Positions 1 through 64,000 of a stretch of DNA of 64,000 bases are shown here, piece after piece. Made by a program: the position numbers and the translations under genes. The notes under the pieces are model-generated. The model was not told the DNA's origin. It did not search any database and saw only the letters and a program-made list of their open reading frames with translations. Source of the stretch: Prochlorococcus sp. scB241_528O2 (GTDB lineage Bacteria; Cyanobacteriota; Cyanobacteriia; PCC-6307; Cyanobiaceae); contig JFLJ01000108.1 in NCBI GenBank assembly GCA_000634115.1, positions 1 through 64,000 of the forward strand, read 5' to 3'. Position 1 is the stretch's first letter; every line of letters starts with the position of its first letter.

Positions 1-1188
<1,188 letters not shown>

Positions 1189-1202
1189 ACCAGATTAAAA
1201 AA

Positions 1203-1227
1203 TTGAGGAGATTCTTTTTCTCCTCAA
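1203..1227 (+). promoter_or_regulatory. Intercistronic hairpin between cbbL and cbbS
   Basis: TTGAGGAGA-ttctttt-TCTCCTCAA: perfect 9-bp stem, 7-nt loop, no following T-tract. Confidence 0.65.
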
Positions 1228-1281
1228 ACTTCTACAAATCTCGTTTTATTACGGGTAATAACATTCACATTTAAATTAATT

Positions 1282-1623
1282 ATGCCTTTCCAGAGCACAG
1301 TAGGCGACTATCAAACAGTTGCAACCCTGGAAACATTCGGTTTCTTACCACCGATGACCCAGGAAGAAATATATGATCAAATTGCATACATAATTGCTCA
1401 AGGCTGGAGTCCTGTTATTGAGCATGTTCACCCTAGTGGAAGTATGCAAACTTATTGGTCTTATTGGAAACTCCCATTCTTTGGGGAAAAAGATCTTAAC
1501 TTGATTGTAAGTGAATTAGAGGCGTGTCATAGAGCATACCCTGATCACCATGTAAGAATAATCGGTTACGATGCTTACACCCAAAGCCAAGGAACAGCTT
1601 TCGTAGTTTTCCAAGGACGCTAA
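1282..1623 (+). CDS. cbbS: RuBisCO small subunit
   Basis: 113 aa MPFQSTVGDYQTVATLETFGFLPPMTQEEIYDQIAYIIAQGWSPVIEHV...; directly downstream of cbbL. Confidence 0.97.
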   Translation: MPFQSTVGDYQTVATLETFGFLPPMTQEEIYDQIAYIIAQGWSPVIEHVHPSGSMQTYWSYWKLPFFGEKDLNLIVSELEACHRAYPDHHVRIIGYDAYTQSQGTAFVVFQGR

Positions 1624-1645
1624 ATCTACTTTATGTAGTAAATAT

Positions 1646-1677
1646 CTTTCTCCAAAAAAATTTGGAGAAAGTTTTTT
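1646..1677 (+). terminator. Rho-independent-type terminator/attenuator between cbbS and csoS2
   Basis: CTTTCTCCAAA-aaaa-TTTGGAGAAAG followed by TTTTTT: perfect 11-bp stem. Confidence 0.75.
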
Positions 1678-1713
1678 AAAAGATTTTTTAAAAGAGTTTT
1701 AAATTTGAAGATT

Positions 1714-4014
1714 ATGTCAAAAAAAACCAGTAGAGAGATTGCACTAGAAAGAAGAAAGGCGATGAGTGATAGCGGCAAAAAAGCTTCTGCTTATTCTTCA
1801 ACTACTAAAGATAGAGTTCGATCTTCTCAAGACATACAGATTTCTGGGATTCAGTCTTCTCCTAATAATCAAAATATTACTAAACCCGCTACAAAACATA
1901 TTCCAAAAACTAAGTTTAATAGAAAGTCTTCTTCAACAACTTTATCTAGTAAAGAGTTAGTTATAGAGCGAAGAAAAGCAATGTCTACTCATGGAAAATC
2001 AGCTATATCTTCATCTGATAGAACCCGTACTGATGTTAAAAAAGAAATTCCTGTAAACGAAGTTAAATCTACTGCTGGTAAAAATCAAGAAGCTCAAAAT
2101 TCACATGATACAGAAACTAAAACACTAAAACCAAACGTTAAAAGAAGAATTAATCAGAAGAGAAAACCTATTGCTAATAAAAGTAGAGATATTGTTTTAG
2201 CGAGAAGAGAAGCTCAATCTAAGCATGGTAAATCAGCATCTAAACAAAATAATAGTGCAGCTTCTTTAGCTAGAAGGGGAGATCCAGATTTAAGTAGTAG
2301 AGAAATTTCTCAGAGAGTAAGAGAGCTAAGAAGTAAAACCGGTGCTACAGGTAGTAATAAAAGTAATGGTAAATGTAGACCATGTGGTCCAAATAAAAAT
2401 GGAGCCAAACAAAATATTGCTGATGCCAGTTGGAAAGTTGGCAAAAGTGAAACTGATTCAGGTCAAATAGTTACTGGAACACAAGCCAATAGATCTCTAA
2501 AAACTACAGGTAATGAAGCAAGTACATGTAGAACAGTTACTGGCACCCAATATATGGGAGCAGATGTGATTGATCAATTTTGCCAAGATAGACCAAGTTA
2601 TAAACAACCACTAAGATCTACTGTTACCTCAACAACATCAGGTAATAAAGTAACGGGGAATGAAGTTGGTAGATCTGAGAGGGTCACAGGGGATGAGCCA
2701 GGAACTTGTAAAAACCTAACAGGTACCGAATATGTATCTGCTAATCAATCGCAGAAGTATTGTGGTGATGTTCCAAAAAATCCCTCAAAGGTTAAACATA
2801 GTACTACAACTGATGGGTTAAAAGTCTCTGGATCGCTTCCTGGTAGATCAACCCTAGTTACTGGAGATGAATCAGGTTCTGGACATCAATTAACTGGAGA
2901 TCAATATCTTGGCTCTGAGCTAAATCCAAAAGGCAAAGCATTCGAAAAAGTTGGTATTTACAACACTCTTAATGGGAATAATTTAACTGGTACGGGGGTA
3001 GGAAGATCAGATCATATGACAGGCAATGAACATGGTAGTTGCAAAAATATAACTGGTGATGAGTACATAGGATCTCAACAATATGAGAAGTTTTGCGGTT
3101 CAAAACCAAAACCAGAAGCTAGGAAAGTAGGTTTAAGCCTTTCATCAAAGTCTAATTTGATAAGTGGCACTATGACGGGAAGATCAAAAAGCGTGACTGG
3201 AGATGAACCTGGTTCATGCAAAGTATTAACAGGAACACCATACGCTGGGTTAGATCAGATCAATGAGAATTGTTCTACTGAGATTTCTGAAGATATGAAA
3301 TCCCGAGCGACAGTTAATTCTGGAAATAATTCAAATGCCAGACTTACAGGCCAACAACCAGGTATTGGTGGTGTAATGACTGGGGCTAAGAAAGGTGCTT
3401 GTAAGAATTTAACAGGGACTCCATATGTTGGTGGAGATCAGTTCTCAAATGCTTGCGATAATCCTCCAAATGATACAGCCTATGCAAATCAGGAAAAGTC
3501 AGCAGGAAATTCTTGGAAAGATTTCTCAGTTAAGTCACCATCAAGAGATAAATATACAGAAAAAAATACCCAAGGTGTTACTGGTAATGAATATGAAAAT
3601 GGTTCAAAGATAACTGGACCTTTTGATATGGCAGTAGATAAGGTAACTGGAACTGAACGATTTAGATTTGAGCCAAACAAAAATATTACTTATAAACAAA
3701 AAATGCAAATTGAAGAGACCGAACGTGCTGCAAAGACACCAGAAAAAAGAGTCGCATCTAGAATTACTGGTGAAGGACAATCAGTGGGAAACGTAACTGG
3801 CGATGATTGGGATCGTGGTGATAAGGTAACAGGTACAGAGGGAGCTTCTTCTAGGAAGAGAAATCCATCAAGAGCAGGATTCATGAGTGCAATGCCACCT
3901 TTAGAAGTTAAAAGAAATGAGGAAACAGAAAAACCAGATTTCTTAATAACTGGATCTAGTGGGAATACTCGTGAAGGACAACTTGTTACCTTTTCAGGTG
4001 GTGCAAGAGGTTAA
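1714..4014 (+). CDS. csoS2: Carboxysome assembly protein CsoS2
   Basis: N-terminal [S]xEIxxxRRxAxSxxGKxA repeats and six middle-region VTG/LTG repeats; operon context. ATG at 1714; upstream in-frame TTG at 1705 is an alternative start. Confidence 0.95.
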   Translation: MSKKTSREIALERRKAMSDSGKKASAYSSTTKDRVRSSQDIQISGIQSSPNNQNITKPATKHIPKTKFNRKSSSTTLSSKELVIERRKAMSTHGKSAISSSDRTRTDVKKEIPVNEVKSTAGKNQEAQNSHDTETKTLKPNVKRRINQKRKPIANKSRDIVLARREAQSKHGKSASKQNNSAASLARRGDPDLSSREISQRVRELRSKTGATGSNKSNGKCRPCGPNKNGAKQNIADASWKVGKSETDSGQIVTGTQANRSLKTTGNEASTCRTVTGTQYMGADVIDQFCQDRPSYKQPLRSTVTSTTSGNKVTGNEVGRSERVTGDEPGTCKNLTGTEYVSANQSQKYCGDVPKNPSKVKHSTTTDGLKVSGSLPGRSTLVTGDESGSGHQLTGDQYLGSELNPKGKAFEKVGIYNTLNGNNLTGTGVGRSDHMTGNEHGSCKNITGDEYIGSQQYEKFCGSKPKPEARKVGLSLSSKSNLISGTMTGRSKSVTGDEPGSCKVLTGTPYAGLDQINENCSTEISEDMKSRATVNSGNNSNARLTGQQPGIGGVMTGAKKGACKNLTGTPYVGGDQFSNACDNPPNDTAYANQEKSAGNSWKDFSVKSPSRDKYTEKNTQGVTGNEYENGSKITGPFDMAVDKVTGTERFRFEPNKNITYKQKMQIEETERAAKTPEKRVASRITGEGQSVGNVTGDDWDRGDKVTGTEGASSRKRNPSRAGFMSAMPPLEVKRNEETEKPDFLITGSSGNTREGQLVTFSGGARG

Positions 4015-4021
4015 ATAAATA

Positions 4022-5551
4022 ATGCCTTTAAGAGGACTGGCTAAAGCCAAGAACTACACATTGGGGCCTACAGCTCCAATGAAAACTTTTACGGAAAATA
4101 TTCATAGACAAACTAAAGAATCAAATAACTTAAGAAATTCTGGAAAGTCTCATAAATTAACTAATAATATCCAAAATGAAAATCTATATAGGTATGAAAG
4201 CAAAATAAAAAGTGATTTTGACAAAATTGTTCCAACTCTAAAGGAAATTGCTCAAATACAACATCATGAAGATTTTATAAATACAGCTCAGGCAATATCA
4301 AAGAAAAATTTAGGAATAGATCTTCCTCTTCATGTATTAGATAAATCTTGGGTTAAACCTCTTGATATGAGAGCTCTATACGCATGGTGTGCTTTCAAAC
4401 AACATGATAAACTTAGTGACAATTTTTTTAACAATGATCCTCTTGAAGGTGCTTCTGGAAGTAAATGTGCTGAATACTTTGAAAATTTTCTTTTAGATTG
4501 TGGAATACATTTACTTGATATAACCCCTTGTTCAGATGGGAGATTAGCTCATTCAGTCGCATATGTAATGAGAATACCTTTTAGTTCAGTAAGAAGAAGA
4601 TCCCATGCTGGTGCAATGTTTGATATTGAAAATACAGTAAATCGATGGGTGAAAACTGAACATAAAAGATATAGGGAGAATATCCCTAATGAAGCTCACA
4701 AAGATACTCGATACTTAAAAGTGGTAACTTATCATTTTAGTTCTGTAGACCCTTTGCATCAGGGATGCGCAGCTCATGGGAGTAATGATCAGTTGGCTGC
4801 AGAGGAAGGTAGAAAAAAACTATATGCTTTTAAAGAGGCTGTAGAAAATAGTTTTTGCTGCGGAGCTTCCGTGGACTTATTATTAATTGGACTTGATACA
4901 GACACTGATTCATTAAAAATACATTTATCAACTAGCGATGGCAATATAGATTTAGAAAAAACTATTTCTACTTTAGAAATTTATAATTCAACAATAAATT
5001 TTTCAAAAGAGGATGCAGAGAGCGAAATTTGTCAGACAATTTCTAATCAATCTTCAAAAGATAAACTCCATGGAATAGAAAAATTTATCTATAAATTAAT
5101 TGTCAATAATATTTCTCAAATTGATTATGTGAAGAATTTTTATAATGGTTCTTATGAAGATATTGGTCATGCAGAAAGGTTTATTGGAGTTGGTATAGGT
5201 TTCAAAGAAGTACATCTCAGAAATTTAACTTATTTTTCTCATTTAGATACGGTTGAAGAAGGGGCTCCAGATTTAGATGTAGGAGTGAAGATTTTTACTG
5301 GATTAAATGTTTCTCAAGATTTACCTATTCCAGTTGTAATAAGATTTGATTACTCTGGAAAAGTACCTGGTGCAAAAGAGAGAGCAATAAAAGATTGTGA
5401 AAGAGTTAATAATGCGATATCAATTAGATATAAAAATTTAGTTGATCAGGGTTTGTTACATACTTGCTCTACTATTAGAGATAGGGATAACATTCATTCC
5501 GCCCAAATTATTGGAATGTCTTTAGATAAAAAAACAGAGGAGGCTCACTAG
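4022..5551 (+). CDS. csoSCA: Carboxysomal carbonic anhydrase CsoSCA (CsoS3)
   Basis: 509 aa; contains CSDGRLAHSVAYVMRIP and H..GCAAHGSND zinc-site-type segments; position between csoS2 and csoS4A. Confidence 0.95.
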   Translation: MPLRGLAKAKNYTLGPTAPMKTFTENIHRQTKESNNLRNSGKSHKLTNNIQNENLYRYESKIKSDFDKIVPTLKEIAQIQHHEDFINTAQAISKKNLGIDLPLHVLDKSWVKPLDMRALYAWCAFKQHDKLSDNFFNNDPLEGASGSKCAEYFENFLLDCGIHLLDITPCSDGRLAHSVAYVMRIPFSSVRRRSHAGAMFDIENTVNRWVKTEHKRYRENIPNEAHKDTRYLKVVTYHFSSVDPLHQGCAAHGSNDQLAAEEGRKKLYAFKEAVENSFCCGASVDLLLIGLDTDTDSLKIHLSTSDGNIDLEKTISTLEIYNSTINFSKEDAESEICQTISNQSSKDKLHGIEKFIYKLIVNNISQIDYVKNFYNGSYEDIGHAERFIGVGIGFKEVHLRNLTYFSHLDTVEEGAPDLDVGVKIFTGLNVSQDLPIPVVIRFDYSGKVPGAKERAIKDCERVNNAISIRYKNLVDQGLLHTCSTIRDRDNIHSAQIIGMSLDKKTEEAH

Positions 5552-5553
5552 TT

Positions 5554-5811
5554 ATGTTGATTTGTAAGGTTGTAAAACCGCTTGTATCTACAAATAGGAT
5601 TCCTGGTTTTGAACATAAACATCTTCAGGTTGTTTTGGATGGATCCTCAAGTAAGGTTGCAGTAGATGCTGTTGGCTGTAAGCCAGGAGATTGGGTTATA
5701 TGTGTTGGAAGTTCTGCTGCTAGAGAAGCTGCAGGAAGCAAATCTTATCCAAGTGATTTAACGATTGTTGGAATAATAGATCATTGGGATCCTGATAATT
5801 CGAAAAACTAG
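5554..5811 (+). CDS. csoS4A: Carboxysome vertex pentamer protein CsoS4A
   Basis: 85 aa CcmL/EutN-type sequence MLICKVVKPLVSTNRIPGFEHKHLQVV...; operon order. Confidence 0.95.
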   Translation: MLICKVVKPLVSTNRIPGFEHKHLQVVLDGSSSKVAVDAVGCKPGDWVICVGSSAAREAAGSKSYPSDLTIVGIIDHWDPDNSKN

Positions 5812-5824
5812 GAGGATAGAAATC

Positions 5825-6073
5825 TTGGAAATCATGAAGGTATTAGGAAGAATGGTATGTACTCAAAGAGTCGCTGGACTAGGCCATATGAATTTACGAA
5901 TTTTAGAAAATAATAAGGGGAAGAAGTTAGTTGCTGTTGATCCTGTTGGTGCTAGAGAAGGTAACTGGGTTTTTACAGCTAGTGGTTCAGCTGCGAGATT
6001 TGCATGCCCTAATCCAGAAGTTCAAACCGATTTAACAATTGGAGGTATTATTGATTACTGGGAGAGTGATTAA
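5825..6073 (+). CDS. csoS4B: Carboxysome vertex pentamer protein CsoS4B
   Basis: 82 aa CcmL/EutN-type paralogue following csoS4A; possible upstream TTG start. Confidence 0.94.
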   Translation: MEIMKVLGRMVCTQRVAGLGHMNLRILENNKGKKLVAVDPVGAREGNWVFTASGSAARFACPNPEVQTDLTIGGIIDYWESD

Positions 6074-6088
6074 AGTTTTTAACTTAAA

Positions 6089-6108
6089 AAAGTTTCATGA
6101 GAAACTTT
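6089..6108 (-). terminator. Terminator-like hairpin, best T-tract on the minus strand
   Basis: Plus strand AAAGTTTC-atga-GAAACTTT preceded by AAA; read on the minus strand the stem is followed by TTT, extending the U-run to six. Confidence 0.45.
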
Positions 6109-6148
6109 GCTGATTGTATAGTGTAATAAGTCTTGAAAAAAGAATTTA

Positions 6149-6388
6149 ATGTGGAATGAAAGAGAATCACCTTTGAGGATCGAAAAAAGATTTGAATTTG
6201 AGGAATACTCAAAAATTAGTACTTTCATTGAGAAAATTGAGGAATTATGTAAAGAAAAGGATATCTATCCTAATATCAGCTTCGGTAAGAATTTTGTTAG
6301 TATTTCGGTGTTCTTAGATAATAAAAAAATATCCAATAAGGAAAAAGATTTTTCAAAGGATATAGATAAATTTTATTTAGAAGATTAA
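6149..6388 (+). CDS. Pterin-4a-carbinolamine-dehydratase-like protein, probable alpha-carboxysome RuBisCO assembly factor (acRAF-like)
   Basis: 79 aa IEKRFEFEEYSKISTFIEKIEELCKEKDIYPNISF... resembles the PCD fold pattern; location immediately after the cso genes. Confidence 0.75.
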   Translation: MWNERESPLRIEKRFEFEEYSKISTFIEKIEELCKEKDIYPNISFGKNFVSISVFLDNKKISNKEKDFSKDIDKFYLED

Positions 6389-6394
6389 TCCTTT

Positions 6395-6622
6395 TTAATA
6401 ATTATTGGGATTAGCAATATCTCTTTTAATTAAAGCCATTAAATATTTAGGGGCTTTATATCTTCCTGGTAGACATCTATTTAAAGTTTCAAGATGACCC
6501 CAACATACTGTCTTTTCTATATCTTTAACTGAGTTGCCTTTCAAAATTAATAGTCTAAGAGCTTTACAAAATAAAGGATAGCCTGCTTCTAATTCATCTA
6601 TATTGAGCTTTGCTGTTGACAT
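6395..6622 (-). CDS. DUF3136-family small cyanobacterial protein
   Basis: MSTAKLNIDELEAGYPLFCKALRLLILKGNSVKDIEKTVCWGHLETLNRCLPGRYKAPKYL; recalled as DUF3136-like. ORF can extend to 6643. Confidence 0.7.
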   Translation of the reverse strand: MSTAKLNIDELEAGYPLFCKALRLLILKGNSVKDIEKTVCWGHLETLNRCLPGRYKAPKYLMALIKRDIANPNNY

Positions 6623-6707
6623 AGACCAAATAGGAATTACCAAATATTAATCTATACAAATATGGTGCAAAGTTGAATCATATTTCAAATTTCTCAATAA
6701 ATAGAAA

Positions 6708-7100
6708 TTAATCTAGAAATGCTACACAATCTATTTCAACTAAAACTCCTTTGGGTAGAGATGAAACCTCTACACAGGCCCTTGCAGGAGGATTTTCTAT
6801 GTTGAAAAAGTCACTATATATATTATTTACAATTTGAAAATTACTTAGATCGGTTAAGTATATAGTTGTTTTCACAACATCCTCAATATTCGCTCCACCA
6901 GCTTTTAGAACAGCTGAGAGATTTTTTAAAACTTGAATAGTTTCCTTCTCGATATCACCTAAACATGTAATTTCATTTAAAGCTGGATCTATAGCAATTT
7001 GGCCAGAACAATAAATAAAATCCCCAGCTTTTATTGCTTGATTATAAGGTCCGACTGGATCTGGAGCATTAGATGTTTTAATGACTTGCTTTGGGGACAT
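6708..7100 (-). CDS. RidA/YjgF/Rid family reactive intermediate deaminase
   Basis: 130 aa with SNAPDPVGPYNQAIKAGDFIYCSGQIA and NPPARACVEVSSLPKGVLVEIDCVAF signature regions. Confidence 0.94.
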   Translation of the reverse strand: MSPKQVIKTSNAPDPVGPYNQAIKAGDFIYCSGQIAIDPALNEITCLGDIEKETIQVLKNLSAVLKAGGANIEDVVKTTIYLTDLSNFQIVNNIYSDFFNIENPPARACVEVSSLPKGVLVEIDCVAFLD

Positions 7101-7124
7101 TTGTTTAAGATAATACCTATCTAT

Positions 7125-7865
7125 TTAAACCCATAAATCTTTATTTGCTCTTAAATAAGTAAATTCTTTTAAATTTTTTGCTCTTAAAAAAAGGTTGATT
7201 TTCATTTCTTCTTCTAGAAAAAATGGAATTGTCAATTCATTAAGAGAAAGTTTTTTTTCAACTTGCAAAAGTTTATTTTTTATATTTTGATCTTTGGGCT
7301 TGAGATTCAATGCCCACAATAGATTTGATTTGGTATATTCATGAGCACAATAAATTAGTGTATTTGGTGGTAATGACTTTATTCTTTCTAAAGAAGAGTA
7401 CATTTGTTCATAAGTTCCTTCAAAAATTCTTCCACAGCCACCTGAAAATAATGTGTCACCAATAAAGAGAACAGGATTTTTGCCATTCAAAAAGAAGGCG
7501 ATATGTGAGCTTGTATGCCCTAATACTTCAATTATCTTTACTTCTTCACCTAAAATATTTAAAGTTTCTCCATCCTTTACAGATATATTTTGAAAAGGTA
7601 TTCTCTTTTTTTCTTTGCAAGAAGCGATCACCTTAACATTTGGCCATCTTTTAATAAGATTTTTCGTTCCTCCAATATGATCTGAATGATGATGCGTTTG
7701 CAAAATAGCTTTTAATTGAAAATTGTTTTCATCTATATAACTTATTACTGGTTCATGTACAGATGGGTCTATAACTACTACTGATTTATCTTTTTCCCAC
7801 AACCAAATGACATTATCACTTAAAACTCTTAGTCCTATTATATTTTGAGCTTTATTAAAATCCAT
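7125..7865 (-). CDS. gloB: Hydroxyacylglutathione hydrolase (glyoxalase II)
   Basis: Metallo-beta-lactamase motif [36 protein letters not shown] at 7865 chosen because the longer ORF (to 8036) overlaps hisG. Confidence 0.9.
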
Positions 7866-7905
7866 TGTTGAATTAGAATTAAGAATCCTTGGGAAAAATT
7901 GATCT

Positions 7906-8544
7906 ATGTTTACTATAGCTTTACCAAAAGGAGCTCTGTTAGAAGATTCAATTTCAATTTTTAAAAAAGCTGGGTTGGATTTCTCTGATGCTTTGGAAGA
8001 AAATAATAGATCATTAACCTTTGAATCAAATTGCAAACGGGCTAAAGCTTTATTGGTAAGAAATGGGGATGTTCCTGCTTATGTTAGTTATGGACAGGCT
8101 GATTTGGGTATTGTTGGATATGACGTATTACTAGAATCTGAACTAAAAGTTGCAAAATTACTTGATTTGGGATTTGGGGGCTGTCATATGTCATTGGCGG
8201 TTAAGAAAAATAGTAATTATTCAAAACCAACTGATCTGCCTGTTAATTGTAAAGTAGCGAGTAAATTTACAAAAACTGCAAGATCGTATTTTGATGAATT
8301 AAATATACCTGTAGAGATAGTCCATTTGACAGGATCAGTTGAACTTGGTCCTATAACAGGTATGGCAGAAGCGATAGTCGATTTAGTGGCAACAGGCAAG
8401 ACTCTTAAAGAGAATGGTTTAATTAAAATAGATGATCTTTTTTACTCGACTGCAAGACTAATTGGAAATCCTTTATCTATGAGGTTAGATGATAATCATC
8501 TCAGAGATACAATTTTATCAATAGAATCAATTAATGCTCTTTAG
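7906..8544 (+). CDS. hisG: ATP phosphoribosyltransferase, short form
   Basis: 212 aa [24 protein letters not shown]...; [32 protein letters not shown]. Confidence 0.95.
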
Positions 8545-8556
8545 AAGATTAGCTAA

Positions 8557-10353
8557 ATGTTTTTTAATGATTTCAAAAGGATTAAAAAGTTAGGTAAATT
8601 TTTAACTAGAGATAAAAAAACAATCTATTTGATCTTAATAGTTTTGTTACCTGTGTCTTTTGCTGGAGCTATTCAACCATTACTTGTAGGTCAAGCAATT
8701 ACTATTCTTAAAAACGAAAGTACAGATGTTTGGCTAAGTAAAACTTTCTTTGGACAGTCAATAAACACAATTATCTTAACTTTATTTGTAACTGTTCTAT
8801 TTAGGTTGGTTTTGCAAGGATACCAAACTTACAATATCCAAGCAGTGGGACAACGTTTGACAGCAAGGATAAGAAGAGAACTTTTTGATCATTCTATATC
8901 TTTGTCTCTTACATATCACGATAAAATGCCAGTAGGCAAACTACTAACGAGATTAACAAATGATGTTGATGCTTTAGCTGAAGTTTTTGGTAGTGGTGCA
9001 GTTGGAGTTATTGCTGACTTTGTCAGTCTGATAGTAATCTCTTTGACAATGCTATCAATTGATCGAGGACTTGCTATTTTATTGCTTATAACTCAAATCC
9101 CAGTATCATATTTCATTATTTGGCTTCAAAAACGTTATAGAAGGGCCAACTATCAAGTAAGAGAGGAGTTGTCTCAACTAAATTCTGATTTTCAAGAGAA
9201 TCTTCAAGGTCTTGAAGTCGTTCAGATGTTCAGAAGAGAGTCTTTTAATAGTGAGAAATTTTCTAATACTGGAAATGCTTACAAGAAAGCAGTAAATGGA
9301 ACGATATTTTATGACAGTAGTATTTCAGCATTTATAGAATGGATTTCGCTTGCCGCTGTTTCCTTGGTTTTAGCAGTTGGCGGATATCTTGTTACCTCTG
9401 GAAATATTGGTTTAGGAACATTAACAACTTTTATTTTATATTCCCAAAGACTTTTTGAACCTTTAAGACAGCTTGCAGAAAGATTTACTCAGATTCAAGG
9501 AGGGCTTACTGCTGTTGAGAGAATAAATGAATTATTGGATGAAGAAATTCAGATTAAAGACTCTATTATCGCAAAACATTTTTTAGAAGATACTCAGAAC
9601 AATAATAAGCAATTTAAGGGTAAAATTGAATTCAAGAATGTTAATTTCTCCTACAAAGATGGAGAACATATTTTAAAGGATTTATCCTTCTTGATTAATC
9701 CAGGAGAGCATGTAGCCTTTGTAGGCCCAACTGGTTCAGGCAAAACAACTATTATTAGATTGCTATGCAGATTGTATGAACCTCAATCAGGCCAAATTTT
9801 AATTGATGATATAGATATAAAGCATATACCTATCGCAGTACTCAGAGACATGTTGGGAATAGTTTTACAAGATACCTTTATCTTTAGTGGTAATGTTGCA
9901 GATAATTTGAAACTAAACGCAAATATAGACAATATTGAATTAGAAAATATTTGTAATGAATTGGGATTACAAAATTTGTTAGAAAAATTGCCAGAAGGAT
10001 TGAACACCTTTCTTAGAGAAAGAGGCGGGAATCTCTCTTCTGGAGAGAGGCAACTTCTTGCAGTAACCCGAGTGGCGATTAGAAATCCTGCTGTTTTGAT
10101 AATGGACGAAGCTACAGCTTTTATGGATCCTTCTACAGAAGCTACCTTACAGAGAGATCTTGAAAGAATTCTAAAAAACAGAACAGCATTAGTAATAGCT
10201 CACAGAATAGCAACCATTGAAAGTTCTGATAAGATCTTAGTTTTAAAAGGTGGATCTTTAATTGAGGAGGGAACACATAGTGAATTGAGATTGAGAAAGG
10301 GGCTATATTTTCAGCTTTCTGAACTTCAACAAAAAGGATTTGCGAATTTTTAA
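8557..10353 (+). CDS. ABC transporter, fused permease/ATPase (MdlB/MsbA type)
   Basis: Walker A GPTGSGKTT, signature NLSSGERQLLAV, Walker B VLIMDEATAFMD; N-terminal transmembrane domain. Confidence 0.95.
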   Translation: MFFNDFKRIKKLGKFLTRDKKTIYLILIVLLPVSFAGAIQPLLVGQAITILKNESTDVWLSKTFFGQSINTIILTLFVTVLFRLVLQGYQTYNIQAVGQRLTARIRRELFDHSISLSLTYHDKMPVGKLLTRLTNDVDALAEVFGSGAVGVIADFVSLIVISLTMLSIDRGLAILLLITQIPVSYFIIWLQKRYRRANYQVREELSQLNSDFQENLQGLEVVQMFRRESFNSEKFSNTGNAYKKAVNGTIFYDSSISAFIEWISLAAVSLVLAVGGYLVTSGNIGLGTLTTFILYSQRLFEPLRQLAERFTQIQGGLTAVERINELLDEEIQIKDSIIAKHFLEDTQNNNKQFKGKIEFKNVNFSYKDGEHILKDLSFLINPGEHVAFVGPTGSGKTTIIRLLCRLYEPQSGQILIDDIDIKHIPIAVLRDMLGIVLQDTFIFSGNVADNLKLNANIDNIELENICNELGLQNLLEKLPEGLNTFLRERGGNLSSGERQLLAVTRVAIRNPAVLIMDEATAFMDPSTEATLQRDLERILKNRTALVIAHRIATIESSDKILVLKGGSLIEEGTHSELRLRKGLYFQLSELQQKGFANF

Positions 10354-10883
10354 TGATTTTTAAAAACCAAGGTTCATCAATAAAAAAATCGAACACTATA
10401 TCTAAGGATGATCTTATAAATATCTATGGTTCATATTCTTATGAATTCACTCAAAAAAATAATGAAGAAATTTTTGTATGTAGTAAATGTAAAGAGTTAG
10501 ATTTAATAGAGCTAGATCAACTTTTGCAAACTGTAGGTTGGACCAGACGACCAATAAGGAGAGTTAAAAGAGCTTTGGAATTTAGTATTTTGGTGGTTGG
10601 GTTATGGCGTCATGACGATAAATTTCCTAGATTAGTAGGATTTGCAAGATGCACTGGTGATGGGATTCTAGAAGCAACAGTGTGGGATGTGGCTGTTAAT
10701 CCTGTATATCAAGGTCAAGGATTAGGTAAAGAATTAATGAAATATATTTTAAGAGAATTAAAAAATATTGGCATTTCAAAAGTCACCCTTTTTGCAGATG
10801 CGAAAGTAGTTACATTTTACAAAAGGCAAGGTTGGATATTAGAGCCAAGAGGTTCTAAATGCGCTTTTTGGTATGCAAATTAA
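10353..10883 (+). CDS. GNAT family N-acetyltransferase
   Basis: DVAVNPVYQGQGLGKELMKYILRELKN acetyl-CoA binding motif; start overlaps the ABC transporter stop (TAATG). Confidence 0.9.
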   Translation: MIFKNQGSSIKKSNTISKDDLINIYGSYSYEFTQKNNEEIFVCSKCKELDLIELDQLLQTVGWTRRPIRRVKRALEFSILVVGLWRHDDKFPRLVGFARCTGDGILEATVWDVAVNPVYQGQGLGKELMKYILRELKNIGISKVTLFADAKVVTFYKRQGWILEPRGSKCAFWYAN

Positions 10884-11567
10884 TTATTTTTTGTAGTAGT
10901 CTGAATATATAGATTTTGTCGATTCCCCTTTTAACCATCTTCTTCTAAAGTTCCAGTTCTTAATTGCTTGGAGAAAAATATTAGTTCTTTCCCATTTCCT
11001 TGAACTTATAAAAATTGGTATATTTAGTTGTTTTAAATCTTTTTTATTGTTTAATCTCCTTAAAAAATCTAAGTCTTCCATCAAAGGAATCTTTCTAAAA
11101 CCATTATTGTTTAGATATGTAGATCTATGAATTATTAAACCTTGGTCTCCATAAGGCTGTTTAAAATAATGGCTTCTAAAATTAACAAGAATCTCTAGGA
11201 CTCTGTAAATGTTTTTTTTGTGATTAATTTTAAATTTAAAATAGTAAATATAATTTTTGTCTCCTTTAAAAACTGATTTTATTTTCCCAAACCAATCATG
11301 AGTTAATCTTGTGTCAGCATGTAAAAAAATTAGCCACTCTCCCTTCGAATTTGAAGCCCCTATATCTAATTGTAAGCCTCTATTCCTTTCAATAGATTTA
11401 TGTACTTTCGCTCCGTAAATTTTTGCTATATCAATAGTCTTATCTTCACTTCCACAGTCTACAATTAGAATTTCCACATCTTTCTGAATAATCGATAAGT
11501 CTGAGAGTAATAATGGTAAATTATTTGCTTCATTGATAGTTGGAATGATAATTGAGACTTTAGACAT
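10884..11567 (-). CDS. Family 2 glycosyltransferase (TIGR04283-like)
   Basis: MSKVSIIIPTINEANNLPLLLSDL...EWLIFLHADTRL. Confidence 0.88.
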   Translation of the reverse strand: MSKVSIIIPTINEANNLPLLLSDLSIIQKDVEILIVDCGSEDKTIDIAKIYGAKVHKSIERNRGLQLDIGASNSKGEWLIFLHADTRLTHDWFGKIKSVFKGDKNYIYYFKFKINHKKNIYRVLEILVNFRSHYFKQPYGDQGLIIHRSTYLNNNGFRKIPLMEDLDFLRRLNNKKDLKQLNIPIFISSRKWERTNIFLQAIKNWNFRRRWLKGESTKSIYSDYYKK

Positions 11568-11572
11568 TTTGA

Positions 11573-12208
11573 TTAATTTCTATTTTCAATATCAATAATT
11601 GAATCTATATCTATTTTTTTATCTAAAAACTTATATTTCAATTTTGTTGAGTCAAAATTATCAATTGTGCTTTGAAGAACATTTTCTTTACTCCATCTAA
11701 TATTTATAAAAGGTAAATGTAGATGTTTAGATATTATTTTTTCTGATAAACCAATAAGCCAATAACCTCCATCATTAGATGGCCCTAAAATTAGATCATT
11801 ATGTTTTAGCTCCCTGATAGTATTTAATAAATCTAGATGGCATAAATCTGGTAGATCAGTACCAATAAAAATAATATTTTTTAGCTTATTTTGAGTATAA
11901 AATTTTTTGTTGATAATTATTTGCCTTTTCATCTTTTCTCCCAAGCAGCCTTTCCCCTGTAAATTAAACTTTTTAATGCCTAATTCTTTAGACCATCTTC
12001 TACAATTTTTTTTCCCTAAACCTGATATAGCAATAGAAACATCGATTAGTTTATTTTTTTGTAGAGATTTGGCTACGGAAATAGTGTGGTTAGTCATCAC
12101 ACTTTGTATTTTTGCAGAATTACTTTTACCTATATCTTTCGATAATCTTGTTTTGCATCTTCCAAAACCATGCCATTTTGCCATGATAATGAGTAATGCT
12201 TTATCCAA
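11573..12208 (-). CDS. TIGR04282/DUF2064-like glycosyltransferase
   Basis: MAKWHGFGRCKTRLSKDIG... IIFIGTDLPDL ... LILGPSNDGGYWLIGL. Confidence 0.85.
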   Translation of the reverse strand: MDKALLIIMAKWHGFGRCKTRLSKDIGKSNSAKIQSVMTNHTISVAKSLQKNKLIDVSIAISGLGKKNCRRWSKELGIKKFNLQGKGCLGEKMKRQIIINKKFYTQNKLKNIIFIGTDLPDLCHLDLLNTIRELKHNDLILGPSNDGGYWLIGLSEKIISKHLHLPFINIRWSKENVLQSTIDNFDSTKLKYKFLDKKIDIDSIIDIENRN

Positions 12209-12350
12209 TATTTCAGCGATATTTATAGTAATTATAAATCTATAAAAAAATATAAAAATATTTTTTTGTAAATTTAGACCATGCTTTGTTAAAAAATTTT
12301 AAATTTGTCGTGATCTTGTGATTTGATAATGGTCAATTATTAAATTCCAA

Positions 12351-12367
12351 CTAGATTAATAATCTAG
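12351..12367. promoter_or_regulatory. Palindrome upstream of dnaA
   Basis: CTAGATT-aat-AATCTAG, perfect 7-bp arms, ending 11 nt before the TTG start. Confidence 0.4.
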
Positions 12368-12378
12368 AGAATAAAACT

Positions 12379-13773
12379 TTGCAAGCAACTAATCCAATTT
12401 GGGCGGAAGTTCAACAATTACTACAAAAAACTTTAAGTAAGCCTTCATTTGAGACATGGATAAGGCCAGCTAAATTCAATTGCTTTGAAAATGGCTTATT
12501 GACCTTAATCGCTCCAAATACATTTTCCAGTGATTGGTTAAGAAAGAATTATTGTGAAACTATCGAAAAAGCTGCAAAAGAAATTTGTGGCCATGATGTA
12601 AAAGTTGTTTTTAAATCTGAAATAAAAAACAGCAGCAATATAACAAACAAAGAAAACCTCAATGATCAGAACGTTAATCAAAAAACAAAATCTTTTTCTA
12701 ATAAAAGCCAAGATGCTTCTTCAAAAAATAGATCCAAAAATCCTAACGGTTTAAATTTACGATACGTTTTTAAGAGATTTGTTGTAGGTCCAAATAGTAG
12801 GTTGGCTCATGCAGCGGCTTTAGCAGTTGCCGAATCACCTGGGAGGGAATTTAATCCCTTATTTATTTGCGGTGGAGTAGGTCTTGGTAAAACTCATTTA
12901 ATGCAAGCAATAGGTCATTATCGAGTAGAAATAGATCCAGAAGCAAAAGTCAAATATGTATCTACAGAGACTTTTACTAATGATGTTATTAGTGGTATCA
13001 GAAGAGATGGAATGACAGCTATTCGGGATAAATATAGAAATGTAGATCTGATTTTAATAGACGATATACAGTTCTTAGAAGGTAAAGAGTATACACAAGA
13101 AGAATTTTTTCATACTTTTAACGCTCTTCATGAATCAGGAAGTCAAATAGTAATTGCAAGTGATAGACCTCCAAATCAATTGTCAGGAATTCAGGAGAGA
13201 TTAATTTCTAGATTCTCGATGGGTATGACTGCAGATATTCAACCCCCTGACCTTGAGACTAGGACGGCTATTCTTCAAAAAAAGGCAGAACAAGAAAGGA
13301 TGAGTCTTCCAAGAGATTTAATTCAATTTATAGCAGGAAGATTTACTTCGAATATTAGAGAATTAGAGGGAGCATTTACAAGAGCTGTTGCATTCGCTTC
13401 AATTACAGGCTTGCCAATGACAGTTCAATCAATTGCTCCAATGCTTGATCCTAATAGTGTTGGAGTAGTTGTTACTCCAAAACAAGTTATTAACAAAGTC
13501 TCAGATTTTTTTAAAGTTTCTACTGATGAATTGATTAGCTCAAGTAGAAGAAAACCAGTAAGTCAAGCCAGACAAATTGGTATGTATCTTATGCGTCATG
13601 GAACTGATCTAAGCTTGCCAAGAATTGGAGATGAGTTTGGGGGGAAAGACCATACAACTGTTATGTATGCAATCGAACAAGTTGAAAAAAAATTATCTAT
13701 TGATCCTAATATTGCAAGTCAAGTTCAAAAAATAAGAGATTTACTTCAAATAGATTCAAGAAAAAATTTATAG
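12379..13773 (+). CDS. dnaA: Chromosomal replication initiator DnaA
   Basis: [35 protein letters not shown]-terminal [19 protein letters not shown] DnaA-box-binding motif; TTG start. Confidence 0.97.
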
Positions 13774-15003
13774 TTAATTAGAAATGAAATTTCTGGGATC
13801 TTGATCATATCTATGATTGAGGGGTATCTTATCAGCTTGATTGTCATCACTTAGCAATGCAATTTTATTTAATGATTGTCTTAATAACCTTGCAGAAATA
13901 ATTGGCATATCTCTTGGAACTGAGATTCTATTTTTTAAGTATCTAAGAGATTTACCTGAAAGTTTCTCTGGGATTCTTACTTCACCTGTGATCATATATG
14001 TTAATGCTGATCTCAATGATTCCTCAAAGGATTCTTTTTCGTATGGATTTACTTTAAGTAAATTGTCTTTGTGCTTTATTACTCTTCTAAGAGCAATTTT
14101 AGCGTAATATTTTGAATCATAATTTTTATTTAATTCATAATTACCAAGACCTTCTCCATTATCTATTAACTCAGAGAAAGCGATCTGTTTTTCATTGCTT
14201 TCTTTATAACATCCACCCATTTGTGGAGGTAAATCATGAGAGTGAGTATGAAAATCTCCCTGAGTGCCTCTATAAGTACTTGTCCCTTCAAAAAGGGTAA
14301 GCCAGTTATCTATATATCTGTAATTAGATCTTAAATTAAATCCTTTATAATAAATCAAAGAAGCATTCATTCTTTCCATATAAGGAATAAAAATTATATC
14401 TCCAGTACCAGGTTCTATTGCTTCTGAATTAGATAATGCTGGATCAATAAAACCCGATTCTGACCTGCTCAGGATTTCATTAAATTTAGAAATAGATTCC
14501 TTAAATCTTTTTTTTCTAGAAGAATTATCCATAAAATTAAAGCTTTTTCGACAGAGCCAATCACACCAGGATCTGAAAATTTCTCTTTCTAAAGCTCGCG
14601 TTTTTCTAAGTTGATTCGATGTTATAAAAGAACCAAGTGCTCCAAATTGATTTTCTAAAAAAGCTATAATTTCATCGCTTTCCGTTATAACTTTCCCTTT
14701 AAATTCAATTGCGGGTAATTTGCCCGATCTGACTTTCTCAAGAAACCAACTTTCTTTTTGACCATAGCAAAACATATTTATTTTTTTAACTCTGTAAGGA
14801 ATTTTCTTGAATTCAAGCCAAAGCCATATTTTCTGACAATAAGGACACCATGAATGCCTATCTCTATAAAGAGTAACCATTACATCATTTTCGTTATGAC
14901 CAAATAATCTTAAATTTGCGTAGGAATTATTAATACCATTTACTCTATCGGGATCCTCAATATCAAATTTACTTAAATCTTCCCAAGTCAAAATCTTATT
15001 CAT
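13774..15003 (-). CDS. Glutathione S-transferase-like protein with CPYC motif
   Basis: 409 aa; LYRDRHSWCPYCQKIWLWLEFKKIPYRVKKINM...GKLPAIEFKGKVITESDEIIAFLE. Confidence 0.88.
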   Translation of the reverse strand: MNKILTWEDLSKFDIEDPDRVNGINNSYANLRLFGHNENDVMVTLYRDRHSWCPYCQKIWLWLEFKKIPYRVKKINMFCYGQKESWFLEKVRSGKLPAIEFKGKVITESDEIIAFLENQFGALGSFITSNQLRKTRALEREIFRSWCDWLCRKSFNFMDNSSRKKRFKESISKFNEILSRSESGFIDPALSNSEAIEPGTGDIIFIPYMERMNASLIYYKGFNLRSNYRYIDNWLTLFEGTSTYRGTQGDFHTHSHDLPPQMGGCYKESNEKQIAFSELIDNGEGLGNYELNKNYDSKYYAKIALRRVIKHKDNLLKVNPYEKESFEESLRSALTYMITGEVRIPEKLSGKSLRYLKNRISVPRDMPIISARLLRQSLNKIALLSDDNQADKIPLNHRYDQDPRNFISN

Positions 15004-15039
15004 TTTTTAAATTTAGGCAATAAACTTAAGCTATAATAA

Positions 15040-16419
15040 TTGATTAAAAAAGTCTTGGAATTTCAATTTGATTTAATTGTTGTTGGCGCTGGGTCTGGTG
15101 GGCTGGCTGCGGCCAAACGTGCTGCGAGTTATGGAGTAAAAGTTGCAATTGTGGAAGCAAATAAAATAGGTGGAACTTGTGTAATAAGGGGATGCGTTCC
15201 GAAAAAATTGATGGTTTATGCAGCTAAAAGTAAAAAAAATATGACTTCTTCTGAAGGCTATGGATTAAAAAGTGAAAGTATTAGTTTTGAGTCAAATATT
15301 CTTTTGAAGAATATTAGAAAAGAGGTTTCAAGATTAAGTGATTTATATAAAGATTCTTTAAATAAATTAAATGTAACCGTTTTTGATGGCTTAGGAAGAT
15401 TCTTAACTCAAAATGAATTGGAAATAATTTGTCCAAAAACAAAGAAAATTCTACAAAAAATAAGTTCAAAAAAAATTCTTATTTCTGTGGGCGGTAAACC
15501 TAAGAAGTTAAATATTCCAGGTATAGATTTAGCATGGACAAGCGATGATATTTTTGAATTAGATAGGTTCCCTGAATCAATATTAATAGTAGGAGGCGGT
15601 TATATTGCTTGTGAATTCGCTTCTATTTTCAGAAATTTAGGGATTGAAGTGACTCAATTAATTAGAGGCGAGCATTTACTTAATAGTTTTGATGAAGATC
15701 TTTCTTTATGCTTAGAAGAATCACCTACTTTCACTGGGATAAATTTAATCTCCAAAAATCAATTAAAGTCTATCGCAAGGGTTAATGGAAATTTAGAGTC
15801 TACCTTGGATTCTGGTGATAAAATCGTAACTAATAATATCCTTATTGCTACAGGTAGAGAACCAAATCTTCAACCTTTAAATTTAGATTTTTTAAATCTA
15901 AAGATGGATGGTCCATATTTAGATGTTGATGAACTTAACCAAACAAGCAACGAAAATGTTTTTGCAGTTGGTGATATCATAAACAAACCAAACTTAACTC
16001 CAGTAGCAATAGAACAAGGCAGAGTTTTTTCTGATAATTTTTTTAATCACCAAAAAAGAAAAGTAAATTATGAATATATTCCTAAGGCTGTTTTTACTAT
16101 TCCTGAAATTTCAACAGTTGGCTTAACTGAGAAAAGAGCAAAAGAGATTCACTCTGAGAAAAATATAAAAATTTTTAAATGTAAATTTACGCCTATGTCT
16201 AATACTTTTAAAGATAATAAATCAAAATGTATGTTAAAGATTGTAGTTAATAAATTAACTGACAAAGTATTGGGATGCCATATGTTTGGAGAAACATCAT
16301 CTGAGATTATTCAAATGGTTTCAATTTCATTAAATGCGGGTATAACAAAAAAAGACTTTGATATTACTATGGCTTTGCACCCAACTATCTCAGAAGAATT
16401 TGTGACTATGTATGGCTAA
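15040..16419 (+). CDS. gor: Glutathione reductase
   Basis: VVGAGSGGLAAAKRAASYG, GGTCVIRGCVPKKLMVYAA redox motif, C-terminal LHPTISEEFVTM; TTG start. Confidence 0.93.
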   Translation: MIKKVLEFQFDLIVVGAGSGGLAAAKRAASYGVKVAIVEANKIGGTCVIRGCVPKKLMVYAAKSKKNMTSSEGYGLKSESISFESNILLKNIRKEVSRLSDLYKDSLNKLNVTVFDGLGRFLTQNELEIICPKTKKILQKISSKKILISVGGKPKKLNIPGIDLAWTSDDIFELDRFPESILIVGGGYIACEFASIFRNLGIEVTQLIRGEHLLNSFDEDLSLCLEESPTFTGINLISKNQLKSIARVNGNLESTLDSGDKIVTNNILIATGREPNLQPLNLDFLNLKMDGPYLDVDELNQTSNENVFAVGDIINKPNLTPVAIEQGRVFSDNFFNHQKRKVNYEYIPKAVFTIPEISTVGLTEKRAKEIHSEKNIKIFKCKFTPMSNTFKDNKSKCMLKIVVNKLTDKVLGCHMFGETSSEIIQMVSISLNAGITKKDFDITMALHPTISEEFVTMYG

Positions 16420-16421
16420 AA

Positions 16422-17510
16422 TTATAATTTAGAAAATTTTAAATTTTCTTGAGCAAAGAGAAAAATTGTAATTAATGAAAAGTAAATAAAAAAACCTATC
16501 CTTAATTCAGAAAGATGATTAAATCCATTCAAAAAAAGTATCTTATCGAGAATGTAAAAAATATAAAGATTCAGCAAAATAAATCCTTCAAATCTAGTGA
16601 TTTTCCCTTTGCTCCAAAAAATTGGCAAGCATGCGAAGGTAGTTAAAACCATAAAAGGTATGTCAACTTTTATTAGGCTTTGTTCAATTACTAACCCATT
16701 AAATCCTGAAAAAATACTACAACTACCAAGGATTAGAAGTTGATTCAGCAAATTGCTACCTATTACATTCCCAATTGCAAGATCTGTTTTACCTTTAAAT
16801 GCGGCAATTATTGAAGTGACTAATTCTGGCAAAGATGTTCCAGTGGCGACAATAGTTAATCCAATAACAATTTCATTTACTCCCAAAAGAGTAGCAAGCG
16901 ATTGAGAACCATTTACTAAAATGTTTGAACCAAAGCTTAAAAGAAAAATTCCTAATATCAACTTTAGTAAAATATTTAACTTCCCTTCATAATTATCCTT
17001 GAATTCTTCTATATCTGGTTCAGCATCTTTTGTATCCTCTTCTTTCTCCTTAATGGTATTAATTTCCCATATTGTATTTAAGACTAAACAAAAAATTAGA
17101 AATATCCCTGCTTGCAATGTTAATAAGCCTGTTGATGACATTGCCCAAACTGCACAAGAAATAGCCATTAAGAGAGGAACATCTCTTCTGACTATTCTGC
17201 TTTTTACCTTAAGAGGTGTGATCAATGAGCTTATGCCTAAAACTACAAGAACATTAAAAATATTGCTTCCTATTACATTGCTAGCAGCGAGCGAATCACT
17301 CCCTTTTAAAATTGAACTTAAACTTACCAATAACTCAGGAGAGCTTGTCCCGAGGGAGACAACTGTTAATCCAATTACTATTTGAGGTATTCCTAAAATT
17401 AAAGATAAATTTATAGCACCCTGAATAAAGAATTCTCCTCCTGCAAAAAGTAGAGCTACTCCTAATATTATTTCTATTATTGGAAATGAAAAATCACTCA
17501 TATTTATCAT
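16422..17510 (-). CDS. Calcium/sodium antiporter (YrbG/CaCA family)
   Basis: Two alpha repeats (GLTVVSLGTSSPELLVSL ... GLTIVATGTSLPELVTSI; NVIGSNIFN ... NVIGSNLLN). Confidence 0.92.
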   Translation of the reverse strand: MINMSDFSFPIIEIILGVALLFAGGEFFIQGAINLSLILGIPQIVIGLTVVSLGTSSPELLVSLSSILKGSDSLAASNVIGSNIFNVLVVLGISSLITPLKVKSRIVRRDVPLLMAISCAVWAMSSTGLLTLQAGIFLIFCLVLNTIWEINTIKEKEEDTKDAEPDIEEFKDNYEGKLNILLKLILGIFLLSFGSNILVNGSQSLATLLGVNEIVIGLTIVATGTSLPELVTSIIAAFKGKTDLAIGNVIGSNLLNQLLILGSCSIFSGFNGLVIEQSLIKVDIPFMVLTTFACLPIFWSKGKITRFEGFILLNLYIFYILDKILFLNGFNHLSELRIGFFIYFSLITIFLFAQENLKFSKL

Positions 17511-17619
17511 TTTGTTTAGATAATTAAATCTTTAATAATTGATTAATAACTATCCTCGAATATCTATAATTTATTGTCAATTTTAATTTGCTGTTAAAAT
17601 TGATTAAATAGTAAAAATT

Positions 17620-18669
17620 TTGAAGACATTAACTATATTAAAACCTGATGATTGGCATTTACATTTAAGGGAGGGTCTTGTATTAAAAAATATCATTCAT
17701 TTCACATCAGAATATTTCGGAAGAGCTATCGTCATGCCAAATACTAAAAGTCCTATAACATCTATTGATAGTGCTATTACTTACAGGAAAGCTATTTTTG
17801 AAGCATTACCAGAAAGTTCTAAGTTTGAACCATTAATGACAATGTATCTTACTGATGAGACTGATAAAGGAGAACTAATAAGTGGTTTTAAAAATGAAGT
17901 CTTTTTTGCAGCAAAATTATATCCTGCTAATGCCACAACAAATTCCACTCATGGAGTTAAGAAAATAGAAAATCTATATAAGATTTTTGAATCAATGCAA
18001 GATTCTGGAATGCCTCTCTTAATTCACGGGGAAGTGACTGATTCTGAAGTCGATATATTTGATCGAGAGGAAGTTTTTATAGATAGAGAACTTTCTCCTG
18101 TAGCTAAAAGATTTCCAAAATTAAAAATTGTTTTAGAACATATAACTACCTCTTATGCTGTGGATTTTGTTCAAGAAAATAATATTGGAGCTACTATAAC
18201 TCCGCATCATCTACACATAAATAGAAATGCAATGTTTTTTGGAGGTTTAAATAGCGATTTTTACTGCTTACCAGTAGCTAAGAGGGAAAAAAATAGACTA
18301 GCTTTAAGGAAAGCTGCAACAAGTGGGAAAGATTGTTTTTTCTTAGGGACTGATTCTGCTCCACACCTTAGAGAGTGGAAAGCTTTTTGCGGTTGTGCGG
18401 GAATTTTTAATTCACCAGTAGCATTAGAAAGCTATTTAACAGTATTTGAAGAGGAAAATGCTCTAGATAATTTTGAGAAGTTTGCAAGTTTGAATGGCCC
18501 AAATTTTTATAATTTGCCCCCAAATAAAGAAAAATTAAAATTAGTTTCTAGACCTAATAAAATCTCAGAATTTATTAATGTTATTGAAGAAAAAAATATT
18601 GTCGGGCAAATAAAACCATTTCACGCAGGTGAAACTTTGAAGTGGCAAGTCGAAGGAATAGTAAATTAA
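17620..18669 (+). CDS. pyrC: Dihydroorotase
   Basis: PDDWHLHLREG, GEVTD, LEHITT, TITPHHLHINRN, LGTDSAPH; TTG start. Confidence 0.96.
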   Translation: MKTLTILKPDDWHLHLREGLVLKNIIHFTSEYFGRAIVMPNTKSPITSIDSAITYRKAIFEALPESSKFEPLMTMYLTDETDKGELISGFKNEVFFAAKLYPANATTNSTHGVKKIENLYKIFESMQDSGMPLLIHGEVTDSEVDIFDREEVFIDRELSPVAKRFPKLKIVLEHITTSYAVDFVQENNIGATITPHHLHINRNAMFFGGLNSDFYCLPVAKREKNRLALRKAATSGKDCFFLGTDSAPHLREWKAFCGCAGIFNSPVALESYLTVFEEENALDNFEKFASLNGPNFYNLPPNKEKLKLVSRPNKISEFINVIEEKNIVGQIKPFHAGETLKWQVEGIVN

Positions 18670-18696
18670 AAATTAGATTTAATCTGATCGTCCAAC

Positions 18697-18810
18697 AAAA
18701 GTGTAAAGCTTCCCATTTTTTTGGTTAAATGGTTTGCTTTCGGCTAAAGTTAAAATGCGCAAATTCCTTATGGGAGTGTGGCGGAATTGGTAGACGCGCC
18801 GGGCTTAAAA
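18697..18810 (+). repeat. Direct repeat copy 1: tRNA-Leu upstream region plus 5' half of tRNA-Leu
   Basis: AAAAGTGTAAA...TTTTTTTGG..CTTTCGGCTA..GCG.AAATTCCTT.TGGGAGTGTGGCGGAATTGGTAGACGCGCCGGgCTTAAAA also present at 19759-19873. Confidence 0.85.
18772..18810 (+). pseudogene. Partial tRNA-Leu(UAA), 5' half through the anticodon loop
   Basis: 39 nt identical to the 5' part of intact tRNA-Leu at 19835 except one base (CGGGC vs CGGAC); sequence diverges immediately after CTTAAAA. Confidence 0.88.
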
Positions 18811-18850
18811 ACTAACCAAATAAAAGATACACTAGCGTATAGCATATATA

Positions 18851-18880
18851 GGGATTGGGGTAAAACCCATTCCCTTTCTT
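18851..18880 (+). terminator. Terminator-like hairpin downstream of partial tRNA-Leu
   Basis: GGGATTGGG-gtaaaa-CCCATTCCC (9-bp stem with one T-T mismatch) then TTTCTT. Confidence 0.5.
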
Positions 18881-18953
18881 AATTTATAACCTATCCACAT
18901 TAGTAGAAATATCTAACATATATCTAGCGCAAAATAAAAGATTATGAAATTCT

Positions 18954-19682
18954 CTATATTCTATTTTCCTTGAATTGTTCACCATTTAACCAAATTCCGT
19001 TCCAACTATCTCCATCTACCCAAGTATATTTTCCTTGACCATGGTGTTTACCATTCAACCATTCCCCAGCATAACTATCTCCATTTGCCCAAGTAAATGT
19101 ACCTTTACCATGGTGTTCACCATTCAACCATTCCCCAGCATAACTATCTCCATTTGCCCAAGTATATGTACCTTTACCGTGACTCTCATTATTTAAAAAT
19201 TCACCAATATATTTATCACCATTTGCATGTATATATATCCCCTCACCTCTCCTCTCGTCATTTACCCATTCACCAACATATTTATCTCCTTTAAATTCAT
19301 TATCTCCCCAAATCATAGTACCTTTACCATGGAAAGAATTTTCTGAAAACTGACCTATATATATTGTTCCATCAGCATATGTATATTTCCCCTTACCATG
19401 AAACTTTTCATTTACCCATTCACCAACATAAATATCATTCTCTTTAGGATTATCTGCATTTAAAAAAGTTTCTTCACCATAGCAAGCTCTTTTCTTATTG
19501 AAAAAATTACATTTTGGTAAAGATGATTTTTTTGAATTAATTTCTACACAACCCTTATAGTCCTTAACATATGAACACATTTTATGAATTTCTGATTCCA
19601 CTCCCGCATTGCCAATGATAGGAATCCCACAACTAATAATTAATACAATAGAGATTTTTCTAAAGGAATTTAATTTCGACAT
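18954..19682 (-). CDS. Exported MORN-repeat protein
   Basis: 242 aa; N-terminal signal-peptide-like MSKLNSFRKISIVLIISCGIPIIGNAG, then six to seven YxGEWxNxxxHGKGxYTWANGD units. Confidence 0.9.
   Translation of the reverse strand: MSKLNSFRKISIVLIISCGIPIIGNAGVESEIHKMCSYVKDYKGCVEINSKKSSLPKCNFFNKKRACYGEETFLNADNPKENDIYVGEWVNEKFHGKGKYTYADGTIYIGQFSENSFHGKGTMIWGDNEFKGDKYVGEWVNDERRGEGIYIHANGDKYIGEFLNNESHGKGTYTWANGDSYAGEWLNGEHHGKGTFTWANGDSYAGEWLNGKHHGQGKYTWVDGDSWNGIWLNGEQFKENRI
19041..19178. repeat. Two tandem 69-bp units encoding MORN repeats
   Basis: Units starting at 19041 and 19110 (period 69 bp) differ at two positions by eye. Confidence 0.85.
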
Positions 19683-19758
19683 TGAGTTTTCTGAAATTAT
19701 ATACTTACTTAAAAAAAATAACCAATTGAAAAATATCCAGCGTGTCTATTGGATCCTT

Positions 19759-19873
19759 AAAAGTGTAAATATTAGGATATTTTTTGGATAAAAGGAACAC
19801 TTTCGGCTACGATTGAAAAGCGTAAATTCCTTTTGGGAGTGTGGCGGAATTGGTAGACGCGCCGGACTTAAAA
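19759..19873 (+). repeat. Direct repeat copy 2: tRNA-Leu upstream region plus 5' half of intact tRNA-Leu
   Basis: Partner of 18697-18810. Confidence 0.85.
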
Positions 19874-19920
19874 TCCGTCGAGCGCTTTAGCTCGTGGGGG
19901 TTCAAGTCCCCCCACTCCCA
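19835..19920 (+). tRNA. tRNA-Leu(UAA), intact
   Basis: GGGAGTG acceptor / CACTCCC A; D-arm GCGGAATTGGTAGACGC; anticodon loop CTTAAAA; long variable arm GAGCGCTTTAGCTC; T-arm GGGGGTTCAAGTCCCCC. Confidence 0.97.
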
Positions 19921-19995
19921 TTATTTATTTTTAGTTCTTACGTTAACTTTTAAAAATTGTTATGTTTAGACTAAGAAATCCTAAATCATATAAAT

Positions 19996-20229
19996 ATGGA
20001 AAATATTTTCAGTAATTCATTTGCCACCTTATTCGCCTATATCACGATCATTTCTGTCTATTTATTAGTTATTCCATTATTACTATTTTATTGGATGAAT
20101 AATAGATGGAATGTTATGGGTAAATTTGAGAGATTAGGAATTTACGGACTTGTATTTCTTTTTTTTCCAGGTTTGATTTTATTCTCTCCATTTCTAAATC
20201 TCAGATTAAAAGGAAGTGCTAAAGGGTAA
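19996..20229 (+). CDS. ndhL: NAD(P)H-quinone oxidoreductase subunit L
   Basis: 76 aa hydrophobic protein [48 protein letters not shown]; upstream of trpA as recalled for Prochlorococcus. Confidence 0.88.
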
Positions 20230-20233
20230 ATAA

Positions 20234-20554
20234 TTGACTAAAGGCAAAGTTTTACAAATAGGTATATTTTTTTCATTGATAGGTTTAATTAGTTATGAAT
20301 TATCACCGAAAATGGGTATCGATAATTTTACAGCCAGTACTATTTCAAGCCTTGTCTTAATCCTTATTGTTATTACTTGGGTAACAACCTATGTTTATAG
20401 AGTTTTAAATGGGAAAATGACGTTTATGGAACAAAGGAAGCGTTATAGAAAAAAATATGAAAAGGTTGTTAATGATAAGCTAGAAACAAAGTTCAATGCA
20501 TTGTCAAAGGAAGAACAAGAAAAACTAATGGAAGATTTAGAAAAAAATCTATAA
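20234..20554 (+). CDS. DUF3007-family membrane protein
   Basis: 106 aa, two predicted TM segments, follows ndhL. Confidence 0.75.
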   Translation: MTKGKVLQIGIFFSLIGLISYELSPKMGIDNFTASTISSLVLILIVITWVTTYVYRVLNGKMTFMEQRKRYRKKYEKVVNDKLETKFNALSKEEQEKLMEDLEKNL

Positions 20555-20583
20555 ATTTTCATACGAAAAATTTTTTAAAACTC

Positions 20584-21426
20584 ATGGAAGAAAACAAAAT
20601 GCAAATGACTCAAAATTATTCTTTTTCAAAGGTAGATGATAAGTTTTATGAGTTAAAAAATAATAAAAGATTAGCTTTGATGCCTTTCATAATGGCGGGT
20701 GATCCCAATATTGAAATAACATCTGAGATCTTATTAAAGTTACAAGAAAATGGAGCTGACCTTATTGAATTAGGAATCCCATATAGTGATCCTCTTGCAG
20801 ACGGACCTATTATTCAACTGTCTGCCTCTCGTGCCTTAAAGTCAGGTACTACCCCAAGAAAAGTAATTACACTTTTAGAGTCTTTAAAAGGCAAATTAAA
20901 CATCCCCATCATACTTTTTACTTACTTAAATCCTTTATTATGTTTTGGGTTTAAAAAATTTTGTGAGATGGCATCCAATTCAGGAGTTTCTGGATTAATA
21001 ATTCCTGATCTCCCTTTAGAGGAAGCTCATAAATTTTCTAAAGTAGTTAGTTCGCATTCTATGGATTTAATTTTATTAGTGGCTCCAACAACTCCTTTTG
21101 AGAGAATGCAAAAAATATCCCATCATACAAAAGGTTTTACTTATTTAGTAAGTGTTACAGGTGTCACTGGCGAGAGAAATAAAATGGAGAATAGAGTAGA
21201 AAATCTTATTGCTAAATTAAAAAAAATAAACACTAATCCAATTGCTGTTGGTTTCGGAATATCTACGCCTGAACATGTTAAAAAAGTTCGTGAATGGGGA
21301 GCAGATGGAGTAATTATTGGAAGTGCATTTGTAAAAAGAATTTCTAGTGCAGGTGAAAAAGATGTTGTTACTAAAGTTGGTAATTTTTGTAGAGATATGC
21401 GTTTAGCTGCCGATAAAAAAAAATAA
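20584..21426 (+). CDS. trpA: Tryptophan synthase alpha subunit
   Basis: LALMPFIMAGDPNIEIT, DLIELGIPYSDPLADGPIIQ, VGFGISTPEHVKKVREWGADGVIIGSAFV. Confidence 0.97.
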   Translation: MEENKMQMTQNYSFSKVDDKFYELKNNKRLALMPFIMAGDPNIEITSEILLKLQENGADLIELGIPYSDPLADGPIIQLSASRALKSGTTPRKVITLLESLKGKLNIPIILFTYLNPLLCFGFKKFCEMASNSGVSGLIIPDLPLEEAHKFSKVVSSHSMDLILLVAPTTPFERMQKISHHTKGFTYLVSVTGVTGERNKMENRVENLIAKLKKINTNPIAVGFGISTPEHVKKVREWGADGVIIGSAFVKRISSAGEKDVVTKVGNFCRDMRLAADKKK

Positions 21427-21518
21427 ATTTAAAAAGAAAATATTTATTAAAAAATTATTTAATTAAGGATTTAAAATTAAGTATTTAAATTTAACTATCT
21501 AATTTATTTTCGTTATCT

Positions 21519-21878
21519 TTAAGATTCTTTAGTAGGTAATAATCTTATTTGCTTTCTTCCAAGCTTAATTTCGAATTCATCACCTGCTTTTAAATCTAGA
21601 AGTGCTGTATATGCTTTTCCAATTAAAAGATTTCCGTTCCCTTGTACTGTAGCTATATAACTTAATTTTCTTCCACCTTTACCAATTCCTCCTGTTTCAT
21701 TATCACTGCTACTTTTATATCCTTGAGCTTCAGCAATTGCCTTATAGTATGCATTATAATTTTTCCTTTTTTTACCATTTTTAGATTTGGAAAAATATCC
21801 ACAAGCTAGAACTCTTTCTGATTCACTAACACCTTTAAGCTCTTTAATTTTTGCTATTAATTCACTTCCAGTGAGCAT
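21519..21878 (-). CDS. Cyanobacterial AbrB-family (cyAbrB) regulator
   Basis: MLTGSELIAKIKELKGVSESERVLACGYFSKSKNGKKR... C-terminal LLDLKAGDEFEIKLGRKQIRLL. Confidence 0.88.
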   Translation of the reverse strand: MLTGSELIAKIKELKGVSESERVLACGYFSKSKNGKKRKNYNAYYKAIAEAQGYKSSSDNETGGIGKGGRKLSYIATVQGNGNLLIGKAYTALLDLKAGDEFEIKLGRKQIRLLPTKES

Positions 21879-21975
21879 GATAAATAATAAATGCAGCTAT
21901 CTGAATAACATAGCAATTTGTGTGTAATATATGCAATTATTTAGTATATATTTATTCTATTAGTTATCTTTTAAA

Positions 21976-22245
21976 ATGGAAAAGTTTGTAGTGTTTGGCG
22001 AGTACTGTGAAGATGCAATAGTTAAAAGGGAACCATTTCGTGAACAACATCTTGATAGACTCAAAAAATTAAAAGATCGCGATATTTTAGTTACTTTAGG
22101 ACCGACAAAGTGTACCAAATATTTGTTTGGAATTTTTAATGCTAATGATGAAAATCAATTAAGAGATTTTATTGAGAAAGACATATATTGGGAAAAAGGT
22201 ATATGGATTAATTATGAAATTTATCCTTGGGTTCAGGTTTTTTAA
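21976..22245 (+). CDS. YciI-like family protein
   Basis: 89 aa FVVFGEYCEDAIVKREPFREQHLDRLKKLKDRDILVTLGP... Confidence 0.75.
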   Translation: MEKFVVFGEYCEDAIVKREPFREQHLDRLKKLKDRDILVTLGPTKCTKYLFGIFNANDENQLRDFIEKDIYWEKGIWINYEIYPWVQVF

Positions 22246-22382
22246 ATATTATTTATATCTAAATTTTATAAATTATTAAATATCAATTTCAAGTAAAATA
22301 CCTTGTAAAAGTATATAAATATTTTCTGGTTACTATTTAGATTATTGATTATGTTATGAAATTAATAAGAAATTGATGTATT

Positions 22383-22429
22383 AAAAGGTTAGTTTTTAGA
22401 GGGATATATTTTCTATAAAACCTTTTTTT
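22383..22429 (+). terminator. Terminator-like hairpin with T7 tract
   Basis: AAAAGGTT...TAAAACCTTTTTTT: outer 7-bp stem with a bulged inner extension, then T-run; ~140 nt downstream of the yciI-like stop. Confidence 0.5.
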
Positions 22430-22477
22430 AAATGAGAAGATTATGTCTATTTAAAATATATTTTTCTAAATTAATAT

Positions 22478-22798
22478 TTAATCAGAAGTATCTTGATTTA
22501 TCTGGCTTACTAATGAGTCAATATCTAATTGATTATATGGGAGTGTTTTTTTTGTGTCTGGATAATCATTTTTGATACTGGTTAACCAATTTTGTTCAAT
22601 CTTTATGAGATTCTTTGCAACGTTGAACATACCGCCTTTTTTATACAATTCCTTCATTTTTAGAGTAATCTCAGAGGTTCTACTCGATTTAATATTTAAT
22701 TCATATGCCAAATCTTTTTGATTAAATCCATGGGATTTCAACCAATCCTTAATGAAGGAGATTAATTCTTTTTCTTCCTGTTGAGATAATTTACTCAT
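22478..22798 (-). CDS. Small HTH (XRE-like) domain protein
   Basis: LKSHGFNQKDLAYELNIKSSRTSEITLKMKELYKKGG resembles a helix-turn-helix. Confidence 0.55.
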   Translation of the reverse strand: MSKLSQQEEKELISFIKDWLKSHGFNQKDLAYELNIKSSRTSEITLKMKELYKKGGMFNVAKNLIKIEQNWLTSIKNDYPDTKKTLPYNQLDIDSLVSQINQDTSD

Positions 22799-23173
22799 TT
22801 AAAAAAAAGGAAATAACTTATTAAGCTTGTTTTCTGCTCTTGCTCTTATTGAAGGAGTCATATATTTACTCCATATACTAAGCACTGCTGTAAGGGCTAC
22901 AAAATCATCACTAAAGCCAACTAATGGCATAAAGTCAGGGAAAAGGTCAAATGGCATAATTAGATAAGCTAGCGCAGTCATTAAGGAAACTCTTACTTGT
23001 GCTGGAGTATAAGGATCTATAGACATCTCCAAGACTTCTAATGCAGGCTTGGCAATTGTTCTTCCCGCTTTAATAAGAATCTTGATAATGATATTCTCAT
23101 CAAATGTTGAACTTTCTAAAACTTCAGCTTCATAAATTTTCTCTTGGTTATTGTGATTCTCTCCAATACTCAT
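22799..23173 (-). CDS. YkvA/DUF1232-family membrane protein
   Basis: DPYTPAQVRVSLMTALAYLIMPFDLFPDFMPLVGFSDDFVALTAVL. Confidence 0.85.
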   Translation of the reverse strand: MSIGENHNNQEKIYEAEVLESSTFDENIIIKILIKAGRTIAKPALEVLEMSIDPYTPAQVRVSLMTALAYLIMPFDLFPDFMPLVGFSDDFVALTAVLSIWSKYMTPSIRARAENKLNKLFPFF

Positions 23174-23206
23174 AAATAAAATTTTAAATGTTTTGACGGG
23201 TAATTT

Positions 23207-24130
23207 TTAGCTAATACTATCAACCAATCCATTTTGTATCCCAGCTTTTCTTAGTTTTCTTAGTGCACGTTGAACTACTTGTCTGCAATATTCTCTGCTA
23301 CAACTCATGTGTCTTGCTACTTCAGCTAAAGTTCTCCATTCATTTGAACCGTCTAAACCAAATCTAAGGCTTACTATCTTTCTTTCTTTTTCAGTTAAAT
23401 TGGCTTTATCCAATAATTTCCAAGCAGAGGAAGTTCTTTCGGCTAATTCCGCTAACTCCATTGGTGGAGTTTGATCACTTGGAAGAATGTCAACTAACTC
23501 GGAGGGATCTGATTTTGATTTAACAGTTCCTTGAAGACTAACGGTAATACTTCTCAATTCACAAGAGAGGAGTTCCTCAATTTCTTCCTTGGGGACTTTC
23601 ATTTCTTCAGCCAGATCATTACTAGTAGGTGTAATACCTTTAATTTGCATAAGCTTTGATTTTGCTGATCTTAACTTTGTAAGTTTTTCATTGATATTTA
23701 CTGGTATCCTAATCGTTCTACTTTGAGTTGATAATGCTCTATTTAATCCTTGCCTAATCCACCAATAAGCATAGGTGGAAAATCTGTGCCCCCTAGAGGG
23801 ATCATATTTTTCTACAGCCCTTGTTAGGCCTAGAGTACCCTCTTGAATCAGGTCTAACAATTCTAGTCCTTTACCTTGATACCTCTTGGCAAGATTCACA
23901 ACTAATCTTAGGTTGGCTGTTATCATCTCATTTTTGGCTTTTTCACCAATTTTGATCTTCTTTCTTTCAGCTTCGGAATATTCACAAGCGGGACCTTTGC
24001 CACCTGCCTCTTGGCATCTATTAACAAGCACAACCATCTCTTGGACTTTTCTGCCCATAGTGAGTTCTCTTTCGGGAGTCAAGAGTTGATGACGCCCTAT
24101 TTCAACAAGAAAATCGCTTAATGAACTCAC
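23207..24130 (-). CDS. RNA polymerase sigma-70 family factor (cyanobacterial group 2 type)
   Basis: ANLRLVVNLAKRYQGKGLELLDLIQEGTLGLTRAVEKYDPSRGHRFSTYAYWWIRQGL; C-terminal region 4 HTH. Confidence 0.95.
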   Translation of the reverse strand: MSSLSDFLVEIGRHQLLTPERELTMGRKVQEMVVLVNRCQEAGGKGPACEYSEAERKKIKIGEKAKNEMITANLRLVVNLAKRYQGKGLELLDLIQEGTLGLTRAVEKYDPSRGHRFSTYAYWWIRQGLNRALSTQSRTIRIPVNINEKLTKLRSAKSKLMQIKGITPTSNDLAEEMKVPKEEIEELLSCELRSITVSLQGTVKSKSDPSELVDILPSDQTPPMELAELAERTSSAWKLLDKANLTEKERKIVSLRFGLDGSNEWRTLAEVARHMSCSREYCRQVVQRALRKLRKAGIQNGLVDSIS

Positions 24131-24151
24131 GATTTACCTCTTAATAGATAT

Positions 24152-24170
24152 ATTTAACTTATAGTTAAAT
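24152..24170. promoter_or_regulatory. Inverted repeat upstream of sigma factor gene
   Basis: ATTTAACT-tat-AGTTAAAT, perfect 8-bp arms, ~22 nt upstream of the start codon. Confidence 0.35.
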
Positions 24171-24286
24171 CATTAATAAGCCATACATGTAATAATTAAT
24201 TAATAATTTATTAATAATTATTGCCTAATTTTATATAATTTTTACTTAAATTTTTGAATTAAATAATTTTAAATTCTGAATTTTTG

Positions 24287-24949
24287 TTATTTGATTTTTT
24301 TTCTTGATTCTAGAACAGCAAGAACATCTCTCCACTCAACACCTTGGTACATAAGGGCTACTTGCAGATGATAAATTAAATCAGCAGCTTCATTTGAGAT
24401 TGAATTTTTGTCATTATCCTTGCAAGCCATAATAAATTCAGCGGACTCCTCTCCTATTTTTTTTAAAATAGTATTACTACCTTTAGTTAATAAATGATTT
24501 GTGTAGCTTTTCTCTGAAGGATTTATTGATCTTTCGTTAATGGTATTGAATAACTCAGAGCAAATATTTGAGAAGGGAGTAGTTTTTTTCTCTTTTTTAT
24601 TGTTTTGATTAGTTTGGATTTCGTTGAAGAAACAACTTTTTTCACCAGTGTGACAAGCACCTGAACCATTTTGTTCAATCAAAAGTATTATTGCATCATT
24701 ATCACAATCGAATCTTATCTCCTTAAGTAGTTGGGTACTTCCACTTGTAGCACCCTTTCTCCAAATTTCGGATCTTGATCTACTCCAGTAATGAACGTTT
24801 TTGGTCTCAAGAGTTTTTGTCAACGATTCTCTATTCATCCAAGCAAGCATAAGAATTGATCCATCTAGCCAATCTTGTGCTATCGCAGGGATTAATCCAT
24901 AATTGTCAAAGCATAGATCTTCTATCGAAAAATTTGTTGAATAAGTCAT
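24287..24949 (-). CDS. hisI: Bifunctional phosphoribosyl-AMP cyclohydrolase / phosphoribosyl-ATP pyrophosphatase
   Basis: MLAWMNRESLTKTLETKNVHYWSRSRSEIWRKGATSGSTQ; C-terminal KIGEESAEFIMACKDND. Confidence 0.95.
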   Translation of the reverse strand: MTYSTNFSIEDLCFDNYGLIPAIAQDWLDGSILMLAWMNRESLTKTLETKNVHYWSRSRSEIWRKGATSGSTQLLKEIRFDCDNDAIILLIEQNGSGACHTGEKSCFFNEIQTNQNNKKEKKTTPFSNICSELFNTINERSINPSEKSYTNHLLTKGSNTILKKIGEESAEFIMACKDNDKNSISNEAADLIYHLQVALMYQGVEWRDVLAVLESRKKIK

Positions 24950-25008
24950 TATGATCTGTATGTTAAATCCTACTAATATGTTTTATTAGGAATTATCCTA
25001 ACAGTTAA

Positions 25009-25482
25009 TTGATGTATATTAATTCTTTGAAATTTACATGCAGTAAAAGTTATGAGGATTTCCCCTGTTCTCATAGGCAATGGCGTCATGAAGGCCACTG
25101 CAGATTTGTTCATGGATATTCAAGATCATTTACCTTTTGGTTCACTGCAAAAAAACTAGACCTAAATGGTTTTGTCGTTGATTTTTCAGGTCTCAAGCCT
25201 CTTGAAAATAGACTAAAGGAGCAATTTGATCATACTTTTTTGATAAATAAAGACGATCCCTTATTGAATTATTGGGAACAATTGCATAATTTAGATGCTT
25301 TAGATTTAAGAATTATGGATAATGTGGGAATGGAGTTCACTTCTGAATTAATTTGGATATGGGCTAATGAATACTTGCAGGATAAGGATAAGGGAAGAAC
25401 ATGTTGTTGGAAAACAGAATCAAAAGAAAATAAATCTAATAAAGCAAGTTTTGAGAAAATCCCTGATTGGTTTGAATCTTAG
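25009..25482 (+). CDS. 6-pyruvoyl-tetrahydropterin synthase/QueD-like protein
   Basis: GHCRFVHGYSRSFTFWFTAKKLDLNGFVVDFSGLKPLENRLKEQFDHTFL; C-terminal extension. Confidence 0.8.
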   Translation: MMYINSLKFTCSKSYEDFPCSHRQWRHEGHCRFVHGYSRSFTFWFTAKKLDLNGFVVDFSGLKPLENRLKEQFDHTFLINKDDPLLNYWEQLHNLDALDLRIMDNVGMEFTSELIWIWANEYLQDKDKGRTCCWKTESKENKSNKASFEKIPDWFES

Positions 25483-25523
25483 ATTAGAATTTCAAGTTAT
25501 ATTAAATTCTTTAATTTAGATTT

Positions 25524-28109
25524 TTAATCAACAATAATTTCTCCATTAACCAGATAAATATTAACTTCGTCTTTAGTGAGGTAATTATTATTCAATATAT
25601 TGTTTGAAATTTTTGTCTCAATTTGTTTTTGAATAATTCTTTTTAAAGGCCTTGCACCAAAGACATAATCGAAACTATCTTGAACCAGTTGGTTAATTAC
25701 CTCATCAGTGATTTTAAATTTTAAGTTTTTTTTGTTAAGTCTTTTTTCTAAATTTTGAAGCTGGATTTTTGCAATTTCTTTTATATCATTTAATTCTAAA
25801 TTATTAAAAATCACTATTTCATCAAGTCGATTTAAAAACTCAGGCTTGAAAAATTTTTTAAGTTCAGAATCTACAACTTTTTTAATTTCATTTGTATCTT
25901 CTTGTCTAACTGATAAATCATTTATTGATTGACTTCCTAAATTGCTTGTGAGAACAATGATTGAATTTTTGAAATTTATTGTACGACCTTGACCATCGGT
26001 AATAATTCCATCATCAAGAACCTGTAAAAGAATATCTAAGATATCTTTGTGAGCCTTCTCTATTTCATCTAGAAGTATCAATGAATAAGGATTTTTCCTT
26101 ACAGCTTCAGTTAATTGACCGCCCGATTCGAAACCTAAGTATCCAGGCGGAGCACCTATGATTTTGCTGACCGAATGCTTTTCCATATATTCAGACATAT
26201 CCAGTCTTGTAATTGAAGTATTTGAATCGAATATGATTTTTGCTGTTACTTTACTTAGTTCTGTTTTCCCAACACCTGTCGGACCTAAAAAGAGGAAACT
26301 GGCTAATGGCTTGCTTGGGTCATTTAGACCAGTCCTGGATCTCTTAATAGAATCCGCAACTGCCTTAATCGCACTATCCTGACCAATAATTTTTTCTTTA
26401 AGGACCGACTCGAGGCTTAAAAGCTTATCTTTTTCTGACTGATTTAAGTTCTGTACAGGAATAGAAGTCCACTTAGAAACAACTTCTGCAATATCATCAA
26501 AAGTTACCTCTTGCCTTAAAAGATTAGTCTCTCCTTTTTTGTGAGAATGAACTAGGAAATTACTTTTTTCTTTCAATTTTTTTTGTAAAGAATTTAAAGT
26601 TCCAAATTCCAGTTCTGCGGCTTTGTTCAGGTCAAAACTCCTTTTTGCTTGATCTATTTGTAATTGAATAGATTCAATTTCTTCTTTTATTGTGGTAATC
26701 TCATCAATTTCATCTTTTTCTTTTTTCCATTGAGCGCTTAATTCTGCCTGCATATCTTTAAGAGATATAAGTTCATCATTAATTTTTTTTAATCTTTCTA
26801 TAGAAAAATCATCATTTTCTCTTTTTAAAGATAATTTTTCCATCTCAAATTGTAGAACTTTTCGATCAATCTCATCAATTTCTTCAGGTTTTGAAGTTAT
26901 GACCATATTTAATCTTGAGGCCGCTTCATCGATTAGATCGATTGCTTTGTCAGGAAGAAATCTATCATTAATATATCTTTCGCTAAGCGTAGCAGCTGCA
27001 ACCAAAGCATTATCAGAAATTCTTACACTATGATGAACTTCGTATCTTTCTCTCAATCCTCTTAATATTGAGACGGTATCATCTATTGAAGGAGCATCAA
27101 TTTTTATTTTCTGAAATCTTCTTTCTAGAGCAGGATCTTTTTCTATATTTTGTTTGTGTTCATTAATGGTTGTAGCACCAATACATCGAAGCTCTCCTCT
27201 TGCAAGCATAGGTTTTAATAGGTTACTTGCATCTAAAGAACCTCCGCTGGCTCCTGCACCAACAACTGTATGAATTTCATCAATAAAAAGAATTATCTTA
27301 CCGTCTGATTCTTTGACTTTCTTTAGGACATTTTTTATTCTTTCTTCAAATTCTCCACGATATTTTGCTCCAGCCAAAAGCGAACCCATATCTAATGAAA
27401 TTAGCTGCCTATTTTGTAGTGAAGAAGGTACATCGCTATTTATAATTCTTTGAGCCAACCCTTCCACTATGGCTGTTTTCCCAACACCAGGTTCTCCAAT
27501 TAGAACAGGATTGTTTTTTGTCCTTCTACTTAATATTTGAATTGTTCTTCTAATTTCTTCATCTCTACCTATCACAGGGTCTAAAATCCCATCCCTTGCT
27601 GATTGGGTTAGATCAATACCATATTTATCCAAAGACTCATTAGAAGTATCAAATTCGTTTTTTACTGCTGGATCTGACTTCATTTTCTTTATAGTTTCAA
27701 GAAATTCTGGAAAACCTTGTTGATTTAAAATTTGAAATCCATATTTATTATCATAAGTGAAACCGTAAACTAAGTGTTCTGTTGATATCACTACATCATC
27801 TAAAGTATTTTTAATATCATTTGCTTTTAAAAATATTTTATGTAGAGTATCACCAATATATAAATTATCTTGTTTTTCTTTCATTTTCGCCTTCGAGTTT
27901 AATGAAGACATTATCTCTTTCTCTATACCTTTAATATTTACATTATTTTTTTCTAAGATCTTTTTTGTAAAATTGTCTTGTTTTATAAGAGCTAATAATA
28001 AATTATCAGAGTCTACATTTTGTTGGTGATTTTTATAAGCAATTTCTTTGGCAAAAATAAAACAGTCCCAAGCAGAATTTGAAAATTCGCTTGGGACTAT
28101 TTTCATCAA
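25524..28109 (-). CDS. clpB: ClpB-type AAA+ disaggregase paralogue
   Basis: Two Walker A motifs ([18 protein letters not shown]); [29 protein letters not shown]. Confidence 0.93.
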
Positions 28110-28172
28110 TCAAATTTTACGTATGACTTTAATAAGTAAGTGTTAAGTAAAAAAATATTTATCTATTAGAGT

Positions 28173-28523
28173 TTATTCAACAATAACTTTACCTACCATT
28201 CCAGCACCTCTGTGTGGCTCGCAATAGTATTCATAAGTTCCTGCTGTATTAAATGTTTCTTGCCAAGACTCTCCTGGTGCAAAAGCTAGGTCGGGATGAC
28301 TTAATTCCTCATGACCGTCAAAAACAGCATTATGAGGGGCTAGTTTATTATTGACGAATTTAACTGAATCACCAGCACTAATGGTTACTGTACTTGGTTC
28401 AAATGCAAGCATTCCAGCATCTGTACCAAGTTTAACTTCAACAGTCTTAGCTGACACTGATGAAATACCTAGACCTAGAGTTAAAACTATTGCGAATAAC
28501 CCTGCAAAAATTGAACGTAACAT
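28173..28523 (-). CDS. petE: Plastocyanin
   Basis: 116 aa; signal peptide; [11 protein letters not shown] and [19 protein letters not shown] copper-binding motif. Confidence 0.97.
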
Positions 28524-28582
28524 AATTAAAATTTGCTCATATATATATATTACAAGGCTTTGGGAACTTAACTGCGAGAGTT

Positions 28583-29566
28583 TTAATTGTTATTACAGCT
28601 TGGTAACTTTGATAACCTTAAGATATCAGTCAATGACTTGGCATGACTTTTAAGATTGAAAGTCTCAGGATTAGTGATGGGGACATGATTAAAGTCATAT
28701 TTTTTGATACTGAAGCTATCCCATGGGGTAGTTTTGATGGGAAGAATTCTTAATAATATTTTTAGAATATTTTTTGTAAGGGGTATCGCAAAATATCTCT
28801 TCATATTTTTTCTTTTTAAAAGTGTAATTATGGCCTCGTCAATTGAAATGAATTTCTGACCGAGCACAAATTTTCTAAAACCTTTGTATTGCTCTTCTTT
28901 ATGATTTTTAATTAGAAAACCACAAATTTGAGCAATATCATATGCATGTATAAAATGAAATTTAGAATCAAGTTTTAAAAATCTTGCTAACCAAAGCCAT
29001 TTCTCAATTTCTTTCAATCCACTAGTTAAATAACTCACAGGATATTTACTTTTTTTGCCAAGATTTCCTCCAAAAACCAAGGTAGGGAAAACAGCGAATG
29101 TTTTTTCAGCAAATGAGCTTTCTCTAAGTCTCTGGAAACATTCGTATTTTGTTTGTATATATTCTGTTCCATAAACTAATGACTCCCTCATTAATTCTGT
29201 TTTTTTATTAAGAATGCTAGCTGTTGAAAAATAAATAATCTTTTCTAACTTTTTAATATCAAGCATTTCAAGTAGTTCTTCAAAACCTTTAATATTTACT
29301 TCATAGGCTCTTCTTGGATCTCCCCAAGCAGTAGCAGTATGTATTAGGTAATTAATTTGACTAATTTCCTTTTTGTATTTATTTGATTCTCTGATATCGC
29401 ATACTATTAAATTGACTTTTTTATTTTCTTGAATACTAATTGGTAACTTACTTTTATCTCTTACCATTAGATAAAGCTTTAAGTTTGTGTTTTTCAAAAA
29501 CCAATCAACTAAATATTGGCCCACACATCCATTTGCACCTGTTATTAATAAGTTTTTATATCCCAA
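28583..29566 (-). CDS. NAD-dependent epimerase/dehydratase (SDR)
   Basis: [19 protein letters not shown] Rossmann motif; [14 protein letters not shown]. Confidence 0.88.
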
Positions 29567-29574
29567 TATTTTAA

Positions 29575-30615
29575 CTAGTAAGTGAGTTGTTTCCCATGTT
29601 CAAAAAATGTTTGAGCATTTTCTTCTGGAGTACCAGGTAAAATCCCATGACCTAAATTAAGAATATATTTCCTGTCTTTAATTTTATTAAAAGTATTATC
29701 TATCCTTTCTTTTATTGCCTCTTTGTTTCCGAATAAAATGCCAGGGTCAACATTACCCTGAATTCCTATCCCACTAGGGATTCTTTTACAAGCCTCTTCA
29801 ATATCTACAGTCCAGTCTAATGAAATTATATCTACGCCAGTTTTTGCCATTCTTTCTATTACACCAGCACTTCCTGAAATGTATAGAATAACAGGTGTTT
29901 CAGGGTAATCCTCTTTTACAATGTCAACAACTTTTTTTTGATAAGGACCAGCAAAGATATCATAATCTTGTGGGCTTAGTTGACCTGCCCATGAATCAAA
30001 AATTTGTACTACTTGCGCTCCAGATTTTATTTGATATTTAAGATATTTACCAATAGATTTTGCAAAATGATCAAGAAGTTTGTGAAGTAATTCTGGCTCT
30101 TTAAAAGCCATTGATTTTATTAAAGAATAATTCTTACTGCTTTTACCTTCAACTACATATGCAGCAAGGGTCCAAGGGGCGCCAACAAACCCTAAAACTG
30201 TTGCTTCATTATTCACATCTTTTTTTAGTGAAGAAAGAACTTGCCCAACGAAGCTTAAACTCTCACTTGGATTTAATTCTTTTAAATTTTCTATCTGGCT
30301 AAGAGTTCTTATTGGTGCCTCAATTATTGGACCTTTACTTTCTATTATTTCAAAATTTATGCCCATCCCTGGAAGCGGTGTGAGAATATCTGAAAAAAGG
30401 ATCACACCATCTGGTTTGAAAGCATGAAAAGGTTGCATTGATATCTCATACGAAAGTTCAGGATTTTCAGATCTCTCTCTAAAGCTAGGGTAACGCTCCC
30501 TTAAATCTCTATAGATTTTCATATACCTTCCTGCTTGCCTCATCATCCATACTGGAGGCCTATTAACTGTTTTACCTAATGCGGCAGAAAGTAGTAGTGG
30601 TAAATTTTCACCCAT
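29575..30615 (-). CDS. hemE: Uroporphyrinogen decarboxylase
   Basis: [44 protein letters not shown]. Confidence 0.97.
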
Positions 30616-30734
30616 TTTTCAATTCGATATGTTAAAAAAAAATTTAAAATTCCAACTTAAAAATCTTACAATGCAAAGCATATCAAAAGCGTTATATGAA
30701 CATTTATATGAAGCACTAAGTTAAATGAGTCTTC

Positions 30735-32999
30735 TTATTTTTTTGCTTGATGCTTGAAGATACTCACACTTAATGGAGGCAAAGCAAGATCTAAGGCATT
30801 TTGATAATCATGAATATTGTATTTTATGGTTTCTTTGCCTCCCATATTCCCTTTATTACTACCCCCATATCTAGAGCTGTCTGAATTAAAGATCTCTTTA
30901 TAAAATCCCTCTAAAGGGACTCCTACTTTATATGACCCATGAGTGTTAGGTGTAAAGTTGGCTACTATAACGAGCCACTCATTGGTATCATTTTCTCTTC
31001 TCATAAAACTTATTACTGAATTAGATTTGTCGTTACAATCAATCCATTGGAATCCGTAAGGATCAAAGTCATTTTTCCATAACGCAGGTTCATCTTTATA
31101 AAGTGCATTTAAGTCATCAACTAAGTTTCTGATACCTTTATGAGGTTCAAATTCTAGTAACTCCCATTGAAGATCATCCCAAACATTCCATTCTTGTCGT
31201 TGCCCAAATTCCATTCCCATAAATATTGTTTTTTTACCTGGATGTGTCCACATATAAGTTAGTAAAGCTCGAGTATTTGCATATTTCTTCCAGTCATCGC
31301 CGGGCATTTTATGCAAAAGGTGACTTTTCCCATGAACAACCTCATCATGACTGAGGGCAAGCATAAAGTTCTCTGTATAGTTGTATGTAATTGAGAAAGT
31401 TACACTATTTTGGTGGAATTGTCTGAACCAAGGATCTATTTCAAAATAATCAAGCATATCGTGCATCCAGCCCATATTCCATTTTAAATTAAACCCAAGT
31501 CCTCCCATGTCTGTGGGTTTGGTTACCATTGGCCAAGTTGTTGATTCTTCAGCGATAGAAAGGGCGCCAGGAAAATGTTGGAAGAGTACATGATTAGCCT
31601 GTTGAAGAAATTTAACGGCTTCTATATTTTCATTTCCACCATTTTCATTAGGGATCCATTCTCCATCTGGACGAAGATAGTCTCTGTATAACATTGAAGC
31701 TACAGCATCTACTCTTATTCCATCAATGTGAAATTCTTCAAACCAATAAACAAGATTTGCTACTAGGAAATTTCTTACTTCGTTTCTGCTGTAGTTAAAG
31801 ATTAAGGTCCCCCATTCTTTATGTTCACCTATGCGTGAATCCCCATGTTCATACAGATGACATCCATCAAAAAATGCTAAACCATGTTTGTCTTTTGGAA
31901 AATGACCGGGTACCCAATCAAGAATCACACCTATGCCCTCTTCATGACATTTATTAACAAACTCTCTAAATTCATTTGGAGTTCCAAATCTACTCGTTGG
32001 TGCATACCAACCTGTAACTTGGTATCCCCATGAACCATCAAAGGGATGTTCAGAGATTGGCATTAATTCAATATGAGTAAATCCTCTCTCCTTTACATAA
32101 GGGATTAGCTTCTCTGTTAATTCTGGATAAGTTAATAATCTTGTCCCAGGTTTCAGATCTGCAGCAGGTACTGGATCTCTAGGATTCCCATTAACTTCAA
32201 GATATTTTTTATCTGCTGATTCATGAAGCCAACTTCCTAAATGCATCTCATAAACTGAAATTGGCTTGTTGATTTGACAAGAGGAATCTCTATTTTTCAT
32301 CCAATAACTATCATTCCAATTAAAGTTATTTAATTTTGAAATTATTGAACCATTTTGAGGCCTAACTTCATGAAGGAAACCATATGGATCAGCTTTTTCA
32401 TAAATATGACCTTGTTGTGTTCTTATTTCATATTTATATGTGTCTCCCTCTTTCATTAATGGCATAAATAGTTCCCAAATTCCCCCTAATCTTTTTTGCA
32501 TAGGATGATGTCTTCCATCCCAAGAATTTATATTTCCAATTATCGATATTGATTTTGCATTTGGAGCCCAAATACAGAACATGACACCCTTTTGATTTTG
32601 ATCTTCAATGAGATGAGCTCCCATTTTTTTCCAAATATGATGATGATTACCTTCTGCAAAAAGATGCCTATCAACCTCACCCATCCAATCTTCTCTATAA
32701 GACCACGGGTCATGTTGTGTATGAGTGATCCCTCCTCTTGAAATATCTATTTCGTAATTAGAATTTGGATTTTCTGGCAGAATTGCTTCAAAAAGCCATT
32801 TATGGTTTATGCATTCTGTCTTATAGATTCTATTTTTGAAATTTATTTTTACTTCATCTGCTTCAGGCATCCATATCCTTATCACCCATTGCTGTTGATA
32901 AAAATGAGGTCCTAAAATTCTTAATGGATTATCATTGCAACAATTTTCTAGGTTGATAGCTTCTGATTTAATCCAGTCTGCTTGATTTGTCTCTATCAT
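30735..32999 (-). CDS. glgB: 1,4-alpha-glucan branching enzyme
   Basis: [45 protein letters not shown]. Confidence 0.97.
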
Positions 33000-33058
33000 G
33001 ACTGGTAGATATTAACGATTAATAATATCAAATGATTAACCAAATAAATGATTATTTC

Positions 33059-34633
33059 TTAAAAAAAAGGTGTCATTTTCATAAATGTTTTATTAAGGAT
33101 AAAACTTAGAGAGACAATTCTATGATTGGCTGAGGGTGCTCCAATATTTTCCTCACCAGTTGCAGGATTAACTCCAATCGCAGGATAAGCTGCTGCTGAT
33201 ATAGATAATCGAAGCTTGCTACCTTTAATTAAACAAATATTCGTTGGATGCATTGTCACTTCATAAACGCATTCCTCATTTATTTTGGAGTTTTTAACTC
33301 TTAAGAATCCAGTTGAGAATTGATTTACCTTTTTATCCTCATCTTCAACTAGAGATAAAGCAATGCAAATGTCGAAGTTTGGCTGATCACTTTTTACAGA
33401 TATTTCTAATTTAGGAACGCCTTTAAAATATTTATCCTCCTCAAATAAGTTGGTTTGAAAAACACCTACATCCAAACGTTTATCAATAATATTTCTATTA
33501 AACTTTCCTGGATTTGGACCTAAATGACCGCCGTCAGATGGAGTAGGTCTCCATGGGTCATTAACAATTGTAAACCAACCTGATCCTTTTGAATTTATTG
33601 TCAGACTTCCATCTTCAACATATACATTTGCTATGCCATTGCTTTTAAGACCAAAAATAAATTCAGGATAAAATTTATTATCTAATTCTTCCCATTTATT
33701 TAATGAAATATTCCATATTTTTTTCTCTATTTTATGATCCTTATAATTAAATTTTTCATCAAATTTTAAATGTTTATCAAAAAAGTTTAATAAATATTCT
33801 TGTAATCCCTCCCACCAAACTAGATGTGTAGCATTCCCAATAAGTATCTCAGGACTACCGCCAGCTTCTTTGGATTTTTTATAAAGATCAAACGCTCCTT
33901 TTAAATGTGGATCCCACAGTCCTCCAATAATTAACATAGGTTTTTTTATCCATGTAGATATTGGCTTAATTTCTTCAAAGGGGAGATCATTATTTAAATT
34001 TTTAAGCCATTCCAAAACAAAGCTATTAGGATCATATTTTTTTAAGATATCAATTCCTTCCCTTAGATAATTTTTATTTTCTAAGGATAATCTTATCTTT
34101 TCCCACGCAAGTAAATTATTTTCTCTTTTCATTTTTAGAGCTGCAATTTGCATACCCCATGCAATATTGTTATGCCACCAATATGCTCCTCCATCTGAAC
34201 ACCAATGATCTTTAATATTCAGCCCAGTCATTGCTGGAGACAAACAATCGGGAGGCTTTGAATTTAATTCCCCAGTTAGTTGAGTAAATCCTTGATATGA
34301 AAAGCCATATAAACCTAGTTTCCCGTTGCATTCTTTGAGGGATCTTACCCATTCATGTGTTTCTGAAGAGTCACTAGCTTCTTGTGTGAAACCATTGAAA
34401 ACCCCTTCAGAAGAACCCATACCCCTGACATCCTGAATTATTACCATATACCCTTTAGAAGCCCACCATTCAGGGTGAGAATAAGTAATAGTTGAAGCTA
34501 TCTCCCTCCCATAAGGTTGTCTCATTAATAATGCAGGCCATGGCCCATTGCCAATAGGCAACCAAATCCTTGATGTAAGTCTGATTCCATCTCTAAGTAC
34601 TAAAGATTTATCAAAACATCTTGAATAGTGCAT
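33059..34633 (-). CDS. CocE/NonD family hydrolase
   Basis: RDGIRLTSRIWLPIGNGPWPALLMRQPYGR, VIIQDVRGMGSSEG, LGLYGFSYQGFTQL. Confidence 0.92.
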   Translation of the reverse strand: MHYSRCFDKSLVLRDGIRLTSRIWLPIGNGPWPALLMRQPYGREIASTITYSHPEWWASKGYMVIIQDVRGMGSSEGVFNGFTQEASDSSETHEWVRSLKECNGKLGLYGFSYQGFTQLTGELNSKPPDCLSPAMTGLNIKDHWCSDGGAYWWHNNIAWGMQIAALKMKRENNLLAWEKIRLSLENKNYLREGIDILKKYDPNSFVLEWLKNLNNDLPFEEIKPISTWIKKPMLIIGGLWDPHLKGAFDLYKKSKEAGGSPEILIGNATHLVWWEGLQEYLLNFFDKHLKFDEKFNYKDHKIEKKIWNISLNKWEELDNKFYPEFIFGLKSNGIANVYVEDGSLTINSKGSGWFTIVNDPWRPTPSDGGHLGPNPGKFNRNIIDKRLDVGVFQTNLFEEDKYFKGVPKLEISVKSDQPNFDICIALSLVEDEDKKVNQFSTGFLRVKNSKINEECVYEVTMHPTNICLIKGSKLRLSISAAAYPAIGVNPATGEENIGAPSANHRIVSLSFILNKTFMKMTPFF

Positions 34634-34640
34634 TTAAGTT

Positions 34641-34907
34641 TTAGATAATATCTGGACAGTGCAGCCCGATGACGTAAATAGAAAAGATCTCAGCATTTAC
34701 AGGAGTTAATTTATTTCTTTTTGATACATACTCTATGGCTTTATCATCACTAGCGGAAATTCCTTTTGAATTAAACTCTCTAAACTTATTACATATATTA
34801 ATTGCTTCACCTGGATTCTTTTTTACACTTTCTAATAAGTTCGATTGACTAAAAACAGGGTATGAAGAGTTGGAAAATAAAAAAAGAAAAAATAAAAAAG
34901 ATTTCAT
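34641..34907 (-). CDS. Small exported hypothetical protein
   Basis: 88 aa; signal-peptide-like MKSFLFFLFLFSNSSYPVFSQS. Confidence 0.65.
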   Translation of the reverse strand: MKSFLFFLFLFSNSSYPVFSQSNLLESVKKNPGEAINICNKFREFNSKGISASDDKAIEYVSKRNKLTPVNAEIFSIYVIGLHCPDII

Positions 34908-34969
34908 TATTACTGAATTTTTTATAAATTCTACATTAAAAAATTTTTTTAACCAAGACTTTAAATAGA

Positions 34970-35368
34970 TTAATAGATTTGCTTAGCTCTTTTAATCCAT
35001 TTTTTTAAGATAGCAAAAGTTATTTCCGTCTCAGTTTTTACTCTGAGACTTCTTTCTAATCTCCCTATTTTTCGTTCTAGTTCATAGGGTGTAGATAGTG
35101 ATAATGATTTAATAGATCCAATACCGCAATGTAAAAGTAAATATGCTTCAGGTGGAGAAATTGAAATTTCTTTTTTAAAAATGGCTATAGCTCTAATTTT
35201 TTTTAAATTATTTAATGTACATAGAGGAGATTTTCTTTGAATCTCATTTATCTCTAAATCTGAAAGATTACTTAGTTTTTCAAAGTCAATTTGATTATTT
35301 TTAATAAAGAAAGATTTCTCATGTCTAAAGTTAATTGGCAAAAAATCTAAAAAGGTTTTCCTTCTCAT
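34970..35368 (-). CDS. DUF4332-like protein (helix-hairpin-helix type)
   Basis: LCTLNNLKKIRAIAIFKKEISISPPEAYLLLHCGIGSIKSLSLSTPYEL. Confidence 0.65.
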   Translation of the reverse strand: MRRKTFLDFLPINFRHEKSFFIKNNQIDFEKLSNLSDLEINEIQRKSPLCTLNNLKKIRAIAIFKKEISISPPEAYLLLHCGIGSIKSLSLSTPYELERKIGRLERSLRVKTETEITFAILKKWIKRAKQIY

Positions 35369-35379
35369 TTTTTAAGAGA

Positions 35380-35823
35380 CTAATTCATTTTGACATTTTT
35401 TTGAACTTCTCCTATTATCACTGGCTTACTTATTCCATCTGAAATCTTTTCAACTTTTCTTATCTTTATTTTTACATTCGCACCAGACCTGCTACCTTTT
35501 CTGAGGTTTTTAGATAATTGTTCTAAAGTTGGTTCAATAGAATCTTGTGGGAAGTCATCCTCAGCTTTAGCAATAATCAAATCGAACCCGTTGTCATAAA
35601 CAATTGGGAGATATTTTGCATCTTCTATTACTACTTTTTCAGTGTAACTTTGTATAAATGCCCAACTACTTAAAGAAAGTAATAATGAGAAAATGGTTGC
35701 TCCTATTATTCGAAATTTAAAACCAAAATTAAATATAAAAGCTATTATGGTAACGATTAAAAGGAATATTCCAAAAAATCCAAATAATTTGGGTGTATTC
35801 TCTAATAGTTCAAAAAAAGACAT
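35380..35823 (-). CDS. Ycf51-like (DUF2518) membrane protein
   Basis: 147 aa, two N-terminal TM segments then soluble domain. Confidence 0.65.
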   Translation of the reverse strand: MSFFELLENTPKLFGFFGIFLLIVTIIAFIFNFGFKFRIIGATIFSLLLSLSSWAFIQSYTEKVVIEDAKYLPIVYDNGFDLIIAKAEDDFPQDSIEPTLEQLSKNLRKGSRSGANVKIKIRKVEKISDGISKPVIIGEVQKNVKMN

Positions 35824-35887
35824 TTAGTGGCTTTGACCTAATTAATTTCTTATATTTTGTAAGCCTACTCTATTTTAGGGCTCTAAC

Positions 35888-38800
35888 TTGAAAAAAATTA
35901 GATCTCTCAATTTAAATATAAAAATTCTATTGCTGGGGATACTTTTGTCCTTAGGATTTTTGGGCACCTTTTTATTAAATAACTTTTTAAAAGAAACATA
36001 TAGTTCCAGGAAATCAGAACTTGAAGAAAGTGTAGAGAATTTTTTAAATAAAAAGGTTGATTTAGGTGATTATTCGGGCATTAGATTTCTAGGGATTTCT
36101 CTAGGGAATTCAAAAATTATTGATAAAAGAAATATAAATTCTGAAATTAAAGCAAAAAATGTATATGTGGGTATTATGCCTTTTAGATCTTTTATAAAAC
36201 AAAAATGGATTGTAAAAATAAGGCCTGAGCAAACTGAAATTAATATAGATAGAGATTTTTTTAAAAGGGATAAACCCAATAAAAAAAGTGGAATCAGTAA
36301 TAAATCAAAAGTAAAATATAACTTGAATTTTAATTTAGATAAATATTCAATTCTAAAGCTAAAAAAATCAGGGTTAAAAACAAAAGTAAAAGGTAATGTT
36401 ATCTATAAGTCAATTAATAGAGAAATCATTGCAAATTTAAAATCTAATTTTGATGGAAAAGGTTTCTTAAAGTTTAAATTTAATACAAAGTTAAATAAAG
36501 ACTTTTTAAGGCTGGAGTTATTTTCAAGGGGAATAGATCTTGACAACACTGAATATACTATTGGCAACAGAAATATTAGACTTAAAAAAGGAAATTTTAA
36601 ATCTAACTTTAAATTTAATAAATCATCAACCCAAACATTTTGCGAAGGAAGATTTTCTTTTACTAGTTTAAAAATAAAACCTGAAGCTTTTTCTGAGAAT
36701 ATAAATTCAGATCTAACTAGTTTTTATTGTAAAGATAATAATTTAGTTGGAAATTCAGATAACCTAAATTATGGAACTTTAATATCAAATTTCAATATAA
36801 ATGTGCCATTAAATAAAAGTTCTAATAACATAGATCTTAATGCAAGTATTGGATATGTTAATAGTCTTAATCCTGATATTAAATTAACTGGGACTATTCC
36901 ATATTCTTTTGATAAAAAAGGAATTAATTTTGGAAATATCGATTCAAGTTTTAATATAAATAGAACTCAACTATCAAATTTAAATATTTTCCGAAAAAAT
37001 AATATAAGAGGCTTTATAACTGCTAAAGGAGAATTTAAAGGAAAAATTAGTGATCCAGATATTTCTATAAACTTTAATGTTGATTATCCCAACTACAAAG
37101 GGATTCGCATTAGAGAAATATGGGAAGGAGATATTAAAAATGACAATAATCAATTCCTGTTAAATATGAAAAATAGATATTCTCCAATCCCTTCATTTCT
37201 TTCTATTAAATTTGATTCTAAGCTTAAATTGGATAATGTAGTTTTTAGTAGAGTTTTTAATTCTAATAAAGGGAGTATAGAATTAGTTAAGGAAGATAAT
37301 AGTTTTATCTGGAGAGCTGATAATTTTCCTCTTGATGAACTTGAATTATCTATAAGTAAAAATCAATTCGATAGAATTAAAGGAATTATTAATGGTGCTG
37401 GAACAATATCTTCAGATCAGTCTTATCTTGATGGGCGACTGGCTTGGAGTTTAGGTGAATATGGAAATATAAAGCTAGCAAATTCATTATTTGATTTTAG
37501 ATTAAAAGATAATTCTTTTTATATAAATTCATCATTGTATCCAATTGATGGGGGAATAATTGATGTTGAATATGACTCAAAAAAGAATAATTTAATAAAT
37601 TTAGACTTCAATAATATAAGTACGAATTGGACAATCCTTACTGCAATTGATATTTATAATTTTGATAATAAAGAAGTTATTCCAACAAGAAAATCTAATA
37701 TTTTGGCTGATTTGGAAATTAATAAAAATAATAATTCGTTTAAAGAGAGGATCGATTTTATCAAAAACTTTATTGAAAAGAATGATGAGCCAGAGGATAA
37801 ATTTAACTTGCAAAAATATTTTAGTAAATTTGGAAGTAGATATAATGGAACAATATCTATTAATGGGGATAGACCATCCAACTACAAAATAAATGCTAAA
37901 TTAAATGGTTATCTCGATGTCTTTATAGATAATTACAAAAATAACAAAGAGTTATTTTCTATTGATTTAGAAGGCGGATTATTAAAAGGTGAAGGTTCTT
38001 TAAGAATTAAGAAACTACCATTGAGTGCTGCAAATATCTTTTTAAATCAATCAAAAGAATTTCAAGGTGGGTTGGATATGAATTTATTTTATAATCTAGA
38101 TACAAAATCTTTCTCGAGTGAAATTTCTTCCAACAATACATCAATCAAAAATAACAAGTTATTATTTGATAAAGGGCTAATTGAATTTAATAATTCTATT
38201 TTTGGCATTGATTTTTCCTTGCTATTAAATGATTCTCAAAGTCCAATTAATATTGAAGGGGCAATACCCATAAACAACAAAGATAACTTGGATCTAAGAA
38301 TAGTTGGGAATAAAATATTTATTGATTTAATAGATATTTTTGCTGATGAGTATTTTGATTTTAAAGAAGGAAACGTTAATCTTAGAATGATAATAAAAGG
38401 TACTAGAAATAAACCAATATTAAATGGATTTGTAGTAATTAAAGATTCTGAAATTGATTTTTATAAGAACATAATAAAAGATATAAATAGTTTGATAATT
38501 TTTGATTTTGATTATTTAGAGATCAAAAATCTAAAAGCTAAAGACGAAAATTCTGGAAATATTTTTATAAGGGGTTCTTTACCTTTTTATAGTAAGAATG
38601 ATTATGTTGACTCAGGGATTAAGTTGCAAACAAATAAACTTACTATTAATAAAGATAATTTTAATTTTTTAATAGATTCAGATATAGATTTAAGTGGATC
38701 ATTTGAAAAGCCTATTTTGGGAGGTAATCTATCTCTTAATAATGGATTTGTTAATTTTAATAGCAACAATCAATCTAATAAAATAGATAGTAATAGTAAA

Positions 38801-39832
38801 AGACAAGTATTTAAAAAGGATTGGCCAGAACTTTATTGGAATAAGAATAAAAATATTGAAATAATTTCAAATGAATCAATTTTGAATTCTGTTCTTCTAG
38901 GAGAAACTTTGCCAAATTATTTGGATAATTTGAGTTTTAATAATCTTAAGTTAAAACTTGGACCAGATTTTAAACTTCAATATTCAGATATAGTTAAAGC
39001 TTATTTGGATACTAAATTAGACCTCAATATAAATGGAGAGGTAGGAAAAGATTTAAATGCTAGAGGACTTATTTATCTTAAAAAAGGTACAGCTAATTTA
39101 TATACTACCCCGTTTAAACTTGATAAAAATAAGGACAACTATATTTTATTTGCCTCTAGAAGTGGAGTAGTTCCATTTATTAATTTTTCTTTAGTTAGTA
39201 AGGTTCCAGATTCTATAATTCCTATAAGTGAAAATAATCAGGATTCAAATATCTCAGGTGATCTTGATTTAGATGCTACTTCAAGTGGGTTTGGAACATT
39301 TGGAATTGGCAATTCAAGGCTTATAAAAATTGAAGCTTCTTACGAAGGCTTTCTAGATCAATTATCTTTTGAAGACGAAAATAAAAGAATTCAATTGAGG
39401 AGTACTCCTAGTTATAACAGGGCACAAATAATTGGATTAATTGGAGGTAACTCTGCAAATCTAATCAATAGAGCATTTATTTCTCAGCTTAATAATGCGG
39501 ATGCTTTTAGTGAAAAATTTCAGCTATCTTTATATCCAGCCTTAATAGAAAATAATTCTTATAATAATCTTTTTTCTAATGAAAATTTAGGTATAGAAAA
39601 TGATGAGGGGTCATCTTCTAATGAGGAATTTTATTCTCAAGCTTGGGTTGCCGAACTAGGCCTTGATATTACTGATGCAATAAACTTTTCTTTTCAAACT
39701 TTGCCTGGCAGAGAAGACCTCTCGCCTATAGGAATTTTGACTTTTCAGGTAAATCCAAACTTAGAATTATTAGGCTCTTATGATTCTAATGGGGATTGGA
39801 AAAGTGAAGTTCAATTATTTTTTAGATATTAA
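35888..39832 (+). CDS. TamB/DUF490-type translocation and assembly module protein
   Basis: 1314 aa; N-terminal TM, long beta-rich region, C-terminal SRLIKIEASYEGFLDQLSFEDENKRIQLRSTPSYNRAQIIGLIGG and terminal ...LFFRY; TTG start. Confidence 0.85.
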   Translation: MKKIRSLNLNIKILLLGILLSLGFLGTFLLNNFLKETYSSRKSELEESVENFLNKKVDLGDYSGIRFLGISLGNSKIIDKRNINSEIKAKNVYVGIMPFRSFIKQKWIVKIRPEQTEINIDRDFFKRDKPNKKSGISNKSKVKYNLNFNLDKYSILKLKKSGLKTKVKGNVIYKSINREIIANLKSNFDGKGFLKFKFNTKLNKDFLRLELFSRGIDLDNTEYTIGNRNIRLKKGNFKSNFKFNKSSTQTFCEGRFSFTSLKIKPEAFSENINSDLTSFYCKDNNLVGNSDNLNYGTLISNFNINVPLNKSSNNIDLNASIGYVNSLNPDIKLTGTIPYSFDKKGINFGNIDSSFNINRTQLSNLNIFRKNNIRGFITAKGEFKGKISDPDISINFNVDYPNYKGIRIREIWEGDIKNDNNQFLLNMKNRYSPIPSFLSIKFDSKLKLDNVVFSRVFNSNKGSIELVKEDNSFIWRADNFPLDELELSISKNQFDRIKGIINGAGTISSDQSYLDGRLAWSLGEYGNIKLANSLFDFRLKDNSFYINSSLYPIDGGIIDVEYDSKKNNLINLDFNNISTNWTILTAIDIYNFDNKEVIPTRKSNILADLEINKNNNSFKERIDFIKNFIEKNDEPEDKFNLQKYFSKFGSRYNGTISINGDRPSNYKINAKLNGYLDVFIDNYKNNKELFSIDLEGGLLKGEGSLRIKKLPLSAANIFLNQSKEFQGGLDMNLFYNLDTKSFSSEISSNNTSIKNNKLLFDKGLIEFNNSIFGIDFSLLLNDSQSPINIEGAIPINNKDNLDLRIVGNKIFIDLIDIFADEYFDFKEGNVNLRMIIKGTRNKPILNGFVVIKDSEIDFYKNIIKDINSLIIFDFDYLEIKNLKAKDENSGNIFIRGSLPFYSKNDYVDSGIKLQTNKLTINKDNFNFLIDSDIDLSGSFEKPILGGNLSLNNGFVNFNSNNQSNKIDSNSKRQVFKKDWPELYWNKNKNIEIISNESILNSVLLGETLPNYLDNLSFNNLKLKLGPDFKLQYSDIVKAYLDTKLDLNINGEVGKDLNARGLIYLKKGTANLYTTPFKLDKNKDNYILFASRSGVVPFINFSLVSKVPDSIIPISENNQDSNISGDLDLDATSSGFGTFGIGNSRLIKIEASYEGFLDQLSFEDENKRIQLRSTPSYNRAQIIGLIGGNSANLINRAFISQLNNADAFSEKFQLSLYPALIENNSYNNLFSNENLGIENDEGSSSNEEFYSQAWVAELGLDITDAINFSFQTLPGREDLSPIGILTFQVNPNLELLGSYDSNGDWKSEVQLFFRY

Positions 39833-39898
39833 TTATCCAAGAAAGTTAGTTTAAAGAATCGTTAATTTGAATTATTATTAAATTAACTAAAAACTATT

Positions 39899-41209
39899 AT
39901 GGCCAATATCTTTGAAGTTCCTGAACCAGGGAATGATCTTTTGGAAAAAGCTGATCAAGTTTGTTTAGCATCAAAAAAAATTGGTCAGACTGAAAATCAC
40001 GATAGAATTGAAGCCTTAAATTTTATGGCTGATTATCTAGAAAAAAATACTAAAGAAATTTTAGAGGCCAATAATGAAGACTATATAAGAGCAGAAAAGA
40101 AAGATATTTCAAAGGCTTTACTCTCTAGGTTAAAGCTATCAAAAGAAAAATTAGATTCAGGGATTGAAGGAGTAAGAAAAGTTGGAGATTTGACAGATCC
40201 TGTAGATCAAATCCAAATAAAAAGAGAGATTTCCAAGGGATTGATCCTAGAGAGAAAAACTGTACCTATAGGAGTCCTAGGAGTTATTTTTGAATCCAGA
40301 CCGGATGCTGTTATGCAGATTAGTTCTCTAGCAATAAGATCAGGTAATGCAGTAATGCTAAAGGGTGGGAGTGAAGCTAGTTTAACAAATACTGCAATAG
40401 TTAAGGCATTAAAACAGGGGTTAAATGCATCAGGTCTTGATGAAAATGCAATATGCTTACTTACAAGCAGAAAAGATAGTATGTCGATGTTAAATCTTGA
40501 GAAATATATTAATTTAATTATTCCTAGAGGTAGTAATGAACTAGTTAAATTTATTCAAGAAAATACAAGAATTCCAGTGCTAGGCCATGCGGATGGAATT
40601 TGTCATTTGTTTATAGATAGTGAGGCAAATCTTGAGATGGCATTGTCAGTATCTCTAGACAGTAAAATTCAATATCCAGCAGCATGTAATGCTATTGAAA
40701 CTTTATTAGTGCATAAAGATATTGCACCAGTTTTTATCGAAAACGCTATACCTTTATTCGATTCTAATGACGTTAAATTAATAGGAGATAAAAGATCTGT
40801 TGAATTAGGGTTAAAGTATGAGGCTAGTCTAGAAGATTGGCAAACTGAGTATTTAGATTTAATTTTATCGATAAAAATTGTAGATGATCTTGATAAGGCA
40901 ATAACTCATATTCAAAAATTTAGTTCAAAACATACAGATGGAATAATTACTGAAAATTTAAGTACTGCTAATAAATTTATGAATCTAGTTGATAGTGCAG
41001 GGGTTTTTCATAATTGCTCTACAAGGTTTGCAGATGGATTTAGATATGGATTCGGAGCTGAAGTTGGGATATCTACTCAAACTCTCCCGCCAAGAGGCCC
41101 TGTAGGTCTGGAGGGTTTGGTTACCTATAAATATTTCCTAAAAGGAGATGGGAATATAGTTGATGATTTTTTATCTGGAAAGGCTATCTATACTCATAAG
41201 GATCTTTAA
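39899..41209 (+). CDS. proA: Gamma-glutamyl phosphate reductase
   Basis: IGVLGVIFESRPDAVMQISSLAIRSGNAVMLKGGSEA; PVLGHADGICHLFID. Confidence 0.97.
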   Translation: MANIFEVPEPGNDLLEKADQVCLASKKIGQTENHDRIEALNFMADYLEKNTKEILEANNEDYIRAEKKDISKALLSRLKLSKEKLDSGIEGVRKVGDLTDPVDQIQIKREISKGLILERKTVPIGVLGVIFESRPDAVMQISSLAIRSGNAVMLKGGSEASLTNTAIVKALKQGLNASGLDENAICLLTSRKDSMSMLNLEKYINLIIPRGSNELVKFIQENTRIPVLGHADGICHLFIDSEANLEMALSVSLDSKIQYPAACNAIETLLVHKDIAPVFIENAIPLFDSNDVKLIGDKRSVELGLKYEASLEDWQTEYLDLILSIKIVDDLDKAITHIQKFSSKHTDGIITENLSTANKFMNLVDSAGVFHNCSTRFADGFRYGFGAEVGISTQTLPPRGPVGLEGLVTYKYFLKGDGNIVDDFLSGKAIYTHKDL

Positions 41210-41220
41210 ATTTCTTGAAG

Positions 41221-41583
41221 ATGGAAACATTTTTAAAGATTGAGAATTTTCAACTTTGGGCGAGAGTTGGTGTTCTTGATGAAGAAAGGAAATTAGGACA
41301 ACTTTTCAGTTTGGATATTTTTTTATGGACTGATTTTGAAAACTGTACAGTAAATGATGATATAAAAAAAACAGTTGACTATTCAAAATTAGTTCGAATT
41401 TTAAAAGATCAATCAAAGAAAATTTATTGTTTCACAATCGAAAAATATTCAAACGAAATTTTAGAAATTATTGATGAGGAATTTACCCTTTCTAAAATTA
41501 AAATTATTTTGACAAAATGCAATCCTCCAATTACTGGTTTTGATGGAAAGGTTTCAATAGTAAGAATTCTTGAAAATAATTAA
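41221..41583 (+). CDS. folB: Dihydroneopterin aldolase
   Basis: ARVGVLDEERKLGQLFSLDIFL...TVDYSKLVRILKD. Confidence 0.9.
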   Translation: METFLKIENFQLWARVGVLDEERKLGQLFSLDIFLWTDFENCTVNDDIKKTVDYSKLVRILKDQSKKIYCFTIEKYSNEILEIIDEEFTLSKIKIILTKCNPPITGFDGKVSIVRILENN

Positions 41584-41588
41584 AAGTA

Positions 41589-42182
41589 TTGGAAAAAAGA
41601 AATCCCATTATATTGATTCATGGTCTTTGGAATAATTCAAATATTTTTTCTTCTATTACTTCAAAACTTGATGAAATTGGAATTGAATATTTTGCCCCAA
41701 CTCTTAAGCATTCATTTGGAATGACTTCAATTATTGATTTGACTAATACATTAAACGAATTAATTTTAGAGAAATATGGTTTAGAAAAAGAATTAGATAT
41801 TTTAGGATTCTCCATGGGAGGGATAATTGGTAGGTATTGGATTCAAAAATTTAATGGCTATAAAAGAACAAGAAGATTTATATCTATAGGTTCCCCTCAC
41901 AAAGGAACATTAATAGCTCAATTAATCCCTAGATACCCATTTAGAGGAATATCAGAAATGAAAATAAATAGTAAGTTTTTGAGAGAACTGGCAAAGAATG
42001 ATTTTGTTCTTGATGACATTGAGTGTATAAATTTCTTTACTTATTGGGATCTAATGGTTTTCCCTAGCTGTTGGACTAATTTAAATTTAGGAAAAAAAAT
42101 ATCAGTAAAAGTATATAAACATAGAAATCTTGTAAGAAATAAATCTGTGGTTGACAAAATAATCGGTGAAATTATTATGTAG
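41589..42182 (+). CDS. Alpha/beta-hydrolase, lipase/acyltransferase-like
   Basis: IILIHGLWNNSNIF; DILGFSMGGIIGRYWI. Confidence 0.88.
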   Translation: MEKRNPIILIHGLWNNSNIFSSITSKLDEIGIEYFAPTLKHSFGMTSIIDLTNTLNELILEKYGLEKELDILGFSMGGIIGRYWIQKFNGYKRTRRFISIGSPHKGTLIAQLIPRYPFRGISEMKINSKFLRELAKNDFVLDDIECINFFTYWDLMVFPSCWTNLNLGKKISVKVYKHRNLVRNKSVVDKIIGEIIM

Positions 42183-44262
42183 CTCCAGATAGACCCAAGT
42201 GTCTTATTAAGGAATCTGTTTGTGGCTCTCTTCCCCTGAATAGTTTGAATATCTCTAATGGAGGTAAGCTTCCACCCAAGCTAAGTATTGTATCTTTAAA
42301 TTTCTTTCCTATTAACTTTAAATCTTCAGAGTTTTCTAGATCAGCTTCTTCGAACATAGAAAAAGCATCAGCACTTAGAACCTCCGCCCATTTATAGGAG
42401 TAGTATCCTGCAGAATATCCTCCTGCGAATATATGACTAAAACAACAAAGAAATTGATCTTCTTGAATTGGAGCAACAACAGTAGTTTGTTTTGCAATTT
42501 CTCTCCTTATTTCATCTGCTGTTTTACCATCGTTTTTATCAATACTACTGTGTAATCTGAGGTCTGTAATCGCAAAATGCAGTTGTCTAAGAGTAGCCAT
42601 CCCACAATTAAAAGTTCTATTCTTTAGGAGTTTTTCAAAATTTTCATCGGATAATTTCTCTCCTGTTTTATAGTGCTTAGCAATATTCAAGAGTGTATTT
42701 TTATGGAAACACCAGTTTTCCATAAATTGACTTGGAAGTTCGACTGCATCCCATTCAACATTATTGATACCAGCTGCTTGAGGAAGATTTACAGTGGTAA
42801 GCATGTGTTGAAGACCATGACCAAATTCATGGAACAGTGTCTGAACTTCTTCAAAACTCATCAAACTAGGCTTATCTATGGATGGGGGAGTCTGATTGCA
42901 AACAAGATAAGCTACCGGTAGGACCTTTTTGCCAATATTATTTTTATTCAAGCATTCATCCATCCAAGCCCCTCCTCGCTTTGATTCCGGCCGAGAATAT
43001 GGATCGAGGTAAAAAGATGCTATTTTGTTATCTTCTTTATTGAGGATGTTAAAAAATAAAACGTCATTATTCCACAGAGGTGCTTCATCGGTTGCCTCGA
43101 CTACTTTGATTTCAAAAAGCTTTTCGCTTAATTTAAACAAACCTTTCAAAACATCATTTAGTGGGAACCAAGGTCTCAAAGACTCTTGATCTAAACTGAG
43201 TTTCTCCTTTCTAAGAAGTTCAGACCAATAACTTATATCCCATGGCTCAATATTCTGCGATTTCGGAAACCCATTAGCTTTAGAAAACTTATCGAGCGTT
43301 TCTAATTCAATTTTTGCGGTTTTGAATGCTGGTTCTCTCAATTCTTCTAAGAGGTTTTCAACATTTTTAATTTCTTTCGCCATTTTCGTTGACAAACTTA
43401 GTTCTGCCCAACTTTTATAACCTAGAAGATTAGCCTGTTTAGTTCTAAGAGATAATATTTCTTCAATGATTTGAGAATTATTGTTTTCTCCATGAGAAGC
43501 CCTACCAACGAAAGCCTTATATAGTTTTTCTCTAAGGTTGCGGTCGGTGGCATATGTAATAAAAGACGTATAAGTTGGAATATCTAGACTTAATTTCCAA
43601 GGGCCATTTTTAATATTAACTTCGCCATCTTTTTTTAAGTAATTGTGAGCAGAAATTGCCATCAATTCAAGTACTCTTTCAGGAAGACCATCGACTTCAG
43701 ACTTTTTATTTAATATTAAAAACCATTTATTAGTAGCATCAAGAACATTGTTGCTAAAGTCTGTTGATAGTTTTCCAAGCTTTTCTGAAATGTTATTGAA
43801 TTCTTCTTGATCATTTTTTTGCAGAGAAATTCCTCTATGTTGCATCTCAAGAATTTCTTTATCTAAAATTCTGTTTTTAATTTGATCAAAGTTATTTGTC
43901 TCTTTAAGCTTTACTAAAGAATCGTAAATTATTTTACTTTGGCCGAATTTGTTACTCAAGCTAATAATCTCGGGAAGAAATTTTGAATAAATATCTCTAA
44001 GACTTTCAGAATTATTTACGGCATTTAAGTGACTTATGACTCCCCAACTCCATCTAAGAATTTCATTGACTTCATTTAAAGGATTTATTACTTTATCCCA
44101 ATTTAAATCATTTTGAATCAAATAATTAGATAAATTTTTCTCTATGTTTGTAAAATCTTCTGCTATCTTTTCTAGTACTACTGGGAATTGCCTACTGATG
44201 TTTTCGGGAGTAAATTTTTTAAATTCTGGTAATTCTCCATATTTAAAAATTAAAGGATTCAT
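42175..44262 (-). CDS. prlC: M3 family metallopeptidase (oligopeptidase A-like)
   Basis: TLFHEFGHGLQHML zinc motif; VEWDAVELPSQFMENW. Confidence 0.95.
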   Translation of the reverse strand: MNPLIFKYGELPEFKKFTPENISRQFPVVLEKIAEDFTNIEKNLSNYLIQNDLNWDKVINPLNEVNEILRWSWGVISHLNAVNNSESLRDIYSKFLPEIISLSNKFGQSKIIYDSLVKLKETNNFDQIKNRILDKEILEMQHRGISLQKNDQEEFNNISEKLGKLSTDFSNNVLDATNKWFLILNKKSEVDGLPERVLELMAISAHNYLKKDGEVNIKNGPWKLSLDIPTYTSFITYATDRNLREKLYKAFVGRASHGENNNSQIIEEILSLRTKQANLLGYKSWAELSLSTKMAKEIKNVENLLEELREPAFKTAKIELETLDKFSKANGFPKSQNIEPWDISYWSELLRKEKLSLDQESLRPWFPLNDVLKGLFKLSEKLFEIKVVEATDEAPLWNNDVLFFNILNKEDNKIASFYLDPYSRPESKRGGAWMDECLNKNNIGKKVLPVAYLVCNQTPPSIDKPSLMSFEEVQTLFHEFGHGLQHMLTTVNLPQAAGINNVEWDAVELPSQFMENWCFHKNTLLNIAKHYKTGEKLSDENFEKLLKNRTFNCGMATLRQLHFAITDLRLHSSIDKNDGKTADEIRREIAKQTTVVAPIQEDQFLCCFSHIFAGGYSAGYYSYKWAEVLSADAFSMFEEADLENSEDLKLIGKKFKDTILSLGGSLPPLEIFKLFRGREPQTDSLIRHLGLSGAT

Positions 44263-44275
44263 TTATTAAAATAAT

Positions 44276-45817
44276 TTAATTAACTAACGTTGGAAATATC
44301 CCTACCAACTTAGCTAAAGTGAGTTGCTGACTGAGAGCATTGGTTGAAGATTCGTATAAATTTATGGCGATTTTCGGCCAAAAACCTATCACTAAAGTAG
44401 GCAACAATAAACTGAACCCAATCGTCAATTCTCTACCATTCATCTCTTTTACTGTAGCTAGTGCAGGAATTCTAGGGCCAAAGAATACTCTTCTACACAT
44501 TGATAGTAGATATATTGGTGTTAGCACTAAACCGATAGCTGCAATAAGAATTGTGATTGATCTAAATAGAGAACTGAAGCCTTCTTGACTAGTGATACCT
44601 AAAAATATAGTTATTTCACTAATAAAACCACTCATTCCAGGTAGTGCTAGAGAGGCTAAAGAGCTTGCCAAGAAAAAAGCAAAAGTTATTGGCAAGACCT
44701 TTGCTAAACCTCCCATATTTGGTATCGAAAGAGTATTTGTTCTTTCATAGAATGAGCCTGTAACAAAAAACATAGCTGCAGCAATAAGTCCGTGACTGAT
44801 CATTTGTAGCATTGCTCCGCTTATTCCTAAAGCGTCCACTGCTCCAATTCCCAATAGAACGAAACCCATATGACTCACAGAGCTACATGCAATTCTCCTT
44901 TTGACATTATCTTGTGCGAATGCATTTAATGCTCCGTAAATTATATTAATGATTCCAAGAATAATTAATGCAGGTGCAATTTGTAGATGAACTTCAGGTA
45001 GTATTTGAACATTGAATCTTAAAAGAGCGTAGCCACCCATTTTTAAAAGTATTCCAGCGAGTAACATAGAAACTGGTGCATTAGCCTCACCATGTGCATC
45101 GGGTAACCAAGTATGTAATGGAAAGATAGGAAGTTTTACGCCAAAACCAATTAAAAATCCTAAATAAGATAACAATGCTAAGCTACCTGTTACGTGTTTA
45201 TTTGTTAAATCGGTAATATTTAAAGTAAAGGTATCACCACTCAATGCAAGTGCTAATCCACTTATGAGTATTAATAAAGAAGCTAAGGCTGTATAAAGAA
45301 TAAATTTAGTGGCGGCATATAATTTCTTTTTCCCTCCCCAAATTGCAATAAGAAGATATACTGGGACCAATTCAAGTTCCCAGGCCAAGAAGAATAATAG
45401 GAAGTCTTGAGAAAGGAAAACTAAAGCCTGGGCTGATGCTTGGACTAATAAAAGAGCGAAATATAAATTAGATTTTTTCTTAATTTTCCAACTTGCGGCA
45501 GCTGATAAAAATGTAATTAATCCACTCAAAGCTACTAAAGGAGCAGATAACCCATCTACGCCAAGAGACCACTCTAAGCCTATTGATGGTAACCAAGAAG
45601 TTCTTTCTACGAGTTGCAAAGAGCTGTCTGTAGTATTAAATTTTTGTAAAAGGACTCCGATTATAAGTAAAAAATCGATAAATAAAAAACTTAATGAGAC
45701 ATTTCTAGGGAATGTATTATCTTCTCCTTCTTTCGAACTCAAGAAAGGCATTATTAATGCCCCAATTAAAGGCAGTAAAACAATAGATGATAGCCAAGGA
45801 AAAGATTCTAAATTCAT
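44276..45817 (-). CDS. ndhD: NAD(P)H-quinone oxidoreductase subunit 4
   Basis: 513 aa; [42 protein letters not shown]. Confidence 0.95.
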
Positions 45818-45896
45818 TTATGGAATGAATGATTTTTTTATTCTAGTTGAAGTTGCACTAGCTTGAGACTATAACATTAAAAACGTATAAGTAAAA

Positions 45897-46844
45897 CTAC
45901 TTACCATAGGCAGCGCTAAATTTACTACCTGTTGTTTGAATGTTTAAGAATGGTGCTCTACTAGCTACACCTGACTTCTCCCATGCTTTTACCATTGCTT
46001 GACTAATGTTTTTACCATTTTCTTTTTTACACAAAGCTAAGATACTTGGTCCAGCTCCACTAATTGCGCATCCTAGAGCACCTGCATCTAGTGCGGCATC
46101 TTTGACTTCTAGTCCACCTTTAATAAGTTTCCATCTGTAGGGTTCATGTAGCTTATCAAACATCCCCTCTTTTATTAGTTCTTGATTTCCTGCTTTTAAG
46201 CCATTTAGTAATAAAGTAAGTGCCCCCATATTTGTCACAGCATCAGATATAGGTACATTCTTGGGCATAACCTTTCTTGCTTCACTTGTGCTTAGACGAA
46301 TCGCAGGTATGGCTACAACAACTTTAATGGAATCGTGCCAATCACATCTAATGATTCTCCATCTTTGAGAAGACGACCTAGCTGTCAAACAAAGCCCACC
46401 TAGGAGAGAGGGAACTACATTATCAGGATGACCTTCTATATCAATGGCAAGTTCAAGGAGCTTCTCTTTGGACAATGGAGAGTTCATTATCGCATTTGCT
46501 CCGATTAGTCCAGCAACTATTGCTGTAGCACTACTTCCAAGTCCGCGGGCAGGTGGCACTGCTAACTTAACTCTTGCTTCAAGTGCAAAAGGATCCATAT
46601 TTGCGCTCTCCCATACTTTCTGAGCGGCTCTAAAAACTAAGTTTTCAGGTCCTCCTCTTAAATGATTACCATCTGTACTTTCCATTATTAAATCAAATCT
46701 ATCTCCACCACCTTCAATTCTTGTAAAAATAAACTCATTATATAAATCTAATGCTGCGCCAAGACAATCGAATCCAGGCCCTAAATTAGCAGTTGTGGAA
46801 GGTACTGTTACCCTTATTTTTTTACCTACTTCAGGAATAGACAT
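45897..46844 (-). CDS. thrB: Homoserine kinase
   Basis: VPSTTANLGPGFDCLGAALDLYN; PPARGLGSSATAIVAGLIGAN. Confidence 0.97.
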   Translation of the reverse strand: MSIPEVGKKIRVTVPSTTANLGPGFDCLGAALDLYNEFIFTRIEGGGDRFDLIMESTDGNHLRGGPENLVFRAAQKVWESANMDPFALEARVKLAVPPARGLGSSATAIVAGLIGANAIMNSPLSKEKLLELAIDIEGHPDNVVPSLLGGLCLTARSSSQRWRIIRCDWHDSIKVVVAIPAIRLSTSEARKVMPKNVPISDAVTNMGALTLLLNGLKAGNQELIKEGMFDKLHEPYRWKLIKGGLEVKDAALDAGALGCAISGAGPSILALCKKENGKNISQAMVKAWEKSGVASRAPFLNIQTTGSKFSAAYGK

Positions 46845-46853
46845 TTTTTGTTA

Positions 46854-47888
46854 CTAAGTTTTTAAAAGCATTTTTGCTCTGCATGCTGCACTAAATAATC
46901 CAAACTCTTCATCTAAAATTACGTTCATAGGTATTGTTTTAAGAATATCTTTTAATCTTCCTTTATCAAAAAAATGTTTCATAAATAAATCTGATTTAAA
47001 GTTTTTGAAATGTTTTGGTGCTGTTCCTCCAGAAATCCATAACCCGCCAAAGCATAATTCTTGAAGAGCAACATCTCCCAATAAAGAGGCATAAGCGCCT
47101 AACCATATCCTCTCAACTTCAATCATTAGCTGATCCCCTTCTTTAGAAAGATTACAAATTTTTTCAGGTAGTTTTTTTCTTGCAGTATCAGATATTTTAA
47201 TTTCTTTTAAATATTTTTTTAGAGGATGGTTTTCGGCATCAGGTTTGCTTAGTCTCCATTCGGCAATTCTTGATAAACCAGTACCGCTAACAATTCTTTC
47301 ACAAGATATTCTCTCAACTTTTAGGTAATTCTTAAGCCAAATCTTTAATTCCCATTCTAACTTTGACTTTGGCGAGTATTCAACATGACCACCTTCACTA
47401 GCTAAAACTTTTACCTTTCTTCCTGATATTATGCCTCTTGCAATACCTAAACCAGTCCCCGCTCCAACAATGGCATGCAAATCATTATTAGCACCTTCAG
47501 AATGGACCCCATTTTGGATAGTAGAATATTGATTTTTTTTTAAAAAAGGTATTCCATAAATTTGCACTGCGAAATCATTTATTAGCTCGCAGCTTTTAAA
47601 ATTAAATTTTTTCTGTAATGCATTCCCAGAGATATTCCATGACAAGTTCATAATTTTCGCGTTGTTGTTAGATAAAGGACCAGCTACGGCGAAACATGCA
47701 GAAGAAGGATGAGTAATATTTTTGCATTCATTTTTGAGAAAATCTTCTAGGATTAGTTCAAAAGAATCCCAATCAGAAGATATATATTTCTTTTTGAAAA
47801 TTAACTTAGGCGAATCATCATTTATTATTTTTTCGAATATTCCTAATAGAACCTTTGTACCTCCTAAATCACAAGCAAGAAAATTCAT
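46854..47888 (-). CDS. glk: Glucokinase
   Basis: FLACDLGGTKVLLGIF; AIVGAGTGLGIARG; LASEGGHVEYSP. Confidence 0.94.
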   Translation of the reverse strand: MNFLACDLGGTKVLLGIFEKIINDDSPKLIFKKKYISSDWDSFELILEDFLKNECKNITHPSSACFAVAGPLSNNNAKIMNLSWNISGNALQKKFNFKSCELINDFAVQIYGIPFLKKNQYSTIQNGVHSEGANNDLHAIVGAGTGLGIARGIISGRKVKVLASEGGHVEYSPKSKLEWELKIWLKNYLKVERISCERIVSGTGLSRIAEWRLSKPDAENHPLKKYLKEIKISDTARKKLPEKICNLSKEGDQLMIEVERIWLGAYASLLGDVALQELCFGGLWISGGTAPKHFKNFKSDLFMKHFFDKGRLKDILKTIPMNVILDEEFGLFSAACRAKMLLKT

Positions 47889-47898
47889 AAATTTGAAA

Positions 47899-49815
47899 TT
47901 ATTCTGTTCTACCTTTTTTTTCTATTAATTCATCCATTAATTTGTAAAGATTAGGTAAATTGAAAATCCCTAAATTTCTTCCATCCAAAGCTCTTAAGGC
48001 GACTGAATCAATATCCTCTTCCTTATCTCCAATAACTGCAATTAAAGGAATTCTCCCAAGAGTTGCCTCTCTTATTTTATATCCTATTTTTTCATTCCTA
48101 ATATCAACTTTTGATCGGTAACCATTATTATTTATTAATTCATTAAACTTTAAACACTTTTCAATATTTCTATCGGTAATGCTCAATAAAATTATTTGAT
48201 AAGGAGCAAGCCAAATTGGGAATTTTGCCTCATATTGTTCAATTAAGATTCCGATAAATCTTTCAAAGGATCCTAAAATTGCTCTATGAAGCATAACTGG
48301 GTTTCTTTTTTCATTATCAATATCTACATAAGTTGCATCCAATCTAATAGGCATTGAGAAATCAACCTGAATAGTTCCGCATTGCCAGACTCTATTTAGA
48401 CAATCTTTTAATGAGAATTCTATTTTTGGACCATAGAAAGCCCCCTCACCTGGTTGAAGTTCCCATTTGAGACTTTTATTATCAAGAGCTTTGGTAAGAG
48501 CCTCTTCTGATTTGTCCCATATCTCTTCGCTACCTACCCTTTTTTCAGGACGGGTTGATAATTTGATAATGATTTCATCAAAACCGAAAGTTTTATAGAC
48601 TTTGAAAACAAGATCGATAAAAGTGGATACTTCTTCTTGAATTTGTTCTTCTGTGCAGAAGATGTGTGCATCATCTTGAGTAAAGTTTCTTACTCTCATT
48701 AAGCCGTGTAGTGCTCCAGAAGGCTCATTTCTGTGACAAGAGCCAAATTCAGCAAGACGAATAGGTAAATCCTTATAACTTTTTAAACCTTGATTAAAGA
48801 GTTGAATATGACATGGACAATTCATTGGTTTAATTGCATAAGTTCGATTTTCTGATGCGGTAGTGAACATATCGTCTCTAAATTTTTCCCAATGACCAGA
48901 TTTTTCCCAAAGAGATTTATCAACAGCTTGTGGGGTTTTAATTTCTAGATAATCATTTTTTTTAAGTATTTCTCTAATGAATTTTTCTAGGACTTGGTAA
49001 ATTGTCCATCCATTTGGATGCCAAAAAATCATACCTGGAGATTCTTCTTGTATGTGAAAGAGTGAATGCTTTTTCCCAAGTTTTCTATGGTCTCTTTTTT
49101 CAGCTTCTTCAATTCTTGTTAAGTATTCATTGAGTTCTTTCTCTTTAGCCCATGCAGTTCCATATATTCTCTGTAATGATTCATTTTCACTATTACCTCT
49201 CCAGTATGATCCTGATAATTTAAGTAACTTAAAGTGCCTAAGATGTCTAGTGTTTGGGACATGAGGTCCTCTACACATATCAATATATTCTTCATGTTTA
49301 TAAAGATTAATGAGGCCATCATCATTAATATCTTCTATTATTCTTAATTTAAAAGTCTCGTCTCTTTCTTGAAATGTTTTAATAGCGTCTTTTTTTGAAA
49401 CTTGTATAATTTCTACGTCATAATTTTTTTTTATTAATTTGTTAATTCGATCTTCAATTTTTATTAAATCTTCAGGCGTAAATCTGTATTCTGAAAAAAT
49501 ATCGTAATAAAAACCATCCTCAATTACAGGTCCAATTGCCATTTGAATATTTGGGTAGATTTGTTTAACTGCATGGCCAATTAGATGAGCAAAGGAATGT
49601 CTAATTATTTCAATTCCTTCTTTATCTTTAGATGTAATGATTACAACTTTGGAATCTTTATTTATAGGAAGAGTTGCATCAAGAAGAACATCATTTACTT
49701 TCCCAGCAATTGTTGCTTTAGCCAAACCAGCGCCTATACTTTGGGCGATTTCTAGAATAGTTACAGATTTTTCGAAAACTTTTTTTGAACCATCAGGTAA
49801 GGTAATTACTGGCAT
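47899..49815 (-). CDS. thrS: Threonyl-tRNA synthetase
   Basis: [31 protein letters not shown] domain; class II motifs; [11 protein letters not shown]. Confidence 0.97.
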
Positions 49816-49818
49816 AAT

Positions 49819-50835
49819 TTATTTCTCCATATCAAAGAATCCTAATTTCGATTTAACTCTTTTAAGAGTTTTATTTGCTAAATCTTCAGCCTTCTCTTTA
49901 CCTTCTTTGAGAATGTTATTTAATTGATATGGATCATTAATTAAGACTTTATATTTTTCCTGAATAGGTTCAAGAGATTCTATAAGTTGTTCAGTAATTA
50001 ATTTTTTAAAAGTCCCCCACCCAGTTTCGGAGAATTCATTTTCGCATTGTGAAATTTCTTTCCCAGACAATATTGAATAAATCATCAGAAGATTTTTAGA
50101 CTCTGCTCTCTCAGGGTTATTAAATTCTATTCCAATATGGCTGTCACTTTTTGCTCTTTTTATTTTTTTCGTAATTATTTCAGGCGCATCTAATAAGTTA
50201 ATCCGACTACCTTCATTAGGATCACTTTTACTCATCTTTTTTGAACCATCAATTAAACTCATTATTTTTGAACCATTCTTCATGATTATTGGCTGAGGGA
50301 TTTTTAAAATATTTTTATCCTTACTAAATTTGGCATTAATTCTTTGTTGTGCAATATCTCTAGCAAGTTCAAGATGTTGTTTTTGATCCTCCCCTACTGG
50401 AACGAAGTCAGCATCATATAAAAGAATATCTGCAGCCATTAGGATTGGGTAGTCAAATAATCCAATAGATACATTATTTCCCTGTTGTTTTGATTTTTCT
50501 TTAAATTGAATCATTCTTTCCATCCAATTTATTGGGGTCATGCAATTAAGTATCCAACAAAGCTCTGAATGTGCAGAAATCTGACTTTGGACAAAAATTG
50601 AACACATTTTGGGGTCTATTCCACAAGCAACGTATAAAGCTGCAGTAGATAAAGTGTTATTAGATAATTCTTTGGGATTATATGCAGCAGTTATTGCGTG
50701 CAAATCAACTACACATAGAAATGTTTCATATTGATCTTGAAGTGTTACCCAATTATTGATTGCTCCAAGCCAATTTCCTATATGTAAATCACCAGTTGGT
50801 TGAACTCCCGAAAGAATCCTTTTTTTATTTGCCAT
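49819..50835 (-). CDS. trpS: Tryptophanyl-tRNA synthetase
   Basis: RILSGVQPTGDLHIGNWLGAINNW; KKMSKSDPN. Confidence 0.97.
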   Translation of the reverse strand: MANKKRILSGVQPTGDLHIGNWLGAINNWVTLQDQYETFLCVVDLHAITAAYNPKELSNNTLSTAALYVACGIDPKMCSIFVQSQISAHSELCWILNCMTPINWMERMIQFKEKSKQQGNNVSIGLFDYPILMAADILLYDADFVPVGEDQKQHLELARDIAQQRINAKFSKDKNILKIPQPIIMKNGSKIMSLIDGSKKMSKSDPNEGSRINLLDAPEIITKKIKRAKSDSHIGIEFNNPERAESKNLLMIYSILSGKEISQCENEFSETGWGTFKKLITEQLIESLEPIQEKYKVLINDPYQLNNILKEGKEKAEDLANKTLKRVKSKLGFFDMEK

Positions 50836-51247
50836 CCTCTTCTACTTCGCTAGATTGTATTTCTTCATTTGATGTACTTTTAACAGGTCTTGCAAAGGGA
50901 TCAGGAGCTGTTTTTTTCTTTTCTGCAAAAGGTTTTTGTGATTCTCTATTCGCAGAAGAGTTTTTGTTATTCTTTGCATATTCTGTTATTGATTCAATTA
51001 ATTTTTCGTCCTTGATCATTTCGCTAAGTGTTCTAACAGAGAATCCGAGGACTGCGACAGTAGATCTTAGTTGAAAGGTTTCTTGTATTGATTTAACGGC
51101 TTTCATTTCGTTATCACTCAATCTTATTCGGAAGCCACCTCCATCTCGTCTACCGCCAGATCTATCTCTGAAATTGGATCTTTCATTATCGGAACGACCT
51201 CTGTAATTTTCTTGTCCAGGATTATTGCCAAAATTTGAATTAGACAT
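50825..51247 (-). CDS. Conserved cyanobacterial hypothetical with RG/disordered N-terminus
   Basis: 140 aa MSNSNFGNNPGQENYRGRSDNERSNFRDRSGGRRDGGGFRIRLSDNEMKAVKSIQETFQLRSTVAVLGFSVRTLSEMI; overlaps trpS start. Confidence 0.75.
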   Translation of the reverse strand: MSNSNFGNNPGQENYRGRSDNERSNFRDRSGGRRDGGGFRIRLSDNEMKAVKSIQETFQLRSTVAVLGFSVRTLSEMIKDEKLIESITEYAKNNKNSSANRESQKPFAEKKKTAPDPFARPVKSTSNEEIQSSEVEEDGK

Positions 51248-51414
51248 CTTGATGTTTCTTAATTAATTTAAATAGTCTATTAACTTAGCATCTAGTTATG
51301 CAATAAGTCTTTCTAAAAGCTTTAAAATTTTATCTGTTAATTAACTAGTTATGTTATTTCCCTTTTCACATTCAAATCTTGCATTAAAATAAAATTAGAG
51401 AAAATTAAAGTACC

Positions 51415-52749
51415 GTGTCTGATATTAGTAAAGAAAACATCCTAAAGGATTTAGTAAAGTTTCCCAAAAAGAATTTTCTGATTATTTTGTTGCTATTAGG
51501 ATTTGGAGAATGGTTTGTAAGTGATTTAATTAATTTTGCAGGGGGATCAATAGGATTTTTTGTTTTGTGTTTGGGGGGATATCTTTACTTGAAGAATGAC
51601 AAGCCTAAATTTAATGAGCCAAATAATTTAGATGGTTGGATAAATCTTTGTAATGAAGATTTAAACTTCTATGAGGAACTTGAGGAGAATAATAATTTAG
51701 AAAAACAAAATCTTAAAAGACAACAATCCCTTGACTCGATACTTAATAGATGTGCCAAAGAGAAAATTTCTTTTATTGGGAAGAAAGATTATGACTCAAC
51801 TCAATCTTTATTTAGAGATTTCTTCAAAGAAAAAAAGTTTAATTTTGATTTTATTGAAAAACTTCCAAAATATAATTCTTCGGAGATTGTTCCTGATAAG
51901 GTAATAAATACTGATGCTATTTTATATTTTTTAAGTTTCCCTTTATCTGCCAATGACTTTTTATGGTTAGAAAAGCTTCCTAAGGATATGCCAATTTGGT
52001 TAGTAGCCCAGTCTTCAAATGGATTTGAATCTCAAAATGAAATAGATGAATTGAAGGATCAAATTTCAGGAGAATTGATAAATAGAATAATTAGAGTTGA
52101 TACAAATAAAAATGAATTAACTCATATACCTTTTTCTGTCAGGAAGTTTTTTCTAAGTTCAAGTAAAAATATTGAGAACACCAAGAAAAGACTTTTGAAA
52201 CAATTACATACAAAATGGCAGTCTGAGATTGAGGGGATAAGAAGAACACAATTGAAAGTTTTACAGAAGAAGAATCAAATTCTTGTTGCAACCACTGTTT
52301 TCTTGTCACCACTTCCTTCAATAGATTTGTTGTCTATGACAGTTTTAAATTCTCTAATGATTAAAGAGATAAAATCAATATGGGGATGTAATTGGTCTCC
52401 AGAAATTTTGGATAAAGTATCAAAACAAATAATAAAGACTGCAATAGCTCAAGGAGTAATTGAATGGAGTGGTCAGACTTTAATTGGATTAACAAAATTG
52501 CATGGCCCAACTTGGTTGTTGTCAGGAACTTATCAGGCAATAAGTGCAGCATATTTAACAAGAGTCGTATCTAGTTCCCTGGCGGATTTTATGGCAATAA
52601 CAAAAGGGGTATCTGAGCCCGACTTGGAATTTATAAAAGAAAATTCAGAAAAAATTGTTGAAAAAGCTTTCGAAAAAGAGAAAATAAATTGGCAATCTTT
52701 GATATCTGATTTGAAAAATCCTTTAATTCGACTTAGATATAGTTCATAA
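51415..52749 (+). CDS. DUF697/YcjF-like membrane protein
   Basis: 444 aa; N-terminal TMs, C-terminal FLSPLPSIDLLSMTVLNSLMIKEIKSIWG... ; GTG start. Confidence 0.7.
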   Translation: MSDISKENILKDLVKFPKKNFLIILLLLGFGEWFVSDLINFAGGSIGFFVLCLGGYLYLKNDKPKFNEPNNLDGWINLCNEDLNFYEELEENNNLEKQNLKRQQSLDSILNRCAKEKISFIGKKDYDSTQSLFRDFFKEKKFNFDFIEKLPKYNSSEIVPDKVINTDAILYFLSFPLSANDFLWLEKLPKDMPIWLVAQSSNGFESQNEIDELKDQISGELINRIIRVDTNKNELTHIPFSVRKFFLSSSKNIENTKKRLLKQLHTKWQSEIEGIRRTQLKVLQKKNQILVATTVFLSPLPSIDLLSMTVLNSLMIKEIKSIWGCNWSPEILDKVSKQIIKTAIAQGVIEWSGQTLIGLTKLHGPTWLLSGTYQAISAAYLTRVVSSSLADFMAITKGVSEPDLEFIKENSEKIVEKAFEKEKINWQSLISDLKNPLIRLRYSS

Positions 52750-52769
52750 TCTCTGGAATTATTAAAATA

Positions 52770-53678
52770 ATGCGTAAAAAGTTTTTGCTTTTAATTCTTG
52801 CATGTTTAATATGTCTTTTTTCAACTACTGCATGTAAGAGAATCTCAACTAAAAATCAAACTAAAAAAGAGTTGGTTTTTGCAAGCTTTACCGTTTTGGC
52901 AGATATAATTCAAAACATTGCTAAAAATGATGACTTCGTTGTTAAATCAATCACTAAACCTGGAGTAGAAGTTCATGGTTATAAACCAACTCCAAGTGAC
53001 ATAATAAATGCCTCTGATGCATTTGTTTTTGTTGATAATGGATTTGGATTTGAAATATGGTCAGAAAAATTTGTTTCTAATTTGAAAGTTCAAAGAATAA
53101 CTATTGCAGATTATCTAGAACCCATATTTATAAGTGAAGATTCTTACAAAGGAAAACCAAATCCCCATGCCTGGATTTCTCCAAAAAGAGGAATTCTTTA
53201 TGTAGATATCATAGTGGAATCCTTATCAGAATTGAGGCCATCCAAACGAGAATTATTCGAAAAAAATGGCGAAATTTATAAACAAAAACTCTCTAAAATT
53301 GATCAAGATTTCTCACTTTTTATTAACAACTTAGAAAAAGATAAAAGGTATCTAGTAAGTTGTGAAGGAGCATTTTCTTACCTCGCTAATGATTATGGAT
53401 TAAATGAAGTTTACTTGTGGCCAGTTAATGCCGAGAGTCAAATTACGCCCAAAAGGATGGCAAGAACAATATCATTAGTTAAGAAAAAAAATGTCCCAGC
53501 TGTATTTTGTGAAAGTACTGTAAGTAATGAATCTCAAATGGTTGTTGTAAATGAAACTGGAACTAAATTTGGTGGAAATCTTTATGTTGATTCGTTGTCA
53601 ATTGATAATGGCCCAGCTAATTCTTACTTAGAAATGCTGAAATATAATTTGGAACTTATTAAAAGAGGTCTTGAATAA
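52770..53678 (+). CDS. Metal (Mn/Zn) ABC transporter substrate-binding lipoprotein
   Basis: Lipobox-like STTACK; HGYKPTPSDI; PNPHAWISP; ZnuA/MntC family. Confidence 0.92.
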   Translation: MRKKFLLLILACLICLFSTTACKRISTKNQTKKELVFASFTVLADIIQNIAKNDDFVVKSITKPGVEVHGYKPTPSDIINASDAFVFVDNGFGFEIWSEKFVSNLKVQRITIADYLEPIFISEDSYKGKPNPHAWISPKRGILYVDIIVESLSELRPSKRELFEKNGEIYKQKLSKIDQDFSLFINNLEKDKRYLVSCEGAFSYLANDYGLNEVYLWPVNAESQITPKRMARTISLVKKKNVPAVFCESTVSNESQMVVVNETGTKFGGNLYVDSLSIDNGPANSYLEMLKYNLELIKRGLE

Positions 53679-53681
53679 AAT

Positions 53682-54446
53682 ATGGAAAAACCTAATTATC
53701 AAAACTACAGGATTGATGCAGAAAATATATGCGTAGACTACAACGGCAAAGTTGCATTATATGATGCCAACTTAAGATTAAAACCTGGTCAAATTTGTGG
53801 ATTGGTAGGAATGAATGGTGCTGGGAAAACAACCTTTTTTAATGCATTGACCGGCTTTGTTAACATTTCTAAGGGAAAAATAAGAATAAACGGTGAGCCT
53901 TTAAGGGCTGCGCAGAAAGATCAGACAATCGCTTATGTTCCTCAAAGTGAAGGTATTGATAGTCAGTTCCCTGTAAATGTTTGGGATGTTGTAATGATGG
54001 GAAGATATGGGTCGATGAATATTCTCAGGTGTCCAAGAGAGTCTGATGTTCAGGCTGTTAAAGATGCTATTAGGAGGGTTGACCTGACAGATTTTTTATC
54101 TACACCAATTGGGAATTTGTCTGGAGGTCAAAGGAAAAGAACTTTTTTAGCCAGAGCGATTGCACAGAGAGCCTCAATATTATTGCTGGATGAACCATTT
54201 ACGGGAGTTGATATAAGAACTGAGAAACTAATTTCAGAATTATTTATTCAGTTTAAAAATGAGGGTAAAACAATTTTATTATCTACTCATGATATGATTC
54301 ATGTTCGCGAATTTTGTGATTTGGTTCTTTTAATAAACAAAACAGTTGTTGCATATGGGGAGACCTCTGAAGTATTTACACCTGAAAATATAACAAGTAC
54401 CTTTGGTGGGATCTCTCCTGACGTTTTGTTTGGGCCTGAGTCATAA
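53682..54446 (+). CDS. Metal ABC transporter ATP-binding protein
   Basis: GLVGMNGAGKTTFFNALTG; NLSGGQRKRTFLARAIA; LLLDEPFTGVD. Confidence 0.95.
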   Translation: MEKPNYQNYRIDAENICVDYNGKVALYDANLRLKPGQICGLVGMNGAGKTTFFNALTGFVNISKGKIRINGEPLRAAQKDQTIAYVPQSEGIDSQFPVNVWDVVMMGRYGSMNILRCPRESDVQAVKDAIRRVDLTDFLSTPIGNLSGGQRKRTFLARAIAQRASILLLDEPFTGVDIRTEKLISELFIQFKNEGKTILLSTHDMIHVREFCDLVLLINKTVVAYGETSEVFTPENITSTFGGISPDVLFGPES

Positions 54447-54457
54447 AAAAATTATTT

Positions 54458-55330
54458 ATGGAGCCCTTTTTATTATCTAGTATAAATACATTCGTAACAG
54501 AACCTTTAACTCATGATTTCATGAGGAAAGCTCTATTTATGAGCTCTTTAGTGGCTGCTGTTTGTGGTCTTTTATCTAGTTATTTAACTCTCAAAGGTTG
54601 GGCTTTAATGGGAGATGCCGTATCACATTCAGTAATGCCTGGAGTTGTTGTCGCTTATGCTTTGGGACTCCCATTCTCATTGGGGGCATTTATATTCGGA
54701 GTGGGTTCTGTAGCGCTCATAGGATTTGTTAAACAAAAATCGAGAGTTAAGGAAGATACAGTTATTGGGTTAGTCTTTACAGGTTTTTTTGCTCTTGGAA
54801 TAGTTTTGGTTTCTAAGATTAAAAGTAATATTGATCTCCACTCTATTCTTTTTGGAAGTCCATTAGGTATATCACTATCTGATGTGAAGCAAACGGTATT
54901 GATTTCTTTGTTGGTGGTCGTACTTTTATCAGTTTTCAGGAAAGATTTAATGCTTTACTGTTTTGATCCTAGACATGCAAAAACTGTTGGAATTAATGTT
55001 CTTTTCCTACATTATTTGCTTCTTACATGCTTATCTTTAGCGGCTGTTGTTGGTTTGCAGACGGTTGGAATAATATTGGTAGTTGCAATGTTGATAACTC
55101 CAGGGGCTACTGCATACTTGCTTACTGATCAATTTGATAATATGACCATGATTTCAGTATTTAGCGCCATTATCTCAAGTGTAATAGGTATCTATTGTAG
55201 TTTTTGGTTCGATCTTGAAACCGGAGGTTCTATAGTATTAGCCCAAACCTTTATATTTTTATTTGCTTTTTTATTCGCTCCGAGATATGGAATATTCAAG
55301 TTTAAAAAAATCTTTTCTAATTATAAATAA
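54458..55330 (+). CDS. Metal ABC transporter permease
   Basis: ABC-3 family: LKGWALMGDAVSHSVMPGVVVAYALG; VGIILVVAMLITPGATAYLLTD. Confidence 0.95.
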   Translation: MEPFLLSSINTFVTEPLTHDFMRKALFMSSLVAAVCGLLSSYLTLKGWALMGDAVSHSVMPGVVVAYALGLPFSLGAFIFGVGSVALIGFVKQKSRVKEDTVIGLVFTGFFALGIVLVSKIKSNIDLHSILFGSPLGISLSDVKQTVLISLLVVVLLSVFRKDLMLYCFDPRHAKTVGINVLFLHYLLLTCLSLAAVVGLQTVGIILVVAMLITPGATAYLLTDQFDNMTMISVFSAIISSVIGIYCSFWFDLETGGSIVLAQTFIFLFAFLFAPRYGIFKFKKIFSNYK

Positions 55331-55332
55331 TC

Positions 55333-56499
55333 ATGGTTGAAGAAAGTATTAATAAAAATTGGGATTGGTGGCCTTTATTCCCTTTATATCCATATGGGCA
55401 AAAGAAAACCATTTTAAGGGAGCTAATTCCTGATCAAATATGGTCTTTGGAACAAATACAGGGTCTTTATTATGTTGCAGTTCCAATAAGAATGACAGTA
55501 ATAAAGGTTGATAATGGTTTGATGCTAATAAATCCCTTACCTCCTACAAAAGAATTAATAAATGAGTTAGAAAAATTAATTGCGATTCATGGAAAAGTAA
55601 CAACAATAATTCTCGCAAGTGCTTCTGGACTAGAACATAAAATAGGACTTCCAGCTCTTTCAAGAATCTTTAAAGAATCAGAAATTTGGCTTTGTCCTGG
55701 ACAGTGGAGTTTTCCCATAAATCTGCCACTAGATTTTTTAGGAATTCCATCAAAAAGAACAAGAATACTTTTTGATGAAGGTACCCCATATACAGATTCT
55801 TTTAAATGGTCCTCATTAGGCCCTCTTAATTTAGGACTTGGAAGATATCAGGAGATAAGCTGTTTTCATTATTCTACGAAAACTCTTCATGTAACAGACG
55901 CAATAGTTGGAATAGACTCCACACCACCTGAGATATTTAATTTTGATCCAACTCCTCTTCTTTTCCATTCTAGAGAGAGAGGTGATGAACCTTTGATTGA
56001 CTCCATCGAGCAAAGAAAAAAAGGATGGAAAAGGTTAGTTTTATTTTCATCTTTTTTGAAACCAGGTAAATTGAATATTCCACCTTTAAAAGAAATATTT
56101 AAGTATTCATTCAAAAAAGATCTTAGAAATTGGAGATCTCATTTTGGTATCTATCCTTTTTTATGGGATGAAGATTGGGAATCCTCTCTTGTTGAAATAA
56201 TGGGTAAAGATATTCCTAAGATTCAAATTGCACCAGTTTTGCAAAAATTAATTTTTCCGCGTTCAAAAGAAGTGTTACTCAAATGGTTAGAAAATATCAA
56301 GTCTTTTGAAGATATGGAATATTTAATTCCAGCTCATTTTACGGCACCAATAAAATTTTCAATAGAAGATTGTCAGAAATTAATTAATGAAATTAATTCC
56401 AAAAAGTGGGACAAACTACCAGAGGATAATAAATTTTTGATGGGTTTATATAGAAAGTTGTATGAACTAGGAATAATTCCTGAAGAAGTCAATCTTTAA
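55333..56499 (+). CDS. DUF4336-family protein
   Basis: 388 aa; WWPLFPLYPYGQKKTILRELIPDQIWSLEQIQGLYYVAVPIRMTVIKVDNGLMLINPLPPT. Confidence 0.75.
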   Translation: MVEESINKNWDWWPLFPLYPYGQKKTILRELIPDQIWSLEQIQGLYYVAVPIRMTVIKVDNGLMLINPLPPTKELINELEKLIAIHGKVTTIILASASGLEHKIGLPALSRIFKESEIWLCPGQWSFPINLPLDFLGIPSKRTRILFDEGTPYTDSFKWSSLGPLNLGLGRYQEISCFHYSTKTLHVTDAIVGIDSTPPEIFNFDPTPLLFHSRERGDEPLIDSIEQRKKGWKRLVLFSSFLKPGKLNIPPLKEIFKYSFKKDLRNWRSHFGIYPFLWDEDWESSLVEIMGKDIPKIQIAPVLQKLIFPRSKEVLLKWLENIKSFEDMEYLIPAHFTAPIKFSIEDCQKLINEINSKKWDKLPEDNKFLMGLYRKLYELGIIPEEVNL

Positions 56500-56505
56500 A
56501 AACTA

Positions 56506-56841
56506 TTATTCTTCAATAGACATGTTTTCATCATTTTTAAGAGTTTGTTCCAGCTCTTTTCTTTGCTCCATTTGCCTTAAAAAATATCCTGTCATCATTG
56601 CCGAAGATAATAAATTGGCAATGTTTTCTTTTGAAGATGTTATTTTCATATCAAATTGATCTGAAGGAAGCATTCCAAGAAGACCTTGAACATTATGTCT
56701 AATAATTTCTTGAATATCTTCACTAGCTGATTTTGCTACTCTTTGCAAAACTTCTGGAGATTGTTTTTGTAAATATTGGATTAAATCATTCTCATCATTT
56801 GGATCATTATTTTCAGTAGCAAGAAATTCTGGATTAAACAT
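56506..56841 (-). CDS. DUF760-family protein
   Basis: LIQYLQKQSPEVLQRVAKSASEDIQEIIRHNVQGLLGMLPSDQFDMKITSSKENIANLLSSAMMTGYFLRQMEQR. Confidence 0.75.
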   Translation of the reverse strand: MFNPEFLATENNDPNDENDLIQYLQKQSPEVLQRVAKSASEDIQEIIRHNVQGLLGMLPSDQFDMKITSSKENIANLLSSAMMTGYFLRQMEQRKELEQTLKNDENMSIEE

Positions 56842-56886
56842 TTCTACAACTTCAAGATATAAAAACCCTACAACATCACGTACCCA

Positions 56887-57471
56887 TTAATCTAAATTAT
56901 TAAGGGCAGGGAACCGAATAGGTCCAATTTTATTAAACGGCCAATATCTAAAAATAGCTTTACCAATAATCTTTTCATAAGGTAAAAATCCCCAAATATG
57001 TGAGTCCATACTATTGTTTCTATTATCTCCCATCACCCATAATGCCTCTTCTGGAACAATAAAAGGCCCTATTGAATAATTAATATTTTTGTCAAAAGGA
57101 TAATTATCTTGAGCGATATCATTTAAGTAAAGGTTACCTTCTTTTACTTCTATCTTGTCTCCAGGTATTCCAATTACTCTTTTTATTAATGCTGTATCTG
57201 ATTCATAACCAGCATTAATTAATTGCTCCGGGACATTAAAAACAACTATTTTATTTTTAAATTTTGAAAGATTTGATTTGGATGTAATTTTAGGGGTTAC
57301 TTTCTCAACAAGAATTTTGTCTTGTATTTGAAGAGTGGGGAGCATTGATCCGGATGGGATCCATCTTGGCTCAATAACTTGCCATCGTATAATTAAAGCT
57401 ATAGATATCCAAATTAAAAGATTTTTTAAATCCTTTATTATTGAATTTCTCTTTTCTTTAGTTTGGGACAT
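56887..57471 (-). CDS. lepB: Signal peptidase I
   Basis: EPRWIPSGSMLPTLQIQDKILVEKV; LIKRVIGIPGDKIEV; VMGDNRNNSMDSH. Confidence 0.97.
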   Translation of the reverse strand: MSQTKEKRNSIIKDLKNLLIWISIALIIRWQVIEPRWIPSGSMLPTLQIQDKILVEKVTPKITSKSNLSKFKNKIVVFNVPEQLINAGYESDTALIKRVIGIPGDKIEVKEGNLYLNDIAQDNYPFDKNINYSIGPFIVPEEALWVMGDNRNNSMDSHIWGFLPYEKIIGKAIFRYWPFNKIGPIRFPALNNLD

Positions 57472-57522
57472 GTTTTATTTAATTCAGTTATAAGGAAAAA
57501 TTCCAAAGCATTTATATAAATT

Positions 57523-59286
57523 ATGACATCATCTATTGAAGGCAAAAATTTTCTTAGAAGTTTACAACTTTTAAATCTACTTATAAAAATAGGAGTTAAA
57601 AATTTAATATTATGTCCAGGGAGCAGATCAGCACCTATGGCAATAGCTGCTGGAGAATTAAATAATTTAGGATTGATAAAAATTTTTAATTCAATAGATG
57701 AGAGATCTGCAGGATTTCATGCTCTTGGTATTTCTGCTGCATCTGGTAATCTTTCTTTAGTTATTACCACTTCTGGAACGGCTGTAAGTAATTTATTGCC
57801 AGCAGCAGTTGAGGCCGATCGATCTTGTAAAGGGGTTATATTTCTTACAGCTGATAGACCTTTAAGATTAAAAGATTGTGGGGCTAATCAAACAGTAAAT
57901 CAAGAAGATTTTTTGGGCTCAGTCTGCAGAAGAGTATTAAGTACAAATCTCAATGGACTTCATGAAACAGAAGATAATGAAATTTTAAATTTAGTGCGAA
58001 TTACTGAGAAACAAATATCCTCTTTCCCTGGTCCTATTCATTTAAACATTCCTATAGATAAGCCTTTAGATATTTCTTTTTATAATAAAAAAAATGTTCT
58101 AGAGGTTTTTGAGAAAATTTACTTAAATAAAGAATATGTTTTTCAAGAAGTTGAAATAAAGTCCGACAAAATTAAATTCTTAGAAATTTCAAAAAGTCTA
58201 AATTTAGATAAATCAGGAATTATTTTGGTAGGTCCCTATCAAGGTTCCATAAAGGACTTGTCGTCTTTTAATAAATCTTTAGAAAAATTACAAGAAATTA
58301 CTGGTTGGCCAGTTTTTGCTGATCCTGTTTCAGGTGTGGATTCCGATTTGAGAGGATTAGTTGTAAATTGGGAATTAGTCTTAAGAAAAAATGAGAATTT
58401 AATCAATTGTCATCAACTTTTGAGGCTTGGCCCAATGTCATCTTCAATTGATTTGGAGAAGTTTTTAACAATATTCCAAGGTATTCAAATCCTTATCAAG
58501 GAAAAAAACTATAGAAAATTAGATCCTTTAAAAAAATCATTTGAATATGAGTTTGGATTGACAAATTTTGTTAATCAATTTGTTGAGGAGTTATACAGTA
58601 ATAAAAAAGTTAAAAAGTCTCTAACTGCATTGGCTTTATATCTAATAGAGGAAGGTGAAAAAATTAAGAAAATTATAAAAGAGAAAATCACAAATAATAA
58701 TCAAATTACTGAGTATAGGATTGCAAATCTTGTACCAAAAATTTGGCCAGCTAAGAATCCTATTATGATTTCAGCTAGTAGCCCAATTAGAGATTGGCTT
58801 ACATTTTCTGAAAATCTTACTTTAACAAGAAATTGTTTCAGCTTTAGAGGAGCTTCTGGAATAGACGGTACTTTATCCCTTGCATTAGGAATTTCTAGAA
58901 TAAAAAAACCTTTACTTCTTGTAACTGGAGATTTAGCTTTTGTTCATGATATAAATGGCTGGCTTATTGAAAATTCAGTAGACTTGAATTTAACAATCCT
59001 GCTAATAAATAATTATGGTGGAAATATATTTAATCGTATTTATAAAAGCAATATTAAAGAAGATGATTTGAAAAAACTATTTCTTATGCCTAAAAAAATA
59101 AACTGGGAAAAACTCGCTGAGAGCTATCAAGTAAAGTTTAAAAATGTAACGAATTTTGAAAAATTACGAGAGGCATTCGAATGGAGCATTTCTATCCAGA
59201 AATCTGTAATAATTAAAGTTGATATTGATACGGAAAATGAAATTTGTGAAAAAAATGATCTGCTAAAAAAAATTATTGGCAGTTAA
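57523..59286 (+). CDS. menD: SEPHCHC synthase (MenD)
   Basis: [49 protein letters not shown]. Confidence 0.95.
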
Positions 59287-59304
59287 ATTTTATTATTTTC
59301 TATT

Positions 59305-60180
59305 TTGAATAATTTAGGATTCATGAAAGTCTTACCTGGGGAAACAACTTTAAATTGGTCACAATGTAAATCTTATGAGGATATATTGTTTCATAAATCA
59401 GATGAGGGAATTGCGAGAATCGCAATTAATCGACCTGAAAAAAGAAATGCATTTAGACCACAAACTGTAGATGAACTTCTTAGTGCATTTAACATTGTGA
59501 GAAATGATGAAACTATTGGAGTAGTTCTTTTTACAGGTGCTGGTCCGGATAAGAAAGGTATTTACTCTTTTTGCTCTGGAGGTGATCAGAGTGTTAGAGG
59601 TGAGAATGGATATGAAAATGATGAGGGGAAACAGAGATTAAATGTACTCGAACTTCAAAGATTAATCAGAAGTTTGCCTAAAGTGGTTATCGCTTTAGTT
59701 CCTGGTTTTGCAATCGGGGGAGGTCAGGTCCTTCATTTGATTTGTGATCTGAGTATCGCCTCCGAAAATGCAATATTTGGTCAAACAGGTCCAAGAGTCG
59801 GTAGCTTTGATGCTGGATTTGGATCTAGTTATTTGGCCAGACTTGTTGGTCAAAGAAAAGCAAAAGAAATTTGGTTTTTATGTAGAAAATACAATTCCGC
59901 GGAAGCTCTAGGAATGGGCTTGATAAATGCAATTACAAAGATTGAAGAATTAGAAGCTGAGGGTGTAAGGTGGGCAAGAGAGATTTTACGAAATAGTCCA
60001 ACTGCTATTCGTATTCTTAAGGCTTCATTCAATGCGGAGAATGATGGAATTGCTGGTATTCAAGAATTATCTGGATACACAACTCAATTATTTTATTCGA
60101 CTAAAGAAGCTCAAGAAGGTAGAGATGCCTTTCTTGAAAAGCGTCCACCAGATTTTTCTGACTATAAGTGGACACCTTAG
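59305..60180 (+). CDS. menB: 1,4-dihydroxy-2-naphthoyl-CoA synthase
   Basis: [60 protein letters not shown]. Confidence 0.97.
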
Positions 60181-60214
60181 TTTATTTTTCAAAAGAACTT
60201 TTTAAAAATTATCA

Positions 60215-61672
60215 ATGAGAATTCTTCTTGCCGCTGCTGAATGTGCTCCAATGATTAAAGTTGGAGGTATGGGAGACGTAGTTGGTTCGTTACCGCCATC
60301 TTTGATAAAACTTGGTCACGATGTAAGGGTAATAATTCCAGGCTATGGGAAATTGTGGAGTCTTTTAGAGGTATCGAATGAACCAGTCTTTAAATCAAAT
60401 ACTATGGGGACTGATTTTGCTGTGTATGAAGCAAAACATCAAATACATAATTATGTGATTTACCTAGTTGGTCATCCAACATTTGACTCTGACCAAATAT
60501 ATGGAGGTGAAAACGAAGATTGGCGCTTTACATTTTTTGCTAGTGCTACTGCAGAATTTTCTTGGAATTGTTGGAAACCTCAAGTTCTTCATTGCCATGA
60601 TTGGCACACTGGAATGATTCCAGTATGGATGCATCAGGACCCTGAAATTAGCACTGTTTTCACAATTCATAATTTAAAATATCAAGGACCTTGGAGATGG
60701 AAACTAGAAAAAATGACTTGGTGTCCTTGGTATATGCATGGAGACCACACAATGGCTGCTGCCATGTTGTATGCAGATAGAGTAAATGCTGTCTCTCCAA
60801 CATATGCGGATGAAATTAAAACCCATGAATATGGTGAAAGCCTCGAAGGATTACTCAATTACATATCAGGTAAATTGCGGGGTATTCTTAATGGCATAGA
60901 TCTGGATGAATGGAATCCAGCAAAAGACCCAGTTTTGCCAGCAAAATTTACATTTAAGAATTTAGAAAATAGGCTAGAAAATAAGAAAATTCTTCAGAGA
61001 GAAATGGGCCTTGAAGTTAATACTAAAAAATATCTTTTAGGTATGGTTAGTAGATTGGTTGACCAGAAAGGAGTCGACTTACTTTTACAAGTCTCAAGAA
61101 GACTTTTGGCATATACTGATTCGCAAATAGCTGTTTTAGGTACTGGAGATAGGTATTTAGAGTCAGGATTATGGCAACTGGCATTAGATTACCCAGGTAG
61201 ATTTTCAGTATTCCTTACCTATGATGATTCTTTATCAAGGCTTATATATGGTGGCTCTGATGCATTCTTAATGCCTAGTAGATTTGAACCTTGTGGTATT
61301 AGTCAACTCCTTGCGATGAGGTATGGTTCTATTCCAATAGTAAGGCGAGTTGGAGGTTTAGTTGACACAGTGTTACCTCATGACCCAGAAAATAATATTG
61401 GTACAGGGTTTTGTTTTGATCGCTTTGAGCCTATAGATTTCTATACTGCTTTAGTAAGATCTTGGGAGGCCTTCAGGCATAAAGATAGTTGGGAATTACT
61501 TCAAAAAAGAGCTATGAGCCAAGAGTTCAGTTGGCAAAGATCAGCTCTCGAATACGAAATTATGTATAAAGATGTATGCGGATTAAAGGAACCATCACCA
61601 GATGTTGCTGAAGTTGAAAAATTTTCCTACGGACAATCAGCTGACCCATCATTAAAAAAAAGTATGACTTAA
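60215..61672 (+). CDS. glgA: Glycogen synthase
   Basis: [42 protein letters not shown]. Confidence 0.97.
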
Positions 61673-61679
61673 TTTTTTA

Positions 61680-63053
61680 ATGGAATTCTCATTATCAGAA
61701 TTAAATGGAGTTTTGGGTGATATTAAAAATATAGGCGATGGGAAAAAAGATTTTTTAAATTTTAAAAATATAAGTATTGATAGTAGAACTTTATTAAAAA
61801 ATGATCTTTTTATTGCTATTGAGGGAAAAAATTTTGATGGACATATTTTTCTTCCAGAGGTTTTAAAGAAAGGAGTTAAATCAGTAGTAATTAAAAAAGG
61901 TATGCAGAAATTACTCCCCAGTAATTTACCTTATTGGATAGTAAATGACACTTTAGAGGCATTTCAAAAACTAACATTGCTCAAAAGAAAAAAATTAAAT
62001 ATACCTATGGTTGCCATAACTGGTTCAGTGGGCAAAACAACCACAAAAGAAATGATTGGTGAAGTTTTAAAGAAACTTGGAAGAATAAAACTATCCCATG
62101 CAAATTTCAATAATGAAATTGGTGTTGGTCTTACTATTCTTGCGACAGAAATAGAAGATAAAGTTTTGGTTCTTGAGATGGGAATGAGAGGTCTTGGTCA
62201 GATCGAAAATTTATCTAAATATAGTGAACCGGACATTGCAGTTATTACTAATATTGGGACAGCCCATATTGGATTGTTAGGCTCGAAAAAGAATATTACT
62301 TATGCAAAGTGTGAAATTAGTAAATTTTTAAATCCCAAAGGAGTTGTAATAATCCCAGCAAATGATTCATTTCTAGAGGAAACTCTCAAAAAGTACTGGA
62401 AAGGAAGAGTAATAAAAGTAGAATTATTAAATATAGAAAATCAAAGGAAGAGTTTTAACAAAGATGATAATTTGCGAGGATTTTATAATCCAATAAATAA
62501 AACAATTGTAATCGAAGAAAAAAACTTTGAAATTTCATCTGAGGGATTTCACAATGCTTCAAATTTTTTGTTTGCTTATGCAGTTGCTGAAGAGTTAGGG
62601 ATTAATTTTGCAAGTTTTAATAAGTTTAATTTTGCAAGTTTAGAAGGAAGGAATAAAATTCTTAAATCAGTTAAAACTACAATATATGATGAATCGTATA
62701 ATGCCTCGCCAGAATCAGTAAAAGCATGTATTAAAAACCTGCTAGAAAAACCTGGAAATCGCTTTTTTATATTTGGAAGTATGCAAGAATTGGGAAAAGA
62801 ATCTGAAAAATACCATAAAGAAATATTCAAATTAATACATAATTCAGAAATAGAGAAATGTGTATTTATTTGCGATAAAAAAAATGAAAAATATTACTCT
62901 AATTATCTAAAAGATAAGAATAAATTTTTAGTTTTAAACAATATTAAAGATGTACCTAAAGAGATAAATAAATCCACAAAAAAAGGTGATTCTATCCTAA
63001 TTAAAGGTAGTAGATGTTGGCAACTTGAAAAAATAATTGAATTAATTAATTAG
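61680..63053 (+). CDS. murF: UDP-N-acetylmuramoyl-tripeptide--D-Ala-D-Ala ligase
   Basis: AITGSVGKTTTKEMIGEVL; ISIDSRTLLKNDLFIAIEG. Confidence 0.95.
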   Translation: MEFSLSELNGVLGDIKNIGDGKKDFLNFKNISIDSRTLLKNDLFIAIEGKNFDGHIFLPEVLKKGVKSVVIKKGMQKLLPSNLPYWIVNDTLEAFQKLTLLKRKKLNIPMVAITGSVGKTTTKEMIGEVLKKLGRIKLSHANFNNEIGVGLTILATEIEDKVLVLEMGMRGLGQIENLSKYSEPDIAVITNIGTAHIGLLGSKKNITYAKCEISKFLNPKGVVIIPANDSFLEETLKKYWKGRVIKVELLNIENQRKSFNKDDNLRGFYNPINKTIVIEEKNFEISSEGFHNASNFLFAYAVAEELGINFASFNKFNFASLEGRNKILKSVKTTIYDESYNASPESVKACIKNLLEKPGNRFFIFGSMQELGKESEKYHKEIFKLIHNSEIEKCVFICDKKNEKYYSNYLKDKNKFLVLNNIKDVPKEINKSTKKGDSILIKGSRCWQLEKIIELIN

Positions 63054-63054
63054 A

Positions 63055-64000
63055 TCAAGGTTTCTTTCTTTCCCAATTTTCTATATTTATTTGCTTAGTT
63101 CTTGAAATTGCCAATGAATTATCATTGGAGTCTTTAGTGATAACTGAACCAGCACCTGTTGTTACTGATTCTCCTAGATTAATAGGCGCTACAAAAACTG
63201 TATTTGCTCCAATACTGGAATTTTTACCAATTTTTGTTTGAAATTTTTTCTGACCATCAAAGTTTGCAGTAATTGTACCTGCTCCAATATTTGTAGACCT
63301 TCCAATAATAGAATCCCCAATATAACTTAAATGGTTTACTTTAGATTCTTCCTCAAGTAAGGTATTTTTTATTTCAACAAAATTTCCTATCTTACTGTAA
63401 GAAGATATTTTGGATTTAGGTCTTATATGACTGTAGGGACCAATTTTTATATGATCCATTATCTGAGAATCATAAATAGTGGAATTTGAAATTTCACAAT
63501 TTAATCCCACATTAGAATTTTCAATATAAGTATTTGGCCCAATAACGCAATTATTAAATATTTTGGTACTTCCTCTTATATGAGTATTAGCCTCAATTAT
63601 TACATCTTTGCCAATCTTTGCCTCTTCACTAACTGAGCAACTTGCTTTATTTATAAATGTTACGCCATTAAGCATATGTTTTTCTTTAATTGAATTCTGA
63701 ATAATTTCTTCGCATTTTGATAGTTGTATTCTATTATTAATTCCTTGAAGCTCTCCGTTATCTTCTATCTCAAGGCTTAGGGAATTCTTAAGCAAAGATA
63801 CTGTATCAGTTAAGTAAATTTCTTTCTGATTATTATTGCTTTGTAAGGTACTAATTATTTGTGACAAATTTTCCCAGTTAAAACAGTAAACACCTGCATT
63901 TATTAATAAATTAAGTCGTTCTTGATTATTGCAATCTTTTTCTTCAACAATTCTCTCTATAAAATCCCCCTTTATAAAAACTCTGCCATATCCATGAGGA
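63055..64000 (-). CDS. glmU: Bifunctional GlmU (N-acetylglucosamine-1-P uridyltransferase), truncated by window edge
   Basis: Left-handed beta-helix hexapeptide repeats; frame stays open from 63867 to the window end ([45 protein letters not shown]). Confidence 0.95.

Follow-up and report, generated by a model that had tools for sequence, protein, structure and literature searches.

The 64,000-nucleotide stretch of Prochlorococcus DNA analysed here, called the window in the following, carries at its tRNA-Leu(UAA) gene a small insert which we interpret as a non-autonomous att cassette, derived from a T7-like cyanophage and probably moved in trans by the phage integrase. We give this interpretation a probability of about two in three (0.68); both the movement and the catalysis are inferred. 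In our best reading the cassette is the interval from the CTTAAAA ending at 18810 to the CTTAAAA ending at 19873, about 1.06 kb. Its ends reproduce an attP of the P-SSP7 type cut at the tRNA half, with the P' arm on the left and the P arm motif, a promoter and the tRNA 5' half on the right. One gene for an exported MORN protein takes the place of the phage genome, and cassettes with other cargoes are found at the same place in relatives.

The model proposes that the cassette entered the anticodon loop of tRNA-Leu(UAA) by site-specific recombination and that an infecting T7-like cyanophage provided the integrase in trans; both steps are inferred. With the incoming promoter and 5' half the tRNA gene would work again, and the native half, now stranded, would be left to decay. 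The class of cassettes may have arisen repeatedly, by replacement of the phage DNA between two arm motifs with cargo.

The insert in tRNA-Leu(UAA)

The promoter and 5' half of tRNA-Leu occur twice in direct orientation, copy 1 at 18697-18810 between pyrC and the insert, and copy 2 at 19759-19873, where it enters the intact tRNA-Leu(UAA). The ungapped core of the repeat (18717-18810 against 19780-19873) is 94 nt with 85% identity, and the similarity extends to 18697 and 19759. The tRNA part is 39 nt plus the final A of CTTAAAA. The two halves (18771-18809 and 19834-19872) differ in a single base, and the similarity ends directly 3' of CTTAAAA, in the anticodon loop. Only one intact tRNA was found in the window by ARAGORN, tRNA-Leu(TAA) at 19834-19921, and the DNA between the copies is 1.06 kb with one sizeable gene. 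The -10-like box reads TAAAGT in the left copy (18745-18750), while its counterpart in the right copy, TACGAT (19808-19813), is intact. By its appearance the left copy is the native one in decay, and the right copy belongs to the element. The features are:

18697 to 18770, + strand: native upstream region and promoter of tRNA-Leu, apparently stranded by the insertion, -10-like box decayed; directly after pyrC, as in empty sites
18771 to 18810, + strand: left tRNA-Leu 5' half ending in CTTAAAA, the attL core, on the side of the crossover; differs from the intact tRNA in one base
18811 to 18931, + strand: phage-type attP P' arm with a hairpin and then TTTCTTA inside; matches P-SSP7
18921 to 18933, + strand: P' outer arm motif TATCTAGCGCAAA, +150 from the start of the half (phage +150); integrase binding inferred
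18954 to 19682, - strand: cargo gene for an exported MORN-repeat protein of 242 aa (Pfam E=2e-43)
19734 to 19746, + strand: P outer arm motif TATCCAGCGTGTC, -100 from the tRNA (phage -97)
19759 to 19833, + strand: host-like promoter, apparently carried by the element, -10-like box TACGAT intact at 19808-19813
19834 to 19873, + strand: tRNA-Leu 5' half, apparently carried by the element, ending in CTTAAAA, the attR core
19834 to 19921, + strand: intact chimeric tRNA-Leu(UAA), element 5' half plus native 3' half (ARAGORN, anticodon taa)

The sequence-only reading from which this work started had described the direct repeat at 18697 and 19759, the stop of the similarity after CTTAAAA in the anticodon loop, a single exported MORN gene in the approximately 1 kb between the copies, flanking genes pyrC, ndhL and trpA, and no integrase. 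All of this stands: the repeat alignment bears out the repeat and its end point, the one sizeable ORF (18954-19682) has a signal-peptide-like start, the flanking genes are as described, and the element contains no integrase. The repeat and insert are not due to chance, because the same MORN element is also present in a second genome (G177, L086/L284) and a comparable insert is found at the same place in 34 further distinct occupied loci.

The ends and the attP of T7-like cyanophages

The left end, 18771-18931, matches positions 5859-6019 of cyanophage P-SSP7 with 85.8% identity over 161 bp (E=8e-44), and with the tRNA half excluded the match has E=8e-23. In the phage this stretch has int on one side and the gene for the T7-like RNA polymerase on the other, and the phage layout is int, P arm motif, promoter, tRNA half, P' arm, RNA polymerase. 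A scan of viral sequences for the tRNA half gave at least 120 stretches; together with the P-SSP7 record 121 were considered, of which 106 have a T7-like RNA polymerase nearby, most of them with int too. The hairpin in the P' arm has a dG of -15.7 kcal/mol (z -2.2).

P-SSP7 and S-TIP37 integrate at the host tRNA-Leu, the integration of S-TIP37 requires int and attP, and the attP sites consist of 39 bp from the first half of the tRNA-Leu gene (Shitrit et al., PMC8776855). Stable lysogens of these phages were not found (PMC8776855). The duplication of a 5' half had been considered unusual in the sequence-only reading. The duplication is real but its origin was missed there: it is the 5' half and not the 3' end which is duplicated because the attP of the P-SSP7 group contains the first half of tRNA-Leu. 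The attL and attR with this 39-bp half as core, and the P and P' arms at phage spacing, with empty sites as control, both meet what is expected of a T7-like cyanophage integration product. The window element lacks int, RNA polymerase and every other phage gene, and so does not qualify as a T7-like prophage. We are nearly certain that its ends are att sequences of the T7-like cyanophage type.

It should be noted that one record in the viral collection (L226, IMGVR_UViG_2551306554_000001) has in positions 1-300 a host-like tRNA-Leu promoter and 5' half followed by a phage arm and a T7-like RNA polymerase. This host-derived record appears to preserve an attL junction left by cyanophage integration.

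Outer arm motifs

A 13-nt motif, TATCTAGCGYGTC, is found at -97/-96 in P-SSP7-like phages with a counterpart at +150, and the window element has kept both of these outer arm motifs at the phage spacing (+150 and -100). In the group to which the window element belongs, here called family A, the best match on the right side lies at -99 to -101 in 23 of 25 elements, with a score of at least 10 in 21, and the left motifs are at +149 to +151. Shuffled sequences give 0.0012 motifs per element. The motif is absent from 62 empty sites, where the best score is at most 8 of 13 as against 9-13 in the elements. The consensus was derived from the same elements and phages that were scored, and position is therefore a stronger test than score. 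We infer that the motifs are integrase arm sites; there are no binding data. The P' and P motifs flank the cargo as near-identical direct repeats, which by inference could permit the cargo to be lost or swapped. With this arm as query a family sample of 400 genomes gave matches only in four genomes of the same genus, which is a weak result, the arms of other phage groups being different.

Empty and occupied sites in relatives

The distance from pyrC to the tRNA was measured in 80 named related Prochlorococcus loci chosen by PyrC similarity. The site is empty in 62 of them (about 105 bp) and occupied in 18 (0.38-2.75 kb). This occupancy of 22% applies to near relatives only, because of the way in which the loci were selected. 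After addition of further genomes from the genus and removal of same-contig duplicates, 36 distinct occupied loci were compared in all; the sample is dominated by single-cell assemblies, and one element (L269) is in a complete one-contig genome (G041). In all loci with a readable left half the insert starts at the end of this half and ends in an intact tRNA-Leu. The search did not detect a left half in five occupied loci (L007, L045, L047, L069 and L088), probably as a result of decay or deletion.

Looking for empty sites in the pyrC-ndhL interval and for alternative cargoes with the same boundaries had been suggested as a check on a non-autonomous, tRNA-targeting element with crossover in the anticodon loop, which would have rebuilt the tRNA's 5' half and promoter. 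Both exist: the 18 occupied sites carry different cargoes, and in each one whose left half can still be read the junction lies directly after CTTAAAA. The finding of empty and occupied sites with one junction supports the proposal. The suggestion that the element might be decayed was only partly right. Over 31 loci the left tRNA halves have 94 mismatches in total and the right halves 2, and the -10-like box TACGAT is exact in 61 of 62 empty sites, 27 of 31 right copies and 13 of 31 left copies. Thus left halves and left promoters decay, but the outer arm motifs, the right promoter and the right tRNA half are intact in most elements.

In one locus (L078) the pyrC-tRNA interval is 99 bp, an empty-size site with an element-type promoter, GGGATATTTTTTGG. 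It is possible that this is a scar of element loss through recombination between the two promoter copies.

Families of arms and tandem arrays

In family A the left-arm homology to phage ends at about +158 (mostly +157 to +167) whatever the cargo, and the promoter at the right end is host-like. In family B (examples are L010, L019, L068, L081, L281, L282, L285 and L287) the arms match another phage group; on the right the homology reaches -98 and at its furthest -221, the end of int included, and on the left its furthest limit is +219, which takes in the first codons of RNA polymerase. A tree of 33 element arms and 89 phage arms shows 17 label changes, at least 15 of them forced by well-supported branches; the alignment has 137 columns only and the details are weak. 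The element arms are scattered among the phage arms, and therefore either phages supplied arms on many occasions or the exchange ran both ways.

Two loci are tandem arrays, one with two family A units (L268) and one with two family B units (L282), with a separate half and arm for every unit. A third locus (L270) has a cargo-less unit of 250 bp before the tRNA with the P' and P arm motifs fused, which looks like the product of a deletion between the direct repeats that flank the cargo.

Exchange of cargo and the possible source of an integrase

The TPR cargo shared by L010 and L281 is 94.7% identical as against 79% for the host flanks, and the cargo of L009 and L048 94.8% against 88%. The arms of L010 and L281 are only 70-75% alike. 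Cargo and arms thus differ in their history, and this cargo moved between arm contexts, not as one unit. The cargo of the window is 81.5% identical to that of L284 with flanks at 86-90%; being less conserved than its flanks, it gives no sign of recent movement of the window element.

No integrase was found in the elements examined. A resident autonomous copy with a P-SSP7-type integrase was also looked for, and none was found in 267 genomes of the genus; as a positive control the same query found phage integrases down to 37% identity. Any catalysis by the phage enzyme must therefore be inferred to come from infection. Neither an excised circle nor a packaged cassette was seen, and there is no cassette among the IMG/VR contigs listed with a tRNA half. 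In the window's own genome there are two weak matches to the Phage_integrase domain (L236 on G000:C101 and L237 on G000:C129), one of them above the Pfam cut-off, both unlinked to the locus.

Models for the origin of the elements

Movement in trans is the best account of the arrays, the fixed boundaries, the empty sites and the preserved arm spacing, but it is unproven. Several points count against it. Circles and packaged cassettes were not seen, and three cargo families are absent from viral contigs within the reach of the scans. The transfer seen between L010 and L281 is not explained by integration of whole units, family B retains pieces of int and RNA polymerase of the kind expected in a prophage scar, the window element gives no sign of recent movement, and single-cell assemblies dominate the sample.

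The most serious alternative is that the elements are passive scars, left where T7-like cyanophages integrated at tRNA-Leu and were nearly all deleted, and that unrelated genes were later placed between the remaining ends or exchanged there by homologous recombination without the units ever being mobilised. We consider this unlikely, with perhaps one chance in four. It explains the mosaics of arm and cargo and the phage gene ends of family B better than the preferred model does: the 3' end of int and the first RNA polymerase codons are still there, and the same cargo occurs in elements with dissimilar arms. The decay of left halves, the real phage-host attL junction in the host-derived record L226, and the likeness of the cargo-less L270 to a deletion between two arm motifs also agree with it. 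It is at variance with family A, in which the right promoters are host-like and yet the P arm motif is at the phage spacing in nearly all elements, and with boundaries which are near constant whatever the type of cargo. Tandem arrays with a half and an arm for each unit need repeated integration, and the cargoes are not common host genes that have drifted in. The two explanations are compatible, since scars can become cassettes.

A different tyrosine recombinase, of the tycheposon type or a host integrase, might use the same tRNA-Leu target, the likeness to phage arms being due to later recombination. The two domain matches in the window's genome could be cited for this, as could the use of tRNA genes and tyrosine recombinases by tycheposons (PMC10872708). 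Nothing integrase-like is found at the site in the loci examined, however, every end feature tested fits the att site of a T7-like cyanophage, and deletion of the phage int abolished integration although host integrases were present (PMC8776855). This explanation is already disfavoured and has very little left to support it. An assembly artefact or a simple tandem duplication of the tRNA 5' region is already refuted: single-cell assemblies can be chimeric, but the same geometry is seen in 36 distinct occupied loci, including the complete one-contig L269 and the second genome with MORN cargo, and duplication leaves 120 bp of phage arm unexplained.

The cassette model can be extended to the proposal that T7-like cyanophage integrases serve a cassette economy, in which tiny integrase-less units with phage att arms carry and exchange genes for exported or surface proteins at one tRNA-Leu site across Prochlorococcus. 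Infection would provide what is needed in trans to integrate these units, stack them and give them new arms. This extension is tentative, and we regard it as more doubtful than the model itself.

Cargo genes

The MORN protein of the window has six MORN repeats and a signal-peptide-like start. According to ORFs and Pfam the other elements carry PspC, YadA-anchor, TPR (with signal peptide), outer-membrane beta-barrel, rhomboid, TM2 and PDZ proteins and small lipoproteins, and the PspC cargo is found in both arm families. With signal peptides judged by eye, the cargoes look mostly exported or membrane-bound. Close homologues of the MORN protein in the 267 genomes of the genus are confined to the window and G177 (75% identity), both in such elements at the same tRNA, and the closest TPR homologues (at least 64% identity) adjoin tRNA-Leu too. 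Some relatives have larger MORN-repeat proteins, about 50% identical to the cargo of the window, for example at G110:C8 32398-33675.

Searches for int, RNA polymerase and gp0.7 gave no match within the cargo of the elements. A viral source of the cargo was considered and rejected: the MORN, TPR and YadA-like proteins have no relatives in viral contigs by a search that detects close relatives only, and the absence of these three families holds at the sensitivity of those scans. A defence function was likewise rejected, PADLOC giving no match for five cargo proteins. The only cargo matching PHROGs is the MORN protein, to a family of unknown function. A use in changing the cell surface, perhaps affecting phage adsorption, is speculative.

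Relation to known elements

The elements agree with T7-like cyanophage attP as described for P-SSP7 and S-TIP37 (PMC8776855) in target gene, 5'-half core, crossover end, arm motifs with their spacing and the hairpin of the P' arm. They differ in that the window element has one host-type cargo gene instead of about 45 kb and no phage gene, that the promoter is host-like and not phage-like, and that the cassette is stably held whereas stable phage lysogens have not been found. With cis-mobilizable elements, CIMEs (PMC5704250), they share the preserved attL and attR, the lack of a recombinase and the tandem arrangement (accretion). The retention of attL and attR with loss of integration and transfer genes satisfies that part of the CIME definition, but an origin from an ICE or IME does not apply. 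The ends derive from a lytic T7-like phage, and we therefore class the element as CIME-like and not as a CIME. Single-gene size, use of the 5' rather than the 3' end of the tRNA, many independent origins and interchangeable cargo are further differences.

Tycheposons, by the definition cited in PMC10872708, are likewise found in Prochlorococcus with tRNA targets and cargo genes. There they are described as 4-200 kb long and as having a tyrosine recombinase, whereas the cassettes are 0.3-2.8 kb and have none; the window element, with 1.06 kb and no recombinase, does not meet that definition. An overlap with small islands in the original tycheposon work (Cell 2023), and thus a prior notice of the locus, is possible and not excluded, and novelty is claimed with that reserve. 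Nothing on point was found in the literature on integrase-less satellites or partial-tRNA islands of Prochlorococcus, the original tycheposon description and Malmstrom 2013 being outside the coverage. Integrase-bearing phage satellites (PICIs, PICMIs) are also small units in the chromosome that depend on the att system of a phage, but the cassette has no integrase, packaging or replication genes and its packaging has not been shown. Integron cassettes resemble the elements in that they are small and poor in promoters, mostly hold a single gene, share one locus where they may form arrays, and have their recombinase encoded elsewhere; here the att sites are double-stranded, of phage type and in a tRNA instead of attC hairpins, there is no integron integrase, and arrays of at most two units were seen.

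The purpose of the integrase in T7-like cyanophages is puzzling, as these phages form no stable lysogens, and cassettes that combine the att ends of a phage with a variable cargo of surface proteins bear on this question. Small inserts built alike in dozens of relatives suggest that the phage integrase moves small genes. Reads crossing from the host tRNA half into a phage-like arm have been counted as integrated phage, 1.6% for group I (PMC8776855). The cassettes show the same junction as an integrated phage, and we infer that these published metagenomic estimates of integration may be affected; the cassettes diverge from the phage beyond about +160.
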